NCBI GenBank assembly: GCA_934589525.1
Contig: CAKTOB010000013.1
Location: 1-64,000 of the forward strand
Direction of reading: 5' to 3'
Length of the DNA: 64,000 nt
From: an uncultured Oscillospiraceae bacterium
GTDB taxonomy: Bacteria > Bacillota > Clostridia > Oscillospirales > Oscillospiraceae
The notes beneath the pieces were generated by a model. That model did no database searches, was not told where the DNA came from, and was given only the letters and a program-made list of their open reading frames with translations. Below are positions 1 through 64,000 of this stretch, piece by piece (the first letter of the stretch is position 1; every line of letters starts with the position of its first letter). Position numbers and translations under genes: made by a program.

Positions 1-102
1 AGGGCTGCATAAGGGGGTTTGTGGTTTTTTGGGGTGCTCCCACATTTTACAACGGGAACGGAGCAAGAAAAGGGCAGCGGAGCATTGACCCGGTCCGGAA
101 GA

Positions 103-306
103 ATGGGTATAATAACGTCGCCTTATATCAGCTGGGAGCAATATTTTACGGACCTTCTTGTCCGGTTGACAAAGGACACCGTGCTCCACTACAGCAAGCA
201 GCGGCTGAATCCGGTGTATTTGCAGGATGGCAATGTAGCAAAGATCCTGTCTGCCATGGCCCTTTCCGACAATAACGAACCCGGCACGGATAAGAAAAAG
301 CATTAA
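103..306 (+). CDS. hypothetical protein or gene remnant
   Basis: The reading frame is open from before base 19 to a TAA at 304-306. The part that looks protein-like starts near ATG 103 (about 67 residues: an aromatic patch near SWEQYF, then a charged KKKH tail). I do not recognise the family. There is no convincing ribosome binding site, and the region is surrounded by fragments, so it may be the end of a gene damaged by the mobile elements to its right. Confidence 0.25.
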   Translation: MGIITSPYISWEQYFTDLLVRLTKDTVLHYSKQRLNPVYLQDGNVAKILSAMALSDNNEPGTDKKKH

Positions 307-457
307 ATTCTTCCAACAATACCCGGGGCAAAAGGGCACAGAACCAACAATTGATTGAGAAACGCTGATTCCCGGAGTGGCAGAGTCGATTTCTACATGA
401 AGTTGCGGTACCATGGCAAGTTGCGGATTTCCTGTTATCAGATCGGTTTTGATAAAG

Positions 458-493
458 AAAATGACAGGCCGGATACCACCGGCCTGTCATTTT
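458..493. terminator. bidirectional stem-loop terminator
   Basis: A perfect 15-bp stem (458-472 with 479-493) has a 6-nt loop. A run of A lies on the left and a run of T on the right, so it could stop transcription in either direction. Confidence 0.75.
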
Positions 494-522
494 GCTTCGC
501 GACCTTGCTTCATCAGAAATAA

Positions 523-676
523 AAACACCACCCTTTGGGGTAGATGCCTCCGGGGGGTGGACTACGGGACTCGAGGGCCGCTTTGCCAACGGGCAAAGCG
601 TATGGTTGCCACCAGTTTGCGAACTGATGGCCGCAAGATGCCACCGGCATCTTGCATTTAAATGGGTTCAAGTCCC
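523..676 (-). repeat. tRNA-3'-end / triple-hairpin element, Val copy
   Basis: Read on the minus strand, this starts with a T-arm-like 25-mer (676-652) matching 21 of 25 bases of the same block at 6932-6956. Three hairpins follow: 633-642/646-655 (10 bp), 614-617/622-625 (4 bp) and 579-587/592-600 (9 bp). Next is a copy of the tRNA-Val 3' end: 15 exact bases at 560-574, identical to 4974-4988, with a 2-nt deletion just after. A GGGTGGTG-type hairpin remnant lies at about 523-545. The order of parts is the same as beside tRNA-Gly. Confidence 0.6.
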
Positions 677-691
677 TTTTTCCTTTCCGCT

Positions 692-710
692 CTATCATCT
701 TTGAACATCT
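692..710. repeat. inverted repeat, left copy
   Basis: CTATCATCTTTGAACATCT is the reverse complement of 3895-3912 (18 exact bases). A further CTATCATC follows at 713-720. The two copies bracket the resolvase, SHOCT and WYL genes. Confidence 0.6.
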
Positions 711-771
711 CTCTATCATCCTGCATCCAGAAGTATAGAAAACAAATAAAAAATAATCAAATTTATTTCTG

Positions 772-798
772 AACCTATCCTATTATATTGGATAGGTT
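772..798. repeat. 9-bp inverted repeat upstream of resolvase region
   Basis: AACCTATCC (772-780) and GGATAGGTT (790-798) are perfect inverted arms around a 9-nt AT-rich loop. This could be an operator, a recombination site or a weak stem-loop; the sequence does not decide. Confidence 0.4.
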
Positions 799-997
799 AT
801 TTTGTATCCGCAATGAAATCAAGGCAGAGATGGAAGCCCACGATCTGGAAGAAATGATTGCCGGTCAATACATCATCCGCTACACCGCCGTTCTTTCCAA
901 TCGCTTTGACGCCACCGCTTTCAAGCGTGTTTGCCCGGAAATCTACAAGGCTTACACCAAGCAGGTTTCCAGCCGCCGCTTTACCATCAGCGTGTGA
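788..997 (+). pseudogene. truncated phage-type accessory protein (YqaJ-associated-like C-terminus)
   Basis: About 69 codons are open from a TTG with no ribosome binding site. The C-terminal pattern (a Phe-Asp-Ala-Thr-Ala-Phe-Lys stretch, then a Tyr-Thr-Lys-Gln segment, ending in SSRRFTISV) resembles the small proteins encoded next to YqaJ-type recombinases in prophages and integrative elements, which end in a similar TTRRFSV motif. The N-terminal half expected for that family is missing. It ends 47 bp before the resolvase start. I read it as a remnant, from family memory only. Confidence 0.4.
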
Positions 998-1044
998 AAG
1001 AAAAGGCGGGGCCAAAAGCCCCGCCACCAGAAGGAGAGATTGCT

Positions 1045-1632
1045 ATGGATTACGGCTATTCCAGATGTTCCACCAACGAGGGCAAGCAGGATATAAACCG
1101 CCAAGTGCGGGAGCTGCGGGCGGCGGGAGCGCAGGAAATCTTTATGGAATACGAACACGGAGACGCAAAGGTAAAGAGCCAACAGGCCCAGATGTTTGCG
1201 GCGGCCCAGGCGGGCGACACCATCATTGTTTTGGAGGTTTCCCGTCTTGCCCGCTCCACCCAGCAGCTTTGTGAAATTATCGATGTTGTGCGGGAGAAGC
1301 GTCTGCGGCTTGTGATTATGGGGTCAATGACCCTGGATTGCCGTGAGGGCCGTTCAGACCCGATGAGCGAGGCTTTTTTGCAGATGGCGGGCGTGTTCAG
1401 TCAATTGGAGTTGGCAATGATTAGGAGCCGTGTGCGCTCTGGAATGGCGAACGCCAAGGCAAAAGGAAAGCAGATCGGCAGACCCCAACGCACCGCCGAA
1501 AGCATTCCCGCAATCTTTCTTCGGCATTATACCGCTTATAAAAACGGGCAGTTAAATATTTCAGAATTGGCAAGGGTTTGTGATTTGAGCAGGACAACGG
1601 TTTATAAATACCTTTCGCTGTTGGAGGGGTAA
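1045..1632 (+). CDS. serine recombinase (resolvase/invertase family)
   Basis: A 195-residue DNA recombinase. The ATG at 1045 is preceded by AAGGAG at 1031-1036, which I prefer to the longer open frame upstream. The N-terminal resolvase domain (about residues 1-135) has the YSRCST block with the nucleophilic Ser near position 9, a VSRLARS motif, and the FSQLELAMIRSRV long-helix signature. The C-terminus (about 150-195) is a helix-turn-helix with SELARVCDLSRTTVYKYL. It is close in size to Tn3/Hin-type resolvases. An unusual Cys lies in the catalytic block (SRCST where RVST is usual). It probably resolves or inverts sites in this element; none is identifiable with certainty. Confidence 0.9.
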   Translation: MDYGYSRCSTNEGKQDINRQVRELRAAGAQEIFMEYEHGDAKVKSQQAQMFAAAQAGDTIIVLEVSRLARSTQQLCEIIDVVREKRLRLVIMGSMTLDCREGRSDPMSEAFLQMAGVFSQLELAMIRSRVRSGMANAKAKGKQIGRPQRTAESIPAIFLRHYTAYKNGQLNISELARVCDLSRTTVYKYLSLLEG

Positions 1633-1635
1633 CGG

Positions 1636-1669
1636 AAAAGGAGCGGACGAAAAATCCGCTCCTTTTTTT
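1636..1669. terminator. bidirectional terminator between convergent genes
   Basis: A 12-bp stem (1636-1647/1655-1666) is followed by a T-run. It separates the resolvase from the convergent SHOCT gene. Confidence 0.85.
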
Positions 1670-1671
1670 AT

Positions 1672-2271
1672 TTACAGTCCCAACAGTTGCTTTTTCTTTG
1701 CGTCATATTCTTCCTGTGTTATGGCCCCGCTGTCCAGAAGTGTCTTATACTTTTTCAGTTCATCGGCATCGCTATTAGGCTCTATGGTAACAGATTTGCC
1801 CTGACGTTCAACCAACAAATTACTGAGAGCCTTGTGTAGGTCATCACGGTTTTCCAACATAACAAATTTAATTGCGCCAGACGCAGTGGTAACTACTAGA
1901 CTGCTGAAAATACCCGTACCAACAGCAGAAATGGAGTCCATAGGAAGATCAACACGCTTTCTAAATACACTAACCCCATACACCCTTTTATTTGTAATGG
2001 TAATTGCGATTTTAGACCAGTTCATATAAACCAGATAGGCAATAATTGGGGAAGCAAAAATCAGCGGAACCAAGACGATGTTTCCACCATTCCCACGCCC
2101 AAAGGCATAAACAATTGTAGGTCCAAGTGTTTTATAAAAAGATATAGCAGAGGATGCTACGACCAGTCCGTCAAGTAGATAAGCGATAAGTCCCAATACA
2201 GCAATGAAGATGCACCATGGTTTTAAGTCCTTTAATTTTCCTACGATGATAATTTTCTCAGTCGTTTCCAA
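1672..2271 (-). CDS. PH-like membrane protein with C-terminal SHOCT domain
   Basis: About 199 residues. I start it at TTG 2271 because GGAGG sits 7 nt upstream; the open frame could also begin at ATG 2310 without a site. Two membrane segments (roughly residues 20-42 and 65-87) are followed by a bacterial PH-like stretch containing ITNKRVYG and a SISAVGTGIFSSL strand. The last 30 residues form a SHOCT motif (KYKTLLDSGAITQEEYDAKK). SHOCT domains are short oligomerisation modules of unknown specific role. The start lies 2 nt after the stop of the small gene at 2274, so the two are translationally coupled. Confidence 0.8.
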   Translation of the reverse strand: METTEKIIIVGKLKDLKPWCIFIAVLGLIAYLLDGLVVASSAISFYKTLGPTIVYAFGRGNGGNIVLVPLIFASPIIAYLVYMNWSKIAITITNKRVYGVSVFRKRVDLPMDSISAVGTGIFSSLVVTTASGAIKFVMLENRDDLHKALSNLLVERQGKSVTIEPNSDADELKKYKTLLDSGAITQEEYDAKKKQLLGL

Positions 2272-2273
2272 AA

Positions 2274-2513
2274 CTATTCCTCCAATTTTTTCTCTTTTTT
2301 CGCTTGGCACAACTTACAAACACTAACAGCTCGTCCGTCATACAAAATTGCTTCATTTTCTGTGCTAAAGGGCAGGTAGTAATCCGGGTAATTCCCTCTC
2401 GTATGAACGCAGTAGCCTTTGATATGAAGTGTGTGCCGTTTGGGATTATACAGATATTTGTCTTTAATTCTGTCCCCCTTCTTTCTGATAAAATAAAAAG
2501 TGTGTAGCCCCAA
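2274..2513 (-). CDS. small conserved hypothetical protein
   Basis: Up to 79 residues; the exact start is unclear. TTG 2513 opens the frame, but the conserved-looking part begins at the IKDKYLYNPKRHTLHIKGYC segment. Two features suggest a real gene: a CVH/CKLC cysteine pair of possible metal-binding type near the end, and its tight junction with the SHOCT gene, whose ribosome binding site is in its last codons. I recall similar small proteins in Clostridia but no function. Pairing with the SHOCT/PH protein suggests a common membrane-associated role. Confidence 0.55.
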   Translation of the reverse strand: MGLHTFYFIRKKGDRIKDKYLYNPKRHTLHIKGYCVHTRGNYPDYYLPFSTENEAILYDGRAVSVCKLCQAKKEKKLEE

Positions 2514-2550
2514 ATGGAACTACACACCGAAAAACGCAGTTCCATTTGCT

Positions 2551-2695
2551 GCTACACAAACTAAATAAAATACGGCATTTGTCGCACCCATTTAGCAGAA
2601 CTTGCGTTTTTGCCAAATATAAGGGTACGACAAAAAAGGGTATAATATCCCCAGTGACATAATACCGTTTTTTGAACCTATTTAGTTTGTGTAGC
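2551..2695. repeat. 17-bp perfect inverted repeat enclosing 111 bp
   Basis: GCTACACAAACTAAATA at 2551-2567 is the exact reverse complement of 2679-2695. The interior is AT-rich and has a TATAAT near 2641. A second nested pair lies just left (AAATGGAACT near 2512 and AGTTCCATTT near 2538). It could be a MITE-like remnant or an invertible or regulatory segment. Confidence 0.6.
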
Positions 2696-2743
2696 ACGAA
2701 TATTATATCCCATAAAAGGAAAGAAAGCAACACTATTTTCAAT

Positions 2744-2802
2744 CCCCAAAGGTTTTCCCCACTTTATATTTTTAGGAGCGGAAAACCTTTGGGGGATTTT
2801 TT
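2744..2802 (+). terminator. strong stem-loop terminator or attenuator upstream of WYL gene
   Basis: CCCCAAAGGTTTTCC (2744-2758) pairs perfectly with 2780-2794, then a T-run at 2797-2802. It insulates the WYL gene from upstream + strand transcription. A TATAAT at 2820-2825 follows it. Confidence 0.75.
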
Positions 2803-2854
2803 ATTTTGCGGCTATGTGCTATAATAGCAAAAAAACAGAAAAGGAAGCCCAGCT

Positions 2855-3871
2855 ATGGCAAACTATGGAAAATATTATATTGCCGTCCGGCTCCTCCTTC
2901 TAAAGCAATACCTGGAAGCCAACGCAGGCCGTGACCGCATTGTGAAGCGTGGGGAGCTGGAAGCACTGTTGCGAGAACATGATATGCCCGTAGAGAAAAA
3001 GACGCTCTACGCCGATTTTGCGGCCCTGGGGGATATTTGCGGCCTACAGCTGGACTATGACCCCCACAAGAAAGGGTATCGGCTCCTGAACCCACCCTTT
3101 GAACCTTACGAACTCCGGCTTTTGGTGGACAGTGTTCAGTCCTCCAAATTCATCACCAGAGAGAAAGCCCAGGAGTTGACCGCCAAAATAAAGAAATTTG
3201 CGGGCAAGGACACTGTGGAAAGTCTGAACCGGGAAAACCATGTTGCAAACCGAATCCGCAATATGAACGACAGCGTTATGAAGGACGCAGACCGCATCCA
3301 CGCCGCTATTGCGGCAGACTGTAAGATCAGCTTTCGCTATTTCCACTATGCCCCCGCCACCAATGACAATAAACGCTATTCCAAGAGTGGCGGGCAGTAT
3401 GTGGTCAGTCCTTACGCCCTTCTTTGGAATAACGGCAATTATTATCTCTACGCTTACGACAGTGAAAAAGAGAAGTTCCGTTATTTCCGTGTGGACAGAA
3501 TGGAGCGTATTTCCCAGCCCTTGCCCCTAAAGCGGGACGGCAGAGAAGCCTACAGTGAGAAGAACCTAAACCGCCAAAAGGCAAAGGTATTTGATATGTT
3601 CGGCGGGCAGGAATACAATGTGCGCATCCGCTTCCGCAACGAATTAGCGGACGCAGTAATAGACCAGTTCGGCAAAGATATTATGATGATGCCGTGTGAC
3701 GAAAACCATTTTATCATCCTGGCCCCCATCGAGATCAGCCCGCCTTTCTTTGCCTGGATTGCGACTTTTGGAAGAAAAGTAAAGATTCTTTCACCGGAAC
3801 CAGTAGTAGAGAAAATGCGGGAGTTCCTTGAAAAATCACTAGAAATGTATAAAAATGATGGAGAGATGTGA
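2855..3871 (+). CDS. WYL-domain transcriptional regulator
   Basis: 338 residues; ATG 2855 is preceded by a GGAAG element. The N-terminal winged helix-turn-helix (about 5-75) contains the VEKKTLYADFAAL recognition region. A central WYL domain (about 150-245) includes SPYALLWNNGNYYLYAY, and a WCX-type C-terminal extension (about 255-335) has FNVRIRF/YNVRIRF-like strands. WYL proteins are ligand-sensing regulators often found in mobile and defence islands. A clear TATAAT lies at 2820-2825. It is convergent with the integrase gene and probably controls genes of this element. Confidence 0.9.
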   Translation: MANYGKYYIAVRLLLLKQYLEANAGRDRIVKRGELEALLREHDMPVEKKTLYADFAALGDICGLQLDYDPHKKGYRLLNPPFEPYELRLLVDSVQSSKFITREKAQELTAKIKKFAGKDTVESLNRENHVANRIRNMNDSVMKDADRIHAAIAADCKISFRYFHYAPATNDNKRYSKSGGQYVVSPYALLWNNGNYYLYAYDSEKEKFRYFRVDRMERISQPLPLKRDGREAYSEKNLNRQKAKVFDMFGGQEYNVRIRFRNELADAVIDQFGKDIMMMPCDENHFIILAPIEISPPFFAWIATFGRKVKILSPEPVVEKMREFLEKSLEMYKNDGEM

Positions 3872-3894
3872 AAGCACCTCTCCATTTGCTTTAT

Positions 3895-3913
3895 AGATGT
3901 TCAAAGATGATAA
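3895..3913. repeat. inverted repeat, right copy
   Basis: AGATGTTCAAAGATGATA (3895-3912) is the reverse complement of 693-710, followed by another AAGATGATAG. It lies between the WYL stop and the integrase stop and could be an arm-type integrase site or the edge of an inserted cassette. Confidence 0.6.
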
Positions 3914-3924
3914 AAGATGATAGC

Positions 3925-4860
3925 TTACGTTCTTTTCAGCTTGCTTTTGGTTGTGTTGATTTGTGCTAAAGGGGAAAACCTGTCAAAATTCTTCGCAATA
4001 TCCGCATCGTAAATAGCGCAATAATGCTTTGTCATTTTTAGGGTAGAGTGGCCCAGCAATCTTTGAAGCATAAACGCATCCACGCCACAGTCCACAAGAT
4101 ATTTGCGGGCGAAAGTGTGCCGGAACAGGTGAATGCTGGTTTTCTCCACGCCACGGGAGCGGTTATAATGGGCAATGGCAAGCCGCAGTCCGTTTTCTGA
4201 CAGCATATCCCCGTATTGGTCACAGAACAGGTATTCCGCAGGCTGTCCCTTGCGGATTGCCATATAATCCTTCAAAATAGATGCCATTTTAGAGCAAAAG
4301 GGAACCGTCTGAATTTTCCCGTTTTTCGTGTGACGGTAGATAATCTGTCTTGCGGTCAAGTCTACATCCCGAATCTGGATGTTCCGCACAGTCGCCGCAC
4401 GGCAGCCGCTATTGAGCAGGAAATTGATAATGACCCAGTTTCGATATTCCGTAAAGGAACAGTCTGATTTTGGCTTTTGGAGCAGTAGCGCAAGTTCTTC
4501 ATCCGTATAGGTTTCTTTCACGGTTTCCTTGTCCGTTACGTGGGGCATGGTCAGACTTGCCACACCCTGACGCTGACACCAATTCAGAAACGTGCGGAAT
4601 ACTCTGGCATAGGCAGAAATGGAATTATGGGCAAGACCAGACTTCCGCATAGACACAATCATTTCCTCCAACTGCCTGTTGGTCAGTTCCTTCATTGGCT
4701 GCTGAATATCTAGATGTTTGGAAATGCTGTGTAAGTGGAGCTTGTAATTGCGAATCGTGACCTCTGACAAACCTTCCGCAGTCTGGGCAAAAACGAAGTC
4801 GTCAAAGACTTCCGCCACGGTGCGGTCAGACTGTTCATTTAATCTGATTTTTGAACGCAT
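3925..4860 (-). CDS. tyrosine recombinase / integrase
   Basis: 311 residues. A SAM-like core-binding domain (about 12-100) precedes the catalytic domain. Visible catalytic residues are Arg in GCRAATVRN (near 153), His and Arg in HLFRHTFAR (near 245), His in GHSTLKM (near 270) and Tyr in HYCAIY (near 282), so the active site looks complete. It is of the short XerC/XerD-like integrase type. The gene lies next to tRNA-Val and points away from it, the usual arrangement for an element integrated at a tRNA 3' end. Confidence 0.92.
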   Translation of the reverse strand: MRSKIRLNEQSDRTVAEVFDDFVFAQTAEGLSEVTIRNYKLHLHSISKHLDIQQPMKELTNRQLEEMIVSMRKSGLAHNSISAYARVFRTFLNWCQRQGVASLTMPHVTDKETVKETYTDEELALLLQKPKSDCSFTEYRNWVIINFLLNSGCRAATVRNIQIRDVDLTARQIIYRHTKNGKIQTVPFCSKMASILKDYMAIRKGQPAEYLFCDQYGDMLSENGLRLAIAHYNRSRGVEKTSIHLFRHTFARKYLVDCGVDAFMLQRLLGHSTLKMTKHYCAIYDADIAKNFDRFSPLAQINTTKSKLKRT

Positions 4861-4930
4861 TTTTAGACCTCATTCCTATCATTAAAATCGGCAAACAGGC
4901 ATGCGGTCTGAATCATGGCGGAAAAACAAG

Positions 4931-4967
4931 AAAAAACCCTTGAAAGATCAGAACTTTCAAGGGTTTT
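4931..4967 (-). terminator. terminator of tRNA-Val
   Basis: A 14-bp stem (4933-4946/4954-4967) starts at the CCA end and is followed on the minus strand by a run of T. It overlaps the last base of the tRNA. Confidence 0.85.
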
Positions 4968-5043
4968 GGTGGAGACTACGGGACTCGAACCTGTGACCTC
5001 ATGCGTGTGAAGCATGCGCTCTAACCAGCTGAGCTAAGCCTCC
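4967..5043 (-). tRNA. tRNA-Val (anticodon CAC)
   Basis: 77 nt including an encoded CCA. The acceptor pairs GGAGGCT with AGTCTCC (one G-U), and the anticodon stem CATGC/GCATG encloses the loop TTCACAC. The T-arm contains GGTTCGAGTCC. It has its own promoter and terminator. Its 3' end is the probable insertion target of the segment to the left. Confidence 0.95.
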
Positions 5044-5061
5044 GTGGCTGGAACATGTTGA

Positions 5062-5090
5062 ATTATACCCTAGAATGGACAAAAAGTCAA
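5062..5090 (-). promoter_or_regulatory. promoter of tRNA-Val
   Basis: On the minus strand TTGACT (5090-5085), a 17-bp spacer, and TATAAT (5067-5062). It overlaps the 3' end of the upstream gene. Confidence 0.85.
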
Positions 5091-5668
5091 GTGCTAATTT
5101 TATTTTTTTCTTTTGCATTTCGCCGGGTCAGGGCGGCCAGAGCAAGGCCTGTGAGGGCGCCGGTTACGGCGGCGGCGGTGGGGTGGGTTTGGTCGGCGGT
5201 TTTAGGGGTGGGGGACAGGGCCAGGAGCAGCCAGCTTAGGTGCTGCCAGGCGGGGAAGGCCTCGTAGGGAAGGTCCTGGGGGATTTGAAGGTAGAATTCC
5301 AGCAGGTAGGGCTTTTCCCGGGAAAAGCTGCCCAGGGGCACCGTTTCCGCCTGGGACAGGGGGCCGTCAAACAGGGTCTCCTCCCCGTTTTTTACGGTCA
5401 GCCGGAGGGTTCCCAGGGCTTCCGGCAGGTTTTGGCAGCACAGCAGCAGCTGTGTGTCCCGGCCGGGGCAGATGTACAGGCAGTCCTCCAGCAACTCCCC
5501 GGGATAGATGGCGGGGCTGCTGCCAAAGAGGTGGTCTGCCCGGGTCTCCATGTCCCCGGCCCAGACCCAGTCTCCGGCACCGCCGCCAAAGTAGACGGCC
5601 CCCTCGGCGCTGGCTGTCAAAACGGTCATCATCAGCAAAAGCGCCCATGCGCCCAGTCGTTTTGCCAT
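5087..5668 (-). CDS. hypothetical exported, membrane-anchored protein
   Basis: 193 residues; ATG 5668 follows a GAGGAGGG site. A signal peptide (about 1-22, ending TASAEGA) precedes a soluble part with three Cys in about 30 residues (DCLYICPG, LLLCCQ). Near the C-terminus is a hydrophobic helix (about 165-182) and a basic tail (TRRNAKEKNK), like a membrane-anchored surface protein without an LPXTG motif. I do not recognise the family. Its stop lies within the -35 region of the tRNA-Val promoter, so read-through into the tRNA is possible. Confidence 0.65.
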   Translation of the reverse strand: MAKRLGAWALLLMMTVLTASAEGAVYFGGGAGDWVWAGDMETRADHLFGSSPAIYPGELLEDCLYICPGRDTQLLLCCQNLPEALGTLRLTVKNGEETLFDGPLSQAETVPLGSFSREKPYLLEFYLQIPQDLPYEAFPAWQHLSWLLLALSPTPKTADQTHPTAAAVTGALTGLALAALTRRNAKEKNKIST

Positions 5669-5870
5669 GTTGTTTCCCTCCTCGTTGTTTTATCAAAGCA
5701 TACCACACAAGGGCCGCTGTTTCTGCCGGAAAGAGGCGGGGGAAACCGGGTTTTTCACAGAATATTTACAGTTTTTGCCGTTGATTTGCAGGCTTTTTCA
5801 GATTCACGACCTAAAACGGAACACTAAAAAGGGCTTCAAAGCCTCCCCAAACAAAAGGAGATGGTATATT

Positions 5871-6043
5871 TTGGTTGAAGTTTCCCATCTGACAAAGCGT
5901 TACAGCGCCAAAGAAAGCCTGGTGACCCTCAAGGAGAGACCACCATCTTCATCTCCCGGACAGACGCCGCCGGGCTGTATGAAGCGGTGCGGGGATCGTG
6001 CTCCAGTGAGAAACGCAAAGAAGCCCTCTTTTTGTTGCTGTGA
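5871..6043 (+). pseudogene. ABC transporter ATPase N-terminal fragment fused to another remnant
   Basis: AAAGGAGA precedes TTG 5871, and the next 20 codons read like the start of an ABC ATPase (VEVSHLTKRYSAKESLVTL). The frame then breaks. A second coding remnant in another frame (FISRTDAAGLYEAVRGSCSS) runs to TGA 6043. There is no Walker A. This looks like an internal-deletion scar of an ABC transporter gene or operon. Confidence 0.45.
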
Positions 6044-6104
6044 AATTCATCGTTGATTTTTTAGAAGGAATTGGATATACTAGGCATAGAAAGGGGGCAT
6101 CGCC

Positions 6105-6371
6105 ATGCCGAATATCAAGCCTGTATCGGATTTGCGCAATTACGGGGAAGTCCTGCGGGATGTCGCCGTAGGGCAGCCGGTCTTTCTGACCAAAAACGGC
6201 CATGGCCGCTATGCGGTTTTGGATATGGAAGAATACCGCCAATATGAAATTCTTCTGGCAAAGGAGAAGCTTCTGACCGAACTGGAAAAAGGCCGCCGCA
6301 GCGGAGAAACCAACGGCTGGCTGGAGGGGGACGCCGTATTCCGGGAACTGGGAGCAAGATATAATGACTAA
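6105..6371 (+). CDS. antitoxin, Phd/YefM family
   Basis: 88 residues; ATG 6105 follows AAAGGGGG. The N-terminal half has the Phd/YefM pattern (KPVSDLRNYGEVL, then a VFLTKNGHGRYAVLDMEEY core). The C-terminal half (about 50-88) is charged and probably folds on the toxin. It overlaps the toxin gene by 8 bp, so the pair is co-translated. Such antitoxins bind their own promoter. The antitoxin and toxin starts are both clear. Confidence 0.9.
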   Translation: MPNIKPVSDLRNYGEVLRDVAVGQPVFLTKNGHGRYAVLDMEEYRQYEILLAKEKLLTELEKGRRSGETNGWLEGDAVFRELGARYND

Positions 6372-6696
6372 CATCCGATTCTCTCCGGAGGCCCGGAATG
6401 ATCTTGCGGAAATTGGTGACTATCTCTCCTACCAACTGCGCAACAAATCCGCAGCCCGAAACCTGATGGCCCGGATTCAATCTTCGGTCCTCTCTCTGGA
6501 ACAGTTTCCGGAATCCGGTACACCTATTTCGTTTGCCGGGCCGAGCATTGTCTATCGCTATTTGTTTTGTGGGAGCTATATGATTTTCTATCATATCTCC
6601 ATGGAAGCTGTCCATATTGACCGAATCCTTTACGGTCGGAGGGATTATCTGTCTATTCTCTTTGGCGAACAGCTATGTGATGATGAAGAAAAGTAA
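6364..6696 (+). CDS. toxin, ParE/RelE superfamily
   Basis: 110 residues. The start matches the ParE/RelE fold (IRFSPEARNDLAEIGDYLSY), followed by a GTPISFAGPSIVYRYLFCGSY strand region and the C-terminal HIDRILYGRRDYLSIL signature. It is slightly longer than usual, with an acidic tail. The ParE-like C-terminus suggests gyrase poisoning, though RelE-type mRNA cleavage cannot be excluded. The genomic role of the pair is probably stabilisation of this accessory region. Confidence 0.88.
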   Translation: MTNIRFSPEARNDLAEIGDYLSYQLRNKSAARNLMARIQSSVLSLEQFPESGTPISFAGPSIVYRYLFCGSYMIFYHISMEAVHIDRILYGRRDYLSILFGEQLCDDEEK

Positions 6697-6768
6697 GAAA
6701 CGACCAGGCAGTTTTTGATCTTGCGCCGATACAGAAATATTTCCTTTAAGCAGACTTGAAAAAAGCCA

Positions 6769-6797
6769 TTGATTTTTCCGTGACTATCTGCTATAAT
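6769..6797 (+). promoter_or_regulatory. promoter of tRNA-Gly
   Basis: TTGATT (6769-6774), a 17-bp spacer, then a perfect TATAAT (6792-6797), 9 bp before the tRNA. Confidence 0.9.
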
Positions 6798-6806
6798 AGG
6801 AGCAAT

Positions 6807-6880
6807 GCAGGGTTAGTTCATCGGTAGAATGGTCGCTTCCCAAGCCACAGAGGCGGGTTCGATTCCCGTACCCTGCTCCA
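6807..6880 (+). tRNA. tRNA-Gly (anticodon CCC)
   Basis: 74 nt with an encoded CCA. The acceptor is GCAGGGT/ACCCTGC, the D arm GTTC/GAAT, the anticodon loop TTCCCAA, and the T stem GCGGG/CCCGT. The anticodon stem (GTCGC/GCCAC) has one internal C-C mismatch, which is unusual. With its strong promoter and terminator it is still likely expressed. Its 3' 23 bases are repeated at 7030-7052. Confidence 0.88.
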
Positions 6881-6887
6881 GTACAAA

Positions 6888-6914
6888 CAACACCACCCCT
6901 TGTGAGTGGTGTTG
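6888..6914 (+). terminator. terminator of tRNA-Gly
   Basis: CAACACCAC (6888-6896) pairs with GTGGTGTTG (6906-6914), followed by a T-rich stretch. Confidence 0.75.
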
Positions 6915-6931
6915 ATTTGTTTTACGCTGGT

Positions 6932-7052
6932 GGGAATCGAACCCATCTGAATGCAACTGTCCGGCGGACAGTTGCCAATCGGCAGCTGGATGCCGATTGC
7001 TCCATAGGATTTGCCACGCAAATCCGTAATCGATTCCCGTACCCTGCTCCAG
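6932..7052 (+). repeat. tRNA-3'-end / triple-hairpin element, Gly copy
   Basis: The left end is a T-arm-like 25-mer (6932-6956) related to 676-652. Hairpins follow: 6953-6962/6966-6975 (10 bp), 6976-6984/6991-6999 (9 bp) and 7007-7013/7019-7025 (7 bp). It ends with an exact 23-bp copy of the tRNA-Gly 3' end (7030-7052 equals 6859-6881). The downstream terminator and a TTGTTTTACGC motif are also duplicated, so about 77 bp recur with a 171-bp period. Confidence 0.7.
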
Positions 7053-7055
7053 AAC

Positions 7056-7086
7056 AACAACACCATCCCTTATGGGTGGTGTTGTT
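7056..7086 (+). terminator. duplicated tRNA-Gly terminator
   Basis: An ACAACACCATCCC...GGGTGGTGTTGT stem with TTTTG after it. This is a diverged second copy of 6888-6914. Confidence 0.7.
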
Positions 7087-7114
7087 TTGTTTTACGCCGG
7101 TGGGAAGAAGAGGC

Positions 7115-7590
7115 CTCAATGTAGCGGCGATGATTCATCGCCAAGCAACGTGACAAATAGAATCTGTGCGGTTAAACGGAGACACCCCCGACATGTCATC
7201 CCGACCGAAATGAAATGGAGTGGAGGGATCTTCCCAAGTGGCAATAATAACATGCGTAAGGTAAAACCTGCAACTTGGGAAGATTCCTCGACTCGCTTCG
7301 CTTCCCGGAATGACATGTCGATAGCTGATTCCGTTTTGTCCGCACGGGTTATATTCGAAACGCCCCCCGGAACGGCACACAGGCCGTTCCCTACGGTTTC
7401 GCTGGGAGGTGGATTTCTTAACCGCACAGGTTATATTCGCAATGTGGCGGGCGGCTAATAGCCGATGGAATTATGGTGTGATTGCCATCGGCAATCAATT
7501 CATTTTGATTCGCTGCGCGGAGCACCACCCCTACGGGGTGGTACCGTTCAACCGCACAGGATGTATTTACAACGTAGTGGGCGGTTGCAG
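7115..7590. repeat. intergenic palindromic repeat array 1
   Basis: No gene is credible here. Modules: a GTAGCGGCGATGATTCATCG module near 7119; a 132-bp imperfect palindrome at 7189-7320 with ACATGTCAT ends and CTTCCCAAGT arms; a GGAACGGCACACAGGCCGTT module near 7371-7405; and a GGCGGGCGGCTAATAGCC half-module near 7446. A linker resembling AACCGCACAGGTTATATTCG separates them. Confidence 0.85.
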
Positions 7591-7710
7591 GGGGAATGGT
7601 GGGTAAAATTTGTGTGAAAAATTTACAAATGCTTTACTTTTTTGCCCCAACGGGCTTTACATGGCGGTGGTATATTTAAATTAAATGAGAGTTTAAAAGG
7701 AGCGATGAAG

Positions 7711-8496
7711 ATGAAAATCGATTTTGAAGCCAAGAAGGGCTTTATTTGTGATATGGATGGGGTGCTGTACCATGGAAACCGGATCTTGCCGGGGGCTGCG
7801 GATTTTGTGCAGTGGCTGCAAAGCAACAACAAGGAGTATTTGTTCCTGACCAACAATTCCGGCATGACCCCCAAGGAATTGCAGCAGAAGCTGGGCCGGA
7901 TGGGGCTGGATGTGCCGGAGGAGCATTTTTACACCAGCGCCTTGGCAACGGCTGCCTTTTTGAAGGCCCAGGCCCCGGGGTGCTCGGCCTTTGTTATTGG
8001 GGAAGCGGGGCTTCTGAACGCGCTGTATGATGCGGGGATCACCATGAACGATGTGAACCCGGAGTATGTGGTCATCGGGGAGGGGCGGACCTATTCCCTG
8101 GATACCCTGACCCGGGCGGTGAATCTGGTGCTGGGTGGGGCCAAGCTCATTGGGGCCAACTCCGATGTGTCCGGCAACATCGAAAAGGGCATTGCCCCGG
8201 CCTGTCGGGCCTTGATCGCTCCGGTTGAAATGGCTACGGGCAAGCAGGCCTATTTCTGCGGCAAGCCCAACCCTTTGATGATGCGCACCGGCCTGCGGCT
8301 TCTGGGATGCCACTCCGAGGAGGCGGTGGTCATCGGAGACCGGATGGATACGGACATCATCGCCGGTACGGAAAGCGGCATCGACACGGTGCTGGTGCTC
8401 TCCGGCGTCTCCGACCGGGATACGCCCAAGACCTTTGCCTACCAGCCCACGGAAATTCTGGAGGGTGTGGGAGACATCTGCCGGGCAGCCCAGTAA
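7711..8496 (+). CDS. HAD-superfamily IIA sugar-phosphate phosphatase (NagD-like)
   Basis: 261 residues. I choose ATG 7711 over ATG 7705 because AAAGGAG is then 8 nt away. HAD motif I is FICDMDGVLYHG (nucleophile Asp near residue 14), motif II is FLTNNSGMTP (about 50), motif III includes GKPNPLMM (about 190), and motif IV is VIGDRMDTDIIAG (about 210). The large C2 cap between motifs II and III defines subfamily IIA. Members hydrolyse small phosphates such as ribonucleotide monophosphates or 4-nitrophenyl phosphate analogues; the substrate here is unknown. It is monocistronic with a strong terminator. Confidence 0.92.
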   Translation: MKIDFEAKKGFICDMDGVLYHGNRILPGAADFVQWLQSNNKEYLFLTNNSGMTPKELQQKLGRMGLDVPEEHFYTSALATAAFLKAQAPGCSAFVIGEAGLLNALYDAGITMNDVNPEYVVIGEGRTYSLDTLTRAVNLVLGGAKLIGANSDVSGNIEKGIAPACRALIAPVEMATGKQAYFCGKPNPLMMRTGLRLLGCHSEEAVVIGDRMDTDIIAGTESGIDTVLVLSGVSDRDTPKTFAYQPTEILEGVGDICRAAQ

Positions 8497-8504
8497 AATA
8501 CATA

Positions 8505-8550
8505 AAAAGCGCCCCGAAACCTGGGCTTTACCTGGTTTCGGGGCTTTTTG
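8505..8550. terminator. bidirectional terminator
   Basis: GCCCCGAAACC (8511-8521) pairs with 8534-8544, with A-rich and T-rich flanks. It serves the HAD gene and the convergent ABC importer operon. Confidence 0.9.
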
Positions 8551-8553
8551 AGC

Positions 8554-10467
8554 TTATTTGTGGACTGCTTCCGGGGATGCTTTCGTTCTGCCGAATTTTG
8601 CCAGGAATTTTTCCCGGCGTTTTCTGCGGCGGTCCTTGATTTCCAGACGCTCGCCCAGGTCCCGGCTGCCCACGCCGTAAACCAGGTAGAGAATCAGACC
8701 GGAGACCAGCATGATGAACACGGTGCTGGCGCAGCGGCGGCCGGAGGCGTTGATGTTGTAGCCGTACATGCCCTCCTCGGCGCACATGCTCTGAATGACC
8801 ATGGCGTAGGTGGTGCCGTAGGAGCTGGCGAAGGTGGCGGACATGTCATACTCCGTAAACAGGGCGTTGAAGTTCAGGGCAAAGACCGCCAGGACGCTGG
8901 AGAGGATGATGGGCAGCTTCACCTTCAGGAAGGTCCGCACCGCGCCGGAGCCCAGGTTCCGGGCGGCCTCCTCCAGCTCCTCGTCAATGGTGTAGAAGCT
9001 GGCCTTGATCATCCGCAGGGAGAAGGGCAGCTTGGTGACGGTGTAGGCCATGACGATGAGCAGACGCACATTCTGGGCGTAGTAGAGGTTTTTGCCGCCG
9101 ACGTAAAAGACGCTTTCGGAATTGAAGAAGGTCCGGTAGGAATAGCAGATCAGGATGGTGGGCAGCAGCCAGGGGAAGAGCAGGGTGTATTCCAGGGCCT
9201 TGCCGCTTGCCTTTTTCCGGTTCTTGAATATGTAGTTGCAGGCCACCACCACGATGATGCAGGCCAGGGCCGCGGCGATGACGGACATGATAAAGCTGAG
9301 CTTGATGCCGCCCAGGGTCGCTTCGTTGGAAAACAGGCCCGAAATGGCGTTTTTGCGCAGTTTGTAGGTGCCCCGGTTGGTGAGATACTCATAGTCCCGG
9401 GAGCCGAAGAAGTTCAGCATGGACCAGGAGGTCAGATCCAGAGTCTTCATCCGGATGGCCTTGTAGGTCTGGAAGGAGAACAGGACGATCATGACCACCG
9501 GGGTCATGTAGATGATGAAGAGCACATAGGCGTAGATGTGGGCCAGGATGTTGCCGGGCCTGCTATTGATCTTCTGCTTTACAAGCTTGGCCTTGGTCTT
9601 GGACACGGATAGATAGTGGCCCTTGGACTCATAGGCCGTCAGCACCGTAAGCAATACAATGGTGAAAATCGCCAGCATCACCGACAGCAGCGCCGCCCGG
9701 GCTTGGGGGAAGGCTTCGTCCGCCGCGGAGGAACCGGCCAGACGGACGATCTCCGGGTTGATGGAGTCATAGCCCAGCAGCGTGGGGGCGGACATGGCGC
9801 AAAGGCCCGTGATAAAGGTCATGACGGTGAGGGAAAACAAGGTCGGCACCAGGGTGGGGAAGACCACCTTCCGCAGCACCTTAAAGGGCCCGGCGCCCAT
9901 ATTCCGGGCGGCTTCTACGGTATTATAGTCAATGCCCCGGATGGCGTTCCGCAGAAACAGGGCGTGGTTGCTGGTGCAGGCAAAGGTCATGGTAAAGAGC
10001 ACCGCCCGGAAGCCGGAAAACCAGTTTTTATTTATGCCGGGGAAGAGCTTTACCAGCTGGGTAGTGATGATGCCGTCGCTGTCATAGAGGAACAGATACC
10101 CGGTGACCAGGGCCACGCCGGAGTAGATCATGGTGGTCATGTAGCCAAGTCTCAGAATGCGGGCACCCTTGATGTCAAAATACTCCGTCAGCAGCACGAT
10201 GGAAATGCCCACGATGTTCACGGTGACGACCAGGCACACCGCCAGCTTCAGAGAGTTCAGCACATAGCGCCCCATGTTTCCGGCGAAGAAAAACCGGATC
10301 ACGGCCCAGGGGTCTCGGGTGCCGTCCGGTTTGACGGTGGCAAAGACGCTGGCCAGGGTATTGAAGCAGGGGATCAGCATAAACCCCAAAAACAGGTAGG
10401 CATACAGCAAAAACCCGATGATTTTGGGGACAGTCCGCTTGTCCAGACGGATGGGGGTGGTTTTCAT
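8554..10467 (-). CDS. ABC importer permease, fused double BPD_transp domain (iron/polyamine-type)
   Basis: 637 residues, about twice a single permease, with two membrane domains in tandem. Each half carries an ATPase-contacting EAA loop: EAARNMGAGPFKVLRK (about 190) and EAARNLGSGAVRTFLK (about 520). Around twelve hydrophobic segments are visible, with a basic tail. This fusion is typical of FbpB-like ferric-iron and related spermidine/putrescine or phosphonate importers. The gene overlaps the ATPase by 4 bp and shares an operon with the binding lipoprotein at 11601-12899. The substrate cannot be fixed from sequence; an iron(III) or small organic compound is plausible. Confidence 0.9.
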   Translation of the reverse strand: MKTTPIRLDKRTVPKIIGFLLYAYLFLGFMLIPCFNTLASVFATVKPDGTRDPWAVIRFFFAGNMGRYVLNSLKLAVCLVVTVNIVGISIVLLTEYFDIKGARILRLGYMTTMIYSGVALVTGYLFLYDSDGIITTQLVKLFPGINKNWFSGFRAVLFTMTFACTSNHALFLRNAIRGIDYNTVEAARNMGAGPFKVLRKVVFPTLVPTLFSLTVMTFITGLCAMSAPTLLGYDSINPEIVRLAGSSAADEAFPQARAALLSVMLAIFTIVLLTVLTAYESKGHYLSVSKTKAKLVKQKINSRPGNILAHIYAYVLFIIYMTPVVMIVLFSFQTYKAIRMKTLDLTSWSMLNFFGSRDYEYLTNRGTYKLRKNAISGLFSNEATLGGIKLSFIMSVIAAALACIIVVVACNYIFKNRKKASGKALEYTLLFPWLLPTILICYSYRTFFNSESVFYVGGKNLYYAQNVRLLIVMAYTVTKLPFSLRMIKASFYTIDEELEEAARNLGSGAVRTFLKVKLPIILSSVLAVFALNFNALFTEYDMSATFASSYGTTYAMVIQSMCAEEGMYGYNINASGRRCASTVFIMLVSGLILYLVYGVGSRDLGERLEIKDRRRKRREKFLAKFGRTKASPEAVHK

Positions 10468-11495
10468 TGGGCCGTCGCCTCCTGTTCCGGGGGATAGGCC
10501 ATAATATCCCGGGGGTTCAGCACGGCCTTCACCCGCTGTCCAGCCTCGTAGATATTGATGCCGTCGTTCTTTTCAATGACCTTGATGATCTGGCTGCCCA
10601 GGTCAATGGAATACTTGATGTAAAGGCCGTAATATTCCCGACTTTTGACGGTGCCCTCCAGCACCACGTCCCCATCCTTGGCAGGGACGTTGACGTGGAT
10701 GCGCTCCAGGCGGATGTAATTGTGCATGGAAAGGTCTGCACCTAGGGCGCGGCTCACGTCGTCGGAGAGCCGGTTGATGTCACCGATGAAATTACAGACA
10801 AACTCCGTGGCGGAGTGATTATAGACCTCATTGGGGGTTCCGATCTGTTCGATGGAGCCTTTGTTGAATACCGCGATCCGGTCGGAAAGGGTCAGAGCCT
10901 CTTCCTGGTCGTGGGTCACATAGATGGTGGTGATGCCGAATTCCTGCTGCATTCGTTTCAGCTCATTGCGCAGCTGCACCCGGAGCTTGGCGTCCAGGTT
11001 GGAAAGGGGCTCGTCCATGCAGATGATGGCGGGGCCGGTGACAAGGGCCCGGGCAATGGCCACCCGCTGCTGCTGGCCGCCGGAAAGCTGGGAAACCGCT
11101 TTTGCCAGCTGCTCGTCGGAGAGATCCACCTTTCTGGCGATCTCCCGCACCCGCTTGTCTACTTCGGCTTTTTTCAGCTTCTTGATTTTGAGGCCGAAGG
11201 CGATGTTGTCATAAACGGTCATGGTGGGGAACAGCGCATAGCTCTGGAAGACGATGCCGATGTTCCGCTCCTCAATGGGAACGTGGGTAATATCCTGACC
11301 TTTCACCCGGATGGAGCCGGAGACGGGGTCAATAAAGCCGGTAATGGTCCGCAAGGTGGTGGTTTTTCCACAGCCGGAGGGGCCAAGGAAGGTGAAGAAC
11401 TCTCCTTCCCCCACGGTAACGTTGATGTTGTGCAGGGCCTCGAAGGTCCCGAAACGGACCACGATGTTGTCCAGCTGGATCATTTTTTCATTCAT
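10464..11495 (-). CDS. ABC importer ATPase (FbpC/PotA-like)
   Basis: 343 residues. Walker A is GPSGCGKTT (about 39), the Q-loop is FQSYALFP, the signature is [17 protein letters not shown] (about 135), Walker B is [15 protein letters not shown] (about 158), and the H-loop is [10 protein letters not shown]. The C-terminal 100 residues form a TOBE-type regulatory domain. It energises the double permease at 8554-10467, whose start overlaps its stop by 4 bp. A hairpin at 11557-11582 lies between it and the binding protein gene upstream, and may keep the binding protein message more abundant. Confidence 0.93.
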
Positions 11496-11556
11496 GGGGC
11501 GGCACCCTTTCTTGTGTAATGTTTTGGAATGGGGAATGATTTGAAAAGAAACGGAT

Positions 11557-11582
11557 GGCGAGCCGGCCAGGACCGGCTCGCC
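11557..11582 (-). promoter_or_regulatory. intercistronic stem-loop
   Basis: A 10-bp perfect GC-rich stem (11557-11566/11573-11582) without a T-run, between the binding protein and ATPase genes. It is more likely an mRNA-stabilising or attenuating hairpin than a full terminator. Confidence 0.6.
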
Positions 11583-11600
11583 AAGGTTTAGGATTTTAAA

Positions 11601-12899
11601 TTATGCCTTTGCCTGGGTCAGGGCTGCCCAGTCCAGGGTGTCCCAGTTGGGCTCTGCGGAGGCGGAAGCGTCGTCCTTCCAGAAGAAGCCCAGGTTCGTC
11701 ATAATGTTGGTCCACTCGGCGCTGTGGGCGGCAACATACTCGGCGTAGGTCAGGCCGGTGTCACCAACGGTGGTACGGGCGAAGTTCTTGATCTCATAGA
11801 TGGCGGGCACGCCGTCGGGGTACAGAATGGCGGCAGCGTCCTGGTTGCAGGGATAGGTGTCGAACTCGTCACCCCAGGCGGCCTGTACTTCGGCGGAGCC
11901 GAACCACTCGGCGAAGGCCTTGACGGCCTCGGTCTGCTCGTCGGTCCGACCGGCCTTGTCCAGGATGCCTAAGTACTCGGCGATGTAGTAGGTGCCGTCG
12001 TCAATGTCTACCAGGGCCCAGTTTTCAGGCTGCATGGTGCCCTTCAGGGGGTTGGCGGAACCCTCTGCCGCGGCATCGATCTTGCCGTAGAGAGAGGAGG
12101 AGTAGTAGGTGGAAACCTGTACGTCGCCCTTGTTCAGAGGATCAAAGCCGTACTTGTAGTCGTCGCCGCCGAACTTGCCGTCCTGGCAGTACTTCCACAG
12201 GGTCTTCCAGCCGTCCACGGAGATGCCGCCGGCGGGGGAGGTGGGATCGGTGAAGGCGTAGAGAATGGCGGCGTTAATGTTGGAGTTGGTGGTGCCGCCG
12301 ACCTTGTTCTGACGGTACCAGGTGTAGCCGCAGTTCACCACATCGGCCCAGTGCTGGAAGTGGAGCTTCTCGCCCTTGGTGCCCAGGTCATCGGTACGGT
12401 AGAGCATCAGCACGTTCTGAATGACCAGACCGTAGGCCTGACCGGGATAGCTGTATTCGCCGACCTTGTCGGCCCAGGTGGGCGTCCAGTCCACCAGCTT
12501 CAGGTTTTCATACTGGCCCTTGACCACCTGGCTCCAGCGGGTCTCGTTCAGGCCAAAGAGGATGTCGCCGTCCTTGTTCTCGTTGGCGGCCTGGATGGCC
12601 TTGTCGTCACCGGAGATAACGGTGTTGTCGTCAATGGAGATGTTGAAGCCGGCGTCCTTGGCTTCGTTGATCAGCCAAGTGGTCCGCTCAGTGGAGTTGG
12701 AGTTGGAGTAGATCCGGATGGTGTAGTCGGAATAATCCTTGGCTTCTTCGGCAGGCGCTGCCTCGGTTGCGGCCTGGGTTTCCTGGGGGGCTTCGGTGGC
12801 GGGAGCGGGATCGTCCCGTACAGGCTCCTTGGAATCGGCGCAGGCGGCCAGAGACAGGATCATGCAGGCAGCCAGCAGCAAAGCGAGCAATTTTTTCAT
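11601..12899 (-). CDS. extracellular solute-binding lipoprotein (family 1 type)
   Basis: 432 residues from ATG 12899, preceded by AGGAG; the longer open frame upstream is not used. The lipoprotein signal ends LSLAAC (Cys near residue 20), followed by an acidic, Ala/Thr-rich linker. The mature part has the pattern of iron/polyamine/thiamine-type binding proteins: an IRIYSNSNSTERTTW start, GDILFGLNETRW, and a conserved VQVSTYYSS region. It is first in the importer operon, so it sets the substrate. The neighbouring degenerate-receiver AraC regulator may control it. Confidence 0.9.
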   Translation of the reverse strand: MKKLLALLLAACMILSLAACADSKEPVRDDPAPATEAPQETQAATEAAPAEEAKDYSDYTIRIYSNSNSTERTTWLINEAKDAGFNISIDDNTVISGDDKAIQAANENKDGDILFGLNETRWSQVVKGQYENLKLVDWTPTWADKVGEYSYPGQAYGLVIQNVLMLYRTDDLGTKGEKLHFQHWADVVNCGYTWYRQNKVGGTTNSNINAAILYAFTDPTSPAGGISVDGWKTLWKYCQDGKFGGDDYKYGFDPLNKGDVQVSTYYSSSLYGKIDAAAEGSANPLKGTMQPENWALVDIDDGTYYIAEYLGILDKAGRTDEQTEAVKAFAEWFGSAEVQAAWGDEFDTYPCNQDAAAILYPDGVPAIYEIKNFARTTVGDTGLTYAEYVAAHSAEWTNIMTNLGFFWKDDASASAEPNWDTLDWAALTQAKA

Positions 12900-13013
12900 G
12901 ATACATCTTCTCCTTTTTTGATTGAGGGAGGTCATCCCCGTTTCGACTATTATATAGGAAGCAGTATCCAAAAGGAAACAGGAGAATCCTGCGATTCTTA
13001 TAAAAATTCTGTT

Positions 13014-13053
13014 AAAAAGGCACAGCGCTCTTGGAAAGAACACTGCGCCTTTT
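13014..13053 (-). terminator. terminator downstream of AraC regulator gene
   Basis: An AAAGGCRCAG-type stem pairs across 13014-13053 with one mismatch, followed on the minus strand by a T-run. It separates the regulator transcript from the importer operon. Confidence 0.65.
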
Positions 13054-13061
13054 GTGCATAA

Positions 13062-13778
13062 TCAACAATGTGTGTCAAGTTTTTGTAAAACTGCCCCACG
13101 GCCCCGTTGGTAGTCCGATGGGGACAGGCCTGTGGCCTTTTTGAAGGTGGCGCTGAAGTAGGCCACATCCCGGTAGCCCACCAGCTCCGCCACCTCATAG
13201 ATCTTCCGGCGGCAGTCGGACAGCAGCTCCATGGCCTTGGTCATCCGCACCTGGGTCAGGTAGGCATTGACCGTGGAGCCGGTCTCTTTTTTGAACATAT
13301 GGCTCAGGTGCCCCTCGCTGAGCTGGAGGCTCCCGGCAATGGCGGGGATGCTGATGCTCGCATCGGCATAGTGCCGGGCGATATAGGCCATGGCCTCCCG
13401 GACATACTTGTTCCCCTGGGCATCCACGGGGATTTCCGGGGGCCGGACACGGTCCAGAGCCTCCAGGAGCTCCTGGGTATCAAAGGGCGTGGCCAGATAG
13501 TCCTGGGCCCCCAGCCGCAGGGCTTGCAGCACCCAGCGGTAGCTCTCCCGAGGGGCGGCTACAATGCAGGGCACCTGGCCGCCGGAGGCGCGATACTTAC
13601 CCAGCAGCTCCAGGCCGTTGCAGGCCGGAGGCTCCATGGCAAAGAGGATCAGGTCCGGCTCCAATGCAGGAATGCGCTCCAGGTCTTCGGGGCTTCCGGG
13701 CAGGGCACATACAGGCCCGCAGCCCAGAGCGGCCCAGTCCATTTCCGGCATTGGACCAATCAGAAGGATCTTCAGCAC
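13062..13778 (-). CDS. AraC-type regulator with degenerate receiver domain
   Basis: 238 residues. The C-terminal 100 residues are a clear AraC/XylS double helix-turn-helix (IPAIAGSLQLSEGHLSHMFK, then VAELVGYRDVAYFSATFK). The N-terminal 115 residues have the layout of a response-regulator receiver but lack all key residues. The acidic pair after ILLIG is replaced by Gly-Pro, the phospho-acceptor position in LILFAMEPPACNG is Ala, and the KPF lysine is Thr in ATPFDTQEL. It therefore cannot be phosphorylated in the usual way. It overlaps the ABC exporter gene by 7 bp. Confidence 0.85.
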   Translation of the reverse strand: MLKILLIGPMPEMDWAALGCGPVCALPGSPEDLERIPALEPDLILFAMEPPACNGLELLGKYRASGGQVPCIVAAPRESYRWVLQALRLGAQDYLATPFDTQELLEALDRVRPPEIPVDAQGNKYVREAMAYIARHYADASISIPAIAGSLQLSEGHLSHMFKKETGSTVNAYLTQVRMTKAMELLSDCRRKIYEVAELVGYRDVAYFSATFKKATGLSPSDYQRGRGAVLQKLDTHC

Positions 13779-15553
13779 AGACCCTCCGCCCCCTTCAGCG
13801 TCTCCAGGGCCAGGGCGTTCTGGGTGTTGTAAAGGTTTGCGTACACGCCGCCGACTTTCAGCAGCTCCTCATGGGTGCCGCTTTCGGTGATGATGCCGTC
13901 GGCAACGGAAATAATGCGGCTGGCGGAACGGATGGTGCTGAGCCGGTGGGCAATGATCAGGGTGGTCCGGCCCCGGCTCAAATTGTCAAAGGCCTGCTGG
14001 ATTCTGGCCTCGGTGACGGAGTCCAGGGCGGAGGTGGCCTCGTCCAGAATGAGGATGGGCGGGTTCATCAGGAAAATCCGGGCAATGGCCACCCGCTGCT
14101 TCTGCCCGCCGGAGAGCAGGGTGCCCCGCTCGCCTACATAGGTCTGGAAGCCCTGGGGCATGGCCTGGATGTCCGCGTAAATTTCCGCCCGCTTGGCGGC
14201 GGCAATGACTTCTTCATCGGTGGCATCCGGCCGCCCGTAGCGGATGTTTTCCAGAATGGTGTCCGCAAAGAGGAACACGTCCTGCTGGACAATGCCGATG
14301 GTCTTGTGGAGGCTCTGCTGCCGGATGTGCCGCACGTCCACCCCGTCAATGGAAATAGAACCGGCGGACACGTCATAAAACCGGGGGATCAGCTGGCAAA
14401 GGGTGCTCTTGCCCCCGCCGGAGGGGCCCACAATGGCAATGGTCTCCCCGGGCTGCACATCCAGGGATACGTCGTGGAGCACGGGAAGATTCCCGTCATA
14501 GGTAAAGCTCACATGGTTGACCTGGATGGAGCCCTGAACATTTTGAAGGTCCTGGGCGCCTTTTGCATCCTGAATGGTGGGCTCCGTGCCCATGATCTCT
14601 ACAAAGCGGTTGAGCCCCGCAAAGCCGTTGGCAAAGAGCTCGGAAAGGGTGGAGAGCTTCCGCATGGGGGTCACGAAGGTGGCAATATAGAGGCTGAAGG
14701 TCAGCAGGTCCCGGTAGTCCATTTTGCCCTTCAGGATCATAAACCCACCCAGGGCGATGACCACCACGTTCAGTGAGGTAAGGAACAGCTCCATGGTGCT
14801 GTTGAACCGGCCCATGGCCTTGTGGAAATTCCGCTTGGAGGACTTGTAAATGTCGTTGGCGGCATCAAAACGCGACCTTTCCAGCGCTTCGTTGCCAAAG
14901 GCCTTGGCGGTGCGGATGCCGGAAAGGCTGGACTCGATCTCCGTATTGATGTGGCCGGTTTTCTGCTTGACGCCCTGGGAGACGCTGCCCAGGCTCTTGC
15001 GCATGGACATAATGACCACCAAAAACACCGGCACCAGAATGGCCACCACCAGTGCCAGCTCCCAGCGGATACAGGCCATGACGATCAGGGCCCCCAGAAT
15101 GGTGATGGTGGAGGTCAGCACATCCTCCGGCCCATGGTGAGCCAGCTCCGTCAGCTCAAACAAATCCGAGGTCAGACGGCTCATGAGCTGACCGGTGCGG
15201 TTGGCATCGTAGAAATCATAGCTCATTTCCTGCATATGGTGAAACAAATCCGCCCGAATGTCCGCCTCCACCCGAATGCCGAAGGTATGGCCGTAGTAGC
15301 AGACGATATAGTTGAGCCAGCTCCGCAGAAAATAAAAGGCCAGACACCCGGCCATGAGGGCAAAGAAAATCCCGTATTTTTGGTTGGGCAGCAGATCATA
15401 CAGCGACAGCCGGGTCACCAGCGGAAAAGCAAGATCGATGCAGGCGATCAGCATGGCGCAGGTGATGTCAATGGCAAACAGCCGCCGGTGATTTTTAAAA
15501 TAATGCAGAAAAATAGCCAAGGGCTTTTTCTTCCGATACTCTTCCGTAGTCAT
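13772..15553 (-). CDS. ABC exporter, membrane and ATPase domains fused (MsbA-like)
   Basis: 593 residues. Six membrane helices (about 20-315) precede an ATPase domain with Walker A GPSGGGKST (about 390), signature LLSGGQKQRVAIARI (about 490), Walker B ILILDEATSALDS and the H-loop AHRLSTIRSA. It has the size and order of half-transporters that homodimerise to export lipids, peptides or drugs. It is co-transcribed with the AraC-type gene (7-bp overlap), which may regulate it. The substrate is unknown. Confidence 0.93.
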   Translation of the reverse strand: MTTEEYRKKKPLAIFLHYFKNHRRLFAIDITCAMLIACIDLAFPLVTRLSLYDLLPNQKYGIFFALMAGCLAFYFLRSWLNYIVCYYGHTFGIRVEADIRADLFHHMQEMSYDFYDANRTGQLMSRLTSDLFELTELAHHGPEDVLTSTITILGALIVMACIRWELALVVAILVPVFLVVIMSMRKSLGSVSQGVKQKTGHINTEIESSLSGIRTAKAFGNEALERSRFDAANDIYKSSKRNFHKAMGRFNSTMELFLTSLNVVVIALGGFMILKGKMDYRDLLTFSLYIATFVTPMRKLSTLSELFANGFAGLNRFVEIMGTEPTIQDAKGAQDLQNVQGSIQVNHVSFTYDGNLPVLHDVSLDVQPGETIAIVGPSGGGKSTLCQLIPRFYDVSAGSISIDGVDVRHIRQQSLHKTIGIVQQDVFLFADTILENIRYGRPDATDEEVIAAAKRAEIYADIQAMPQGFQTYVGERGTLLSGGQKQRVAIARIFLMNPPILILDEATSALDSVTEARIQQAFDNLSRGRTTLIIAHRLSTIRSASRIISVADGIITESGTHEELLKVGGVYANLYNTQNALALETLKGAEGLC

Positions 15554-15664
15554 AGCGCGTGATCTCCTTTGTATCGATAAATCTATTCAGAATAGTATAA
15601 CAGATTTTCACAAAAGTTGCAAAGAGTTGTGGAAAAATATTTTAAGTTGTGGTATGCTGACGGG

Positions 15665-16260
15665 GAAGATTTTAAATTGACAATTGACAATTGACATTTT
15701 TTTGGGGGACCAACGGTACCACGCAATGTAGCGGCGATGATTCATCGCCATAAAACGTTGCAAATACACCCCGTGCGGATGAATGGTATCACCTTATGGC
15801 GGCATGTAGGGGCGGCAACCTTGTCGCCCGCCACGTCCCGAATACAAACTGTGCGGACAAAACGGAACCACCCCCTCGACATGTCATTCCGAGCGAACGG
15901 TAGTGAGCCGAGGAATCTTCTCAAGTAGCAAATTTTACCTTGTGGTGGCTCTTGATCCAACGTGGTGGATTCCTCCGCTCCGCTTGCGCTACGGTCGGAA
16001 TGACAAAATGGGGGGACGTGTCTGTTTTTATCGGTAATGGTTCCGTGCTTTCAGCGGGCGCAACCTGCCGCCAACCGGCCGCAAGGCCGGAATTGTGGTA
16101 CGTTTGTATCCGCATCGACGAACGGGGCCAGCCCCTGGCGGGGCTGGATGGCGTTGGGTCAACGCCGCTACATTGTTCCGTATATTAGGTGGTTCCATTC
16201 ACCAGAACAGGTTATATCCGGAACGTGGCGGGCGGCAGATTGCCGCCCCTACGGTAATGT
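15665..16260. repeat. intergenic palindromic repeat array 2
   Basis: It opens with AATTGACAATTGACAATT at 15674, then a GATGATTCATCGCC module (near 15735), a GTAGGGGCGGCAACCTTGTCGCC module (15806-15830), the long GTCATTCCGA palindrome (about 15877-16005), a three-hairpin cluster (16075-16166) and a GTGGCGGGCGGCAGATTGCC module (about 16224-16252). No credible gene. Confidence 0.85.
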
Positions 16261-16368
16261 ACCATGTTTTTTGCATTTTTCGGACGTAATATAATGATAA
16301 ATATGTAAAAATACGGCATTTTCGAACAATTGCAACCGTTAACGCATTTGAACATGAAGGAGACATCT

Positions 16369-16956
16369 ATGGAACTATTTTACAAAACCCCGGACCTGGT
16401 GGTCTGTCGGAAGCCTGTGGGGGTGGACTCGGAACGGGGAATGCCGGAGCTGCTGGCAAAGGAAATCGGGGGCAGCTTTTACCCCGTTCACCGGCTGGAT
16501 CTGGGGGTGGGGGGCCTGATGGTCTTTGCCCGGAACAGGAAGGCCGCGGCGGACATGGGTGGGCTCATCGCCCGGGGGCAGCTGCAAAAGGAGTATCTGG
16601 CCCTGGTCCACGGCTGCCCGGCAGAGCCGGAGGGGCGCATGGAGGACCTGCTTTGGAAGGACAGCCGGAAAAACAAGGTCTTTGTGGTGAAGCGTCAGCG
16701 GGCCGGTGTTCGCCCGGCGGCCCTGCGGTATCGGGTGGTGAAGCCTGGGGAGGAGAGCCTGGTGCGGGTCTATCTGGAAACCGGGCGGAGCCATCAGATC
16801 CGGGTGCAGTTTGCCTCCCGGGGCTTCCCCCTGGTGGGGGACCACAAATACGGCAGCCGGTCCCGGGAAAATCAGATCCATCTATTCTCGGCGGCCCTGG
16901 AATTTCCCTGGAAGGGGCAGCAGCTCCGCTTTGAGGACCATCCGGATTGGGCATAA
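16369..16956 (+). CDS. RNA pseudouridine synthase, RluA family
   Basis: 195 residues; ATG 16369 follows AAGGAGA. The catalytic motif is VHRLDLGVGGLMVFAR (Asp near residue 44; the usual TSG after the Asp is VGG here). A QKEYLALVHG strand, an ETGRSHQIRVQFA motif (about 140), and a VGDHKYG motif complete the family signature. It lacks an S4 domain and is short, so it is a minimal RluA-type enzyme. It isomerises uridine in rRNA or tRNA; the exact site is not predictable. It stands alone between a repeat array and a terminator. Confidence 0.9.
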   Translation: MELFYKTPDLVVCRKPVGVDSERGMPELLAKEIGGSFYPVHRLDLGVGGLMVFARNRKAAADMGGLIARGQLQKEYLALVHGCPAEPEGRMEDLLWKDSRKNKVFVVKRQRAGVRPAALRYRVVKPGEESLVRVYLETGRSHQIRVQFASRGFPLVGDHKYGSRSRENQIHLFSAALEFPWKGQQLRFEDHPDWA

Positions 16957-16995
16957 AAAGAAGCAGCGTCACTGTTTTTCGTGACGCTGCTTTTG
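16957..16995. terminator. bidirectional terminator
   Basis: AGCAGCGTCAC (16962-16972) pairs with 16981-16991, with A and T runs at its sides. Confidence 0.85.
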
Positions 16996-17001
16996 AATTT
17001 C

Positions 17002-18735
17002 TTACCGGAACCGGACGGCCAGCCATCTTTCCAGTGCCATTTTTTTGGCCCGCTTGTCCATGCGGCCCACCAGGTCCTTGTAAAGAGCTTCCCAATCCTC
17101 GGCCTTTCGGGCACCGTGTACCCGGGTGGCGATGTAGGGGCATTGGGGAAGCTTCCGCTTGCCGAAGGCCTGGGTGAAGGGATGCAGCACCCCCAGGGCC
17201 ATGGCGTAGGGAGCCATGCGGAAATAGTATTCCGGGTCGGCTGCCAGAAGCCGCTGTACATCCTGGGCGGGCATATGCTTCATGTAGTGCCGCAGGCCCC
17301 GGAGCTGGGCCACGTCATGGCGGTTGAGCTCTGTCCGCCGTCCGCCCCAGGCGGCGGGGAAGCCCAGAAGGATCTGGCCCAGACAGGAAACCAAGGGAAC
17401 CCAGACCACCCCGGCGATCAGGCCCAGAATCAGCCATACTGCCATGGAGATCCCCGCGGCCCAATAGCCGCTTTTGTTCCGGCCCATGGTGCAGAAGGCG
17501 GGCTTGTGGAGCTGCCAGGCGGTGATGACGGCGATGATGCCGAAAATCAGGCTCAATAGGACTTGCAGCGCCAGAATGGAGGTCATGTTCATGGCCATGC
17601 AGATGCCGCAGAAGACCTGACTGACGCAGAGGATGTAGCGGTAAATGTTCCGGCTCCGCTCCGAGGTTTTGCAGATGGCGCTTTCCCCGGGGATCATGGC
17701 GGCGGTGCGCCGCAGGGCCTTGGCATAGGCCAGGCTGGAGGCATCGATGACCCGCCGCTCTCCAAAAAGACCCCGGAAGGCCCGGACCTCAAAGAGGCTG
17801 CGCTCGTTGCCCATGTCCATGCGCTTGTGCAGCAGAATGCGGCGGCCGTCGGCCTGGATCAGAATATAGCCCAGCTGGGCCCAGCCCAGGACCATCATGG
17901 TCAAATCGCCCCCGTTTAAGAACAGGCGGCAGCCCAGCTCTCCGGCGGTGACACCCTCCAGGGGGATGGTGCATTCCTCCCGGCGGGCGGGGAAGGTCCG
18001 CAGAAACAGCAGCCAGTAGATAAGGGCCACCCCGGCGGCAATACCCATGGGCACCAGCTCCGGGTTGCCGCTGCGGTAGTAGGTGCTGACCCCCGGGAAC
18101 ATGGCGGGGGTGACCTTCAGGCTCATGCTGACGGATTCGTGGTCATTAAAGCCGTTTTTGGTGCTGCCCGTCAGCATTTTGCCGTCGATCAGCAGATTCA
18201 GCTCCGAGGCCAGACCGTTTTGCCGGTAGGTGCTGTAAAAATCCGGGGTCAGGGGGTAGTCCTCCGGCAGGGTGATGGTGTAGGTCATGGCGCTGATGGG
18301 ATAGGAAAAGCCGCTGAGGATGTCCAGATTCAGATTCAGGGTGTCCTTTATTACAACGCCCTTGTCGTTGACGGCCACGGTGACCACCTGGGGCAGGGTG
18401 TAGCTGACGGTGATCACAAAGTCGCCCGGCTGGCCTCCTGTGACCTTGCTGAGGCTCACCATATTGTAGTTGCCGGACTTGCTGACGGCGGGGGAGCTGC
18501 CGTTGACGGTGATCCCCGTGGCCTTGGCGGGCAGGGGGAAGACCAGGTTGGCATTTGCCTGTTCCAGATGCAGATTCATTTGCAGGGTCACCATGGCGTC
18601 GCCGTCAATATTGACGGTGCTGGTAAAGTCCACCCGGGTGGCGGCGCTTTCCGCAGAGGCGGGCAGGGCAAAACACAGCAGGGCCACGCAGCCCAGCACA
18701 AACGCCATGGAAAAGAGCCTGAAAAGTCGCTTCAA
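17002..18735 (-). CDS. DUF2207-like predicted membrane protein
   Basis: About 577 residues. I prefer TTG 18735, which has GGAGG 8 nt upstream and gives a clean signal peptide (KRLFRLFSMAFVLGCVALL... ending ASAESA). ATG 18750 is the alternative. The large exported N-terminal part (about 35-250) is beta-rich. A membrane segment near 260 (GIAAGVALIYWLLFL) and a group near 395-475 enclose cytoplasmic parts. This architecture matches DUF2207 proteins, whose function is not known to me. The ribosome binding site lies in a 12-bp palindrome, GGAGGTACCTCC, so initiation may be hairpin-controlled. Confidence 0.75.
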   Translation of the reverse strand: MKRLFRLFSMAFVLGCVALLCFALPASAESAATRVDFTSTVNIDGDAMVTLQMNLHLEQANANLVFPLPAKATGITVNGSSPAVSKSGNYNMVSLSKVTGGQPGDFVITVSYTLPQVVTVAVNDKGVVIKDTLNLNLDILSGFSYPISAMTYTITLPEDYPLTPDFYSTYRQNGLASELNLLIDGKMLTGSTKNGFNDHESVSMSLKVTPAMFPGVSTYYRSGNPELVPMGIAAGVALIYWLLFLRTFPARREECTIPLEGVTAGELGCRLFLNGGDLTMMVLGWAQLGYILIQADGRRILLHKRMDMGNERSLFEVRAFRGLFGERRVIDASSLAYAKALRRTAAMIPGESAICKTSERSRNIYRYILCVSQVFCGICMAMNMTSILALQVLLSLIFGIIAVITAWQLHKPAFCTMGRNKSGYWAAGISMAVWLILGLIAGVVWVPLVSCLGQILLGFPAAWGGRRTELNRHDVAQLRGLRHYMKHMPAQDVQRLLAADPEYYFRMAPYAMALGVLHPFTQAFGKRKLPQCPYIATRVHGARKAEDWEALYKDLVGRMDKRAKKMALERWLAVRFR

Positions 18736-18829
18736 AGGAGGTACCTCCATCCTTAACGCAGTAACGCACAGTTTTTCTTATTTTACCATGAAACCCAGGG
18801 GAAAGCAAGAAAATCTTAGAGGAGTGCCA

Positions 18830-18862
18830 AGAAAATCCCTCCGGAACCCAAGGCCCGGAGGG
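18830..18862 (-). terminator. terminator downstream of SCIFF operon
   Basis: CCCTCCGG (18837-18844) pairs with CCGGAGGG (18855-18862), followed on the minus strand by ATTTTCTT. Confidence 0.6.
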
Positions 18863-18867
18863 AAAAA

Positions 18868-20175
18868 TCATTTGACGACGGTCACATGGCTGTAGCCAAA
18901 ATGGGCAAGAAGCCGGGGCAGTTCCCCGTCGATGCGCTCGCCGCACATCACCAGGGGCACCGCCGGGGGGCAGCTGACGGAGGCATCCGCCAGAATCCGG
19001 CCCTGGCTTTGGGACACAGGCACCGTTTCCTTCGGCCCGAAGGCCGCCTGCCGGGGGGTCAGCACCGCCTCCGGGCGGCACTGGGGAAGAACACAGTCCC
19101 GGGGTTCCCTTTTGGGCAGGGCCAGGAGGGCCTGTTCCAGACGGGCCAGCTCCTGCGGAGTGTTTTCCGGGGTAAACATGAAGACAATGTGACTTTCGTC
19201 TGCAAACTCCGGGAAGATGTTCTGGGATTCCAGAATATCCGCAATCTCCTCGCCGGTGTACCCCCAGGGGGCGGTGCGCACCGTCAGCTTCAGAAGCTCG
19301 TCTCCCACCAGGGAGAAGCCCCGGGCCAAGAGGCTGCCCTTCAAAGCGGCCAGCCGGGGGGCCAGAGCCAGAAGACCCTGTGCAAGGGTCTCCAGATAGG
19401 GATTGCACAGGTCCAGAGACTGTAAAATCAGATAAGAGGGGCTGGTGGAGCCAAAGAGGGCCATGGCGTTTTTAAGGGCCTGACGGTCCTCTTCTCGCCG
19501 AAAGTGGAGGTAGGCCCCGCCGGTGAGCACCGGCAGGGTCTTGTGGGCGGAGTCGCAGCAAAGGTCCGCCCCCAGGTCCATGGGGTGGCGGCTCTGGGGG
19601 AGAAACCGCAGATAGGCCCCGTGGGCATTGTCCACCAGCAGCGGCACCCCGTGGCCGTGGCACACCCGGGCGATACCAGCAATATCTGCCACATTTCCCA
19701 GGTAGTCCGGGCTGGTCACATAAACGGCACAAGGTTTTTCCGGTTCGTTTTCAATGGCACTGTTCACCTGTTCCGGGGTCAGGGGGCAGCTGAGATAGTC
19801 CTCCCCGGCCCACAGCCAGCGGATGGGGAAGTCCAAGAGGATGGCGGTATTTAAGAAGCTTTTGTGGGCGTTTCGCCCGGCCAGAATCCGGCCCCGGGAG
19901 TTGGCCCGGGTGTAGGCCATCAACAGCATGGCCCGGATGCACAGGCTGGAGCCCTCGGCGGAGTAGACCGTGGGGCAGCCGAAAAGGGCTGTGGCGTTTT
20001 GCTCGCTCTGGGCGATAATGCCGGAGGCGTGGAACAAATCATCCGCCCCGTGGATCTCCGTCAGATCCCGGTCCTCGCAGCCAAGTTTTTTGACGCCCTT
20101 GTGCCCCGGCATGTGGAACCGTGCCGGGGCATTCTTGGCGTATTGACTCACAAAGTCACAGATGGGGGTTTTCAC
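18868..20175 (-). CDS. PLP-dependent Orn/Lys/Arg decarboxylase-family protein
   Basis: About 435 residues from GTG 20175, which overlaps the maturase stop as GTGA; the longer frame has no better site. The family start ARFHMPGHKG is near residue 15, IHGADDLFHA follows, and the PLP Lys is in the SAHKTLPVLTGG motif (about 210). It is shorter than inducible lysine or ornithine decarboxylases and resembles the YaaO/SpeA-type clostridial form (arginine or lysine decarboxylation for polyamines). It is the third gene of the SCIFF unit. That linkage could be operon convenience or a functional tie; the sequence does not decide. Confidence 0.88.
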   Translation of the reverse strand: MKTPICDFVSQYAKNAPARFHMPGHKGVKKLGCEDRDLTEIHGADDLFHASGIIAQSEQNATALFGCPTVYSAEGSSLCIRAMLLMAYTRANSRGRILAGRNAHKSFLNTAILLDFPIRWLWAGEDYLSCPLTPEQVNSAIENEPEKPCAVYVTSPDYLGNVADIAGIARVCHGHGVPLLVDNAHGAYLRFLPQSRHPMDLGADLCCDSAHKTLPVLTGGAYLHFRREEDRQALKNAMALFGSTSPSYLILQSLDLCNPYLETLAQGLLALAPRLAALKGSLLARGFSLVGDELLKLTVRTAPWGYTGEEIADILESQNIFPEFADESHIVFMFTPENTPQELARLEQALLALPKREPRDCVLPQCRPEAVLTPRQAAFGPKETVPVSQSQGRILADASVSCPPAVPLVMCGERIDGELPRLLAHFGYSHVTVVK

Positions 20176-21548
20176 TGGGGATCTCCCAGTTTTTCCGCCA
20201 CCTGAACCATAATGGCGCACTCCATGCGCTTGCGGAAGAGCTTGCAGCCGGATTCATAGACCCCCTTGACGGAGCCCGTGGCGTGGTAGGCGTTGGCGGC
20301 GCAGCCGCCGGAGCAGTAAAGTCTGGCCCAGCAGTCGTGGCAGTCCGGCCGGGCATAGACATTGCAGGAGGCAAATTCCTGCTGGATCTCCGTATTGGTG
20401 ACCCCGTCCCAGATGTTGCCCAGCTTGAATTTCTCCTCGCCTACAAACTGGTGGCAGGGGTACAGGTCGCCCCAGGGGGTCACGGCCATATATTCCGTTC
20501 CGCTGCCGCAGCCGGAAATCCGCTTGTAAATGCAGGGGCCGCCGGTGAGATCAATCATGTAGTGGTAGAAGGTAAAGGGACGGCCTTCCTTGTACCGCTC
20601 CAATTGAAGCTTCGCCAGCTCCTCATACTGCTCCATGACAATGGCCAGGTCCTCTTCCGTCAAACCGGCAGGGTCTCCCGCGGCGGTGACCACCGGCTCC
20701 ATGGAAAGCTCCGTAAAGCCCAGGTCCAGCATGGTCCGGATGTCTTTTAAGAAGTCCGGGTTGGCGTGGGTGAAGGTGCCCCGCATATAGTAGTCCTTGC
20801 CCCCACGCTGCCGCACCAGCTCCTGGAACTTGGGCACGATCCGGTCAAAGCTGCCGTGGCCCGCATAGTCCACCCGGAACCGGTCGTGAATTTCCTTCCG
20901 GCCGTCCAGGCTCAAAACCACGTTGCTCATTTCCTTGTTGGCAAAGTCGATGACGTCCTGGTCAATGAGCATGCCGTTGGTGGTCAGGGTGAAGCGGAAG
21001 TTCTTCCCCGCCTCCTTTTCAATGCTCCGGGCATAGGCCACCAGCTGCTTCACCACATCAAAGTTCATGAGGGGTTCGCCGCCGAAGAAGTCCACTTCCA
21101 GATTCTTCCGGCTGCCGGAGTGGCTTACCAGGAAGTCCAGAGCCTGCTTGCCCACTTCATAGGACATAATGGCCCGGTCCCCGTGGTACTTGCCCTGGGA
21201 GGCAAAGCAGTAGGAGCAATTGAGGTTGCAGGTGTGGGCGATGTGCAGGCACAGGGCCTTTACCACCCCGGAGGTCCGGGCCTTTAATTCCCCTGCCATG
21301 GAGGCGAAGGTATCCGGGGTGAAGAGCTTGCCCGCATCCTTCAAAGAGGTGATGTCGTCATAGCATTCCGAAAGCTCCTGGGGGTCGATTTGGGGGTACT
21401 TGGCGGAAACCTGGGCCAGGGCCTCTTCCCGGGAGGTGGATTCGTAGAGGCCGATAAGGTCATAGGCGGCCTCGTCCACCACATGGACCGAGCCGGAGCA
21501 GACATCCAGAACGATGTTATAGCCGTTTAACTGATACTGATGGATCAT
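20172..21548 (-). CDS. scfB: SCIFF peptide maturase, radical SAM/SPASM protein
   Basis: 458 residues from ATG 21548, preceded by GAGGAG. The N-terminal domain (about 1-90) starts HQYQLNGYNIVLDVCSGSVH, as in SCIFF maturases, and probably binds the precursor. The radical SAM core has the CNLNCSYCFA cluster motif (about 105). The C-terminal SPASM region carries many Cys (CGSGTEYMAV, YPCHQF, CNVYARPDCHDCWARLYCSGGC) for auxiliary Fe-S clusters. The family forms thioether links between Cys and other residues of SCIFF. The substrate gene is immediately upstream. Confidence 0.96.
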   Translation of the reverse strand: MIHQYQLNGYNIVLDVCSGSVHVVDEAAYDLIGLYESTSREEALAQVSAKYPQIDPQELSECYDDITSLKDAGKLFTPDTFASMAGELKARTSGVVKALCLHIAHTCNLNCSYCFASQGKYHGDRAIMSYEVGKQALDFLVSHSGSRKNLEVDFFGGEPLMNFDVVKQLVAYARSIEKEAGKNFRFTLTTNGMLIDQDVIDFANKEMSNVVLSLDGRKEIHDRFRVDYAGHGSFDRIVPKFQELVRQRGGKDYYMRGTFTHANPDFLKDIRTMLDLGFTELSMEPVVTAAGDPAGLTEEDLAIVMEQYEELAKLQLERYKEGRPFTFYHYMIDLTGGPCIYKRISGCGSGTEYMAVTPWGDLYPCHQFVGEEKFKLGNIWDGVTNTEIQQEFASCNVYARPDCHDCWARLYCSGGCAANAYHATGSVKGVYESGCKLFRKRMECAIMVQVAEKLGDPQ

Positions 21549-21567
21549 ATTGTTCTCCTCGTACATG

Positions 21568-21595
21568 AAAAATGCCGCCCAAACAGGCGGCATTT
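21568..21595 (-). terminator. hairpin between SCIFF peptide and maturase genes
   Basis: AATGCCGCC pairs with GGCGGCATT around a short loop, with a T-run on the minus strand. As a partial terminator it would make the precursor message exceed the maturase message, as in many RiPP operons. Confidence 0.75.
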
Positions 21596-21608
21596 CTTCA
21601 AAAATAAC

Positions 21609-21755
21609 TTACTTATTCTTGTTCTCGCACTTCTGGTTGGCGATGCCGCTGCTGGTCTTGCAAGCAGACTGGCAGGAGGTCTGGCACTCGCCGCAGCCGC
21701 CGTTCTTGGCGCTCTGGCACAGGTTACGGGTCTCGATGGTCTGGATATGCTTCAT
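21609..21755 (-). CDS. scfA: SCIFF (six cysteines in forty-five) RiPP precursor
   Basis: 48 residues, with an AGGAGG site before ATG 21755. It starts MKHIQTIETRNLCQ and has six Cys, at about positions 13, 20, 23, 27, 31 and 42, ending KCENKNK. This is the invariant SCIFF pattern found across Clostridia. The mature product carries thioether bridges made by ScfB; its biological role is not established. It lies 60 bp upstream of the maturase start and has its own promoter at 21791-21819. Confidence 0.96.
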   Translation of the reverse strand: MKHIQTIETRNLCQSAKNGGCGECQTSCQSACKTSSGIANQKCENKNK

Positions 21756-21790
21756 GGATGGTTCCTCCTAATAGTAATTTTCATTTTTAA

Positions 21791-21819
21791 AGAATATCAT
21801 GTAACGAAGAAAATGTCAA
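21791..21819 (-). promoter_or_regulatory. promoter of SCIFF operon
   Basis: On the minus strand TTGACA (21819-21814), a 17-bp spacer, and TATTCT (21796-21791), about 36 bp before the SCIFF start codon. Confidence 0.8.
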
Positions 21820-21889
21820 TTGCCTTTTCACACAAAATAAAGGCCTGTATTTTGGCCCGCCTATCCCAAAGTATGGGAAAGAAGTAGGA

Positions 21890-21918
21890 TTTACATTTCC
21901 AAAACGGCATGGTAGAAT
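21890..21918 (+). promoter_or_regulatory. promoter of clostripain-family gene
   Basis: TTTACA (21890-21895), a 17-bp spacer, then TAGAAT (21913-21918), 43 bp before the ATG. Confidence 0.75.
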
Positions 21919-21961
21919 AAAAGTCCAAAAGGACACGAACCTGCTGCAAAGGAGAGACATT

Positions 21962-23956
21962 ATGAAGAAAAAGAAATGGATCGCCCTGGTGCTGGCGGCC
22001 TGTATGCTGCTGGGGCTCACCGCCTGCTCCGAGGAGGATACCGAGGAGATAGCGAGTCCCACGGAGAAAACCTACGAGGCACCGCTCCGGGACAAAACCA
22101 CCGGAGAGAGCTGGGCGATTTACTGGTACCTATGCGGCTCCGACCTGGAAAGCGAGAACCAGGCGGCCACGGCAGACCTACTGGAAATGCAAAGTGTTTC
22201 TTTGCCGGAAAACGTTACCATGGTGGTGGAAACCGGCGGTTCTTATGAGTGGGCCCACCCGGATGTGGAGGCGGGGCAGCTGGGGCGCTATGTCTACGCC
22301 GGCGACACCCTGGAAATGGTGGAGGCCCTGCCCAACGCCAACATGGGCGCACCGGAGACATTGGAGGATTTTCTGCGCTTCTGCACCGAATCGTATCCGG
22401 CGGACCGGACCATGCTGCTGTTCTGGAACCATGGCGGCGGCAGCCTGAGCGGCGTTGCCTTTGACGAAACCTATGACAACGATTCTTTGTCTTTGCCGGA
22501 AATCTACAGCGCCATTGCCAGCGCCTGCACCCTGTCCCAGGAGGATCCGCCCTTTGACGTGGTGGGTTTTGATGCCTGCTTGATGGCCACGGTGGACACG
22601 GCCTTCATGCTCCAGGACTGCGCCCGGTATCTGGTGGCCAGCGAGGAGACGGAGCCCGGCTGCGGCTGGAATTACACGGAATTCCTCTATGAGCTGGGTT
22701 GCGACCCCACTATGGATGGGGCACAATTGGGAAAAATCATCTGCGATACCTACGCCATGGGCTGCCGGGAAATTGACCAGGAGGACGAAATTACCCTGTC
22801 CGTGACGAACCTGCAGCAGGTGCAGCCGCTGCTGGATGCCTATGAGTCCCTGGGGCGGGAGGCCCTGACCAAGGCGGCGGCGGACGGCCGGTTCTTTGCG
22901 AAGCTGGGCCGCAGCGCCGGAAGGGCGGAGAACTACGGCGGAAACACCGATGACCAGGGCTACACGGATATGGTGGACCTGGGGGACTTGGTCCGCAACA
23001 GCCAGGATTTGCTGGAAGGCGGCGCGCGGAATTTGCTGGACGCCCTGGAAGCCTGTGTTGTCTACCGGGTAAACGGTGCCTATTGCGGTCAGGCCACGGG
23101 CCTGTCCTGCTACTATCCCTACAGCGGGGACTGGGACGGGGCTGCCGTCTATGCGGGGCTGGGCTCAAATCCGTCCATGGCCTACCTCTATGAATACGCC
23201 CTTTCCGGTAACCTGAGTCAGGATGGCTACGCCTATCTATCCCAGGAGGGGGAGACGATTCAGGCGGCGGCACCTGTGGAATCCGGTGAGGATTACGCCC
23301 TGGAGGATCACCCCCTGTACGTGGATGATGACGGAAACGCCGTGCTGGACATTGGGCCGGATGCGGCGGCACTATTGCAGGGGGTGTACTTTAACCTATG
23401 CTATGTGGACGAGGAGACGGACAGCATCCTGATGCTGGGCTACGACAATGACATTGACGCCGACTGGGACGCGGGCATCTTCCGGGATAATTTCCGGGGC
23501 GTGTGGGGCTGCCTGGATGGGGCGCTTTGCTATACAGAGCTTGTCTACGAGGGAGAGGACTACAACCTCTACTCCGTTCCGATTCTCCTAAACGGCGAAA
23601 AATACCAGCTGCGTGTGGCCTACCGGTACAATTCCGGGGAATTTCAGATTCTGGGTGCCCGTCAGGGGATTGGGGACAACGGCATGGCGGACCGGAATCT
23701 GCGCACTTTGCAGCCCGGGGACCAGGTGACGGCGCTGCACTACATGCTCTCCATTTCCGGGGACGACACGGAGCCGGAGCTCTACCAGGGCCAGACCATC
23801 ACCGTCACGGAGAACACCGCCTTTGCCGAGGAGGACCTGGGGGACGGGACCTTTGTTCTGAGCTTTGACATGGTGGACCAGCGGGGCGAGAGCTACGCTT
23901 CGGAGCTTGCCTGGTTTACCGTGGAGGACGGAACCATCCATACATCGGCGGAATAA
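21962..23956 (+). CDS. clostripain-family (C11) cysteine peptidase lipoprotein
   Basis: 664 residues; ATG 21962 follows GGAGAG. The lipoprotein signal ends LLGLTAC (Cys near 20), so the protein is anchored outside the cell. The C11 catalytic pair is visible: His in LFWNHGGGS (about 158) and Cys in VVGFDACLMAT (about 203). YWYLCGSDLES is the family's opening strand. The C-terminal 250 residues (from about 415) form a beta-rich extension of unknown function. C11 enzymes cleave after Arg or Lys and often self-process. It is divergent from the SCIFF operon and shares its intergenic region. Confidence 0.9.
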   Translation: MKKKKWIALVLAACMLLGLTACSEEDTEEIASPTEKTYEAPLRDKTTGESWAIYWYLCGSDLESENQAATADLLEMQSVSLPENVTMVVETGGSYEWAHPDVEAGQLGRYVYAGDTLEMVEALPNANMGAPETLEDFLRFCTESYPADRTMLLFWNHGGGSLSGVAFDETYDNDSLSLPEIYSAIASACTLSQEDPPFDVVGFDACLMATVDTAFMLQDCARYLVASEETEPGCGWNYTEFLYELGCDPTMDGAQLGKIICDTYAMGCREIDQEDEITLSVTNLQQVQPLLDAYESLGREALTKAAADGRFFAKLGRSAGRAENYGGNTDDQGYTDMVDLGDLVRNSQDLLEGGARNLLDALEACVVYRVNGAYCGQATGLSCYYPYSGDWDGAAVYAGLGSNPSMAYLYEYALSGNLSQDGYAYLSQEGETIQAAAPVESGEDYALEDHPLYVDDDGNAVLDIGPDAAALLQGVYFNLCYVDEETDSILMLGYDNDIDADWDAGIFRDNFRGVWGCLDGALCYTELVYEGEDYNLYSVPILLNGEKYQLRVAYRYNSGEFQILGARQGIGDNGMADRNLRTLQPGDQVTALHYMLSISGDDTEPELYQGQTITVTENTAFAEEDLGDGTFVLSFDMVDQRGESYASELAWFTVEDGTIHTSAE

Positions 23957-23963
23957 TTTTTGA

Positions 23964-24006
23964 AAAGGCCCGGGTACCTTGCGACGGCAAACGTACCCGG
24001 GCCTTT
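23964..24006 (+). terminator. terminator of the C11 peptidase gene
   Basis: AAAGGCCCGGGTAC (23964-23977) pairs perfectly with 23993-24006. Confidence 0.85.
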
Positions 24007-24020
24007 GATGTTTCAATTAG

Positions 24021-24181
24021 GGAAGCTTTGATTAAATCGGCAAGAGCTGACGGCGAAAGATTTTGGTTCCAGACAAGGTTTGGAAAATGAGGGAATACTT
24101 TGTGTATTTCCCATTTTTCAAACCGCAGTCTGGGAACAAAAGATTCGCCGCTCAGCCGCAGACGATTTATTCAGAGTTTCC
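24021..24181. mobile_element. MITE copy 1 (161 bp)
   Basis: It starts GGAAGCTTTGATTAAATCG and ends with the imperfect inverse. The flanks are TTAG on both sides (24017-24020 and 24182-24185), consistent with a 4-bp target duplication. It is nearly identical over its length to 43108-43268 and has no coding capacity. Confidence 0.85.
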
Positions 24182-24460
24182 TTAGAGAACGGAAGAAAAA
24201 TCCACGCCGGTGGACTTGCCATGCGCCCCGTGGAAGGGGTGGCGGCAGGTATAGAGAAACACGCCGACCCAGCTGCCAAGAACCGGCAGCCCCCCAAAGA
24301 CCACCATCCACTCCGGGCTCCCCAGGGCAAAGAGGGAAAGCACCCTCCAAACACCCAGCCCCAAAAGGGCAGAAAGGAGACTGACGGTCCAGGTGAAAAC
24401 AATACATTTTTTCCCGGCATCCCAGTGCTGCCCATTAATATTTTTCCAAAGTCTCTTCAT
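24182..24460 (-). CDS. small membrane protein, 3' end altered by a MITE
   Basis: About 92 residues from ATG 24460, which has AAGGAGG 8 nt upstream. Two hydrophobic segments (about 20-40 and 50-70) flank a short loop, after a basic, Trp-containing start (MKRLWKNINGQHWDAGKK). I do not recognise a family. The stop codon TAA (24184-24182) is made by the TTAG duplication at the edge of the MITE, so the original C-terminus was probably longer. Whether the product is still functional is unknown. Confidence 0.6.
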   Translation of the reverse strand: MKRLWKNINGQHWDAGKKCIVFTWTVSLLSALLGLGVWRVLSLFALGSPEWMVVFGGLPVLGSWVGVFLYTCRHPFHGAHGKSTGVDFSSVL

Positions 24461-24489
24461 CAATTTTTCCTCCTTGGTCGTTTATAAAG

Positions 24490-25110
24490 GGTCTCACGCA
24501 ATGTAGCGAATAGACTCACACGGGTGAACGGGATCACCCCAGCATGTCATGCCGAGCGCATAAGAATTGACAATGGACAATTGACAATTGTTGGAGCGAC
24601 CAACGTTGTTCATTTCTGTCCACCCGTTAAAGTATGTAGGGAACGGCCTATGTGCCGTTCCGGGGGCGTTGCGAATACAACCCGTGTGGACAACCGGAAC
24701 CACCCCCGCCCCTTGGCTCTCCCTCTGGGAGAGCTGGCTCGGCGTAGCCGAGACTGAGAGGGTCTTGCGGCGTTATTCATTGCACAAACAATGGGCCGCA
24801 AAGAGAAAACCCACCAGATTTGTCATTCCGAGCGAACGCAATGAGCCGAGGAATCTTCCAAAGTAGCAGATTTTACCTTGTGTTGATTCATAAAACAACG
24901 TGGTGGATTCCTCCGCTCCGCTGACGCTACGGTCGGAATGACAAAAGTGGGGGACGTATCTGGTTTTTATCGTGAACGGTTCCGTTCTGAAACGTCCCGG
25001 AACGGCACATAGGCCGTTCCCTACGGTTTCGCTGGTGGGTGCATTTTCTAACCGACATATTCCTGGAACGTCCGTCCCCCAAAAAATTGTCAATTGTCAA
25101 TTGAAATCAA
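24490..25110. repeat. intergenic palindromic repeat array 3
   Basis: AATTGACAATTG-type motifs stand at both ends in opposite orientation (near 24566 and 25086). Inside are two GGAACGGC/GCCGTTCC modules (24637-24670 and about 24990-25025), a GGGAGAGCTGGCTCG palindrome (near 24728), and the long GTCATTCCGA palindrome (24821-24943). No credible gene. Confidence 0.85.
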
Positions 25111-25157
25111 CTGTCCACTATAATCCCCCCGTCCCGTAAAGACCGCAATCACGTTTT

Positions 25158-25239
25158 TGTAAAGCGGCGGTAAAGAATGTAAATTTTACACGGCCTTTAC
25201 ACACATCCCTCTACCGGCTTTACACACCGGGGCTAGAAT
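25158..25239 (+). promoter_or_regulatory. Pho-box-like repeats and promoter
   Basis: TTTACA recurs at 25185, 25196 and 25219 (11- and 23-bp steps). TGTAAA-type half-sites in the opposite sense are at 25158, 25169 and 25178. A -10 (TAGAAT, 25234-25239) has no good -35, as expected for activator-dependent Pho promoters. The array lies 27 bp before the phosphate transporter gene. Confidence 0.65.
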
Positions 25240-25265
25240 AGGGCCATATAGAAAAAAGGAGTGTA

Positions 25266-27041
25266 ATGTTCATGGATCTATTCGGCGTCCTGAATCTGGT
25301 TGGGGGCCTGGCCCTGTTTTTGTTTGGTATGTCTACCATGGGGGACGGGCTGGTGCAGCTGTCCGGGGGCAGACTGGAAAAAATTCTGGAGAAACTGACC
25401 AAGAAAAAGAGCATGGCGGTGCTGCTGGGACTGCTGGTCACGGCGGTGATCCAGTCCTCCTCCGCCACCACCGTCATGGTGGTGGGCTTCGTCAATTCCG
25501 GCATTATGAATCTGACCCAGGCGGTGGGCATCATCATGGGTGCCAACATCGGCACCACCGTCACTTCCTGGCTTCTGTCCCTCACGGGCATTGAGGGCAG
25601 CAACCTGTTTTTAAAGCTTTTAAAGCCCAGCTCCTTTTCTCCGGTGCTGGCGGCGGTGGGCGTGGTGCTCACTATGACCGCCGGGGAGAATGACAAGAAG
25701 AAAAACATCGGCTCCATTCTGGTGGGCTTTGCGGTATTGATGTTCGGCATGGAGACCATGAGCGGCTCCGTGGCCCCTCTGGCGGAGAATCCCCGGTTTA
25801 CCGGCATTCTCACCGCTTTCTCCAATCCCGTTCTGGGCTTGCTGGCGGGCCTGGTGCTGACGGCGGTGATCCAGTCCTCCTCCGCCTCCGTGGGTATTTT
25901 GCAGGCTCTGTGCGTCACCGGCGTGGTCAGCTACGGCACGGCCATTCCCATTATCATGGGCCAGAACATCGGCACCTGCGTCACGGCTCTGCTCTCCGGC
26001 ATGGGGGCCAGCAAAAACGCGAAAAGAGCATCTTTAATTCATCTTTATTTTAATTTAATTGGCACTTTGCTGTTTCTTGTGGTATTCTATGGATTGAACA
26101 GCTTCCTGCACTTCTCCTTCCTGACAAATACCGCCGGGGCGGCGGACATTGCCGTGATCCACAGCCTCTTCAACATCGGCTGCACCATGGTGCTCTATCC
26201 CTTCTCAGGTGTGCTTGTAAAGCTGGCGGAGCTGTCCATCCCCAACGGGGAGGAGAAGAGCGTCTCTTCCCGGCCCGCGGCCTTGCAGGCCTTGGACGAG
26301 CGGTTTCTGGACCGGCCGGGTTTTGCCATGAACCTGTGTAAGGAAGCGGTGGACCATATGGCGGACCTGGCCCGGAATTCCTTCCAGCTGGCCATGGGAC
26401 TGCTGGAACACTACTCCGACACGGACTTAAACCGGGTCGTCGCCATGGAGCAGGAGGCGGACAGCTATGAAGACGTGCTGGGGACCTACCTTGTAAAGCT
26501 CTCCGGCCGGGATTTAAGCAAGGCCGACAGCAGAACCCTTTCCATTCTGCTGCACTGTATCAACGATTTTGAGCGAATCTCGGACCATGCCATCAATGTG
26601 GCGGAGTCTGCCCGGGAGCTGGGGCAGAAGGGGTTGACCCTGTCCCCGGACAGCCGGAAGGAGCTGGCGGTGTACGGTCAGGCGGTGGCGGACATTCTGG
26701 ATCTGACGGTGTCGGTCTTCGCCGCCGACGATACGGACCGGGCCAAGGGGGTAGAGCCACTGGAAGAGGTCATCGACGACCTCAGCAACGAGATGCGTTC
26801 CCGGCATATTGAGCGGCTGCGCCGGGGCACTTGCTCGCTGGAGGCGGGGCTTATTTTGGAGGACATTCTCACGGGCTACGAGCGGGTGTCGGACCACTGC
26901 TCCAATGTGGCGGTGTGCATGATTGAAATCCACGCCGACGAATACGAGACCCATGAATACCTGAATCTGACCACCAAGGGCAGCAGCCCCTGGTTCCAGA
27001 AGGAATACGCAAAACGCAAGCAGGAGTATCTGCTTCCCTGA
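25266..27041 (+). CDS. Na/Pi cotransporter family protein with C-terminal PhoU-like domain
   Basis: 591 residues. ATG 25266 is used; ATG 25272 has slightly better spacing from AAGGAG. The membrane half (about 1-325) contains two inverted QSSSATT/QSSSAS repeats (VTAVIQSSSATTVM near 60 and LTAVIQSSSASVGI near 200), the hallmark of NptA/SLC34-type carriers, each followed by a GANIGTTVT/GQNIGTCVT motif. The cytoplasmic C-terminus (about 355-560) is helical and PhoU-like. It imports (or exports) phosphate coupled to Na+. It heads an operon with PhoB/PhoR-like genes, 11 bp before the regulator. Confidence 0.92.
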   Translation: MFMDLFGVLNLVGGLALFLFGMSTMGDGLVQLSGGRLEKILEKLTKKKSMAVLLGLLVTAVIQSSSATTVMVVGFVNSGIMNLTQAVGIIMGANIGTTVTSWLLSLTGIEGSNLFLKLLKPSSFSPVLAAVGVVLTMTAGENDKKKNIGSILVGFAVLMFGMETMSGSVAPLAENPRFTGILTAFSNPVLGLLAGLVLTAVIQSSSASVGILQALCVTGVVSYGTAIPIIMGQNIGTCVTALLSGMGASKNAKRASLIHLYFNLIGTLLFLVVFYGLNSFLHFSFLTNTAGAADIAVIHSLFNIGCTMVLYPFSGVLVKLAELSIPNGEEKSVSSRPAALQALDERFLDRPGFAMNLCKEAVDHMADLARNSFQLAMGLLEHYSDTDLNRVVAMEQEADSYEDVLGTYLVKLSGRDLSKADSRTLSILLHCINDFERISDHAINVAESARELGQKGLTLSPDSRKELAVYGQAVADILDLTVSVFAADDTDRAKGVEPLEEVIDDLSNEMRSRHIERLRRGTCSLEAGLILEDILTGYERVSDHCSNVAVCMIEIHADEYETHEYLNLTTKGSSPWFQKEYAKRKQEYLLP

Positions 27042-27052
27042 GGAGGTTTACA

Positions 27053-27742
27053 ATGGCACTGATCTATGTAGTGGAAGACGACGAAAACATCCGGGAAATT
27101 GAGACCATCGCCCTGAAAAACAGCAATTATCTGGTAAAATCCTTTGAGCGGGCCTCGGATTTTTATAGAGCCCTGGAGGACATCCTGCCGGACCTGGTGC
27201 TGCTTGACGTGATGCTGCCGGACGAAAACGGCTGCGATATTGTAAGGAGGCTTCGCTCCATGGGCCAGACCCGGCGGCTGCCGGTGATCATGGTCACGGC
27301 CAAGACCTCGGAAATGGACATGGTCAAGGGCCTGGACGACGGGGCTGACGATTACATCCGCAAGCCCTTCTCCGTCATGGAGCTGCTCAGCCGGGTGAAG
27401 GCCCTGCTGCGGCGGGCCTCGGAGGAGGGAGGCAGCCAGTTTCAGGTGGGGGCCATCCAGCTGGACAACAACCGCCGGACGGTGCTCTCCGAGGGCAAAA
27501 GCGTGGATTTGACCTACAAGGAATATGAGCTCCTGCGGTATTTTATGGCCAACGCCGGGATCGTTCTGTCCCGGGAGTCCATTATGCGGAAGGTCTGGGG
27601 CACGGAATTTGAAGGGGAGACCCGGACGGTGGACATGCACGTCAAGACCCTGCGGCAGAAGCTGGGAGCTCCCGGTGGCCAGATCGGCACCGTGCGCAAT
27701 GTGGGCTATGTGCTGCACAGCACCCCGGAGGGAAACCAATGA
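27053..27742 (+). CDS. OmpR/PhoB-type response regulator
   Basis: 229 residues; AGGAGG precedes ATG 27053. The receiver (about 1-118) is complete: acidic pair VVEDDEN, phospho-acceptor Asp in LVLLDVMLP (about 52), Thr in VTAKTS, Lys in IRKPFSVMEL. The C-terminal winged helix (about 130-225) has YKEYELLRYF and the RTVDMHVKTLRQKLG recognition helix. Its place between a phosphate carrier and a PhoR-like kinase suggests phosphate control. The Pho-box-like repeats upstream of 25266 may be its own targets, giving autoregulation. Confidence 0.93.
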   Translation: MALIYVVEDDENIREIETIALKNSNYLVKSFERASDFYRALEDILPDLVLLDVMLPDENGCDIVRRLRSMGQTRRLPVIMVTAKTSEMDMVKGLDDGADDYIRKPFSVMELLSRVKALLRRASEEGGSQFQVGAIQLDNNRRTVLSEGKSVDLTYKEYELLRYFMANAGIVLSRESIMRKVWGTEFEGETRTVDMHVKTLRQKLGAPGGQIGTVRNVGYVLHSTPEGNQ

Positions 27743-29049
27743 AGCAGAAAATCAATCTGCGCCTGGGGCTTCTGGCCTTTGTTGCCATGGCCCTGACGGT
27801 GACGGCCACCAGCCTGGTGTTTTACGACCTGTTCCGCCAGCAGGTGGCCCGGGACCTGCGGCGTACGGCCCACCTTTTAAGCGAAAGCACGGAGTTCCGG
27901 CAGCCCGGGAACCGGCCCACCTTCCACAGCCCGGACATCCGCCTGACCTGGGTGGACGGCCAGGGAAAGGTACTCTATGACGACGAGGCAGACTCCGAGA
28001 GCCTGCCAAACCACTTAGGCCGCCCGGAAATCCAGGCGGCCCTGGAAACCGGAGAAGGGGAGATCATCCGGGAATCCGACACCATGAATATGAACACCTT
28101 CTACTATGCCCTCCGGCTGGACAACGGCACGGTGCTGCGGCTGTCCGTAGATGCCCGGTCCTTCGGCAGCGTCTTTCTGGCGGCGGTGCCGGTGCTGGCG
28201 GTGGTGGCGGCGGTGATCTATCTGGTGTGCCTCCTTCTGGGCCATCTGCTGACAGGACAGCTGGTTGCCCCCATTGAGGACATGGCGGAGCACCTGGACG
28301 AGCCGGGCCGGGAGCCGCCCTACAAAGAGCTGGAGCCCTTCGCCCGGAAAATCCGCAGCCAGCATGAAAAAATTCTCTCCGCCGCCAAAAGCCGCCAGGA
28401 CTTTACGGCCAACGTGTCCCATGAGCTGAAGACCCCCTTGACCGCCATTTCCGGCTACGCCGAGCTCATTGAAAACAAAATGGTCAATGAAGAGCAGCAG
28501 CTCCGGTTTGCTGGGGAAATCCGAAAAAACGCCGCCCGTCTTCTGAACCTTATCAATGACATCATCGCCCTGTCGGAGCTGGACGGCACCGCGGAGCCCG
28601 CCAAGCTTCAGAGCGTGGAGCTGCTGGGCCTGGCCCGGGAGGTCTGCGGCAGCCTGGAGGTTTCCGCCATGCAGCGGCAGCTGCGGCTGCAATGCTTCGG
28701 CACCCAGGCGGCCGTCATGGGGGATCGGGAGCTTCTGAAAGAACTGTTGGAAAACCTGGTGCAAAACGCCATCCGCTACAACAAAGAGGGGGGCTTCGTC
28801 CAGGTGACGGTGAAGGAAAACCAGGGCCACCCCAGCATCACTGTAGAAGACAGCGGCATCGGCATCCCCGAAGAAGCCCAGGACCGGGTCTTCGAGCGGT
28901 TCTACCGGGTGGACAAAAGCCGCTCCCGTGAAACCGGCGGCACGGGCCTGGGTCTTGCCATCGTCAAACACATCGCCCAGATCCACGGCGCCCGCATCAC
29001 CCTGGAAAGCCAACTGGGCCGGGGAACCCGGATCACGGTCACGTTCTGA
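27739..29049 (+). CDS. PhoR-like sensor histidine kinase
   Basis: 436 residues, overlapping the regulator gene by 4 bp. A membrane segment (about 8-30), an extracytoplasmic sensor part (about 31-145), a second membrane segment (about 150-175), then a HisKA domain with FTANVSHELKTPLTAISGYAEL (His near 233). The HATPase domain has ENLVQNAIRYNKEGG (N box, about 336), DSGIGIPEEAQDRVFERFYRVDKSRSRETGG (G1/F boxes in that order) and GTGLGLAIVKHI (G2). It should phosphorylate the adjacent regulator. Confidence 0.93.
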   Translation: MKQKINLRLGLLAFVAMALTVTATSLVFYDLFRQQVARDLRRTAHLLSESTEFRQPGNRPTFHSPDIRLTWVDGQGKVLYDDEADSESLPNHLGRPEIQAALETGEGEIIRESDTMNMNTFYYALRLDNGTVLRLSVDARSFGSVFLAAVPVLAVVAAVIYLVCLLLGHLLTGQLVAPIEDMAEHLDEPGREPPYKELEPFARKIRSQHEKILSAAKSRQDFTANVSHELKTPLTAISGYAELIENKMVNEEQQLRFAGEIRKNAARLLNLINDIIALSELDGTAEPAKLQSVELLGLAREVCGSLEVSAMQRQLRLQCFGTQAAVMGDRELLKELLENLVQNAIRYNKEGGFVQVTVKENQGHPSITVEDSGIGIPEEAQDRVFERFYRVDKSRSRETGGTGLGLAIVKHIAQIHGARITLESQLGRGTRITVTF

Positions 29050-29215
29050 AAAAATTGACAATTGGCTTGAGTTGACAGTTGACAGTTATTGTGGTGACGG
29101 ATGTAGCCGTTTTTGAAAAACGTTGGGAAAAACATTGACCCTCCAGCGAAACCGTAGGGAACGGCCTATGTGCCGTTCCGGGGGCGCTGCGATTATAACC
29201 CGTGCGGATGAACGG
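29045..29215. repeat. intergenic palindromic repeat array 4
   Basis: An AATTGACAATTG/GTTGACAGTTGACAG start (29054-29090), a GTGACGGATGTAGCC stretch, then a GGGAACGGCCTATGTGCCGT module (29158-29183) and the CCGTGCGGATGAACGG linker. This is the shortest of the seven arrays. Confidence 0.8.
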
Positions 29216-29230
29216 AACCACACAGCTTCA

Positions 29231-29270
29231 TAAAAAACCGACCCGCTCCCAAAATCAGGAGCGGGCCGGT
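29231..29270 (-). terminator. terminator after the GtrII/GT2 operon
   Basis: ACCGACCCGCTCC (29237-29249) pairs with 29258-29270 with one mismatch; a T-run follows on the minus strand. It is 138 bp beyond the GT2 stop. The 29271-29408 stretch holds no gene but contains a 12-bp copy (29282-29293) of the 3' end of the nucleotidyltransferase gene at 35812. Confidence 0.75.
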
Positions 29271-29408
29271 CATTGTGTACGTTTACAGGTCGCAGCACAG
29301 AAATCAAAAAAATATTCGGTAGCAATTCTGTCGAACGTAATTCTGAAGGCCTAGTCACATAGATGAAACTATGATGGGAGTAGAGGTTTATACCGAAGAA
29401 TATCGTTG

Positions 29409-30359
29409 TTAATTGTCGGTGCGCTCGCTGATAATATATCGTGGCCTGTGCTTTGTTTCCAAGTAGATTTTTCCGATATATTGGCCAATAACGCCAAGAC
29501 AAATGAGTTGGATTCCACCTAATGCACAAATAATGCATATCATACTTGCCCAGCCAGACACGACGTTTCCTTTGCAATAAGAAATTAAAGCGTACAATAT
29601 TCCTATAAAACTAATTGTAGATATTATTAATCCTAGACAAGCAATTATACTGAGCGGCTTAACACTGAGACTGGTGATGCCATCGAAAGCCAAAGAGAGC
29701 ATTTTGCTTAATGGATAATGGCTCTCGCCCGCAATTCGTTCATGTCTTTCGTAGTATACGCTTGTACTCCTGAAGCCAACGAGGGGAATCATCCCTCTTA
29801 AAAACAGGTTGACTTCCTGGAATCCAGCAAATTCATTGAGTACACGAGACGAAATCAGACGGTAATCGGCATGGTTAAATACGACCTCAGCTCCCATTGC
29901 ATTTAAGATTTTATAAAAGCTTTCTGCCGTGAACCGCTTGAAAAATGTATCTGTTTCCCGCTTGCTTCTTACACCGTATACAATCTCATATCCATTGCTA
30001 TACTGATCAATCATTTCTTCCATAGCGGAAATATCATCTTGCCCATCACAGTCAATAGAAATGGTTATATCACACTTGTTCTTAGAGTCCATCAACCCTG
30101 CCAGTACGGCGTTTTGATGACCGCGGTTCCTGCTTTGACTGATTCCAGCAAAGTGTCTGTTTTCTTTTGATAAATTGACAATAATATCCCAGGTGTTGTC
30201 CTGACTGCCATCATTTACGAATAGAATTTTGCTGTCCTGAGAAATTTTTTCTTCAGAAATCAGAAGATTTAGTTCATCAAGAAATAGAGTTGAAGTAATT
30301 GGCAATACCTTTTCCTCATTATAACAAGGAATAACAATATATAAAACCGGTTTTTTCAT
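29409..30359 (-). CDS. family 2 glycosyltransferase with two C-terminal membrane helices (GtrB/DPM-like)
   Basis: 316 residues from ATG 30359, preceded by AAGGAGA. The GT-A domain (about 1-230) starts YIVIPCYNEEKVLP and has ISIDCDGQDD (DxD-like, about 100) and an RSKRETDTFFKR loop. Two membrane helices (about 238-262 and 270-295) follow, as in bactoprenol glucosyl transferases of the GtrB type, which load a sugar from a nucleotide donor onto a lipid carrier. It lies 33 bp downstream of the GtrII-like gene. Together they would supply and transfer a sugar to a surface polymer. Codon and base use are much richer in A+T than in the flanking genes. Confidence 0.9.
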   Translation of the reverse strand: MKKPVLYIVIPCYNEEKVLPITSTLFLDELNLLISEEKISQDSKILFVNDGSQDNTWDIIVNLSKENRHFAGISQSRNRGHQNAVLAGLMDSKNKCDITISIDCDGQDDISAMEEMIDQYSNGYEIVYGVRSKRETDTFFKRFTAESFYKILNAMGAEVVFNHADYRLISSRVLNEFAGFQEVNLFLRGMIPLVGFRSTSVYYERHERIAGESHYPLSKMLSLAFDGITSLSVKPLSIIACLGLIISTISFIGILYALISYCKGNVVSGWASMICIICALGGIQLICLGVIGQYIGKIYLETKHRPRYIISERTDN

Positions 30360-30392
30360 GTTTGTCTGTCTCCTTCCCGCCAAATCCTGAAT

Positions 30393-31958
30393 TTAATCGT
30401 TAAATTTAACAATAACAATTCCATTTGCCATCTGAATACTACCTTTTTGGGGGAAACTTACCATGTTTTGTATAAAGGTGTACCCAACAGTATCATAGGC
30501 GACTGAATCATATACTACATTGATATTAGCCCTCATGATCATTTTAAAATACGAGTTGAAAACAATGGAGTAACTTATGGGTGTATTACTATCAAGACCT
30601 GTAATTGATGATAATTCTCGGAAAGCTTCAAAAGAGTTTAGATATCCATCCGGTGTACCTATAAAAGCTACTGGTGTAACACCAGGCTCATAGCCATCTA
30701 TATCTTCTATTTTATCGATTACTCGGGTCATTACTGACAGAGTTGATTCTTGCTCTGTAGACTTTTTTACATAACAAGCATTTGCCGTTTGAATATTTAG
30801 CAAGAAAAGACAGCACAGCAATATGGTTGCAAGTCGCTCTGGAAAACAGTTCCTGCTATCATGCGTGTATTTCACGGCAATACAGAAAATAAGTATGTAA
30901 AGCAACCAGTAGGAGTATGTCATGAGCATATGAACATAAGAATTCAACAATCTCATGCCATTTATGCAGAAAGGCAACAGGATAAGGAAAAGAACAAGTG
31001 TTACAACACTACCGATGGGACTCCTTTTCTTGTAGAGCGTGATTATGCCCATGAATAAACAAAAGACTCCAAGTATAATCAATAATAGATTTATAAGATG
31101 TGGTATCTGAGATGGATAAGCATAGCCGGGCATTTCTAAAAATGAAGATTTTAACTGACTCCAACAAGCAACCAGTCTGTCTTTTAATGGTTCAGCATTT
31201 GTCCATGCATTTGAAACACTATTGTAGCTATCTTGAATTAAAGGTATGCCAGTAACGGATGCTGCTACATTTAGACCGGCATAATAAACCAGACCTCCGA
31301 GGATGGCTGCACCTGCGGCGAGAAAGTCTGAAAGCCATATTTTTTTGAAAGAGTATTTTGGATAATCCAGACAACGAAGGATGGATATGATCAATACGAT
31401 TGTAATAAATGTGAAGACAAATACCTGATACACTGCCATCGAGGCAGCAACACAACATCCAATTAAAACTTCGTAACCCCAAACAGTGCTTGCCTTTACA
31501 TTGCTTCCATTAGAGGTGATTTTTTCCCAGATGTATGCCCCTAGCATGGTTAAGGCTAACGCACACATATTGCCTCCGAAATCTGGATTATATGTTGCAG
31601 CTAGGGCTGTCACTGTAACATTCGTGGTTAGGATTCCACAAACAATCGCTATATGTCTATTTTCCTTTAGTTTCAGCATTTCTACTACTAAGTAGGAAGC
31701 AAAAGTAAGCCAGACCAGTGCCATTAGGCCGTTTGTCCATGGAAAGCTGGTAAACCGTCCAAAAATTCCATCATACAATGGCTTTAAATACCGCCCTAAC
31801 TGAATCTTCCAGTTCCAATAGGTCGCATTTGAAATAGCCTCCACAAGAGAATCGTGAGATGGTTGGAAATTTGCAAATGCGTAACCGTGTGCGATAATCC
31901 CAAAAACGAATGTGTAAAGAAAGCTTTTCTTTAAGGTTTCTTTGTTGATTTTCACCAT
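30393..31958 (-). CDS. GtrII-family polytopic glucosyltransferase-like membrane protein
   Basis: 521 residues from ATG 31958; an upstream ATG at 32006 has no ribosome binding site. About ten to twelve hydrophobic segments are visible, with a HGYAFANFQPSHDSL region near the start, a GRYLKPLYDGIFGR loop after the first helix (charged, extracytoplasmic) and a C-terminal soluble part. This matches GtrII-type O-antigen glucosyltransferases that use a lipid-linked sugar. The acceptor here is probably a wall or teichoic polymer. The gene starts 67 bp from the left arm of the invertible promoter segment, so its expression is probably phase-variable. Confidence 0.85.
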   Translation of the reverse strand: MVKINKETLKKSFLYTFVFGIIAHGYAFANFQPSHDSLVEAISNATYWNWKIQLGRYLKPLYDGIFGRFTSFPWTNGLMALVWLTFASYLVVEMLKLKENRHIAIVCGILTTNVTVTALAATYNPDFGGNMCALALTMLGAYIWEKITSNGSNVKASTVWGYEVLIGCCVAASMAVYQVFVFTFITIVLIISILRCLDYPKYSFKKIWLSDFLAAGAAILGGLVYYAGLNVAASVTGIPLIQDSYNSVSNAWTNAEPLKDRLVACWSQLKSSFLEMPGYAYPSQIPHLINLLLIILGVFCLFMGIITLYKKRSPIGSVVTLVLFLILLPFCINGMRLLNSYVHMLMTYSYWLLYILIFCIAVKYTHDSRNCFPERLATILLCCLFLLNIQTANACYVKKSTEQESTLSVMTRVIDKIEDIDGYEPGVTPVAFIGTPDGYLNSFEAFRELSSITGLDSNTPISYSIVFNSYFKMIMRANINVVYDSVAYDTVGYTFIQNMVSFPQKGSIQMANGIVIVKFND

Positions 31959-32024
31959 GTTTGTGACCAGCCCTTTCGTCTGCACGTTCCGGCCGGGCGT
32001 TATCATGTTTTTCTGTGTCTGAAA

Positions 32025-32131
32025 GTAGACTTTTTGAAACGCAAATGATATAATAAAAAAATATATACATCATGCACCAAGGTTGGTTGTAAGATGTTTT
32101 TCTCTGTTGTTGAACGTTTCAAAAAGTCTAC
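32025..32131. promoter_or_regulatory. putative invertible promoter segment (phase switch)
   Basis: GTAGACTTTTTGAAACG (32025-32041) and its exact inverse (32115-32131) enclose 73 bp. In the present orientation a TATAAT (32049-32054) lies 17 bp after TAGACT (32026-32031, in the left arm) on the + strand, pointing away from the GtrII operon. Inversion would put the same -10 on the minus strand, still paired with TAGACT in the other arm, facing GtrII. The invertase gene ends inside the right arm. The mechanism is inferred; inversion has not been observed here. Confidence 0.75.
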
Positions 32132-32733
32132 ATCTCGATACACTTTTTTGCGTCATATATCATTTTTCTATAGAATGTGGTATGTGCCATCCCAAGAATA
32201 CGCGCAGCCTGTCGAGTGGAAATTAGCCCCAGTTTGCATTTTGTACATATTTCATTGAATCCATCCGGTACTTGGATTGGAGGGCGACCAAATCGTATTC
32301 CATTTTGCTTTGCGGCAAGAATTCCCTCTGCCTGACGCTGACGAATGAAATCTCGCTCTGTCTGGGCAACGTAGGACAGAAGCTGCAAAACAATGTTTGC
32401 AATGAGCGTTCCTGTTAAATCGCGGCTTTGCCGAGTATCCAGCAGTGGCATGTCAAGGACCACAATGGCGGCCTGTTTTTCTTTTATGATGATTTGCCAC
32501 TGTTCCAGAATATCATTATAATTTCGTCCCAACCTATCAATGCTCTTCACCACAAGAGTATCACCATTCCTTAATTTTTGGACCAGTTTCTTGTAATTTT
32601 TTCGATTGAAGTCCTTGCCGGATTGCTTGTCCACATAGATTCTGTCAACGCTGATTCCAAATGCTTGTATTGCGATTAGTTGCCGTTGTTCATTTTGCTC
32701 TTTGGTGGAAACTCTGATATATCCGTATTCCAT
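32128..32733 (-). CDS. serine recombinase, DNA invertase-like
   Basis: 201 residues from ATG 32733, with GGAGG 8 nt upstream. The resolvase domain has YGYIRVSTKEQNEQRQ (nucleophile Ser near 9), a VKSIDRLGRNYNDI motif (about 65) and VAQTERDFIRQRQAEGI in the long helix. The C-terminal helix-turn-helix (about 160-195) reads ISTRQAARILGMAHTTFYRK, as in Hin/Gin/Pin-type invertases. Its stop codon TAG lies in the right arm of the 17-bp inverted repeat, so gene and site form one unit. It most likely flips the 73-bp promoter segment. The gene is A+T-rich like the island. Confidence 0.92.
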   Translation of the reverse strand: MEYGYIRVSTKEQNEQRQLIAIQAFGISVDRIYVDKQSGKDFNRKNYKKLVQKLRNGDTLVVKSIDRLGRNYNDILEQWQIIIKEKQAAIVVLDMPLLDTRQSRDLTGTLIANIVLQLLSYVAQTERDFIRQRQAEGILAAKQNGIRFGRPPIQVPDGFNEICTKCKLGLISTRQAARILGMAHTTFYRKMIYDAKKCIEM

Positions 32734-32825
32734 GAAGTAAACCTCCAATATTAATTGTTAGAGAATATTAAATACGAGAAAACACCTTATTATATATTCT
32801 GACACAGAAGGTCTAAAATTAGATG

Positions 32826-32914
32826 TGAGATTTTAATGGCACACAGTAGCCTATTGCAAAATAATAATTTGATGGTATTATAGTAGTTGTTGGTATATCT
32901 ATTTTAAAATCTCA
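32826..32914. repeat. 11-bp inverted repeats around a promoter, upstream of the TagB/F-like gene
   Basis: TGAGATTTTAA (32826-32836) and TTAAAATCTCA (32904-32914) enclose 67 bp. Inside, TTGCAA (32854-32859), 16 bp, then TATTAT (32876-32881) form a + strand promoter facing the gene at 32954. The arms are shorter than, and unrelated to, the 17-bp pair, so chance in AT-rich DNA is possible. Confidence 0.4.
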
Positions 32915-32953
32915 TGTTTTATTACACGAAAATAGTTTTAGAAAAAGGAGTCT

Positions 32954-34168
32954 ATGGGGTTGAAGATGTTTCAAAAAATCAAGAAAAAAATCAAGTCTGT
33001 ATGGGTCAAGCGAGAGCTGCTGAAGGGAAAACGTAAAATCAGGGTGGGTTTTGTCCTTCAGGTTCCGGCCCTGTGGGATAAGTTAAATGCGGTGTATGAA
33101 TCACTTGAGAGAGCCCCTTCTTTTGAAGTGATTCCTATTGTTATCCCTCCCTATAACTGGCAAATGGAGAAGTTTGATGAGTTGTGTGAAGATAATTTGT
33201 TTATACGGCTATTTCCAAATTGTGTGTACGCCCTTCAAGATGATGGAAATGTAATTGATATCTCAACACTCTGCTTAGATTACATTTTTTATCAAAGGCC
33301 CTACGACGTCTATATGCCATCAGGACTAAAATCCTGTGATGTTGCAAATTATGCAAAAGTGTGCTATGTTCCTTATGGATACAGTATGCTGAAAAAGTAT
33401 TCTGATTTCAATACCAATGATGAGTTTTTTCGGAATGTATATTTTGCTTTTCTGGATTGCAAGGAGAATCTTGAAATTTTGAGTAAACAATATTCACTTA
33501 GCATTCAGCAGGGGAAGCAGCATTTTGTGTTGACAGATTACCCAGAATTTGATAATTATCGAAGAACAGAACCGTTGGAAAATGCTCATCAAAAACCATT
33601 TCGAATTTTATGGACCCCACGTTGGACGTACGATTCGATATTAGGTGGTAGTCACTTTTTTGAATATAAGGATCCACTTGTAGAATTTGCCAATAGAAAC
33701 CCGTCCCTGCAGATTACTATACGGCCTCATCCTATGATGTTTGAAAACTTTCTGAAAGAGGGAAGAATGAGCAAGGAAGATTTTACTGGGTTTAAGAACA
33801 AACTACAGGAAAATGGTATTATATTAAGTGAGACTGCAGAGTTAAAGGATGATTTGCTGAATGCGGATATTTTGATAACAGATTACTCTACAATTATTGC
33901 GCCGTACCTGCTGACGGGTAATCCGATTATCTACTGTGATGAACTTGATGATGAACCTTTCAATCACACTGAGATGCTTTTTGATTCGCTATATCGCTGT
34001 ACGAATTGGAATGCAATTGAGGAGCGATTGTGTAGTTTGCTGAATGGTGAAGATGAAAGGAAGCCTTTACGCATGGAGGCTGCTAAAACGCTTGGAAACG
34101 GAAATGCTGCACAAGGGATTAGAGATATGCTTTTTGAAGACTATATCGCTCGAGCGTCTGTTGAGTGA
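32954..34168 (+). CDS. CDP-glycerol glycerophosphotransferase-like protein (TagB/TagF family)
   Basis: 404 residues; AAAGGAG precedes ATG 32954. A basic amphipathic start (KIKKKIKSVWVKRELLKGK) suits membrane association. The C-terminal half has family hallmarks: ILWTPRWTYD (about 220), ITIRPHPMMFEN (about 255) with its catalytic His, and ADILITDYSTIIAPYLLTG (about 310). Such enzymes transfer glycerol phosphate (or another CDP-linked alditol) to a teichoic-type chain. TagD, which makes CDP-glycerol, is encoded 27 bp downstream, supporting this substrate. At about 400 residues it resembles TagB-like primases more than long polymerases. Confidence 0.85.
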   Translation: MGLKMFQKIKKKIKSVWVKRELLKGKRKIRVGFVLQVPALWDKLNAVYESLERAPSFEVIPIVIPPYNWQMEKFDELCEDNLFIRLFPNCVYALQDDGNVIDISTLCLDYIFYQRPYDVYMPSGLKSCDVANYAKVCYVPYGYSMLKKYSDFNTNDEFFRNVYFAFLDCKENLEILSKQYSLSIQQGKQHFVLTDYPEFDNYRRTEPLENAHQKPFRILWTPRWTYDSILGGSHFFEYKDPLVEFANRNPSLQITIRPHPMMFENFLKEGRMSKEDFTGFKNKLQENGIILSETAELKDDLLNADILITDYSTIIAPYLLTGNPIIYCDELDDEPFNHTEMLFDSLYRCTNWNAIEERLCSLLNGEDERKPLRMEAAKTLGNGNAAQGIRDMLFEDYIARASVE

Positions 34169-34195
34169 ATAGATTGTGTTAAAGAAGGTGCTGAT

Positions 34196-34645
34196 GTGAT
34201 CATTGGATATACTACGGGTGTTTTTGACTTATTCCATATTGGACATCTAAATATGCTGAAAAATGCAAGAGGACTCTGTGACAAGTTGGTTGTTGGTGTT
34301 ACTGTTGATGAACTTGTTCAATACAAGGGAAAACGGGCACTGATACCTTTTGAAGACCGAATCGAGATTGTTCGTTCATGCAAATATGTCGATGCAGCAA
34401 TCCCGCAGTATGATATGGACAAGCTTTCGGTATGCAAGAAACTGGGAGCTTCCTATCTCTTCGTGGGCGATGACTGGTATGGTACTACAAAATGGAAAAG
34501 CTATGAAGAAGAGCTTGAAAAAGAAGGAATTAAGGTTGTTTATTTCCCATATACCAAGGGAGTATCTTCTACATTGATTAATGCTGCGTTGGATCAAGTG
34601 AGAGACAATCCCAAAACAGCAATCAAAAAACAAACCATAAAGTAA
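34196..34645 (+). CDS. tagD: glycerol-3-phosphate cytidylyltransferase
   Basis: 149 residues; GTG 34196 follows AAGAAGG. It has the nucleotidyl-transfer motif GVFDLFHIGHLNMLKNA (HxGH near residue 18), a VGDDWYGTTKW substrate loop (about 100), and the late YTKGVSSTLI motif equivalent to the RTxGISTT signature. It makes CDP-glycerol from CTP and glycerol 3-phosphate in the cytoplasm for the TagB/F-like enzyme encoded just upstream. It is slightly longer than typical TagD (about 130 residues), with a basic tail. Confidence 0.94.
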   Translation: MIIGYTTGVFDLFHIGHLNMLKNARGLCDKLVVGVTVDELVQYKGKRALIPFEDRIEIVRSCKYVDAAIPQYDMDKLSVCKKLGASYLFVGDDWYGTTKWKSYEEELEKEGIKVVYFPYTKGVSSTLINAALDQVRDNPKTAIKKQTIK

Positions 34646-34675
34646 ACAAATTGTTTGAAAGTAAGGAAATACTAA

Positions 34676-35710
34676 ATGATTGATAAAAACTTCTGTATGA
34701 GTTCATATATGGCTTTTCGATATATAGAAGATGATAATATGGACTTTTTTCCAAATCTTAGGCACAATAACATAAGGCCAATAGCGGTGGAAAATCGCAT
34801 CCCTGTAAAAACAGCGGATGATATCGATCACGAAATATCGAAACAAATGGAGATGTTTTGTAATCTAAAAAAGGGAATCCTTTTGTCGGGAGGAATGGAC
34901 TCGGCGATTGTTGCCTCCTATCTAAGAGGAGCAGATGCGTATACTTTTCGTTTTTTGGGAGGTGAATACCAAAAAGAAGAACTGTCCAGAGCTGAATACT
35001 ATGCGAGTTGCTATGATCTTAATCTGCACTATGTTGATATCAATTGGGAAACCGTGGAAAAATACCTTGAACCGCTGATAAGAGCGAAGTGTGCACCGGT
35101 GCATTCTATTGAGCCTCAGATTCTACAGGCTGCACTGCAAGCAAAAGCAGACGGAATAGAGCTGATATTTGTTGGAGAGAGCAGTGACCTGATTTTTGGC
35201 GGCATGGATGGATTGTTGGCAAAAGATTGGAGCTATGAAGAGTTCGTTGATCGATACATGTTTACAAAGCCGGAGAAAGTTTTAAAGAATCCTGTAGATA
35301 TGCGGTATTTGTTTGAGCGCTACCGTAAAGGAGATAAAATAGACTTTCTGTCTTTTATGGACGACGTTTTTTCTATTGAGTCTTCAAGCTCCTATATGAA
35401 TGCGTTCTCAGTTGCGGGTATGCCCTACTATGATCCATATGCAAAACTAATGATGGCTGATAAACTTGACCTTTATAGGGTTCGCCATGGTGAGCCCAAA
35501 TATTTGATTCGTCAGTTGATGGCTAAGAAATACCCTGATATTCCTGTTCCAAACAAAGTAGCCATGCCAAGACCTGTGGATGCGTATTTTAGGAACTGGG
35601 AAGGGCCTAAGCGTAGCGAATTTAGGAATGACATAGAAATGTCAGAATACACCGGAAACCAGAAATGGCAGATGTTCTGTCTGGAGAAATTCCTAGATTG
35701 CTTTGACTGA
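34676..35710 (+). CDS. asparagine-synthetase-like PP-loop protein without amidotransferase domain
   Basis: 344 residues; ATG lies near 34676 after AAGGAAAT. A PP-loop motif KGILLSGGMDSAIVASYL (about 65-80) and the GESSDLIFGGMDGLL region (about 165) identify the synthetase half of the asparagine synthase family. The N-terminal glutaminase with its Cys2 is absent, replaced by about 60 unrelated residues. It would adenylate a carboxylate and join it to ammonia or an amine. In a teichoic-like operon it may decorate the polymer or its precursor; that is inference. Last gene of the operon. Confidence 0.75.
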   Translation: MIDKNFCMSSYMAFRYIEDDNMDFFPNLRHNNIRPIAVENRIPVKTADDIDHEISKQMEMFCNLKKGILLSGGMDSAIVASYLRGADAYTFRFLGGEYQKEELSRAEYYASCYDLNLHYVDINWETVEKYLEPLIRAKCAPVHSIEPQILQAALQAKADGIELIFVGESSDLIFGGMDGLLAKDWSYEEFVDRYMFTKPEKVLKNPVDMRYLFERYRKGDKIDFLSFMDDVFSIESSSSYMNAFSVAGMPYYDPYAKLMMADKLDLYRVRHGEPKYLIRQLMAKKYPDIPVPNKVAMPRPVDAYFRNWEGPKRSEFRNDIEMSEYTGNQKWQMFCLEKFLDCFD

Positions 35711-35765
35711 TAGCCGGTTTCATTTTGAAAAGAAACTGTTAAGTCGGGTGTTGTCTTAGAGAATA

Positions 35766-35810
35766 AAATCCGCGTCTGAAATCGGAAACGATTACTAGAC
35801 GCGGATTTTT
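35766..35810. terminator. bidirectional terminator at the right end of the island
   Basis: AAATCCGCGTCT (35766-35777) pairs with 35797-35808, with A- and T-rich flanks. It serves the teichoic-like operon and the convergent nucleotidyltransferase gene. Confidence 0.85.
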
Positions 35811-35812
35811 AT

Positions 35813-36727
35813 TTACAGGTCGCTATACAGATCCGCCTGATACACGCCGTCGGACAGGAGCTTTTCAAAGCTTTCGGTGACGGCGGCCTTGTCGGCGGCG
35901 TAGGTGACACCGAACCATTTGTCCTGGGTGGGGAGGACCTGGACGGTGACGGTTTTTTGCCGCAAAAGCTTACCGATGAGGATGGGCAGCAGGTACTCGG
36001 CCTTCAGGGGGTTCTGGGGCACGTCGGTCTGGAAGAAGGTTTTAAAATGCTCTTCCAGGGTGCCCAGGAAGGCGGGGGACAGGCCCCACATGTTCATGGA
36101 GACGTAGCCATTGGGGTCAACGGGCTTGCCGTCGGCCTGGGCGCCGGACTGGCAGGGCTGGATGTTTTTGGTTTCCACCACATCCGTCAGGAAGCCCCGG
36201 TCATCCACCTGGCACAGCCCCCGGGTGACACCGCCGTTTTTGGACAATGTGTTTTTGAGGATAAAGCCCGCCATGCAGAAGGCATTGTCCGGATGGTCCT
36301 GGCAGAGGAAATCATGGATGGAGGTATAGACGCTTTTGCCGTAGTAGTCGTCGGCGTTGATGACGGCAAAGGGGCCGTCGATCAGCTCCTTGGCGGCCAG
36401 CACCGCCTGGCCGGTGCCCCAGGGCTTGGTGCGGCCCTCGGGAAGGAAACCGGGAATATCCGTCAGGGACTGGAAGCAGTAGCCCACCTCCACGCCCTTT
36501 TGGGCGCAGACCGCCTCGATGCGGTTGCCGATGACTTCCCGGAAGTCCTTTTCGATGTCTTTGCGGATGATGAACACGATCTTATTGAAGCCCGCGGCAA
36601 TGGCATCGTGAATGGAGTAGTCCATAATGATGTGCCCGGAGCCGTCAACGCTGGCCAGCTGCTTGATGCCGCCGCCAAACCGACTGCCGATACCGGCTGC
36701 CATGATAACGAGAGTTGTTTTTTTCAA
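35813..36727 (-). CDS. sugar nucleotidyltransferase-family protein
   Basis: 304 residues. I take TTG 36727, which has GGAGGAG 7 nt upstream and opens directly into the fold. The NTP-binding motif is VIMAAGIGSRFGGGIKQL (about 6-22); FAVINADDYYG (about 115) carries the metal-binding Asp residues. It resembles NDP-sugar pyrophosphorylases but lacks a left-handed helix domain. The sugar is not predictable. It lies 32 bp downstream of the PucR-type gene on the same strand. Its last bases are copied at 29282-29293, on the far side of the A+T-rich island. Confidence 0.85.
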   Translation of the reverse strand: MKKTTLVIMAAGIGSRFGGGIKQLASVDGSGHIIMDYSIHDAIAAGFNKIVFIIRKDIEKDFREVIGNRIEAVCAQKGVEVGYCFQSLTDIPGFLPEGRTKPWGTGQAVLAAKELIDGPFAVINADDYYGKSVYTSIHDFLCQDHPDNAFCMAGFILKNTLSKNGGVTRGLCQVDDRGFLTDVVETKNIQPCQSGAQADGKPVDPNGYVSMNMWGLSPAFLGTLEEHFKTFFQTDVPQNPLKAEYLLPILIGKLLRQKTVTVQVLPTQDKWFGVTYAADKAAVTESFEKLLSDGVYQADLYSDL

Positions 36728-36759
36728 GAAGAGTCTCCTCCTATCAATATGATATGGAA

Positions 36760-38361
36760 TCAATCTGAATGCATCATATCATAGTTTCCCTTGGAAAGCA
36801 ATGCTTCCCGGGCTTTTTCGTCACCGTCCTTTTCCGGAGGCTCCGGAATGCCCCGGTCCAGCACCCACAGCGATAATAAAAGGTATACCCGCTGGTTGGC
36901 ATCATCCAGATTGAGGTTTACCAGGGCGTGGATTTTTTTCAGCCGGTACAGCAGGGTGCTTCGGTGGATGATGAGCATGGCGGAGGTCTTGGGAATGTCC
37001 CGCTCACACAGCAGGTAGGCCCGGAGGGTCTCAAAGTAGGGGGTGCCGTGGAGTTTGTCGTGGTTCCGCAGAAGGAGCAGGGCGGGGGAGAGGGTATTTT
37101 CCAGGGGGAGCTCCGACCGGTAGCTCTCCACAATGTGCCCCAGGGCGCAGCCGGAAAACAGTCGTATCCACCGGTCCCCCCGGTGACGGAAGCAGCTTTC
37201 CAGGGCGATCTGGCACTGGAGATAGGCCGAGTGCAGGTCCCGGATGTGGGGGACCGGGGCGGAGATACCGGCGTAGAGCAGATGGTCCCGGCACAGCGGG
37301 GCTAAGGTGTGCCGCAGCAGGGTATAGGGGATGACCTGATGCCGCATATTGAGCACCACGATCTGCCGGTGCTCCCGCAGGAGCACATAGCTGTTGGGGA
37401 AATAACGGAACAGGTCACTGTGGAGGGAGTGCTCCTGAATGCTGGAGATGTTCTCCTCCTGTGGGGCGATGTTCAGGCACACATAGGGGTCTTCCGCCTC
37501 CCAGCCCAGCTGGTCCAGGCATCGGCGGAGTCTGGCGGAGTCCGGCTGGCCGGAGAGCATTTCCCAGATCACGTCATCCATGCTGCGATAGGCGGCACTG
37601 GCGGAATCCGACAGGGTGTGCAGACAGGTCAGGGCCCGCTGGCCCAGAATTTCCGCCAGCCGGTAGTCCGAGGGGCGGCTGGGGTGGTTGGCCTCCAACA
37701 CCAGCAGCCGCCCCCGGTAGATGCCCCCGTCCCAGAGGTTTACGTACAGGCAGTCCGAGGGGCGGTTGGGGTTGTGCCAGCGCTGCACGTCGTGGGTGGT
37801 GTAGGTCTCCAGGTAGTCGGAGTCAAATTGCAGGTCCTCGATGATGGCCCGGGGCAGAAAGCCCCGCTGGGAGGTGGTGGTGTACTCCGGGGTCACCAGC
37901 GATTCTGCCTGGCTGGACTGGGCCAGCATCATAAACCAGTCGTCGTGGATGTACACGGGGTTTTCCAGCAGCTCGGCCCCTGCCTCGCACAGCTGCTGGA
38001 GGGTGCAGCCTTCGAATACCAGCTCGTCCAGCTGCTGCTCCTGTTTCCGGTAGCGGGAGAAAAGGGTGAGAGCCTGGTCCAGCACCTGTCCATCGGTCAG
38101 CTCCGGTACGGTGATCCGGTCTGACCGGCCTTCAATGGGGCAGCGGCAGACACTGGCAAACCGGTCCCCGGGAAAGCTTTGGGCATCCGCCCCCCTGACC
38201 AGGTAAAGAGTCCGGGGCTGCATGGGCTCCTGGGTGTGGTAAACCTGCACGTCATCATAGGAGATGCCGCAGCCGGAATCCTGCACCAGCCCCCCGGGAA
38301 AGCCCTGGGCCACCATGGCGATGTTGGGATTCATATGGGCCAATGCGTATTTTCCTGCCAT
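36760..38361 (-). CDS. PucR-family transcriptional regulator
   Basis: 533 residues from ATG 38361, preceded by AAGGAGG. The N-terminal third resembles a PucR ligand-binding part (YHTQEPMQPRTLYLVRGADA). The middle is a GAF-like region (from about 130 with an ENPVYIHDDWFMM segment). The C-terminus has the PucR helix-turn-helix (about 470-510: DIPKTSAMLIIHRSTLLYRLKKI in sequence order). PucR proteins sense small metabolites such as purines. It is divergent from the corrinoid methyltransferase gene at 38618, with a 256-bp shared upstream region, so it is a good candidate for that cluster's regulator. Confidence 0.88.
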   Translation of the reverse strand: MAGKYALAHMNPNIAMVAQGFPGGLVQDSGCGISYDDVQVYHTQEPMQPRTLYLVRGADAQSFPGDRFASVCRCPIEGRSDRITVPELTDGQVLDQALTLFSRYRKQEQQLDELVFEGCTLQQLCEAGAELLENPVYIHDDWFMMLAQSSQAESLVTPEYTTTSQRGFLPRAIIEDLQFDSDYLETYTTHDVQRWHNPNRPSDCLYVNLWDGGIYRGRLLVLEANHPSRPSDYRLAEILGQRALTCLHTLSDSASAAYRSMDDVIWEMLSGQPDSARLRRCLDQLGWEAEDPYVCLNIAPQEENISSIQEHSLHSDLFRYFPNSYVLLREHRQIVVLNMRHQVIPYTLLRHTLAPLCRDHLLYAGISAPVPHIRDLHSAYLQCQIALESCFRHRGDRWIRLFSGCALGHIVESYRSELPLENTLSPALLLLRNHDKLHGTPYFETLRAYLLCERDIPKTSAMLIIHRSTLLYRLKKIHALVNLNLDDANQRVYLLLSLWVLDRGIPEPPEKDGDEKAREALLSKGNYDMMHSD

Positions 38362-38617
38362 AAACCGTCCTCCTTGCAAAGCGTGCTTCGATACAAGAGA
38401 ATTATATCCGCAAAAATACGGAATGTAAAGGGCTCAGATGGAAGAAATGAGGAAAATACAAAAAGAGATTTCGGGAGAATTGACAAACAAGCCCGATTTT
38501 GATAGGATTTAAGTGGAAGCATTCCACAAAAATGAACAGATTTCCTATAACGCATTTTTGCGGATGCTGTTGCGCAAGGCTCATTGAACAGAAATAATTA
38601 CAGGAGGAGTGTTTCCC

Positions 38618-39427
38618 ATGATCATTATCGGTGAAAAAATCAACGGCTCCATTCCCGTTGTGGCAAAGGCCATTGCCGAGCGGGACGCGGAGTTTATCAA
38701 GGCCCGTGCCATTGCCCAGGCCAACGCCGGTGCGACGTTTATTGACTGCTGCGCTTCCGTGCCGGAGGCGGAGGAGGTGGAGACCCTGCACTGGATGATC
38801 GACTGCATCCAGTCCGTAACGGATCTGCCCATCGCCGTGGACAGCCCCAGCGCCGACGTGCTGACCCAGGCCTATAAGTTCTGCAACAAGCCCGGGCTTA
38901 TCAACTCCGTTTCCGGCGAGGGTGACAAAATCGACAAGATCTTCCCCATTCTGGCGGAGAACAAGGGCTGGCAGGTCATCGCCCTGCTGTCTGACGACAC
39001 CGGCATCCCCAAGAACGCCGCGGACCGGCTGCGGGTCTTTGACAAGATCATGGCCAAGGCCAAGGAGTATGGCATCGCCCCCAACCGCATCCACATTGAC
39101 CCCCTGGTAGAAATGCTCTGCACCTCCGAAAACGGCATTGAGACCAACGTAGAGGTCATTTCCACCGTCCGGGAGAAGTATCCCACCATTCACATCACCG
39201 CCGCCGTGTCCAACATCTCCTTTAACCTGCCGGTGCGGAAGATGGTGAACCTGGGCTTTACGGTGCTGGCCATGAATGCCGGTCTGGATTCCGCCATTCT
39301 CGACCCCACCAACCGGGATATGATGGGCGTGATCTTCGCCACGGAAGCCCTGCTGGGTCTGGATGACTACTGCATGGAGTATATCAGCGCTTACCGGGAA
39401 GGCCTCTTTGGCCCCGTGAAGCAGTAA
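38618..39427 (+). CDS. methyltetrahydrofolate:corrinoid methyltransferase-like protein (pterin-binding TIM barrel)
   Basis: 269 residues; ATG 38618 follows GGAGGAG (GTG 38609 is the alternative). It begins IIIGEKINGSIPVVAKAI, the GERIN-type signature of the pterin-binding MetH/AcsE/MtgA family. ATFIDCCASVPEAEE (about 45) and the NSVSGEGDKI motif (about 95) match the folate pocket. It should move a methyl group between the corrinoid protein encoded next and tetrahydrofolate. It is first in a four-gene cluster with corrinoid protein, activase and DUF2284 genes. Confidence 0.9.
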   Translation: MIIIGEKINGSIPVVAKAIAERDAEFIKARAIAQANAGATFIDCCASVPEAEEVETLHWMIDCIQSVTDLPIAVDSPSADVLTQAYKFCNKPGLINSVSGEGDKIDKIFPILAENKGWQVIALLSDDTGIPKNAADRLRVFDKIMAKAKEYGIAPNRIHIDPLVEMLCTSENGIETNVEVISTVREKYPTIHITAAVSNISFNLPVRKMVNLGFTVLAMNAGLDSAILDPTNRDMMGVIFATEALLGLDDYCMEYISAYREGLFGPVKQ

Positions 39428-39507
39428 AAGCAACAGTCGGAGCCTGCCGGCGGCAATCGGCAGGGTCTGAACCATAAAAAATCTATAATAAAAAGGGGAA
39501 AATTACT

Positions 39508-40137
39508 ATGAGTATCGAAAACGTACATGATCTGGTCGTTCGCGGCAAGGCAAAGCTGGTTCCCGCCGCTGTGCAGGAAACCCTGGACGAGGGCGTCGAA
39601 GCCTCCAAAATTCTGGATACCATGATCTCCGCCATGGATGTGGTTGGCGAAAACTTCAAGAACGGCACCATCTTCGTGCCTGAAATGCTCATCGCTGCCA
39701 AGGCTATGAAGAAGGGCGTAGAGGTCCTGAAGCCCCATCTGGCTTCCGGTGCCGCCGGCGCTCTGGGCAAGGTCATTATCGGCACCGTGGCCGGTGACCT
39801 CCACGACATCGGCAAGAACCTGGTGGCCATGATGATCGAGTCCGCCGGTTTTGAGGTCATTGACCTGGGCGTGGACGTGCCCGTTGAGAAGTTCCTGACC
39901 GCTTACGAGGAGAACCCCGGCACCAAGATCGTGGCCTGCTCCGCTCTGCTGACCACCACCATGCCTGCTCTGCAGGAGACCGTGGCGGCCCTGAATGCCG
40001 CTCCCTGGCGTTCCCAGGTCAAGGTCATGGTGGGCGGCGCCCCCATCACCCAGGAGTTCGCGGACAAGATCGGTGCCGACGCTTACACGCCTGATGCCGC
40101 TTCCGCCGCCAAGAAGGCCAAGGAACTGGCCGCCTAA
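39508..40137 (+). CDS. corrinoid (B12-binding) methyl carrier protein
   Basis: 209 residues; the start follows AAAAGGGG. An N-terminal helical cap (about 1-85, FVPEMLIAAKAMKKG) precedes a Rossmann-type B12 domain. The cobalt-ligand motif GDLHDIGKNLV (DxHxxG, about 97) and GGAPITQEFADKIGAD (about 175) are present. It resembles MtaC/MtmC/MtgC-type carriers. It carries the methyl group between a substrate-specific methyltransferase (not in this window) and the folate enzyme upstream. It shows strongly biased codons, as if highly expressed. Confidence 0.94.
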   Translation: MSIENVHDLVVRGKAKLVPAAVQETLDEGVEASKILDTMISAMDVVGENFKNGTIFVPEMLIAAKAMKKGVEVLKPHLASGAAGALGKVIIGTVAGDLHDIGKNLVAMMIESAGFEVIDLGVDVPVEKFLTAYEENPGTKIVACSALLTTTMPALQETVAALNAAPWRSQVKVMVGGAPITQEFADKIGADAYTPDAASAAKKAKELAA

Positions 40138-40152
40138 AAGAGGATAACGCCC

Positions 40153-41613
40153 ATGAAGCAGTACGCTGTTACATTTTTACCCGCCGGGATCACGGTTTCG
40201 GTGGAACCGGGTACCACGCTGCTTCAGGCGGAACGTCTGGCAGGACTTTCCCCCAACGCCCCCTGCGGCGGGAAGGGGACCTGCGGAAAATGCAAAGTCA
40301 CAACACGGGCCGGGGCAATCGTCCTGGCCTGTCAGACTATTGTGGACAGGGACATGACCGTGACCCTGCCGGAGCGTTCCGCCGCCCAGATCCTGACCGG
40401 GGGCATCGCCGTAGACTGCGCCCCGGACGGAGGGGACGAGTATGTGCTGGCCCTGGACATCGGCACCACCACGGTGGTGGCTTATCTGCTCTCCGGGAAA
40501 ACCGGAGCCCAGTTAGCCCAGGCAAGCACCCTCAATCCCCAGGGACAGTATGGGGCAGATGTGATCTCCCGCATCCAGTATGTGCTGGAGGGCGGCGGGA
40601 AAGACATGCAGGGGGCCATTTTAGGCGCTTTGGATGCCCTGACGATGGAGGTTTCCCGTCAGGCAGGCATCGCCCCGGAGCAAATCACCCGGGGGGCCGT
40701 GGTCGGCAATACGGCCATGCACCATCTGTTGCTGGGCATTGACCCCCGGCCTTTGATCACGCCCCCCTATATGCCCAAGGAGCGGCAGGCCCGGGAGCTT
40801 CCGGCGGGGGGGCTGCTGCCCATCTCCGGCACCCTGAGGGTTCTTCCCAATATCGCGGGCTTCGTAGGTGGCGACACGGTGGGCTGCCTGGTGGCCTCCC
40901 GGTTTGACAAGCGGCAGGAGCTGACCCTGCTGATCGACATCGGCACCAACGGAGAAATGGTGCTGGGTAATAAAGATCGGGCTCTGGCCTGCTCCACCGC
41001 CGCGGGGCCTGCCTTCGAGGGGGCCAAGATCTCCTGCGGTATGCGGGGGGCGGAGGGGGCCGTGGACCATGTGTTCCTGCAAGATGGAAAGGTTCAATAC
41101 CATGTTATCGGAGACAAGGCCCCCTTAGGCCTTTGCGGCTCCGGCTTGCTGGACCTGGTGGCGGTGCTGCTGGAAACCGGGGACCTGGACGAAACCGGCC
41201 GCTTAGAGCGAGGGGATTACCGGCTCTGCGACAATGTGGTATTGACCCAAAAGGATGTGCGGGAAGTCCAGCTGGCCAAGGCCGCCATTCGGGCGGGCAT
41301 TGAGCTCATGGCCCGGCATCTTGGAAAACCGGTGGAGTCCATTGAGAGGGTGCTGCTGGCGGGAGCCTTCGGGAACTACCTGGACCCGGCCTCGGCCTGC
41401 AAGATCGGCATGATCCCCCCGGTGCTGCTGGAGCGCATTCAGCCCATCGGCAACGCTGCGGGAGCCGGGGCCAAGCTCTGCGCCCTCAGCGCCCAGGAGT
41501 TTGCCTACGGCACCAGACTGGCCCGGGAAACGGAATTTTTGGAGCTGGCGGCCCTGCCGGAATTTCAGGACCAATATGTAGACTGCCTGACCTTTGAGGA
41601 GGACGAGCAATGA
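40153..41613 (+). CDS. corrinoid protein reductive activase (RACo/RamA-type, ASKHA)
   Basis: 486 residues, 15 bp after the corrinoid protein. The N-terminal 2Fe-2S ferredoxin domain has the CGGKGTCGKCKV pattern with a later Cys in LACQT (about 40-65). The C-terminal part (from about 95) is an ASKHA ATPase with LALDIGTTTVVAYLL, LLIDIGTNGEMVLG and LLAGAFGNYLDPA motifs (DUF4445 type). It reactivates Co(II) corrinoid to Co(I) using ATP and reduced ferredoxin. It is shorter than RACo (about 630), lacking an extended linker. Its stop overlaps the DUF2284 gene by 4 bp. Confidence 0.92.
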   Translation: MKQYAVTFLPAGITVSVEPGTTLLQAERLAGLSPNAPCGGKGTCGKCKVTTRAGAIVLACQTIVDRDMTVTLPERSAAQILTGGIAVDCAPDGGDEYVLALDIGTTTVVAYLLSGKTGAQLAQASTLNPQGQYGADVISRIQYVLEGGGKDMQGAILGALDALTMEVSRQAGIAPEQITRGAVVGNTAMHHLLLGIDPRPLITPPYMPKERQARELPAGGLLPISGTLRVLPNIAGFVGGDTVGCLVASRFDKRQELTLLIDIGTNGEMVLGNKDRALACSTAAGPAFEGAKISCGMRGAEGAVDHVFLQDGKVQYHVIGDKAPLGLCGSGLLDLVAVLLETGDLDETGRLERGDYRLCDNVVLTQKDVREVQLAKAAIRAGIELMARHLGKPVESIERVLLAGAFGNYLDPASACKIGMIPPVLLERIQPIGNAAGAGAKLCALSAQEFAYGTRLARETEFLELAALPEFQDQYVDCLTFEEDEQ

Positions 41614-42155
41614 CACAGGAAGAATGGATCGCCTATGCCAGGGAGCTGGGCTTTGAAGAGGTTGCCCCGGTAGACCCCCGGGCCCTGACCCCCAATGGGG
41701 AGGTCCGGGCCATGTGCGCCGCGGACAAGTGCCACGCCTACGGCAAAAACTGGACCTGCCCCCCGGAATGCGGGGATTTGGAAACCTGTACCCGGCGCAT
41801 CCGGGAAAAAACCTGGGGCGTGCTGGTCCAGTCCGTAGGCCAATTGGAGGATTCCTTTGACATCGAGGGCATGATGGAGCTGGAGGAAAACCACAACCGC
41901 CGCTTCCACACCCTGGCAGACCGGGTTCACGCAGCGCAAAAAACCGCCCTGTGCCTGGGCACCGGCGGCTGCCGCATCTGCGGCAAAGGCAACTGCGCCT
42001 ACCCCGCCCCCTGCCGCTTCCCGGACCGTGCCTGCGCCTCCATGGAAGGCTACGGTCTGCTGGTCAGCGACGCCTGCACCGCCGCCGGCATCCCCTACTA
42101 CCACGGGCCCAATACCCTGGCGTATACGGCGTGCATCCTACTGGGGGAGAATTGA
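41610..42155 (+). CDS. DUF2284-like Cys-rich metal-binding protein
   Basis: 181 residues, overlapping the activase by 4 bp. About thirteen Cys in ordered groups: MCAADKCHAYGKNWTCPPECG (order of Cys spaced 5, 9, 4), CRICGKGNCAYPAPCRFPDRAC (about 125-147), and a late CTAAG and CILL. This is the DUF2284 pattern, a small Cys-rich family often found with corrinoid or other radical enzymes in anaerobes. It may hold Fe-S clusters or pass electrons to the activase. The function is not established. Confidence 0.85.
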   Translation: MTQEEWIAYARELGFEEVAPVDPRALTPNGEVRAMCAADKCHAYGKNWTCPPECGDLETCTRRIREKTWGVLVQSVGQLEDSFDIEGMMELEENHNRRFHTLADRVHAAQKTALCLGTGGCRICGKGNCAYPAPCRFPDRACASMEGYGLLVSDACTAAGIPYYHGPNTLAYTACILLGEN

Positions 42156-42770
42156 CAATTGACAATGGACAATTGGTTTGAGTTGACAGTTGACAGTTTA
42201 CAGTTGACAGTTATTAGTGACGGACGTGCCCGTTTTTGGAATCCGTTGGTTGAAAAAATACCCCCATCAGCAAAACCGTAGGGAACGGCCTGCGTGCCGT
42301 TCCGGAAACCTACCGAATACAACTTGTATGGTTGAATGGAATCACGCAATGTAGCGGCGATGATTCATCGCCATGCCATGCAGCAAATATAACCCGTGCG
42401 GTTGAATGGAACTGCGCCAGTAGGGGCGGCTATTAGCCGCCCGCCACGTTGCAATTATAACCTGTGCGGTTGAATGAAACTACCTATCAACGTGTCATTC
42501 CGACCGAGCAAAGCGAGCGGAGGAATCTACCACGTTGGTAAATGAACCAACACAAAATAAAACTTGCCACTTGAGAGGATTCCTCGGCTCACTACCGTTC
42601 GCTCGGAATGACATGTCGGGGGTGGTTCCGTTTTGTCTGCACAGGTTATATTTGTGACGTTGCTTGGCGATGAATCATCGCCGCTACATTGGGTGATGCC
42701 ATACAACCACACAGGTTGTATTTGCAACGTGGCGGGCGGCATGGTAGCCGCCCCTACAGGCGTTCTACCT
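42145..42770. repeat. intergenic palindromic repeat array 5
   Basis: AATTGACAATTG and GTTGACAGTTGACAG motifs (42152-42215), a GGGAACGGCCTGCGTGCCGT module (42280-42305), GATGATTCATCGCC modules (near 42357 and 42672), GGGGCGGCTATTAGCC-type modules (near 42423 and 42727), and the long GTCATTCCGA palindrome (42491-42618). The 42770-43053 remainder has no convincing gene; a short minus-strand frame there looks non-coding. Confidence 0.85.
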
Positions 42771-43053
42771 CTGCGCCCGTTGTTCCTACAATGCGGAACG
42801 CCGTACCGCGCCTCATCCACCGCCTACGGCGGTCCCCCTTCCCCGAAGGGGAAGGTCTTGGCACTATACCCCGGCGGTTTTCAATTCATTCACAGTTTCT
42901 CCCCAAATTGTTTGAAACTCCGTTAAATTCCTGTCATAATCCGGGAATATGATAAAAGCACGAAAGGGGAACACCCCACAAGGGACAAAACCCTTCGTTT
43001 TAAGGATATGATCCTTTCTCCTCTTCTCTCTTCTCTTTCTATTTCCAAAAGTC

Positions 43054-43085
43054 AAAACCCCCGGGATGAACGTCCCGGGGGTTTT
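43054..43085. terminator. bidirectional terminator
   Basis: AAAACCCCCGGGA (43054-43066) pairs with 43073-43085. There is no obvious adjacent gene on the left, so it may insulate the surface protein gene or end an unseen transcript. Confidence 0.75.
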
Positions 43086-43107
43086 GGCGCATTGGAATAA
43101 ATGTTAA

Positions 43108-43268
43108 GGAAGCTCTGATTAAATCGGCAAGAGCTGACGGCGAAAGATTTTGATTCCAGGCAAGGTTTGGAAAATGAGGGAATACTGTATGTATTTCCCA
43201 TTTTTCAAACCGCAGACTGGGAGCAAAAGATTCGCCGCTCAGCCGCAGACGATTTAGTCAGAGTTTCC
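43108..43268. mobile_element. MITE copy 2 (161 bp)
   Basis: It starts GGAAGCTCTGATTAAATCGG and ends CGATTTAGTCAGAGTTTCC, flanked by TTAA on both sides (43104-43107 and 43269-43272). It is nearly identical to 24021-24181 and has the same length. It lies 124 bp before the surface protein start. Confidence 0.88.
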
Positions 43269-43392
43269 TTAAGAAATCTATAAGATTATCTGGGAATCTT
43301 TGGAAAAGCCCCTTGTTCACAGTTTGTCTATTGTTCCCTTTTTGGAATTGTGGTATACTGATGCAAACGCAAGCGAGAAGGAGGAACGCGTT

Positions 43393-46056
43393 ATGAAACT
43401 ACGAAAAGGGATCAGTCTGCTTTGCGCACTGGCAATGACGGCGGCGTTGGCGCTGCCGGTGTTTGCGGCGGAGGCAGTGGATTTTAAGAAACAGGTCCAG
43501 GGGCTGCCGGGGCTGGATGCGGTGAAGAAGCTCTCCGCTTCGGAGCAGCGGGCCCTGTATGAACAGCTGGATGACCTCTGGGAAAAGGGCTTCTACAGCC
43601 AAAGCGAGGCCACCCAGAAAGAACTGGAAAACACCCCCCAGTTCCAGGCTCTGAAGGCCATTACGGAATACTTAAACGAGGCCCAGGTCAGCCCCCTTTC
43701 CTGGGTGGACTGCGGACAGCTGCGGCTGTCCGGCGAGGACTTAAAGGACGGGGAGGACTACGCCTATGACGCCACCGCCCGGGAGCTGGTGATCATGGGT
43801 ACCAAGCCCGTGACGGTGACCAACGCCAAGGACGGGGAAGCCGCAACGGACACTATCCGCACCACCGCCGAGGCCACCGTTACTTTGAAGGACGTGACCA
43901 TCCAGGCGGAGGCCGGGAAGAGCGCCCTGGCGGCGGAGAATGTGCTGAACCTCACTTTGGTGGGGGCAAACAGCCTGTCCGCCCAGGACCATGCGGCCCT
44001 TTCCTGCGCGGAGGTCGTCACCCTTTCCGGCGTTGGCAGCCTGACGGTCCAGGGGGGCCAGGGCTCCAACGGCATCGGCACCAAGCGCATCACCGTTACC
44101 GGAGGCACGCTGGTGGTCCGGGGCGGTGACGGAGCGCCGGGGGATGCAGAGAACAAGGGCGGCGACGGCGGCAGCGCCATCGGTGCGGACACCATTACCG
44201 TTACCGGCGGCAGTCTGAACCTTACCGGCGGCCAGCCCGGCAGCGACGGCGGCAAGGGGGCCGGTGAAGCCGGTGCCCAGACCAGCATAGCCGTGGTGGA
44301 GCAGAACCAGAAGCCTCTGGCCCAGACCCAGGTCACCGTCAAAGACGGCGAGGGCAAGGCCGTGGCGGGCACCGCCCTTACAGGGCTGACCCTGACCCCG
44401 GAGGAGGGCTACGGTCTCACCGGCGTGGTCACGGACGAGACGGGCACGGTGTATCTGTACCTGCCCCAGGATACCAAGGCCACCGCCGTCTCCATTGGGA
44501 CGGAAACCTATACCGGCGACCCCATCGCCTCCGGTGAAACCGGCGTTCTGACCCTGGCGGCCCAGGGGCAGGAGCCTGCGCCGGTACCCACACCGGCCCC
44601 CACGCCGGAGCCCACACCGGCCCCGACCCCGGAGCCCACACCGGCCCCGACCCCGGAACCTACGCCGGCCCCGACCCCGGAGCCCACACCGGCACCCACG
44701 CCGGAGCCTACACCGGCCCCGACCCCGGAACCCACCCCCGCTCCCAAGGCGGCCCAGGCGGCACCGGTGCTGGAATGTGAATCCCAGACCCCCAGCTCCG
44801 TGACCTTGAAGGAGGTCCAGGGCGTTGGCACGACCTACTATGCCTATGGGGAGACCTCCGAAAAGCCCAGTACCAACTGGGTGGACACCCGTACATTTAT
44901 CAATCTGACCCCGGGCAAGACCTATTATTTCTTTGCCAAGTTCGGTGGAAATGATACCACCGAGGAATCCCCCGTCAGCCAGGCCTTGGCTGTGACCTTG
45001 CAGGGAGGCCTGACTGCCAAGGATGTGAACGTCCAGGGCCTGGAAAAGACCTATGACGGCAAAAGCGCCTCTCCCTCCGTCAGCATTCCCGCAGGAGCCA
45101 CCATCCGCTTCCGGGAAAACGACTCGGGGGACTATGTTCTGACCTCGACCCCCACCTATACCAATGTGGGTACCTACAAGGTGGGCTACCAGGTCACCCA
45201 GCAGGGTTATGACCCCATTTCCGGCATGGTCACGGTGAAGATCAACCCCGCTACCCCCACCGCCACCATCAAGGATCTGACCGTGACCCATGACGGCAAG
45301 ACCCATCCCATGGACGGCATCCAGGTCACCGGGGTCAACGGCGAGACCTATAAGGGCAGCATCATCTATACCTACTTTACGGATGAGAGCCTGAGCAAGG
45401 GCCAGACCACCACGCCTCCCTCTGCCGTGGGCACCTATTATGTCCGGGCCTACATCCCCGCGGGCGGCAACTATACCGATGCCATCAGCAACATTGCCAA
45501 GCTGGTGATCCAGAAATCCGCCTCCTCTTCCGGAAGCACCACCACCAATAAGCCCACCACCGGCGGCAACACGGGCACCACCCAGACCACCGGCAAGACC
45601 TATACCGTCACCGCCTCCGCCGGTACCGGCGGCAGCATCACCCAGTCCGGCAAGGTCACGGTCCAGTCCGGCAAGAGCGCCAGCTTCACCATTGTGGCGG
45701 ACAAGAACTTTGAGGTGGCGGATGTGAAGGTGGACGGCAAGAGCATGGGCTCCGTGGGGGTGTACACCTTTACGGACGTGAAGGCCGACCACACCATCGA
45801 GGCCACCTTCCGCCGGACCGTGGCGGAGACCACGGCCCCCACTACCGCCCCGACCACCGCCCCGACCACGGCCCCCACCACAGTCCCCACCACGGAAACC
45901 GTGCCCGTGACCACGGAGGAGGCCCAGAAGCCCGCCAAGAAGAAGGGCATTCCCATCATCGTCCCCATCCTGCTGGTAGTCCTGGCAGGCTGCGCCATCG
46001 GCGGTGCGGTCTTCGTCTACCGCAAGTATGGCGAAGAGGGCGAATACAGCGAATAA
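43393..46056 (+). CDS. large cell-surface protein with PT-rich stalk and C-terminal anchor
   Basis: 887 residues from ATG 43393 (GGAGGAA upstream). Signal peptide (about 1-27, [11 protein letters not shown]). Residues about 110-310 are a beta-helix-like carbohydrate-binding region (Cthe_2159-type, with repeated [16 protein letters not shown] strands). A stalk of PTPEPTPA repeats (DNA 44588-44750) follows, then an Fn3-like module, an MBG-type module ([16 protein letters not shown]), and an InlB B-repeat-like module ([16 protein letters not shown]). A Thr/Pro-rich stretch and a membrane helix (about 850-873) with an acidic tail anchor it. No LPXTG is visible. It probably mediates adhesion or polysaccharide contact. 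Confidence 0.88.
44588..44750 (+). repeat. tandem Pro-Thr-Pro-Glu/Ala codon repeats
   Basis: About six 24-bp units encoding PTPEPTPA in the surface protein stalk. Codon differences between units show some age, but slipped-strand length change is likely. Confidence 0.85.
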
Positions 46057-46078
46057 CCGTTAACGAATAATCGAATAA

Positions 46079-46113
46079 ACAGCTTCCCTACATCCATGCC
46101 GGGAAGCTGTTTC
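46079..46113 (+). terminator. terminator of the surface protein gene
   Basis: CAGCTTCCC pairs with GGGAAGCTG around an 11-12 nt loop, followed by TTTCCC. Confidence 0.7.
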
Positions 46114-46141
46114 CCTGCCAACTACATAAAGGAGCAATACA

Positions 46142-46909
46142 GTGACGACTTCCAAATTAGAAACCACCGGCCATCGCCCCTGGGACCTGAGTGCCGCGGC
46201 GCTGCACATTCTGGCCATGGCCCTGATGCTCATGGACCACCTCTGGGCAACGCTGCTTCCCGCCCAGGACTGGCTGACCTGTGCCGGACGGGTGGCCTTC
46301 CCGATTTTCGCCTTTATGGCGGTGGAGGGCTACTTCCACACCCGAAACTTCAAAAAATACGCCCTGCGGATGCTCGTGTTTGCGGTGCTGTCGGAGATCC
46401 CCTTTGATCTGATGTACGGCGGTACCTGGTTTTACCCCGTCCACCAGAACGTGATCTGGACGCTGCTCATAGGCCTTGTGGGTATTTCCCTTATGGAAAA
46501 GGCCAAGAAAACCGGGAAAATGTGGCTGTATATTCTGGTCTGCCTGGGTGTTACTCTGGCGGGGGCCATTCTGGGAACCCTCGGCATGGTGGATTACTAC
46601 GGGGCGGGCGTGCTGACCGTTTTTGTGTTCTATTTCTTCCGGGGCCGGAAATGGCGGTGCCTGCTGGGCCAGATTCTGGGCCTATACTGGATCAACGTGG
46701 AGCTGCTGGGGGGCCTCATGTACCCCGTGGAGCTGCTGGGTCTGGAGCTGGAACTCTGCCAGCAAGGCTTCGCCCTCCTGTCCCTGATCCCCATCTGGCT
46801 CTACCGCGGCCGCCAGGGCTACCACAGCAAGCCCTTCCAATGCCTCTGCTACGGCTTCTACCCGGTGCATATGCTGCTGCTGGTGATCATTTTAAACATT
46901 GTGACCTGA
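46142..46909 (+). CDS. TraX-family membrane protein
   Basis: 255 residues from GTG 46142 with AAAGGAG 7 nt upstream. It has about eight hydrophobic segments. Family features include AAALHILAMALMLMDHLW near the start, a FPIFAFMAVEGYFHTRN motif (about 55) and a C-terminal YGFYPVHMLLL. TraX acetylates F-pilin in Enterobacteria. Chromosomal clostridial members are acyltransferase-like proteins of unknown target, perhaps modifying a surface polymer or protein. The gene stands alone between two terminators. A link to the surface protein upstream is possible but unproven. Confidence 0.88.
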   Translation: MTTSKLETTGHRPWDLSAAALHILAMALMLMDHLWATLLPAQDWLTCAGRVAFPIFAFMAVEGYFHTRNFKKYALRMLVFAVLSEIPFDLMYGGTWFYPVHQNVIWTLLIGLVGISLMEKAKKTGKMWLYILVCLGVTLAGAILGTLGMVDYYGAGVLTVFVFYFFRGRKWRCLLGQILGLYWINVELLGGLMYPVELLGLELELCQQGFALLSLIPIWLYRGRQGYHSKPFQCLCYGFYPVHMLLLVIILNIVT

Positions 46910-46923
46910 TAAAAAAATCAAAA

Positions 46924-46964
46924 CCGCCGCGACCATTGCGTTCGCGGCGGCTTTGCCGTTTTTT
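46924..46964 (+). terminator. terminator of the TraX gene
   Basis: CCGCCGCGA (46924-46932) pairs with TCGCGGCGG (46942-46950), then TTTGCCGTTTTTT. Confidence 0.8.
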
Positions 46965-46997
46965 GACTGTTAATAGATGCGTTAAAAATACGCTAAA

Positions 46998-47722
46998 CCG
47001 GAACAAATTCATCGTAGGGGCGGCAACCTGCCGCCCGCCACGCTTCGATTATAACCTGTGTGGTTGAAAGAATCCACCTACCAGTGAAACCGTAGGGAAC
47101 GGCCTGTGTGCCGTTCCGGGAGCGTTGCAGAAACAACCTGTGTGGATAAACGGAAGCACCCCCCAGATATGTCATTCCGACCGCAGCGAAGCGGAGTGGA
47201 GGAATCTTCGCAAGTTGCAATAATAACCTACGCAAAGTAAAAATCTGCAACTTGGGAAGATCTCTCGACTCGCATTCGCTCCCTCGGGGTGACATGTCGG
47301 GGGGTGGTTCTGTTTTATCCACACAGGTTATATTTGCCACGTTGCATGGCGATGAATCATCGCCGCTACATTGCGTAGTACCGTTCAACCGCACAGGTTG
47401 TATTTGCAACGTGGCGGGCGGCAGATTGCCGCCCCTACATGCCGTCGGTGAGTGGTACCGTTCAACCGCACGGGTTATATTCGTTACGTTGTATGGCGAT
47501 GAATCATCGCCGCTACATTGCGTAGTTCCATTCATCTGCACAGGTTGTATTCGGGACGTTTCCGGAACGGCACATAGGCCGTTCCCTACGGTTTCGCTGG
47601 TTGGTGTATTTTTCTACACAACGTATTCCAAAAACAGCTACGTCCGTTGCCCTGATAACTGTCAACTGTCCACTGCCAACTTAAACCAATTGACAATTGT
47701 CCATTGTCAATTGTCAATTAAA
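46998..47722. repeat. intergenic palindromic repeat array 6
   Basis: The longest array. Modules: GGGGCGGCAACCTGCC (near 47017), GGGAACGGCCTGTGTGCCGT (near 47095), the long GTCATTCCGA palindrome (about 47167-47303), GATGATTCATCGCC-type modules (near 47352 and 47497), GGCGGGCGGCAGATTGCC (near 47413), GGAACGGCACATAGGCCGTT (near 47563), and closing inverted TTGACAATT motifs (47660-47718). No credible gene. Confidence 0.85.
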
Positions 47723-48052
47723 TTAGTGTGTTCCTCTGACGACTGCCACGCCCTTGGATTCCAGGTACCGGGCGGCCTGGGTGATGGTGGGGCATTCCTT
47801 GCCGGTGTCGTGGCTCACGGTGCAGACGCCCAGGTGGCAGATTTTGGCGCCTTCGGAGATGATGCGGTCCAGCTTTTCCTGGAAACCGGCGTCGATGCCT
47901 GCCTCGCAGCCGTTGCACCGGGCCATGGCCACCAGTTCCAGGGGTTCTTTGTAGTCCGCAAAGTGCCGGGTCTTGCCGTTGAAGGACTTCAGGCATGCAG
48001 CGCCGGTGCAGACTTCATTGGCTTTCAGACAGTTCAGCATGGCGATTTTCAT
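47723..48052 (-). CDS. CGGC-domain protein
   Basis: 109 residues, overlapping the ATPase gene by 4 bp. Eight Cys are visible, including NCLKANEVCTGAACLK near the start, ARCNGCEAG (the CxGC-type core, about 46), and HLGVCTVSH, KECPTI near the end. The arrangement matches the CGGC domain, a putative metal- or cofactor-binding module of unknown function. As the last gene of a cobalamin-riboswitch operon it may handle a corrinoid or its metal; that is inference. Confidence 0.82.
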   Translation of the reverse strand: MKIAMLNCLKANEVCTGAACLKSFNGKTRHFADYKEPLELVAMARCNGCEAGIDAGFQEKLDRIISEGAKICHLGVCTVSHDTGKECPTITQAARYLESKGVAVVRGTH

Positions 48053-48828
48053 TGGGCGTCCTCCTGTGTTTTGGGGTAGTAGAGAATCCGCAGGATGCCC
48101 TGGGCATCGGTGGACACCGTGGCCTCCACCTCATAAACCTCCCGGATAAGCTCCGGGGTCAGGACCTGCCGGGGGGTGCCCTGGGTGACGACCTGTCCGT
48201 CCTTCATGACCACGAGCCAGGTGCAGTACATGGCGGCGATATTCAGATCGTGAATGGCGGAGATCACCGTGCGGTTCAGACCCTTGACGATGTCCAGCAA
48301 TTGCAGCTGATACTTGATGTCTAAGTGGTTGGTGGGCTCGTCCAGAATCAGGCAGGGGGTCTGCTGGGCCAGGGCCCGGGCCAGGATCACCCGCTGCTGC
48401 TCGCCGCCGGAGAGGGTGGAAAAGCTCCGTTTTGCCATGTCGGACATGCCTACGGTCTCCAGAGCCTGGGCCACAATAGCATAGTCCTGGGCGTTGTCCC
48501 GCTCCATGGTCCGCTTATGGGGGGAGCGGCCCATGAGCACCACATCTTGGACGGAAAATTCAAAATTATAGTAATTGTGCTGGGCCAGAACCGCAATGGT
48601 CTGGGCGCTTTTTTTGTAGGAGAGCTCCCGGATATCCGTGCCGTCCAGCCGCACGATGCCGGCCTGGGGCTTCAGCACCCGGTAGATGCACTTGAGCAGG
48701 GTGCTTTTGCCGCTGCCGTTGGGGCCGATGATGCCCACAAAATCGTTGTGGTCCACTTCCAGGGAAACACCCCGGAGGATGGGGGTTCCGCCCAGTACCG
48801 CTTCAATGTCTTTTGCTTCCAGCTTCAT
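48049..48828 (-). CDS. ABC importer ATPase, cobalamin/siderophore type (BtuD/FepC-like)
   Basis: 259 residues from ATG 48828, which overlaps the permease stop by 4 bp; the longer frame is permease sequence in another frame. Walker A GPNGSGKSTLL (about 35), Q-loop LAQHNYYN, signature STLSGGEQQRVILARAL (about 135), Walker B LILDEPTNHLD and an AIHDLNIA H-loop are all present. The gene order is binding protein, permease, ATPase, CGGC protein, all under the riboswitch at about 51225-51400, so corrinoid uptake is the likely job. Confidence 0.92.
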   Translation of the reverse strand: MKLEAKDIEAVLGGTPILRGVSLEVDHNDFVGIIGPNGSGKSTLLKCIYRVLKPQAGIVRLDGTDIRELSYKKSAQTIAVLAQHNYYNFEFSVQDVVLMGRSPHKRTMERDNAQDYAIVAQALETVGMSDMAKRSFSTLSGGEQQRVILARALAQQTPCLILDEPTNHLDIKYQLQLLDIVKGLNRTVISAIHDLNIAAMYCTWLVVMKDGQVVTQGTPRQVLTPELIREVYEVEATVSTDAQGILRILYYPKTQEDAQ

Positions 48829-49901
48829 CCTTCGCCACCTCCAAATCCGTAACGGCTCCGGGCCATGAGATAAATAAAGCAGGGCGCGCCGATCATCGAG
48901 GTCAGGATGCCGATGGGCAGCTCCGTCCGGTCCAGCAGTGTGCGGCAGGCCACGTCCGCCCACAGAAGGAATACGGCCCCCAGCAGAGCCGAAATCGGCA
49001 CTGTTTTTTTATGGTCCGTTCCAAACAGCATCCGAACGATGTGGGGGATCACCAGGCCTACAAAACCGATGATACCGGCATTGTACACGGAAAAGCCCAC
49101 AAGCAGCGAAGACACCACCAGATAGAGAATGCGCCAGCGGTGCAGATCGGTGCCCAGGGTCACGGCGGATTCGTCACCTACCAGCATCAGATTCAAGGTC
49201 CGGTGCTGGGTCAGGAAGAAAACGACACAGACCAGCGTCACCGCCAGCATGGTGGGATTTGTGCCCCAGCTGGCGGCGGCCAGACTGCCCATGGTCCAGC
49301 GGCCGACGGCGGCAATGGCGTTGCTGCTGTTGTTGATCACATAGAGGATAAAACTGGATACCGCCGAGCAGATAGAGGACAGGGCGGTTCCCGCCAGAAT
49401 CAGCTTTACAGAGGTAGCGCGGCCGCCGATGTTTGCCAGAAACAGTACCCCCCAGGAGGCGGCAAGGGCACCCAGAAAGGCCATGACACCGACATAGTTT
49501 CCGCCGAAGACCGTGCCCACCCCCAGCAAAATCGCAAGGGTCGCACCCAGAGAGGCACCGGAGGAAACGCCCAGAATATAGGGGTCAGCCAGAGGGTTTT
49601 TGACGATGGCCTGCATGACCACGCCGGACACCGCCAGAGCGGCCCCGACGCAAATGGCCAGCACCAGCCGGGGCAACCGGATAAACCAGACAATATCGCT
49701 GAGACTGCCGCTGCCGTAAAGCTCCGGGTCGCCGATCTTCAGCGTTTTATAGAGGATCACACTGTAAACATCCTTGACCGACAGGTTTGCCGCGCCCATG
49801 GTCACGGCCCAGCACAGCGACAGAAACAGTACGGCGATCAAAAGGATGATCGCCAGAATATACAGGGGCTTTCCGTGAAAAATACCGTTTTTTAAATCCA
49901 T
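48825..49901 (-). CDS. ABC importer permease, FecCD/BtuC family
   Basis: 358 residues with about nine to ten membrane helices. Family motifs include GVVMQAIVKNPLADPYILG (about 93) and a GFVGLVIPHIVRMLFGTDH block (about 285) that contacts the ATPase. It starts 69 bp after the binding protein gene, across an intercistronic hairpin at 49920-49951. It is the membrane channel of the corrinoid (or, less likely, iron-chelate) importer. Confidence 0.93.
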   Translation of the reverse strand: MDLKNGIFHGKPLYILAIILLIAVLFLSLCWAVTMGAANLSVKDVYSVILYKTLKIGDPELYGSGSLSDIVWFIRLPRLVLAICVGAALAVSGVVMQAIVKNPLADPYILGVSSGASLGATLAILLGVGTVFGGNYVGVMAFLGALAASWGVLFLANIGGRATSVKLILAGTALSSICSAVSSFILYVINNSSNAIAAVGRWTMGSLAAASWGTNPTMLAVTLVCVVFFLTQHRTLNLMLVGDESAVTLGTDLHRWRILYLVVSSLLVGFSVYNAGIIGFVGLVIPHIVRMLFGTDHKKTVPISALLGAVFLLWADVACRTLLDRTELPIGILTSMIGAPCFIYLMARSRYGFGGGEG

Positions 49902-49919
49902 ATGCTCTTCCTATAGCAA

Positions 49920-49951
49920 TCTCTGGGTATCGATTTGCCGATACCCAGAGA
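49920..49951 (-). promoter_or_regulatory. intercistronic stem-loop between binding protein and permease genes
   Basis: TCTCTGGGTATCG (49920-49932) pairs perfectly with 49939-49951. There is no T-run after it, so it probably stabilises or limits the message. Confidence 0.65.
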
Positions 49952-49970
49952 CAAATTTTTTACCTGTGTA

Positions 49971-51080
49971 TTACTGATACAGCTCGGGATACAGATTGGT
50001 AGCCACATCCAGAATGCCGTCAATGGTCCGCATGCCGCTGCAATAGATGCCGGACAGGTTGATGGCGAACACTCTGTTGTTCTTTACGGCATCCAGGCTG
50101 GCGAAGGCGGGGTTCTCGGTGATGAGCTTGACCACCTGCTCACCGGCATAGTCCACGTCACCGACGGAGTAGCCGTCATACCAGACCATGAAGATGGCAT
50201 CGGGATTGACCAGCACCAGGTCTTCGGCACTGATGTTGCCGTTTTCGCCGTGCTTGCCCACGGCCAGCTCCGCGCCGCCGTGGATGGCGACGTTGCCGCC
50301 CAGAACATCCTCGCCGTATACACGGTAGGTGCCGCCCTCATCTTCCAGAACGGCGGCGGTCAGCCGGGTCTTGTCGGCCAGGTAATCGTCGATCTGCTGG
50401 ACCTGGGCCTTCATGTCGTTGACAATGGCCTCGGCCTTGTCCTGCACGTCAAAAATCTCGCCCAGGGTCAGAATGTCCTGGTATTCGTGCTCAACGGTCT
50501 GGGGGTTCTCGGCGGCCTTGCCCCGGCAGGCGCTGTTCAGGGACATGTAGGTGCCCACGTTCCGCTGGTGCCAGAAGTCCACGTCGCCCAGCCGCTTGTC
50601 GGAGAAGGTGGAGTACCAGCCGGTGATGAAGTCCGGGTTCAGAGCGATGATCTCTTCCTTGCTGGGCATTTTGTCGTAGTAGTTGATGGTTTCAAAGTCG
50701 GCCTTCAGGTCCTCCCGGACATCGCCGTCCAGGCCATAGGCACCTACGATCTTATCCGCCAGACCCAGAGCCAACAGGATTTCGATGTTGTCCTGGCTCT
50801 GCGCCCATACCCGCTCAGGGGCCTTCTCGAAGGTGTATTCCACAGGCTCCTTGGAGTAGTTGTAGGTCTGAATGGTCAGGGGATAGACCGTGCGCTTTGC
50901 GCTCTCGGTGGGGGCCTCAGTGGCAGCTTCAGTGGCGGCGGTGGTTTCTACGGTGGTCTCGGGGGCGGCGGTGGTTTCCGGGGCGGCGGTGGTGGCCGTG
51001 GATGCCTGACCGCAGGCCGCCAGTGCCAGCACCAGCACCATGGCCAGCACCAGAGACAGGATACGCTTCGCTGTTTGCAT
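49971..51080 (-). CDS. ABC importer substrate-binding lipoprotein (BtuF/FepB-like)
   Basis: 369 residues from ATG 51080; the longer frame upstream is riboswitch leader. The lipoprotein signal ends LALAACG (Cys near 23), followed by a Thr/Ala/Pro-rich spacer (about 25-65). The mature part is a class III binding protein: an APERVWAQSQDNIEILLALG block (about 95), GWYSTFSDKRLG (about 150) and a late FAINLSGIYCSG. It captures the ligand outside the membrane. Regulation by the upstream cobalamin-type riboswitch points to B12 or a related corrinoid. Confidence 0.88.
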   Translation of the reverse strand: MQTAKRILSLVLAMVLVLALAACGQASTATTAAPETTAAPETTVETTAATEAATEAPTESAKRTVYPLTIQTYNYSKEPVEYTFEKAPERVWAQSQDNIEILLALGLADKIVGAYGLDGDVREDLKADFETINYYDKMPSKEEIIALNPDFITGWYSTFSDKRLGDVDFWHQRNVGTYMSLNSACRGKAAENPQTVEHEYQDILTLGEIFDVQDKAEAIVNDMKAQVQQIDDYLADKTRLTAAVLEDEGGTYRVYGEDVLGGNVAIHGGAELAVGKHGENGNISAEDLVLVNPDAIFMVWYDGYSVGDVDYAGEQVVKLITENPAFASLDAVKNNRVFAINLSGIYCSGMRTIDGILDVATNLYPELYQ

Positions 51081-51150
51081 AAATATTCCTCTTATTCTGT
51101 TTTTATTTTCAATCCCATCGGGAATTGAATACGCCGAAGCCCCAGCCGGG

Positions 51151-51187
51151 GAAAAAGAAATGCCTGCCGACGAAATCGTGGCAGGCA
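51151..51187 (-). terminator. riboswitch expression-platform terminator
   Basis: TGCCTGCC (51161-51168) pairs with GGCAGGCA (51180-51187), and a T-rich run (51160-51152) follows on the minus strand. It lies between the aptamer and the binding protein start, as needed for transcriptional OFF control. Confidence 0.8.
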
Positions 51188-51224
51188 AAAGGGGCGTACA
51201 AAAGAGGCTTATGCAAAAAAGCCC

Positions 51225-51400
51225 TGGAAAGCTCCTGATTTCTGCCTCCAGTTCCGGCGGAGACAATGGGTCTGCAAGGTATCCTGACTTATCCCAAAAG
51301 GGCTTCACAGTGACCGACTCGCGGGGCCTTTCACCCCATTCCCCCGGCGGCCCGAAGCCGCAGACAGATCCATAACGGTATTCAAAGTGTCTTTCAATAT
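51225..51400 (-). promoter_or_regulatory. cobalamin riboswitch
   Basis: On the minus strand the leader contains GGTGAAAGGCCCCGCGAG, a GTCGGTCACTG segment, GTGAAGCC, and the B12-box-like AAGTCAGGATACCTTGC (near 51291-51274). These occur in the order of adenosylcobalamin-class aptamers. The terminator at 51151-51187 would be the platform. The exact ends are approximate. Confidence 0.88.
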
Positions 51401-51454
51401 AACATGGATGCAATCAGAATGCAATTCTTTTTTTGCGGCCTAAGAAAACTTTTT

Positions 51455-52384
51455 TCATTGGTTTTCCTTGGAGCCGGGCCAGAAGGGTTCCGGGCAGCAG
51501 CCGCCCCGCTGGCGGATCTGCAGCTCCTGGCTTTTGACGCTGACGGTGGTGCAGGGGGGGATGGAGCTGGTGATGAAGACGTTGGAGCCGATGACGCTGT
51601 CCCGGCCGATGACGGTTTCGCCCCCTAAAATGGAAGCGCCGGCGTAGATGGTCACGTTGTCCTCAATGGTGGGGTGCCGCCGCTTGCCCCGAAGGCTCTG
51701 GCCCCCACGGGTGGTGAGGGCACCCAGGGTGACCCCCTGGTAGATTTTCACATGGTCCCCGATGACGGTGGTTTCGCCGATAACAATGCCAGTGCCGTGG
51801 TCAATGAAGAAGTATTTGCCGATGGTGGCCCCGGGGTTGATGTCGATGCCCGTGACGCTGTGGGCGTGCTCCGTCATGATCCGGGGAAGCAACGGCACCC
51901 CCAGGCCGTAGAGCACATGGGCAAGGCGGTAGACCGTGATGGCAAAAATGCCGGGGTAGCAGTAGACGATCTCATCGGTGCTGTAGGCCGCCGGGTCGCC
52001 ATCGTAAAAGGCCTCCACGTCGGTCTGGATCACCGCCCGAAGGGTGGGGATGGCCCGGAAAAACTCCAGGCTCACCTGCTGGGCCTTCTCCTGGGCTTCC
52101 TGCTCCCCCAGGTCCTGGTGGTACACCGCCGTCAGCTGCTTTACCAGATTGTACATCACGTCCTCAATGAGCATGGAGAGGTTGTGATGGGCGTTGTACA
52201 TGCGGTAGTTCCGGTCCCGACTGAAGCCGGGGTAGACGATGCGCATGAGCTTTTCGATCATGTCAATGACCACGGCCTTGTCCGGGTGGGCAAAGGGGTT
52301 CATGCGATCAATGCTGCGGCCGTTGCGGTAATCCTCCAAAATGGTATCCACAATGGCCTCCACCTGCTGCTCCATAGTGGCCAT
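51455..52384 (-). CDS. cysE: serine O-acetyltransferase
   Basis: 309 residues from ATG 52384, preceded by AAAGGAGG. The N-terminal helical part (about 1-160) is longer than in E. coli CysE and resembles the clostridial EpsC type. The left-handed beta-helix (about 190-275) has TGIDINPGATIGKYFFIDHGTGIVIGETT in order, with the catalytic DHG His near 203. GALTTRGGQSLRGKRHPTIED-type residues follow. It makes O-acetylserine from acetyl-CoA and serine for cysteine synthesis. A Cys-Cys near the end (RGGCCPEPF) is unusual. Confidence 0.93.
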   Translation of the reverse strand: MATMEQQVEAIVDTILEDYRNGRSIDRMNPFAHPDKAVVIDMIEKLMRIVYPGFSRDRNYRMYNAHHNLSMLIEDVMYNLVKQLTAVYHQDLGEQEAQEKAQQVSLEFFRAIPTLRAVIQTDVEAFYDGDPAAYSTDEIVYCYPGIFAITVYRLAHVLYGLGVPLLPRIMTEHAHSVTGIDINPGATIGKYFFIDHGTGIVIGETTVIGDHVKIYQGVTLGALTTRGGQSLRGKRRHPTIEDNVTIYAGASILGGETVIGRDSVIGSNVFITSSIPPCTTVSVKSQELQIRQRGGCCPEPFWPGSKENQ

Positions 52385-52403
52385 AATTTTGCCTCCTTTA
52401 CAC

Positions 52404-52432
52404 AAAAGGCGGCCCGGTTTTTCCGGGCCGCC
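52404..52432 (-). terminator. terminator after murA
   Basis: GGCGGCCCGG (52408-52417) pairs with 52423-52432, then TTTTG on the minus strand. It separates murA from cysE. Confidence 0.8.
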
Positions 52433-52440
52433 AATAAAAA

Positions 52441-53706
52441 TCAGTCTTCTACGCGACGAATTTGGGCCCCCAGGGCGGTCAGCTTTCCAATCAGGTCTTC
52501 ATAGCCCCGCTCCACAAAGTGGATGTTCTCCACCTGAGTGTGGCCCTGGGCGCTGAGGCCCGCAATGACCAGGGCCGCACCGGCCCGCAGGTCGTGAGCA
52601 AAAACCTTGGCCCCGTGAAGGGTCTCAACGCCCCCGACGGTGGCGGTTTTTCCCTCAATGCGGATGTTGGCCCCCATGTGCTCCAGCTCCTCGCAGTAGC
52701 CGAAGAACCGGGTCTCGTAAACGCTTTCGGTCAGGCGGCTGGTGCCTCTGGCCAGGGACATGCACACGCAGACCTGGGCCTGCATATCCGTGGGGAAGCC
52801 GGGGTAGGGCCGGGTTTTCACGGTGGTCTGCCGCAGGGGGCCGTTCCGGATGACCCGGATGGCATCGTCAAAGACGATGATCTTGGCACCCATTTCCGCC
52901 AGCTTGCTGGTGATGCACTCCATGTGCTTGGGGATCACATTCTGGACCAGAATGTTGCCCCCGGTGGCGGTGACGGCGGCCATATAGGTCCCGGCCTCGA
53001 TCTGGTCCGGGATAATGGCGTAGGTGCCGCCCTTTAAGGTGTTGACACCCTTGATTTTTACCGTATCCGTACCGGCACCGGTGATCCGGGCACCCATGGT
53101 GTTTAAGAAGTTGGCAAGGTCTACGATGTGGGGCTCTTTGGCGGCGTTTTCAATAATGGTCTGGCCGGGAAGCAGGGTGGCCGCCAGCATGATGTTCACC
53201 GTGGCCCCGACGCTGGCCATGTCCAGGGAGATCCTGGCTCCGTGGAGGCCTTCCTCGCTGGGCTGCAGGGCAATGTAGTCTTCCCGCTCATCCACCTCGG
53301 CACCCAGGGCAAAGAAGCCCTTCATGTGTTGGTCAATGGGCCGGGAGGCAAAGTTGCAGCCTCCGGGCAGGGCCACATGGGCTTTTCCGAACCGGCCAAG
53401 CAGGGCCCCCATCAGATAGTAGCTGGCCCGCATTTTGCGGACCATGTCCGCATCCGGGGCGGCGCACTGGACATCGGTACAGTCCAGTTCTACCACATGG
53501 GGTTCGGGGTAGCTGAGCTTTGCACCCATTCCCTCTAAAATATCCAGAAGGATGCGGACATCGGATATATCAGGTACGTTTTCAACGCGGCATTTTCCGC
53601 TGACCAGCAGCGCCGCGGGCAGAATGGCAACCGCCGCGTTTTTGGCGCCGCTGATGGTGACGGTCCCCTCCAGGGGTTTGCCGCCGTTTATTTCATATCT
53701 GGCCAA
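52441..53706 (-). CDS. murA: UDP-N-acetylglucosamine 1-carboxyvinyltransferase
   Basis: 421 residues, the usual MurA length; GGAGAGG precedes ATG 53706. The start ISGAKNAAVAILPAALL contains the substrate-binding Lys-Asn, and the catalytic Cys is in LPGGCNFASRPIDQH (about 117). The PYPGFPTDMQAQ motif (about 300) and GAALVIAGLSAQGHTQV (about 385) complete the family pattern. It transfers enolpyruvate from PEP to UDP-GlcNAc, the first step of peptidoglycan synthesis. A Cys at the active site means fosfomycin sensitivity is expected. Confidence 0.96.
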   Translation of the reverse strand: MARYEINGGKPLEGTVTISGAKNAAVAILPAALLVSGKCRVENVPDISDVRILLDILEGMGAKLSYPEPHVVELDCTDVQCAAPDADMVRKMRASYYLMGALLGRFGKAHVALPGGCNFASRPIDQHMKGFFALGAEVDEREDYIALQPSEEGLHGARISLDMASVGATVNIMLAATLLPGQTIIENAAKEPHIVDLANFLNTMGARITGAGTDTVKIKGVNTLKGGTYAIIPDQIEAGTYMAAVTATGGNILVQNVIPKHMECITSKLAEMGAKIIVFDDAIRVIRNGPLRQTTVKTRPYPGFPTDMQAQVCVCMSLARGTSRLTESVYETRFFGYCEELEHMGANIRIEGKTATVGGVETLHGAKVFAHDLRAGAALVIAGLSAQGHTQVENIHFVERGYEDLIGKLTALGAQIRRVED

Positions 53707-53826
53707 GGAACGATCCTCTCCTTGTGATAGATTCGGGGATAGAACATTAAAATTCCATGGTATTCTATCATGAAACAGAGATTTTGTAAAGAGAGATTCC
53801 CGTGATTTGGCAGAGTTTCCCCCAAA

Positions 53827-55116
53827 TCACCGCCGCAGGCCCTTGGGATAGTGGTTTTTGACCTGATTTCCGTCCCCTTTGCCCCAGCCGATGCTGTAGC
53901 CGTCCACGGTGACCAGGCACCAGCCCCGGATGTGCCCGGGCAAAACCTCCCCGTGGAGGTACCGTTCGATTTCCGGGCCCTGGGCGCTCAGGGGCAGGAT
54001 GTTTGCAAAGTCCCGGCCCCACAGGGCCAGGGCGTGGGCCGGTTCCAGCCGGTCCTTTTTAAGCTCTCCCAGCTCCAGGCCCGCCCGCAGTACCCGCAGC
54101 CCCTGAAGGGCCGGGGTGCCCGGAGGGGCCCAATAGAGCCGCGTGCCAAAGGTCAAGGGAATCCCTTCCGGAAGCCCCACGCCGACTTCCCGGGCAAAGG
54201 CATCCCAGGCCTTGGGCAGGGCCGCTGCTTTTTCCGGCGGAATTTCCGGTTCTTCCCCTTCCAGCTTACGCAGCACCGCCCCAAAGTGTCCCTCACCCAG
54301 AAGACGGTGGGGCCACATCCGGTAGCTTCCCTGGGGACCGGGGGTGAACCAGGGGGCCTCCACCTCCTCCGGCACAAACTCCGGGTGCCGCTGCAAAAAG
54401 GCCGCAACCGTCTGTTCGTTTTCCTCCGGGGCAAAGGTGCAGGTGGAATACACCAGCCGTCCGCCGGGCTTTAGAAGCACCGCGGCACTCTCCAAAATCT
54501 CTGCCTGCCGGGCGGCGCACATTTCCACGGTCTCCTGGCTCCAATCCGTTACGGCGGCCTCTTCTTTCCGGAACATGCCCTCTCCGGAGCAGGGGGCATC
54601 CACCAGCACCCGGTCAAAAAAGCCCGGCAGGCGCTTTGCCAGGTTCCCGGTTTTCTCGTTGGTGACGATGGCGTTGGCAACCCCCATGCGCTCGATATTC
54701 CGGGAGAGGATCTTCGCCCGGGCGGGGCTGAACTCATTGCAAAGAAGAAGCCCACGGCCCTTCATCCGTCCGGCGATTTGGGTGCTCTTTCCCCCGGGGG
54801 CGGCGCAGAGGTCGCAGACGGTCTCCCCGGGCTGGGGGTCTAACAGGGCCACGGCAGACATGGCGCTGGCCTCCTGCAAATAGTAGACCCCTGCCTCGTG
54901 ATAGGGGTGGAGCCCCGGCCGGGCCTGGGGATCATAATAATAGCCCATGGGCTCCCAGGGCACCGGCTCTTTTACAAAGGGCAGGGAGGGCACCGGCCCC
55001 TTTTGCGGGTCAAACCGCAAAGCCACCGCCCGGGGCCGCTCCAAAGACTCTAAAAACGCCGGGTATTCTTCCCCCAGCTGTTGCTGCATCCGTGTTAAAA
55101 ATGCTTCGGGAAGCAT
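53827..55116 (-). CDS. rRNA cytosine-C5 methyltransferase (RsmF/NSUN-like)
   Basis: 429 residues from ATG 55116, with AAAGGAG upstream. SAM-binding motif VCDLCAAPGGKSTQIA (about 100). The two catalytic Cys regions are VLVDAPCSGEGMF (about 180) and VYSTCTFAPEENE (about 235). The C-terminus (from about 290) is an RsmF first-C-terminal-domain-like and PUA-like extension. It methylates a cytosine in 16S rRNA or possibly tRNA. Monocistronic, divergent from the T-box leader of pheST. Confidence 0.92.
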   Translation of the reverse strand: MLPEAFLTRMQQQLGEEYPAFLESLERPRAVALRFDPQKGPVPSLPFVKEPVPWEPMGYYYDPQARPGLHPYHEAGVYYLQEASAMSAVALLDPQPGETVCDLCAAPGGKSTQIAGRMKGRGLLLCNEFSPARAKILSRNIERMGVANAIVTNEKTGNLAKRLPGFFDRVLVDAPCSGEGMFRKEEAAVTDWSQETVEMCAARQAEILESAAVLLKPGGRLVYSTCTFAPEENEQTVAAFLQRHPEFVPEEVEAPWFTPGPQGSYRMWPHRLLGEGHFGAVLRKLEGEEPEIPPEKAAALPKAWDAFAREVGVGLPEGIPLTFGTRLYWAPPGTPALQGLRVLRAGLELGELKKDRLEPAHALALWGRDFANILPLSAQGPEIERYLHGEVLPGHIRGWCLVTVDGYSIGWGKGDGNQVKNHYPKGLRR

Positions 55117-55197
55117 AGGTAAACTCCTTTTAAAATGCTTTTTCCCTATCATAGCATAAAGCCCCGGGATTATCTACCGCCCAAAACAAAAAAATCC

Positions 55198-55226
55198 TTG
55201 CAAATGAGGTTGAGGTGTGCTATGAT
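55198..55226 (+). promoter_or_regulatory. promoter of the pheST T-box transcript
   Basis: TTGCAA (55198-55203), a 17-bp spacer, then TATGAT (55221-55226). Confidence 0.8.
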
Positions 55227-55244
55227 ACGGGATGTATAGATTAA

Positions 55245-55505
55245 AAGCTGCGATTGGGCTGCCCTTTGCTGGTTTGCATTTCAGAGAGCGCGGGATGGTG
55301 TGAGCCGCGTATGTGCAGGAAACCGGGCTTTCTCCCAGGAGCTGCCGCCTGAAATACACAGTAGGGTTGGCCGGGTGACGCCGTTATGGGTCTTGGGCGT
55401 AGTAGCGCCTTAAAAGCGTGCCGTTTCGGCGGCAAATGCGGGTGGTACCGCGGAAGGATCTCCTTTCGTCCCGATAGTGGGATGGAAGGTGTTTTTTTAT
55501 ACTCA
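55245..55505 (+). promoter_or_regulatory. T-box leader (tRNA-Phe sensing, inferred)
   Basis: AGAGAGCGCGGGATGGTGTG (near 55283) is the Stem I conserved start. The T-box sequence GGGTGGTACCGCGG is at about 55441-55454, followed by a stem near 55456-55490 and a T-run (about 55492-55498). Uncharged tRNA-Phe binding would prevent termination. I infer the Phe specificity from pheST; I could not fix the specifier codon. Confidence 0.9.
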
Positions 55506-55535
55506 AAATGACCTTTCTTAACAGGAGGAAACACC

Positions 55536-56579
55536 ATGAAACAACAATTGGAAAGCATTCGGGAGCAGGCCCTGGCCGCTCTGGAAGAGGCTTCTACCCC
55601 GGCGGCTCTGGAAGAGCTGCGGGTCAAGCTGCTGGGCAAAAAGGGCGAGCTTACCGCCGTGCTGAAGCAGATGGGCAAGCTCTCCGCCGAGGAGCGGCCC
55701 GTCATGGGCCAGATGGCCAACTCTGTCCGCTCTGCCATTGAGGAAAAGCTGGAGCAGCGGAAGCAGACCATTCACGCCGCCGCCCTGGAAGCCAAGCTGG
55801 CCGCCGAGGCCATTGACGTGACCATTCCCGGCGAGTCCTTTACCATCGGCCACCAGCACCCCATGAACCAGGTGCTGCAGGAAATCAAGGATGCCTTCGT
55901 GGGCATGGGCTACACGGTCTATGAAGCCCCGGAGGTGGAGCTGGCGGACTACAACTTCACCAAGCTGAACATTGAAGAGGGCCACCCCTCCCGGGACCGC
56001 AGCGATACCTTCTATTTCACCGATGACGATTCCGTGCTTCTGCGTACCCAGACCAGCCCCATGCAGATCCGCTACATGGAGACCCATGAGCCCCCCATCT
56101 GCATGCTGGCCCCCGGCCGGGTGTTCCGGAAGGACGAGGCCGATGCCACCCATTCCCCTATGTTCCATCAGATCGAGGGCCTGGTGGTGGCGGAGGACAT
56201 CACCATGGGCGACCTGAAGGGTGCCCTCATCGCCATTTTGCGGAAGGTCTACGGCGAGACCGCCGAGACCCGGTTCCGCCCCCATCACTTCCCCTTTACG
56301 GAGCCCAGCTGCGAAATGGATATGCAGTGCCACAAGTGCCACGGCACCGGCGAAATCGACGGCCAGACCTGCTCCACCTGCCACGGTGAGGGCTGGATCG
56401 AGGTGCTGGGTGCCGGTATGGTCCACCCCAAGGTCCTGGAAAACTGCGGCATCGACCCGGAAAAGTACACGGGCTTTGCCTTCGGCATGGGCCTGGAGCG
56501 GATGGCCATGGGCCAGCTGAAAATCAACGACCTGCGTCTGATTTTCGACAACGACGTTCGGTTCCTGAACCAGTTCTGA
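55536..56579 (+). CDS. pheS: phenylalanyl-tRNA synthetase alpha subunit
   Basis: 347 residues; AGGAGG precedes ATG 55536. The coiled N-terminal arm (about 1-95) precedes the class II catalytic core with GHQHPMNQVL, motif 2 GRVFRKDEADATHSPMFHQIEG (about 195, in order), and motif 3 GFAFGMGLERMAM (about 315). A CHKCHGTGEIDGQTCSTCHG stretch (about 265-285) has four CxxC-type Cys, a zinc-finger-like insertion that is longer than the short Cys loop in other clostridial PheS. It works as an alpha2-beta2 enzyme with PheT. Confidence 0.96.
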   Translation: MKQQLESIREQALAALEEASTPAALEELRVKLLGKKGELTAVLKQMGKLSAEERPVMGQMANSVRSAIEEKLEQRKQTIHAAALEAKLAAEAIDVTIPGESFTIGHQHPMNQVLQEIKDAFVGMGYTVYEAPEVELADYNFTKLNIEEGHPSRDRSDTFYFTDDDSVLLRTQTSPMQIRYMETHEPPICMLAPGRVFRKDEADATHSPMFHQIEGLVVAEDITMGDLKGALIAILRKVYGETAETRFRPHHFPFTEPSCEMDMQCHKCHGTGEIDGQTCSTCHGEGWIEVLGAGMVHPKVLENCGIDPEKYTGFAFGMGLERMAMGQLKINDLRLIFDNDVRFLNQF

Positions 56580-56592
56580 GGAGGGAAAAACA

Positions 56593-58980
56593 ATGAAACT
56601 GAACAGAAAATGGATCAATGAAGATTTCGTAGACCTGCATGAGGTTTCCGATAAAGAATTTGTAGAGCGGCTCACCGTATTCGGCCAGAAGGTGGAAACC
56701 TGGGAGCGGATGGATGCCGAAATCAAAAATGTGGTGGTAGGCCGGGTCCTTTCCATGGTGCGCCACCCCAACTCCGACCATATGTTCATCTGCCAGGTGG
56801 ACGTGGGCCGGGAAGAGCCGGAGCAGATCGTCACCGGTGCCCAGAATGTCCATGAGGGAGACCTGGTGCCGGTGGCCCTGCACAATTCCTACCTGCCCGG
56901 CGGCGTTCACATCACCAAGGGCAAGCTCCGTGGGGAAAAGTCCAACGGGATGCTCTGCTCCTTTGAAGAGCTGGGCCTGACCCAGAACGACCTGCCCGGT
57001 GTGTTTGCCGACGGCATCTGGATTTTGAATGACGAGGACTGCAAGCCCGGAGACGACATCAACCCCATCATCGGCAACGACGACACCGTGGTGGACTTTG
57101 AGATCACCAACAACCGGCCGGATTGCTACTCCATCATCGGCCTGGCCCGGGAGACTGCCGCCGCCTTCGGCAAGCCCCTGCGGCACCATGAGCCCGTGGT
57201 TCACGGCTCGGAAGCCGGTTCCATTTTTGAGCACCTGGATGTGGAGGTCCCTGCGGAGAACCTGTGCAACCGCTACACCTCCCGGATGGTGGCCAATGTG
57301 AAGATCGGACCCAGCCCCAAGTGGCTGCGGCAGCGTCTGCGGGCCAACGGCGTTCGGCCCATCAACAACATTGTGGACATCACCAACTATGTGATGCTGG
57401 AATACGGCCAGCCCATGCACGCCTTTGACTACCGCTATGTTTCCTCCGGAAAGATCGTGGTCCGGGAAGCCCAGGAAGGGGAGTCCATGACCACGTTGGA
57501 GGGCACCCAGCGGGAGTTGAAGCCCGGTATGCTGGTGATCGCAGACGAGACAAAGCCCATCGGCCTGGCCGGTATCATGGGCGGCCTCAATAGTGAGATC
57601 CGGGAGGACACCTCGATGGTGGTCTTTGAGTCTGCCAACTTTAATGGCACCTCCATCCGCCAGACCGCTCTGGCCCTGGGTATGCGTACCGAGGCCTCCG
57701 GCAAGTTTGAAAAGAATCTGGACCCCATGCTGACGGTCCCCGCTGTCCAGCGGGCCTGTGAGTTGGTGGAGCTGCTTCAGTGCGGCGACGTGCTGGACGG
57801 CATGATCGACGTGATCAACCATGTTCCCCAGCCCAGAACCATCCCTCTGGAGCCGGAGAAGATCAACAAGCTCCTGGGCACCAAGATTTCCAAGGAAGAC
57901 ATGGTTCAGTATCTGGCGCTGCTGGAAGTGCCTGTGGTGGATGATGTGATCCAGGTGCCCTCCTTCCGGCCGGATCTGGTGCGGATGGTGGACATTGCCG
58001 AGGAGGTGGGCCGTTCCTACGGCTACAACGAGATCCCCGTGACCCAGTTCCGCACCGCCACCCACGGAGGCTATTCCAGAGAAATGAAGCTGGAAGTGAA
58101 GACCGGCACCCTCTGCCGGGCCATGGGCTACAGCGAGATCATCACCTATTCCTTCACCTCTCCCTCTGTTTTTGACCAGATCCGCATTCCCCAGGATTCT
58201 CCTCTGCGCAATGTCCTGCGCATCCAGAACCCCCTGGGTGAGGATACCTCCATTATGCGGACCATCGCCCTGCCCTCCATGCTGGAGATCCTCTCCCGGA
58301 ACAATGCCTACCACAACAAGGCAGCCAAGCTCTATGAAGTCGCCACGGTGTACCTGCCCCGGGAGGGCCAGGTCCTGCCGGAGGAGCCCAAGAAGCTGAT
58401 GCTGGGCACCTATGGCACCGCCGAGACCTTCTTCACCCTGAAGGGCGAGCTGGAAGCCATCTTCTCCGGTCTGCGGATGAAGAAGGCGGAGTATACGGCG
58501 GAAAAAAACGACCCCAGCTACCATCCCGGCCGCTGCGCCAGAATCACCGTGGACGGTGTTGACATTGGCGTTATGGGCCAGGTTCATCCGCTGGTTGCCG
58601 CCAACTACGGCATGGATTCCGAGGTGTTCTGCGCCGAACTGGACCTCACCAAAATGATGGGAATGCTCCTGCCGGAGCCCACCTATGTGCCTCTGCCCAA
58701 GTACCCCGCCGTCAGCCGGGATCTGGCAGTGGTCTGTGACGAAGAAGTGACCGTTGCCCAGGCGGAAAAGGTCATCGCCGCTGCCGCCGGGAAGCTGCTG
58801 CGGGATGTAAAGCTCTTTGACATTTACCGGGGCGTAGGCGTGCCCACCGGCAAAAAGAGCATGGCCTTCTCCTTAGAACTCCGGGCCGACGACCGGACCC
58901 TGACCGACAGCGACTCCGAAGCCGTCACCTCCAAGGTCCTCAAAGCCCTGGAAGACCAGCTGGGCGCCACCCTGCGGTAA
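56593..58980 (+). CDS. pheT: phenylalanyl-tRNA synthetase beta subunit
   Basis: 795 residues, 13 bp after pheS with AGGAGG upstream. Domains in order: B1 start, tRNA-binding OB domain (about 40-150, VVVGRVLSMVRHPNSDHMFI), B3/B4 editing region (about 205-400) with the FDYRYVSSGKIVVREAQEG strand, B5 (about 405-480), the catalytic-like core (about 490-690), and the ferredoxin-fold anticodon-binding domain at the end (KYPAVSRDLAVV to LTDSDSEAV). It carries editing and tRNA recognition for PheRS. Confidence 0.96.
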   Translation: MKLNRKWINEDFVDLHEVSDKEFVERLTVFGQKVETWERMDAEIKNVVVGRVLSMVRHPNSDHMFICQVDVGREEPEQIVTGAQNVHEGDLVPVALHNSYLPGGVHITKGKLRGEKSNGMLCSFEELGLTQNDLPGVFADGIWILNDEDCKPGDDINPIIGNDDTVVDFEITNNRPDCYSIIGLARETAAAFGKPLRHHEPVVHGSEAGSIFEHLDVEVPAENLCNRYTSRMVANVKIGPSPKWLRQRLRANGVRPINNIVDITNYVMLEYGQPMHAFDYRYVSSGKIVVREAQEGESMTTLEGTQRELKPGMLVIADETKPIGLAGIMGGLNSEIREDTSMVVFESANFNGTSIRQTALALGMRTEASGKFEKNLDPMLTVPAVQRACELVELLQCGDVLDGMIDVINHVPQPRTIPLEPEKINKLLGTKISKEDMVQYLALLEVPVVDDVIQVPSFRPDLVRMVDIAEEVGRSYGYNEIPVTQFRTATHGGYSREMKLEVKTGTLCRAMGYSEIITYSFTSPSVFDQIRIPQDSPLRNVLRIQNPLGEDTSIMRTIALPSMLEILSRNNAYHNKAAKLYEVATVYLPREGQVLPEEPKKLMLGTYGTAETFFTLKGELEAIFSGLRMKKAEYTAEKNDPSYHPGRCARITVDGVDIGVMGQVHPLVAANYGMDSEVFCAELDLTKMMGMLLPEPTYVPLPKYPAVSRDLAVVCDEEVTVAQAEKVIAAAAGKLLRDVKLFDIYRGVGVPTGKKSMAFSLELRADDRTLTDSDSEAVTSKVLKALEDQLGATLR

Positions 58981-59001
58981 TATACTTTCCAAAATAACCT
59001 G

Positions 59002-59032
59002 CCCCCTCGCCGCATAGGATACGGCGAGGGGG
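59002..59032 (+). terminator. stem-loop after pheT, overlapping the next ribosome binding site
   Basis: CCCCCTCGCCG (59002-59012) pairs perfectly with 59022-59032, followed by TGCTTTTA. The GGGGG of its right arm is also the only plausible ribosome binding site of the gene at 59040. Confidence 0.75.
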
Positions 59033-59039
59033 TGCTTTT

Positions 59040-59417
59040 ATGGAAACGGAATTGGAATTGGGTGGCAGCAGCGTGGGAAAGGTCCAGGCCCTGCGGCAGG
59101 GCTTATATTATGTGTTTCACTGCCGCTGTAGGCTCGACACCCAACAGGCGGTGCGGCTGTGGGTCAGCTGTGGAGAAAACAAAGAAGACCTGGGGGTGCT
59201 GGTTCCCATGGACGGCGGCTTCGGCCTGGATACCCGTCGGCCCGTGAAGCGCCTGGGGGAGGGGATGCTAAGCTTTCGCCTGGCCCTCAAGCACGACCCG
59301 CCCCAAACCCATTTTGAGCCCATCTCCCCGGAGGAACCCTTCGCCTATTTGCAGCGCTTGAAGGACGCCTACCTGGAAACCCGCAACGGCCAACCGGGGG
59401 CGGTCTGGAAGGAATAA
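59040..59417 (+). CDS. conserved-looking hypothetical protein downstream of pheT
   Basis: 125 residues from ATG 59040. A beta-rich body, with LYYVFHCRCRLD near 22-33, WVSCGENKEDLGVLVPMDGGFG (about 40-62 in order), and a PISPEEPFAYLQRLKDAYLE C-terminal helix. It has the look of a small cytoplasmic protein, and I recall similar unassigned frames next to other genes in Oscillospiraceae. I do not recognise a function. Its translation would require opening of the hairpin at 59002-59032. Confidence 0.6.
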   Translation: METELELGGSSVGKVQALRQGLYYVFHCRCRLDTQQAVRLWVSCGENKEDLGVLVPMDGGFGLDTRRPVKRLGEGMLSFRLALKHDPPQTHFEPISPEEPFAYLQRLKDAYLETRNGQPGAVWKE

Positions 59418-59419
59418 GG

Positions 59420-59980
59420 CACAGGTTATCATTGCAACGTAGCGGGCGGCAATATACCTTGCTTTTTGTATTTTTAGAAGAACAAAACGATAATAAATAC
59501 GTTAAATATACGATAATGCGGAACAAATGTATCGTAGGGGCGGCTATTAGCCGCCCGCTACGTTCCGAAAACAACCTGTCTGGTTGAACGGTATTACCCA
59601 ATATACGATACACCCAATGTAGCGGCGATGATTCATCGCCACATGCAACGTAACGAATAGAACTTGTGTAGACAAACAAAACCACCTACCGATATGTCAT
59701 TCCGAGGGAGCGAAGCGAGTCGAGGAATCTTCCCAAGTGGCAAGTTTTACCTTACGCAGGTTATTTTTGCTACTTGGGTAGATTCCTCCACTCCGCTTCG
59801 CTGCGGTCGGAATGACATATCTGGGGGGGTGGTTCTGTTTTGTCCGTACGGGGTTGTATTTGCAACGTTTCATGGCGATGGATCATCGCCGCTACATTGC
59901 GTGGTACCATTCAACCACACGGGTTGTATTCGAGACGTGGCGGGCGGCAGATTGCCGCCCCTACGGCAACGTACCACGTT
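59420..59980. repeat. intergenic palindromic repeat array 7
   Basis: GGGGCGGCTATTAGCC module (near 59538), GATGATTCATCGCC modules (near 59629 and 59877), the long GTCATTCCGA palindrome (about 59692-59822) and GGCGGGCGGCAGATTGCC module (near 59939). No credible gene. Confidence 0.85.
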
Positions 59981-59982
59981 TT

Positions 59983-62187
59983 TTAGCCGATGAAGCTATA
60001 TTCAATGGTGTCAGCGTAGCGGTAATAGAAGGCGGTGCTTTCTTCCAGGCCGGAGCGCAGCTCTACAAGGGTGCCGTCGGAAATGCCGGTTTGGATTTCC
60101 GTCAGGCCGGATAATGTGTTGGTTTTCTCGTCATAGGCGGTGTAGAGCCAGGACTTGCCGGCTTCAAAGACGATGGCTTCTGCCGGGACGGTGGGCAGGG
60201 GCTGGGACTGGGCGGTGGTGATCTTCACCGAGGCGTTCATGCCGGAGAGCATGGATTTTTCCCTTGGGATGGTCACGGTGACGGTATACTTGGTGTTGCC
60301 GCCGGAATTGACACCGTAGGCGTTGATTTTGGTAACGCTGCCGGTGAACTCCTGACCGGGCAGGGCATCCAAGGAGACCGTTGCGGCCATGCCGACCTGC
60401 AAGGAGAGGATGTCCAGCTCGTCCACCTGGATGTCCACGGTCATTTCCTCCTCGGGGATGACGGAGGCCACGTCCTGGGTTTCCGTGTCGTAGCTGTCAT
60501 AAGCGGCCTGGGCTTTTGCAGCGGTTCCCCCCATGCCGCCGGTCATACCGGTGATGCCGGATGGGCCAGACGTGCCGCCGGTCATTCCCGCCAGGATAGA
60601 GTCCATGTCCAGAGTGCCCCCTGGGGTGCCCTGGGGCAGGCTCCCGGTTCCCTCGGGGGTGGGGGCGGCGTTGTGCTGGAAAATGAGCAACCCGTTTCCG
60701 ATGAGGATGGAGTCCCCGGGGGTAATTTGGCTGCTGTCGCTGTCTGCCCAGCCGGAGCCGGTGCTTTCTTTCACCGTCATCGTGCCTGGGTCCAGGGAGA
60801 TGCCGGAGCCCCCCGGGGCGGCCAGAGCGGGCAGGGCGCTGCCCTCGGTGACCACCATGGTGCCCTGGGGCACATAGGTGATGCCCCCTTCGGTGGAGCG
60901 AACGTAGCCCAGGGTGTATTCCGCCTCTGTGGGCTCCGTAGGCTCTGTGGGCTGGGTGGGCTCCGTGGGCTGCTCTTCGCCGCCTTCACCGCCGGATCCG
61001 GAGCCGCCGGTGCTGCCGGTTTCCCCGCCGGTGCGGCCATCATTGCCGCCCGCCGATTGGGAAGGGGCCTCATTGGGGGCGGCCTCCATCCGGGCACCGG
61101 GCAGCTCCTGCCAGCCGGGGCTTGCTTGGCTCCGGGGAGCGCCGGTCAGGGTCTCCAGGGGCAACGTGCCGTCCAGGCCGGAAACCAGGCCGTCATCGGA
61201 TGCATAGACCGTGCCATCCTGGGAGAGCTTTACAAGCATTTCCATCTGTTCTTCCAGCTCTCCCCGGCGGGAGAGCAGTTTTTCATATTCCGGGGTATGG
61301 CCGGTATCTTTTAAAGAAATCAGGGTGGTTCCGGCGTAGATCTTTTGGTTTTCCTTGACGGAAATGGAGGAAACCGTGCCGTAGGCCCCGGTGAGCCGCA
61401 GCATACTGTGGATATAGAGGGTTCCCTGACCCAAAAATTCCCCGGAACTTCCTGTGACGGTGACCTGGTCCCCCACCGGGGCGGTCTCGTCGGACAGGGT
61501 CACGATGCTGGTGTTTTCGGAAATGCTTTCCACCGTGCCGGGAAGGCTGCTGCCGTCGGACAGGGTCACGGTGACGCTTTGGCCCACAGGCAGCGTCCCC
61601 TCCAACTCTACAGCCAGGAGCCCGTCCAGGGACAGGAGCATCAGGGCCCCTTGGTCGTACATGGTGTCTGACACGCCGGTACCCACCTGGGCATAGATCT
61701 TCTTTACCCGCCCGGCGCTGCCGGAACGGATGGAGGAGGAATTGGTTTTCCCCGCCGCAGTGGAAAGGTCCCCGTCCAGCTCTTTCAGAACCTGCTGGAG
61801 CTCCGCAATGGCAGCGACTACGGCGGTTTTATCCACCTGGGCAATGGGGTCACCGGCGCTGACCCGGTCGCCGTTGCTGACATATCGGGCCTGCACCTCC
61901 AGGGCTTTCGGGATGGACAGGGCCTGGCCCTCCTGGGGGGTGAGGATGCCGCCGCCGGAGAGCACCGTCGAAATGGCCTCCTTTTGGACAACGCCGGAGT
62001 AGAGCTTGGTATGAACGGTGGTGACATTGGAGACCCCGGAGGGGAGATTCCCCACCAGCAGGACCACGGCCAGAATCAGGCACAGCCCCGTGACCCATTT
62101 GGCCCGGCTGCCCCGGTCCGGGGTGTCCTGCTCTTCCATGTCCAGGGTCGGCATGGTGTTTTCGGAAGATTTTTTTCGAACGTTCAT
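59983..62187 (-). CDS. efflux periplasmic-adaptor-like protein (MacA/HlyD family) with Gly/Pro-rich insert
   Basis: 734 residues from ATG 62187, with AAGGAGG upstream. A membrane helix (about 45-63) follows an acidic start. The HlyD-type body has an N-terminal barrel (VQARYVSNGDRVSAGDPI), beta-barrel segments (VTVTLSDGSSLPGTVESI) and a C-terminal part with VTKINAYGVNSGGNTKYTVTV. Two long low-complexity inserts (about 390-445, Gly/Ser then PTEPTEPTE-type; and about 540-565, Gly/Met/Thr-rich) make it nearly twice the usual 400 residues. It links the MacB-like ABC transporter to the cell surface. It is 10 bp after the permease gene. Confidence 0.88.
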   Translation of the reverse strand: MNVRKKSSENTMPTLDMEEQDTPDRGSRAKWVTGLCLILAVVLLVGNLPSGVSNVTTVHTKLYSGVVQKEAISTVLSGGGILTPQEGQALSIPKALEVQARYVSNGDRVSAGDPIAQVDKTAVVAAIAELQQVLKELDGDLSTAAGKTNSSSIRSGSAGRVKKIYAQVGTGVSDTMYDQGALMLLSLDGLLAVELEGTLPVGQSVTVTLSDGSSLPGTVESISENTSIVTLSDETAPVGDQVTVTGSSGEFLGQGTLYIHSMLRLTGAYGTVSSISVKENQKIYAGTTLISLKDTGHTPEYEKLLSRRGELEEQMEMLVKLSQDGTVYASDDGLVSGLDGTLPLETLTGAPRSQASPGWQELPGARMEAAPNEAPSQSAGGNDGRTGGETGSTGGSGSGGEGGEEQPTEPTQPTEPTEPTEAEYTLGYVRSTEGGITYVPQGTMVVTEGSALPALAAPGGSGISLDPGTMTVKESTGSGWADSDSSQITPGDSILIGNGLLIFQHNAAPTPEGTGSLPQGTPGGTLDMDSILAGMTGGTSGPSGITGMTGGMGGTAAKAQAAYDSYDTETQDVASVIPEEEMTVDIQVDELDILSLQVGMAATVSLDALPGQEFTGSVTKINAYGVNSGGNTKYTVTVTIPREKSMLSGMNASVKITTAQSQPLPTVPAEAIVFEAGKSWLYTAYDEKTNTLSGLTEIQTGISDGTLVELRSGLEESTAFYYRYADTIEYSFIG

Positions 62188-62197
62188 AGAGTCCTCC

Positions 62198-63388
62198 TTA
62201 ACCGCCGTAGTGCAGGGCTTCAATGGGCGGCAGCTTTGCGGCCTTGTTGGCGGGGTACAGGCCGAAGATCACGCCGATGGCAAAGCAGAAGGCCACGGCG
62301 ATGACCACCACGCCCCATTCCAGGCCAAAGGAAATGCCCATGCTGGCCACCATTACGGAGATCAGCCGCAGCACCACCCAGGACAGGAACACACCGATGG
62401 CGCAGCCGATCATGCACAGCACCACACTTTCTAGCAGGAACTGCTGCAAGATCACCCCCCGGCCCGCGCCGATGGCCTTGCGGATGCCGATTTCCCGGGT
62501 GCGCTCGGTAACGGTCACCAGCATGATGTTCATAATGCCGATGCCGCCCACGATCAAAGAAATGGCGGCAATGCCTCCCAGCAGCACCGTCAGAATGCCG
62601 GTGACATTCTTCATGGCATCCTCCAGCATGTTCTGGGAGAGAATGGAAAAGGCATCCTCGTCATTTTCAAACCGCTCCAGCAGCAGCCGCTTCATGGCGC
62701 TTTCCGTGGCGGCCATGGTGCCGCCCTGGGGCGCGCTGACGGAGAAGCCGGTGATGGTGGAGGAAACCGTAGAGGACAGCCGCATCAAGGTGGTATAGGG
62801 GATGTAGGCCATCATGCTGTTTTTGGTGAGGATCCCTGTCAGGGATTCGTCATCGTTTTTGAAAATCCCCACGATGGTAAACTTCATGCCGTCCAGGGCG
62901 ATTTCCTCCCCCAGGCAGTCGGTATAGCCCACCATATCCTCGGCGGTTTTCTCGGGAATGACGCAGACGCTGGTGTGGTTTTCCACATCCGCCTGGGTCA
63001 GGAACCGGCCCAGAAGAACGGTCTGGCCGTTGATGGGGGCATAGGCCGGGGTGGCGCCGTAAACCGTTACGGTTTTGGTGGTGGAGCCGTATTTTCCGTT
63101 GGCGGTGGTGCTGGCGGAGGGGGCGGCCAGACCGATTTGCGGGTCGGTCATCCAGGTGTTCAGGGTGTCCAGGGTCACGGGTGCACCCTTGTCATCGGCT
63201 ATGGTCACAGTCAAAAGGTTGCTGCCCAGGCTCTCGATGGTGTCCGTCACCGTGCCGGTGGCACCGGAGACCAGGCTCACCAGGATCACCAGGGCCATGA
63301 CCCCGATGATGATGCCCAGCATGGTGAGGAATGCCCGGAATTTATTGCCGGAAATGGACTTCATGGCCATTTTAAATGCCTGTATCAT
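62198..63388 (-). CDS. MacB-like ABC transporter permease (FtsX/MacB_PCD)
   Basis: 396 residues. An N-terminal membrane helix (about 18-42, FLTMLGIIIGVMALVILV), a large extracytoplasmic domain (about 45-265), then three C-terminal helices (about 270-385) including GGIGIMNIMLVTVTERTREIGIRKAIGAGR, taken in order. It overlaps the ATPase gene by 4 bp. With the adaptor it forms a tripartite-like export system of the kind that moves peptides or antibiotics in Firmicutes. The substrate is unknown. Confidence 0.92.
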   Translation of the reverse strand: MIQAFKMAMKSISGNKFRAFLTMLGIIIGVMALVILVSLVSGATGTVTDTIESLGSNLLTVTIADDKGAPVTLDTLNTWMTDPQIGLAAPSASTTANGKYGSTTKTVTVYGATPAYAPINGQTVLLGRFLTQADVENHTSVCVIPEKTAEDMVGYTDCLGEEIALDGMKFTIVGIFKNDDESLTGILTKNSMMAYIPYTTLMRLSSTVSSTITGFSVSAPQGGTMAATESAMKRLLLERFENDEDAFSILSQNMLEDAMKNVTGILTVLLGGIAAISLIVGGIGIMNIMLVTVTERTREIGIRKAIGAGRGVILQQFLLESVVLCMIGCAIGVFLSWVVLRLISVMVASMGISFGLEWGVVVIAVAFCFAIGVIFGLYPANKAAKLPPIEALHYGG

Positions 63389-64000
63389 CCTGCCACCTCC
63401 GTAAGCTGTCCGTCTTTGATGCGCACAATGCGGCTGGCCTGTTTGGCCACGTCGTCGTCGTGGGTGATGAGGACGATGGTGTTGCCCCCCTGGTGCAGCT
63501 CGTGAAAAATATCCATGATCTCCAGGGTGGTTTTAGAGTCCAAATTGCCGGTGGGCTCGTCCGCCAGAATCAGGCTGGGCCGGGTGACAATGGCCCGGGC
63601 AATGGCCACCCGCTGCTGCTGGCCGCCGGAAAGCTCCGTGGGCAGGTGCTTGGCCCGCTTTTGCAAATCCACCCGGGCCAGGGCCTGCTCCACCCGCTCC
63701 TTCCGCTCCGACCGGGGGACCTTCTGGTAAATGAGGGGCAGCTCCACGTTTTCCTCGGCGGTGAGCTTGGAAATCAGGTTGAAGCTCTGAAACACGAAGC
63801 CGATTTTCCGGTTTCGGATCCGGGCCAGCTGATTTTCCGTATAGTCTTCAATGGGGGTTCCGTCTAAGAGATAGGTGCCGGAGTCCGCCGTGTCCAGGCA
63901 GCCGATGATGTTCATCAGGGTGGACTTGCCGGAGCCGGAGGGGCCGATGATACTTACAAATTCGCCGGGGTCAATGTGCAGATTGGCTTTATTCAGGGCA
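63385..64000 (-). CDS. MacB-like ABC transporter ATPase (partial, 5' end beyond the window)
   Basis: Open at the right edge. It lacks only the first 20-30 residues. Walker A ([11 protein letters not shown]) is encoded near 63920-63955, followed by [13 protein letters not shown]-loop FQSFNLI, signature [16 protein letters not shown], Walker [14 protein letters not shown] and H-loop [12 protein letters not shown]. This is the LolD/MacB-type ATPase fold. Its stop overlaps the permease gene by 4 bp, and the operon probably begins just outside the window. Confidence 0.93.

Follow-up and report, generated by a model that had tools for sequence, protein, structure and literature searches.

A probable self-contained phase switch made of a serine recombinase gene and an invertible promoter beside a glycosylation operon in an Oscillospiraceae bacterium

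The locus described here raises the question of whether a small serine recombinase gene, which ends within one arm of a short inverted repeat, could switch a glycosylation operon that begins beyond the other arm. It lies in the window, by which we mean the whole analysed stretch of 64,000 nt from an uncultured Oscillospiraceae bacterium (contig CAKTOB010000013.1). The two sites, a promoter match between them and the order of the genes were observed directly. We consider it highly likely that the locus is a self-contained phase switch, in which the recombinase inverts a promoter governing the GtrII-GT2 glycosylation operon. Judged from the sequence, the segment between the arms is very probably an invertible promoter that was caught in the OFF position and that would be flipped by the adjacent recombinase.

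The left perfect arm, GTAGACTTTTTGAAACG (32025-32041), is found again as its exact reverse complement at 32115-32131, and the two 17-bp arms enclose 73 bp, as the original prediction had stated. A repeat search extended the arms to 28 nt (32014-32041 and 32115-32142) with a complementarity of 82%. Sites of serine recombinases have a dyad layout and are cut at a central dinucleotide. Both the left (32014-32041) and the right (32115-32142) recombination sites of the window are 28-bp imperfect dyads centred on GT-AG-AC, and because of the dyad symmetry the site centre can be placed at AG, which corresponds to 32027-32028 in the left site. The core GTNNAC of the left site is common to the sites of relatives. 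The putative invertible segment extends from 32029 to 32127, between the central dinucleotides, and comprises the 73 bp plus the inner half-sites; inversion was seen only in related loci. The inverted repeats flanking this short intergenic segment exceed chance in the window: an arm with at most three mismatches occurs at only two places in 64 kb (shuffle mean 0.14, with one shuffle reaching 2), and the inverted-repeat score is higher than in 40 of 40 shuffles of the window's own flank. The exact 17-mer is also present in six stretches of IMG/VR, with one match in each. A close copy of the window locus was not found in eight genomes of a near genus, the best match being 56%. An empty-site comparison with eight genomes was dropped, as the two flanking genes have only moderate relatives (43-56%).

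The recombinase gene (32128-32733, minus strand) encodes a putative invertase of 201 aa, counted from the ATG, with a PF00239 match of 103.9 bits. As anticipated, the gene ends in the right arm: its TAG stop occupies positions 32130-32128, and the right site overlaps the final codons and the stop. The putative central dinucleotide of the right site falls within this stop codon, and inversion would keep the stop unchanged because GTAGAC is common to both sites. In an alignment of 15 recombinases including that of the window, R7, S9, R67 and R70, which we take to be the catalytic residues, are among the invariant columns. The match of the C-terminal region to HTH_50 (20.9 bits) is under the cut-off of 27. 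The protein itself is also encoded on 23 contigs and a 99% relative on a further one, and its family occurs in 129 of 400 sampled genomes of one bacterial family (E <= 1e-50; recombinases were counted without regard to the repeat). The label 'Hin/Pin-type' used in the original prediction turned out to be loose, because the best solved match is Bin3/Sin with 100.6 bits, compared with 63 and 61.7 bits for the DNA-invertase entries 4m6f and 3uj3, which are presumably structures of Gin. Indeed, Bin3/Sin and the Tn3/gamma-delta resolvases are the top solved proteins, and the related locus L054 adjoins an IS605-type TnpB gene, as might be expected if the enzyme were a resolvase or a mobile-element enzyme that has its target elsewhere and lies beside an unrelated repeat. 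However, the repeat with the common core motif is located at the 3' end of the recombinase gene in many relatives, and a distance of about 100 bp between two dyads is suitable for an invertase. We therefore regard a resolvase with a distant target as very improbable.

The promoter match within the segment (32026-32054, plus strand) consists of the -35 hexamer TAGACT at 32026-32031, a spacer of 17 bp, the TG of an extended -10 at 32046-32047 and the -10 hexamer TATAAT at 32049-32054. It is directed away from the operon and antisense into the recombinase gene, and thus has the parts and the direction that had been proposed for it. The match agrees with the consensus at 10 of 12 positions plus the TG, and shuffles of the segment equal its score in 3 of 50 cases (p 0.06, not significant alone). 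Moreover, promoter-like matches are frequent nearby, with 9 in 1.2 kb where 3.0 are expected. In the orientation read, the predicted start is near 32061 on the plus strand, and the transcript would enter the recombinase gene in antisense from 32128. After inversion, the -10 hexamer would be located at 32107-32102 and transcription would start near 32095 on the minus strand, so that GtrII would have a leader of about 137 nt. Because the -35 hexamer sits in the repeat, a flip would rebuild the promoter unchanged. In this respect the switch had rightly been called symmetric, but it has one promoter only, which is antisense to the recombinase gene when the operon is OFF. The claim that the operon was caught OFF holds in so far as the promoter faces away from it, but a strict OFF state does not follow, since the recombinase promoter could read through. 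The candidate for the latter is TTTAGA-17-TATAAT at 32789-32817 on the minus strand, which is a consensus match only. A scan of 31900-33100 revealed no terminator-like site on the minus strand. As none precedes the operon, the OFF state may leak by read-through from the recombinase promoter in either orientation.

The repeat could also serve as an operator or as a transcript hairpin, that is an attenuator, which would govern the recombinase gene and the operon without any inversion. The RNA of the repeat does fold into a strong stem (-37.8 kcal/mol, z -6.25). However, any inverted repeat yields such a stem trivially, which makes the fold uninformative, and the loop would be long. Moreover, the terminator scan was negative at the repeat and relatives are inverted at the homologous position, so that regulation by an operator or attenuator is scarcely credible. 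Since the promoter of the window is by itself a weak argument (p 0.06), the case for an invertible promoter rests on the relatives.

Related loci were found with the alignment of 15 recombinases, which yielded at least 80 loci from species genomes and the best 80 of 132 from viral contigs, and further loci were added by whole-genome searches. An inverted repeat with a paired GTNNAC-like core is present in the 3' flank of the recombinase gene in 43 of 150 distinct loci, compared with 0 of 900 control stretches (score >=10); at a score of 9, the same criterion gave 46 loci and 4 control stretches. In a larger set of loci that was searched over a wider range, the respective figures were 48/177 and 1/700. 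If any inverted repeat in the 3' flank with a score of >=12 is counted, 43 of 156 loci are positive in comparison to 7 of 780 controls. The window is counted within each of the three locus sets (150, 156 and 177), the 900 controls were drawn at random from the loci themselves, and in the sets of 150 and 177 any near-identical loci were combined into one. Loci with a short 3' flank were left out, 330 bp being needed for the 150- and 156-locus counts and 260 bp for the 177-locus count. The 43 and 48 positives overlap and share descent. The paired-core repeat was not found in 129 of the 177 loci; the criterion also misses L257, L259, L260 and L262, in which inversion is proven, as at least one of the two cores in each departs from the pattern. 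Furthermore, the inverted repeats of L006, L016, L026, L034, L068 and L070, which have an unconvincing core or a long spacing, may be due to chance; L034 and L068 were kept in the 43/150 count and in the analysis of the promoters of 43 segments.

In 45 of the 48 positive loci the arms are spaced by 58-126 bp, and the commonest cores are GTGTAC (14), GTATAC (7) and GTAGAC (6). In the loci with the core GTATAC (7/48), the putative central dinucleotide AT is palindromic and should not fix the orientation. The 43 segments have a mean best promoter score of 10.05 versus 7.84 after shuffling. A strong promoter is aimed at the recombinase gene in 25 of them and at the next gene in 7, and the remaining 11 carry only weak or tied promoter matches. 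The binomial p of 0.0021 for 25/32 is too optimistic because the positive loci share descent. In 38 of the 43 loci, the recombinase gene and the first gene past the second arm have the same direction. The 3' flanks of L113 and L124 contain, by eye, three GTNNAC-type sites in series, which perhaps delimit two adjacent invertible promoters; counts of one segment per locus simplify these cases. L001 and L027 have a different inverted repeat in common, GATTTATCACTAT, which is located upstream of the recombinase gene at about -750 and -820 from the recombinase stop, respectively, with a spacing of 62-65 bp.

Inversion was observed in four orthologous loci (L257, L259, L260 and L262), in which the inner segment lies in opposite orientations, two and two. 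The recombinases of these loci are 66-68% identical to that of the window. Between L259 (genome G259) and L260 (G297), the inner 103 bp are inverted and identical at 100 of 103 positions, with 3 mismatches; the segments score 191 when compared inverted and 12 when compared directly, the null maximum being 24. The flanks are collinear, with 92.9% identity in the recombinase gene and 92.5% in the downstream 200 bp. L262 (G213) is oriented as L259, and the more distant L257 (G161) as L260. The respective contigs in G297 and G213 measure 3.16 and 3.22 Mb, and the arms 11 bp by eye; arms of this length are too short to mislead an assembler, which makes an assembly error unlikely in contigs of such size. 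The window PheT is up to 79% identical to that of genomes of the G004 family, and because of this identity the window can probably be placed in the family that harbours the four orthologous loci. As far as sequence comparison goes, these loci settle the matter of inversion for the family. Further support comes from a Flavonifractor pair with recombinases that are 94% identical (L071 and L072; segment scores of 90 inverted and 16 direct, null maximum 23). Among the best 30 pairs, the segments of L029 and L047 score 43 inverted and 14 direct (null maximum 25), and the values for L054/L140 (33, 23 and 27) and L023/L027 (29, 16 and 28) are too weak to count. Some pairs have a single orientation in common, such as L155/L177 (direct 59, inverted 22) and L001/L137. 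Thus, both orientations, which according to the original prediction should be sought in related genomes, were found in the orthologous loci and in the Flavonifractor pair, and the proposal that the adjacent recombinase acts on an invertible promoter is supported by these loci and by the recurrence of the repeats at the 3' ends of related recombinase genes.

By analogy, the window's own copy would flip, its own recombinase would do so and the promoter would be active. The switch might instead be frozen, with sites and promoter persisting as relics, no inversion in the species and the operon either locked OFF or transcribed by read-through from the recombinase promoter. The candidate recombinase promoter at 32817-32789 and the lack of a terminator-like site ahead of the operon would fit such a state. 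However, the 17-bp arms match perfectly, whereas relaxed sites should drift, the recombinase has an intact ORF in which the expected residues are conserved, and the orthologous loci flip. A frozen switch is therefore unlikely, and a functional invertible promoter remains the preferred reading.

The operon that would be controlled begins with a GtrII-like glucosyltransferase gene (30393-31958, minus strand; PF14264, 87.4 bits). Its longest ORF spans 30393-32006, with an alternative ATG at 32006; a start at 31958, which is M17 of this ORF and 67 bp from the left arm, is likelier. The second gene (29409-30359, minus strand; PF00535) encodes a PgfS/GtrB-like GT2 glycosyltransferase, for which the ATG at residue 9 of the longest ORF (29409-30383) was chosen as the start. 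The operon and its distance from the arm thus agree with the original prediction, provided that the chosen start at 31958 is used. Judged by these domain matches, the pair of a GtrII-type glucosyltransferase and a GtrB-like GT2 protein known from three-component Gtr glycosylation is present in the window. A GtrA-type flippase is absent among nine neighbourhood proteins in a Pfam scan and may be encoded elsewhere. The GT2 protein matches the NCBIfam model PgfS with 227.5 bits, which is below the cut-off of 500, and the 'polymer glycosylation' of the original prediction is left without support by this PgfS-like but sub-threshold match. A surface protein could be the acceptor, as could a glycerol-phosphate-type polymer produced by neighbouring genes. 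Divergent genes beyond the recombinase gene, from 32954 onwards, encode CDP-glycerol glycerophosphotransferase-like, cytidylyltransferase and asparagine-synthase-like proteins. The switch, the Gtr operon and these glycerol-phosphate-type polymer genes lie in a low-GC island (29100-35700) within DNA of about 58-60% GC; the five listed ORFs between about 29.1 and 35.7 kb have 39-43% GC, and the nearest ORFs on each side 55-62%. Relatives of GtrII were found in 25 of 300 genomes of the family, every match being at most 32% identical. No recombinase ORF of >=90 aa was detected in 27 stretches around GtrII matches (flanks <=1.5 kb); in G078 both genes are present, but other ORFs and a distance of about 5 kb separate them. 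Among 80 genome loci, none has a GtrII operon as cargo, and over these loci and the 27 stretches GtrII cargo was seen in the window only.

According to the proposed mechanism, the serine recombinase would bind the two 28-bp sites, cut at AG within GT-AG-AC and invert the approximately 100 bp between the sites. The segment would carry a single extended -10 promoter, the -35 hexamer of which is part of the repeat. In the sequenced orientation, the promoter would fire at and antisense into the recombinase gene, and the GtrII-GT2 operon would be OFF. Inversion would turn glycosylation of a surface molecule ON, because transcription would then begin about 137 nt ahead of GtrII.

The genes beyond the switch differ among the related loci. 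At least one downstream gene was subjected to a Pfam scan in 38 of 43 loci (L013, L034, L044, L138 and L140 were left out). Surface-type cargo includes BspA-type leucine-rich repeats (L065, L131), Listeria-Bacteroides repeats (L027), a laminin-G domain (L074, second gene) and a cohesin domain (L146). Other loci carry flagellin (L067), nonribosomal peptide synthetase domains (L028, L160) or polymer genes (L029, L047, second genes), and metabolic, transport or regulatory genes were identified in L005, L068, L076, L080 and L181. The cargo also comprises the IS605-type TnpB (L054) and several proteins without a Pfam match. In the four orthologous loci, a treble-clef zinc-finger protein (L285) is followed by large surface proteins, with S-layer homology domains in G297. 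In Flavonifractor, the first gene past the switch of L071 (8770-9219) encodes a CsrA-like regulator, and a flagellin gene (L072, 10654-12429) is located near the orthologous switch. Moreover, restriction systems lie behind the switch in three loci: an HKD and Snf2 helicase with a type IIG enzyme (L058), a type II methyltransferase with a weak type IIG match (L061) and a type II methylase-endonuclease pair (L066), which suggests phase-variable defence. Eight recombinases that are 78-86% mutually identical (L058, L061, L064, L065, L066, L074, L076 and L080) precede mostly different cargo, suggesting an exchangeable module. As a tentative extension, which we think rather doubtful, the locus could represent a widespread plug-in switch of Clostridia, with the invertible promoter attached to the recombinase gene's own 3' end and with interchangeable cargo, in which antisense RNA made in the OFF state lowers recombinase levels, stabilises OFF and thus feeds back on the flipping rate. 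If this were true, the 25 OFF to 7 ON positions of strong promoters in assemblies would be a trace of the antisense feedback.

As a mechanism of phase variation, promoter inversion is known best from gut Bacteroidales, and fewer cases have been reported in the Firmicutes, as far as can be seen from two studies of invertible regions (PMC11892184; PMC8748976). A compact cassette of recombinase and promoter could explain the heterogeneity of surfaces and restriction systems in commensals that are difficult to culture, and it provides a motif that can be searched for in existing metagenome reads. In the window, the switch would make surface glycosylation a stochastic ON/OFF trait, with possible relevance to phage adsorption and immune recognition. 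The new aspect appears to be the use of a serine recombinase for such a switch in Clostridia, together with the variety of the cargo (adhesins, flagellin, restriction systems and polymers elsewhere, a Gtr operon here); no description of this version was found in a literature search that covered few subscription papers, and an earlier report may exist.

Among known systems, Hin, Gin and Pin are serine recombinases that act on two dyad sites of about 26 bp in inverted orientation and thereby invert a promoter. Hin sits within its own segment and needs a Fis enhancer. The window recombinase is 33% identical to phage proteins annotated as Pin. Mpi of Bacteroides fragilis is a serine invertase that flips many and distant promoters of surface polysaccharides. 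The window differs from this system because its recombinase scores 56.6 bits with the Mpi model (NCBIfam PRK13413; cut-off 272) and its sites adjoin the gene. PgfS/Gtr-type surface glycosylation shares with the window the pair of a GT2 protein and a multi-pass glucosyltransferase; it differs in that the PgfS match of the window is below the cut-off and no flippase is found among the scanned neighbours. Glycosyltransferase operons of Salmonella have been predicted to be under epigenetic phase variation, as outlined in a 2025 review (PMC11868660). For the gut invertons of hCom2, the most significant link given is that of the Clostridia inverton group 139 with a tyrosine-type enzyme (Jin et al. 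2025, PMC11892184). These invertons resemble the window in being short segments between inverted repeats with a recombinase nearby and surface genes, but the enzyme is of the tyrosine type, and the word 'serine' does not occur in the main text of that study. The closest layout is that of Bacteroidales ICEs (Yan et al. 2022, PMC8748976), where invertible regions directly follow an invertase gene and are themselves followed by genes for glycan synthesis or resistance. These elements belong to another host group, and the main text of that study does not name the enzyme class as 'serine'. However, as in the window, the invertible region is located directly 3' of the invertase gene and the cargo varies between elements. 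Thus, the layout of an invertible promoter next to its invertase gene is already known in Bacteroidales, and it is the spread and the modular cargo of the serine-recombinase switch that deserve attention.
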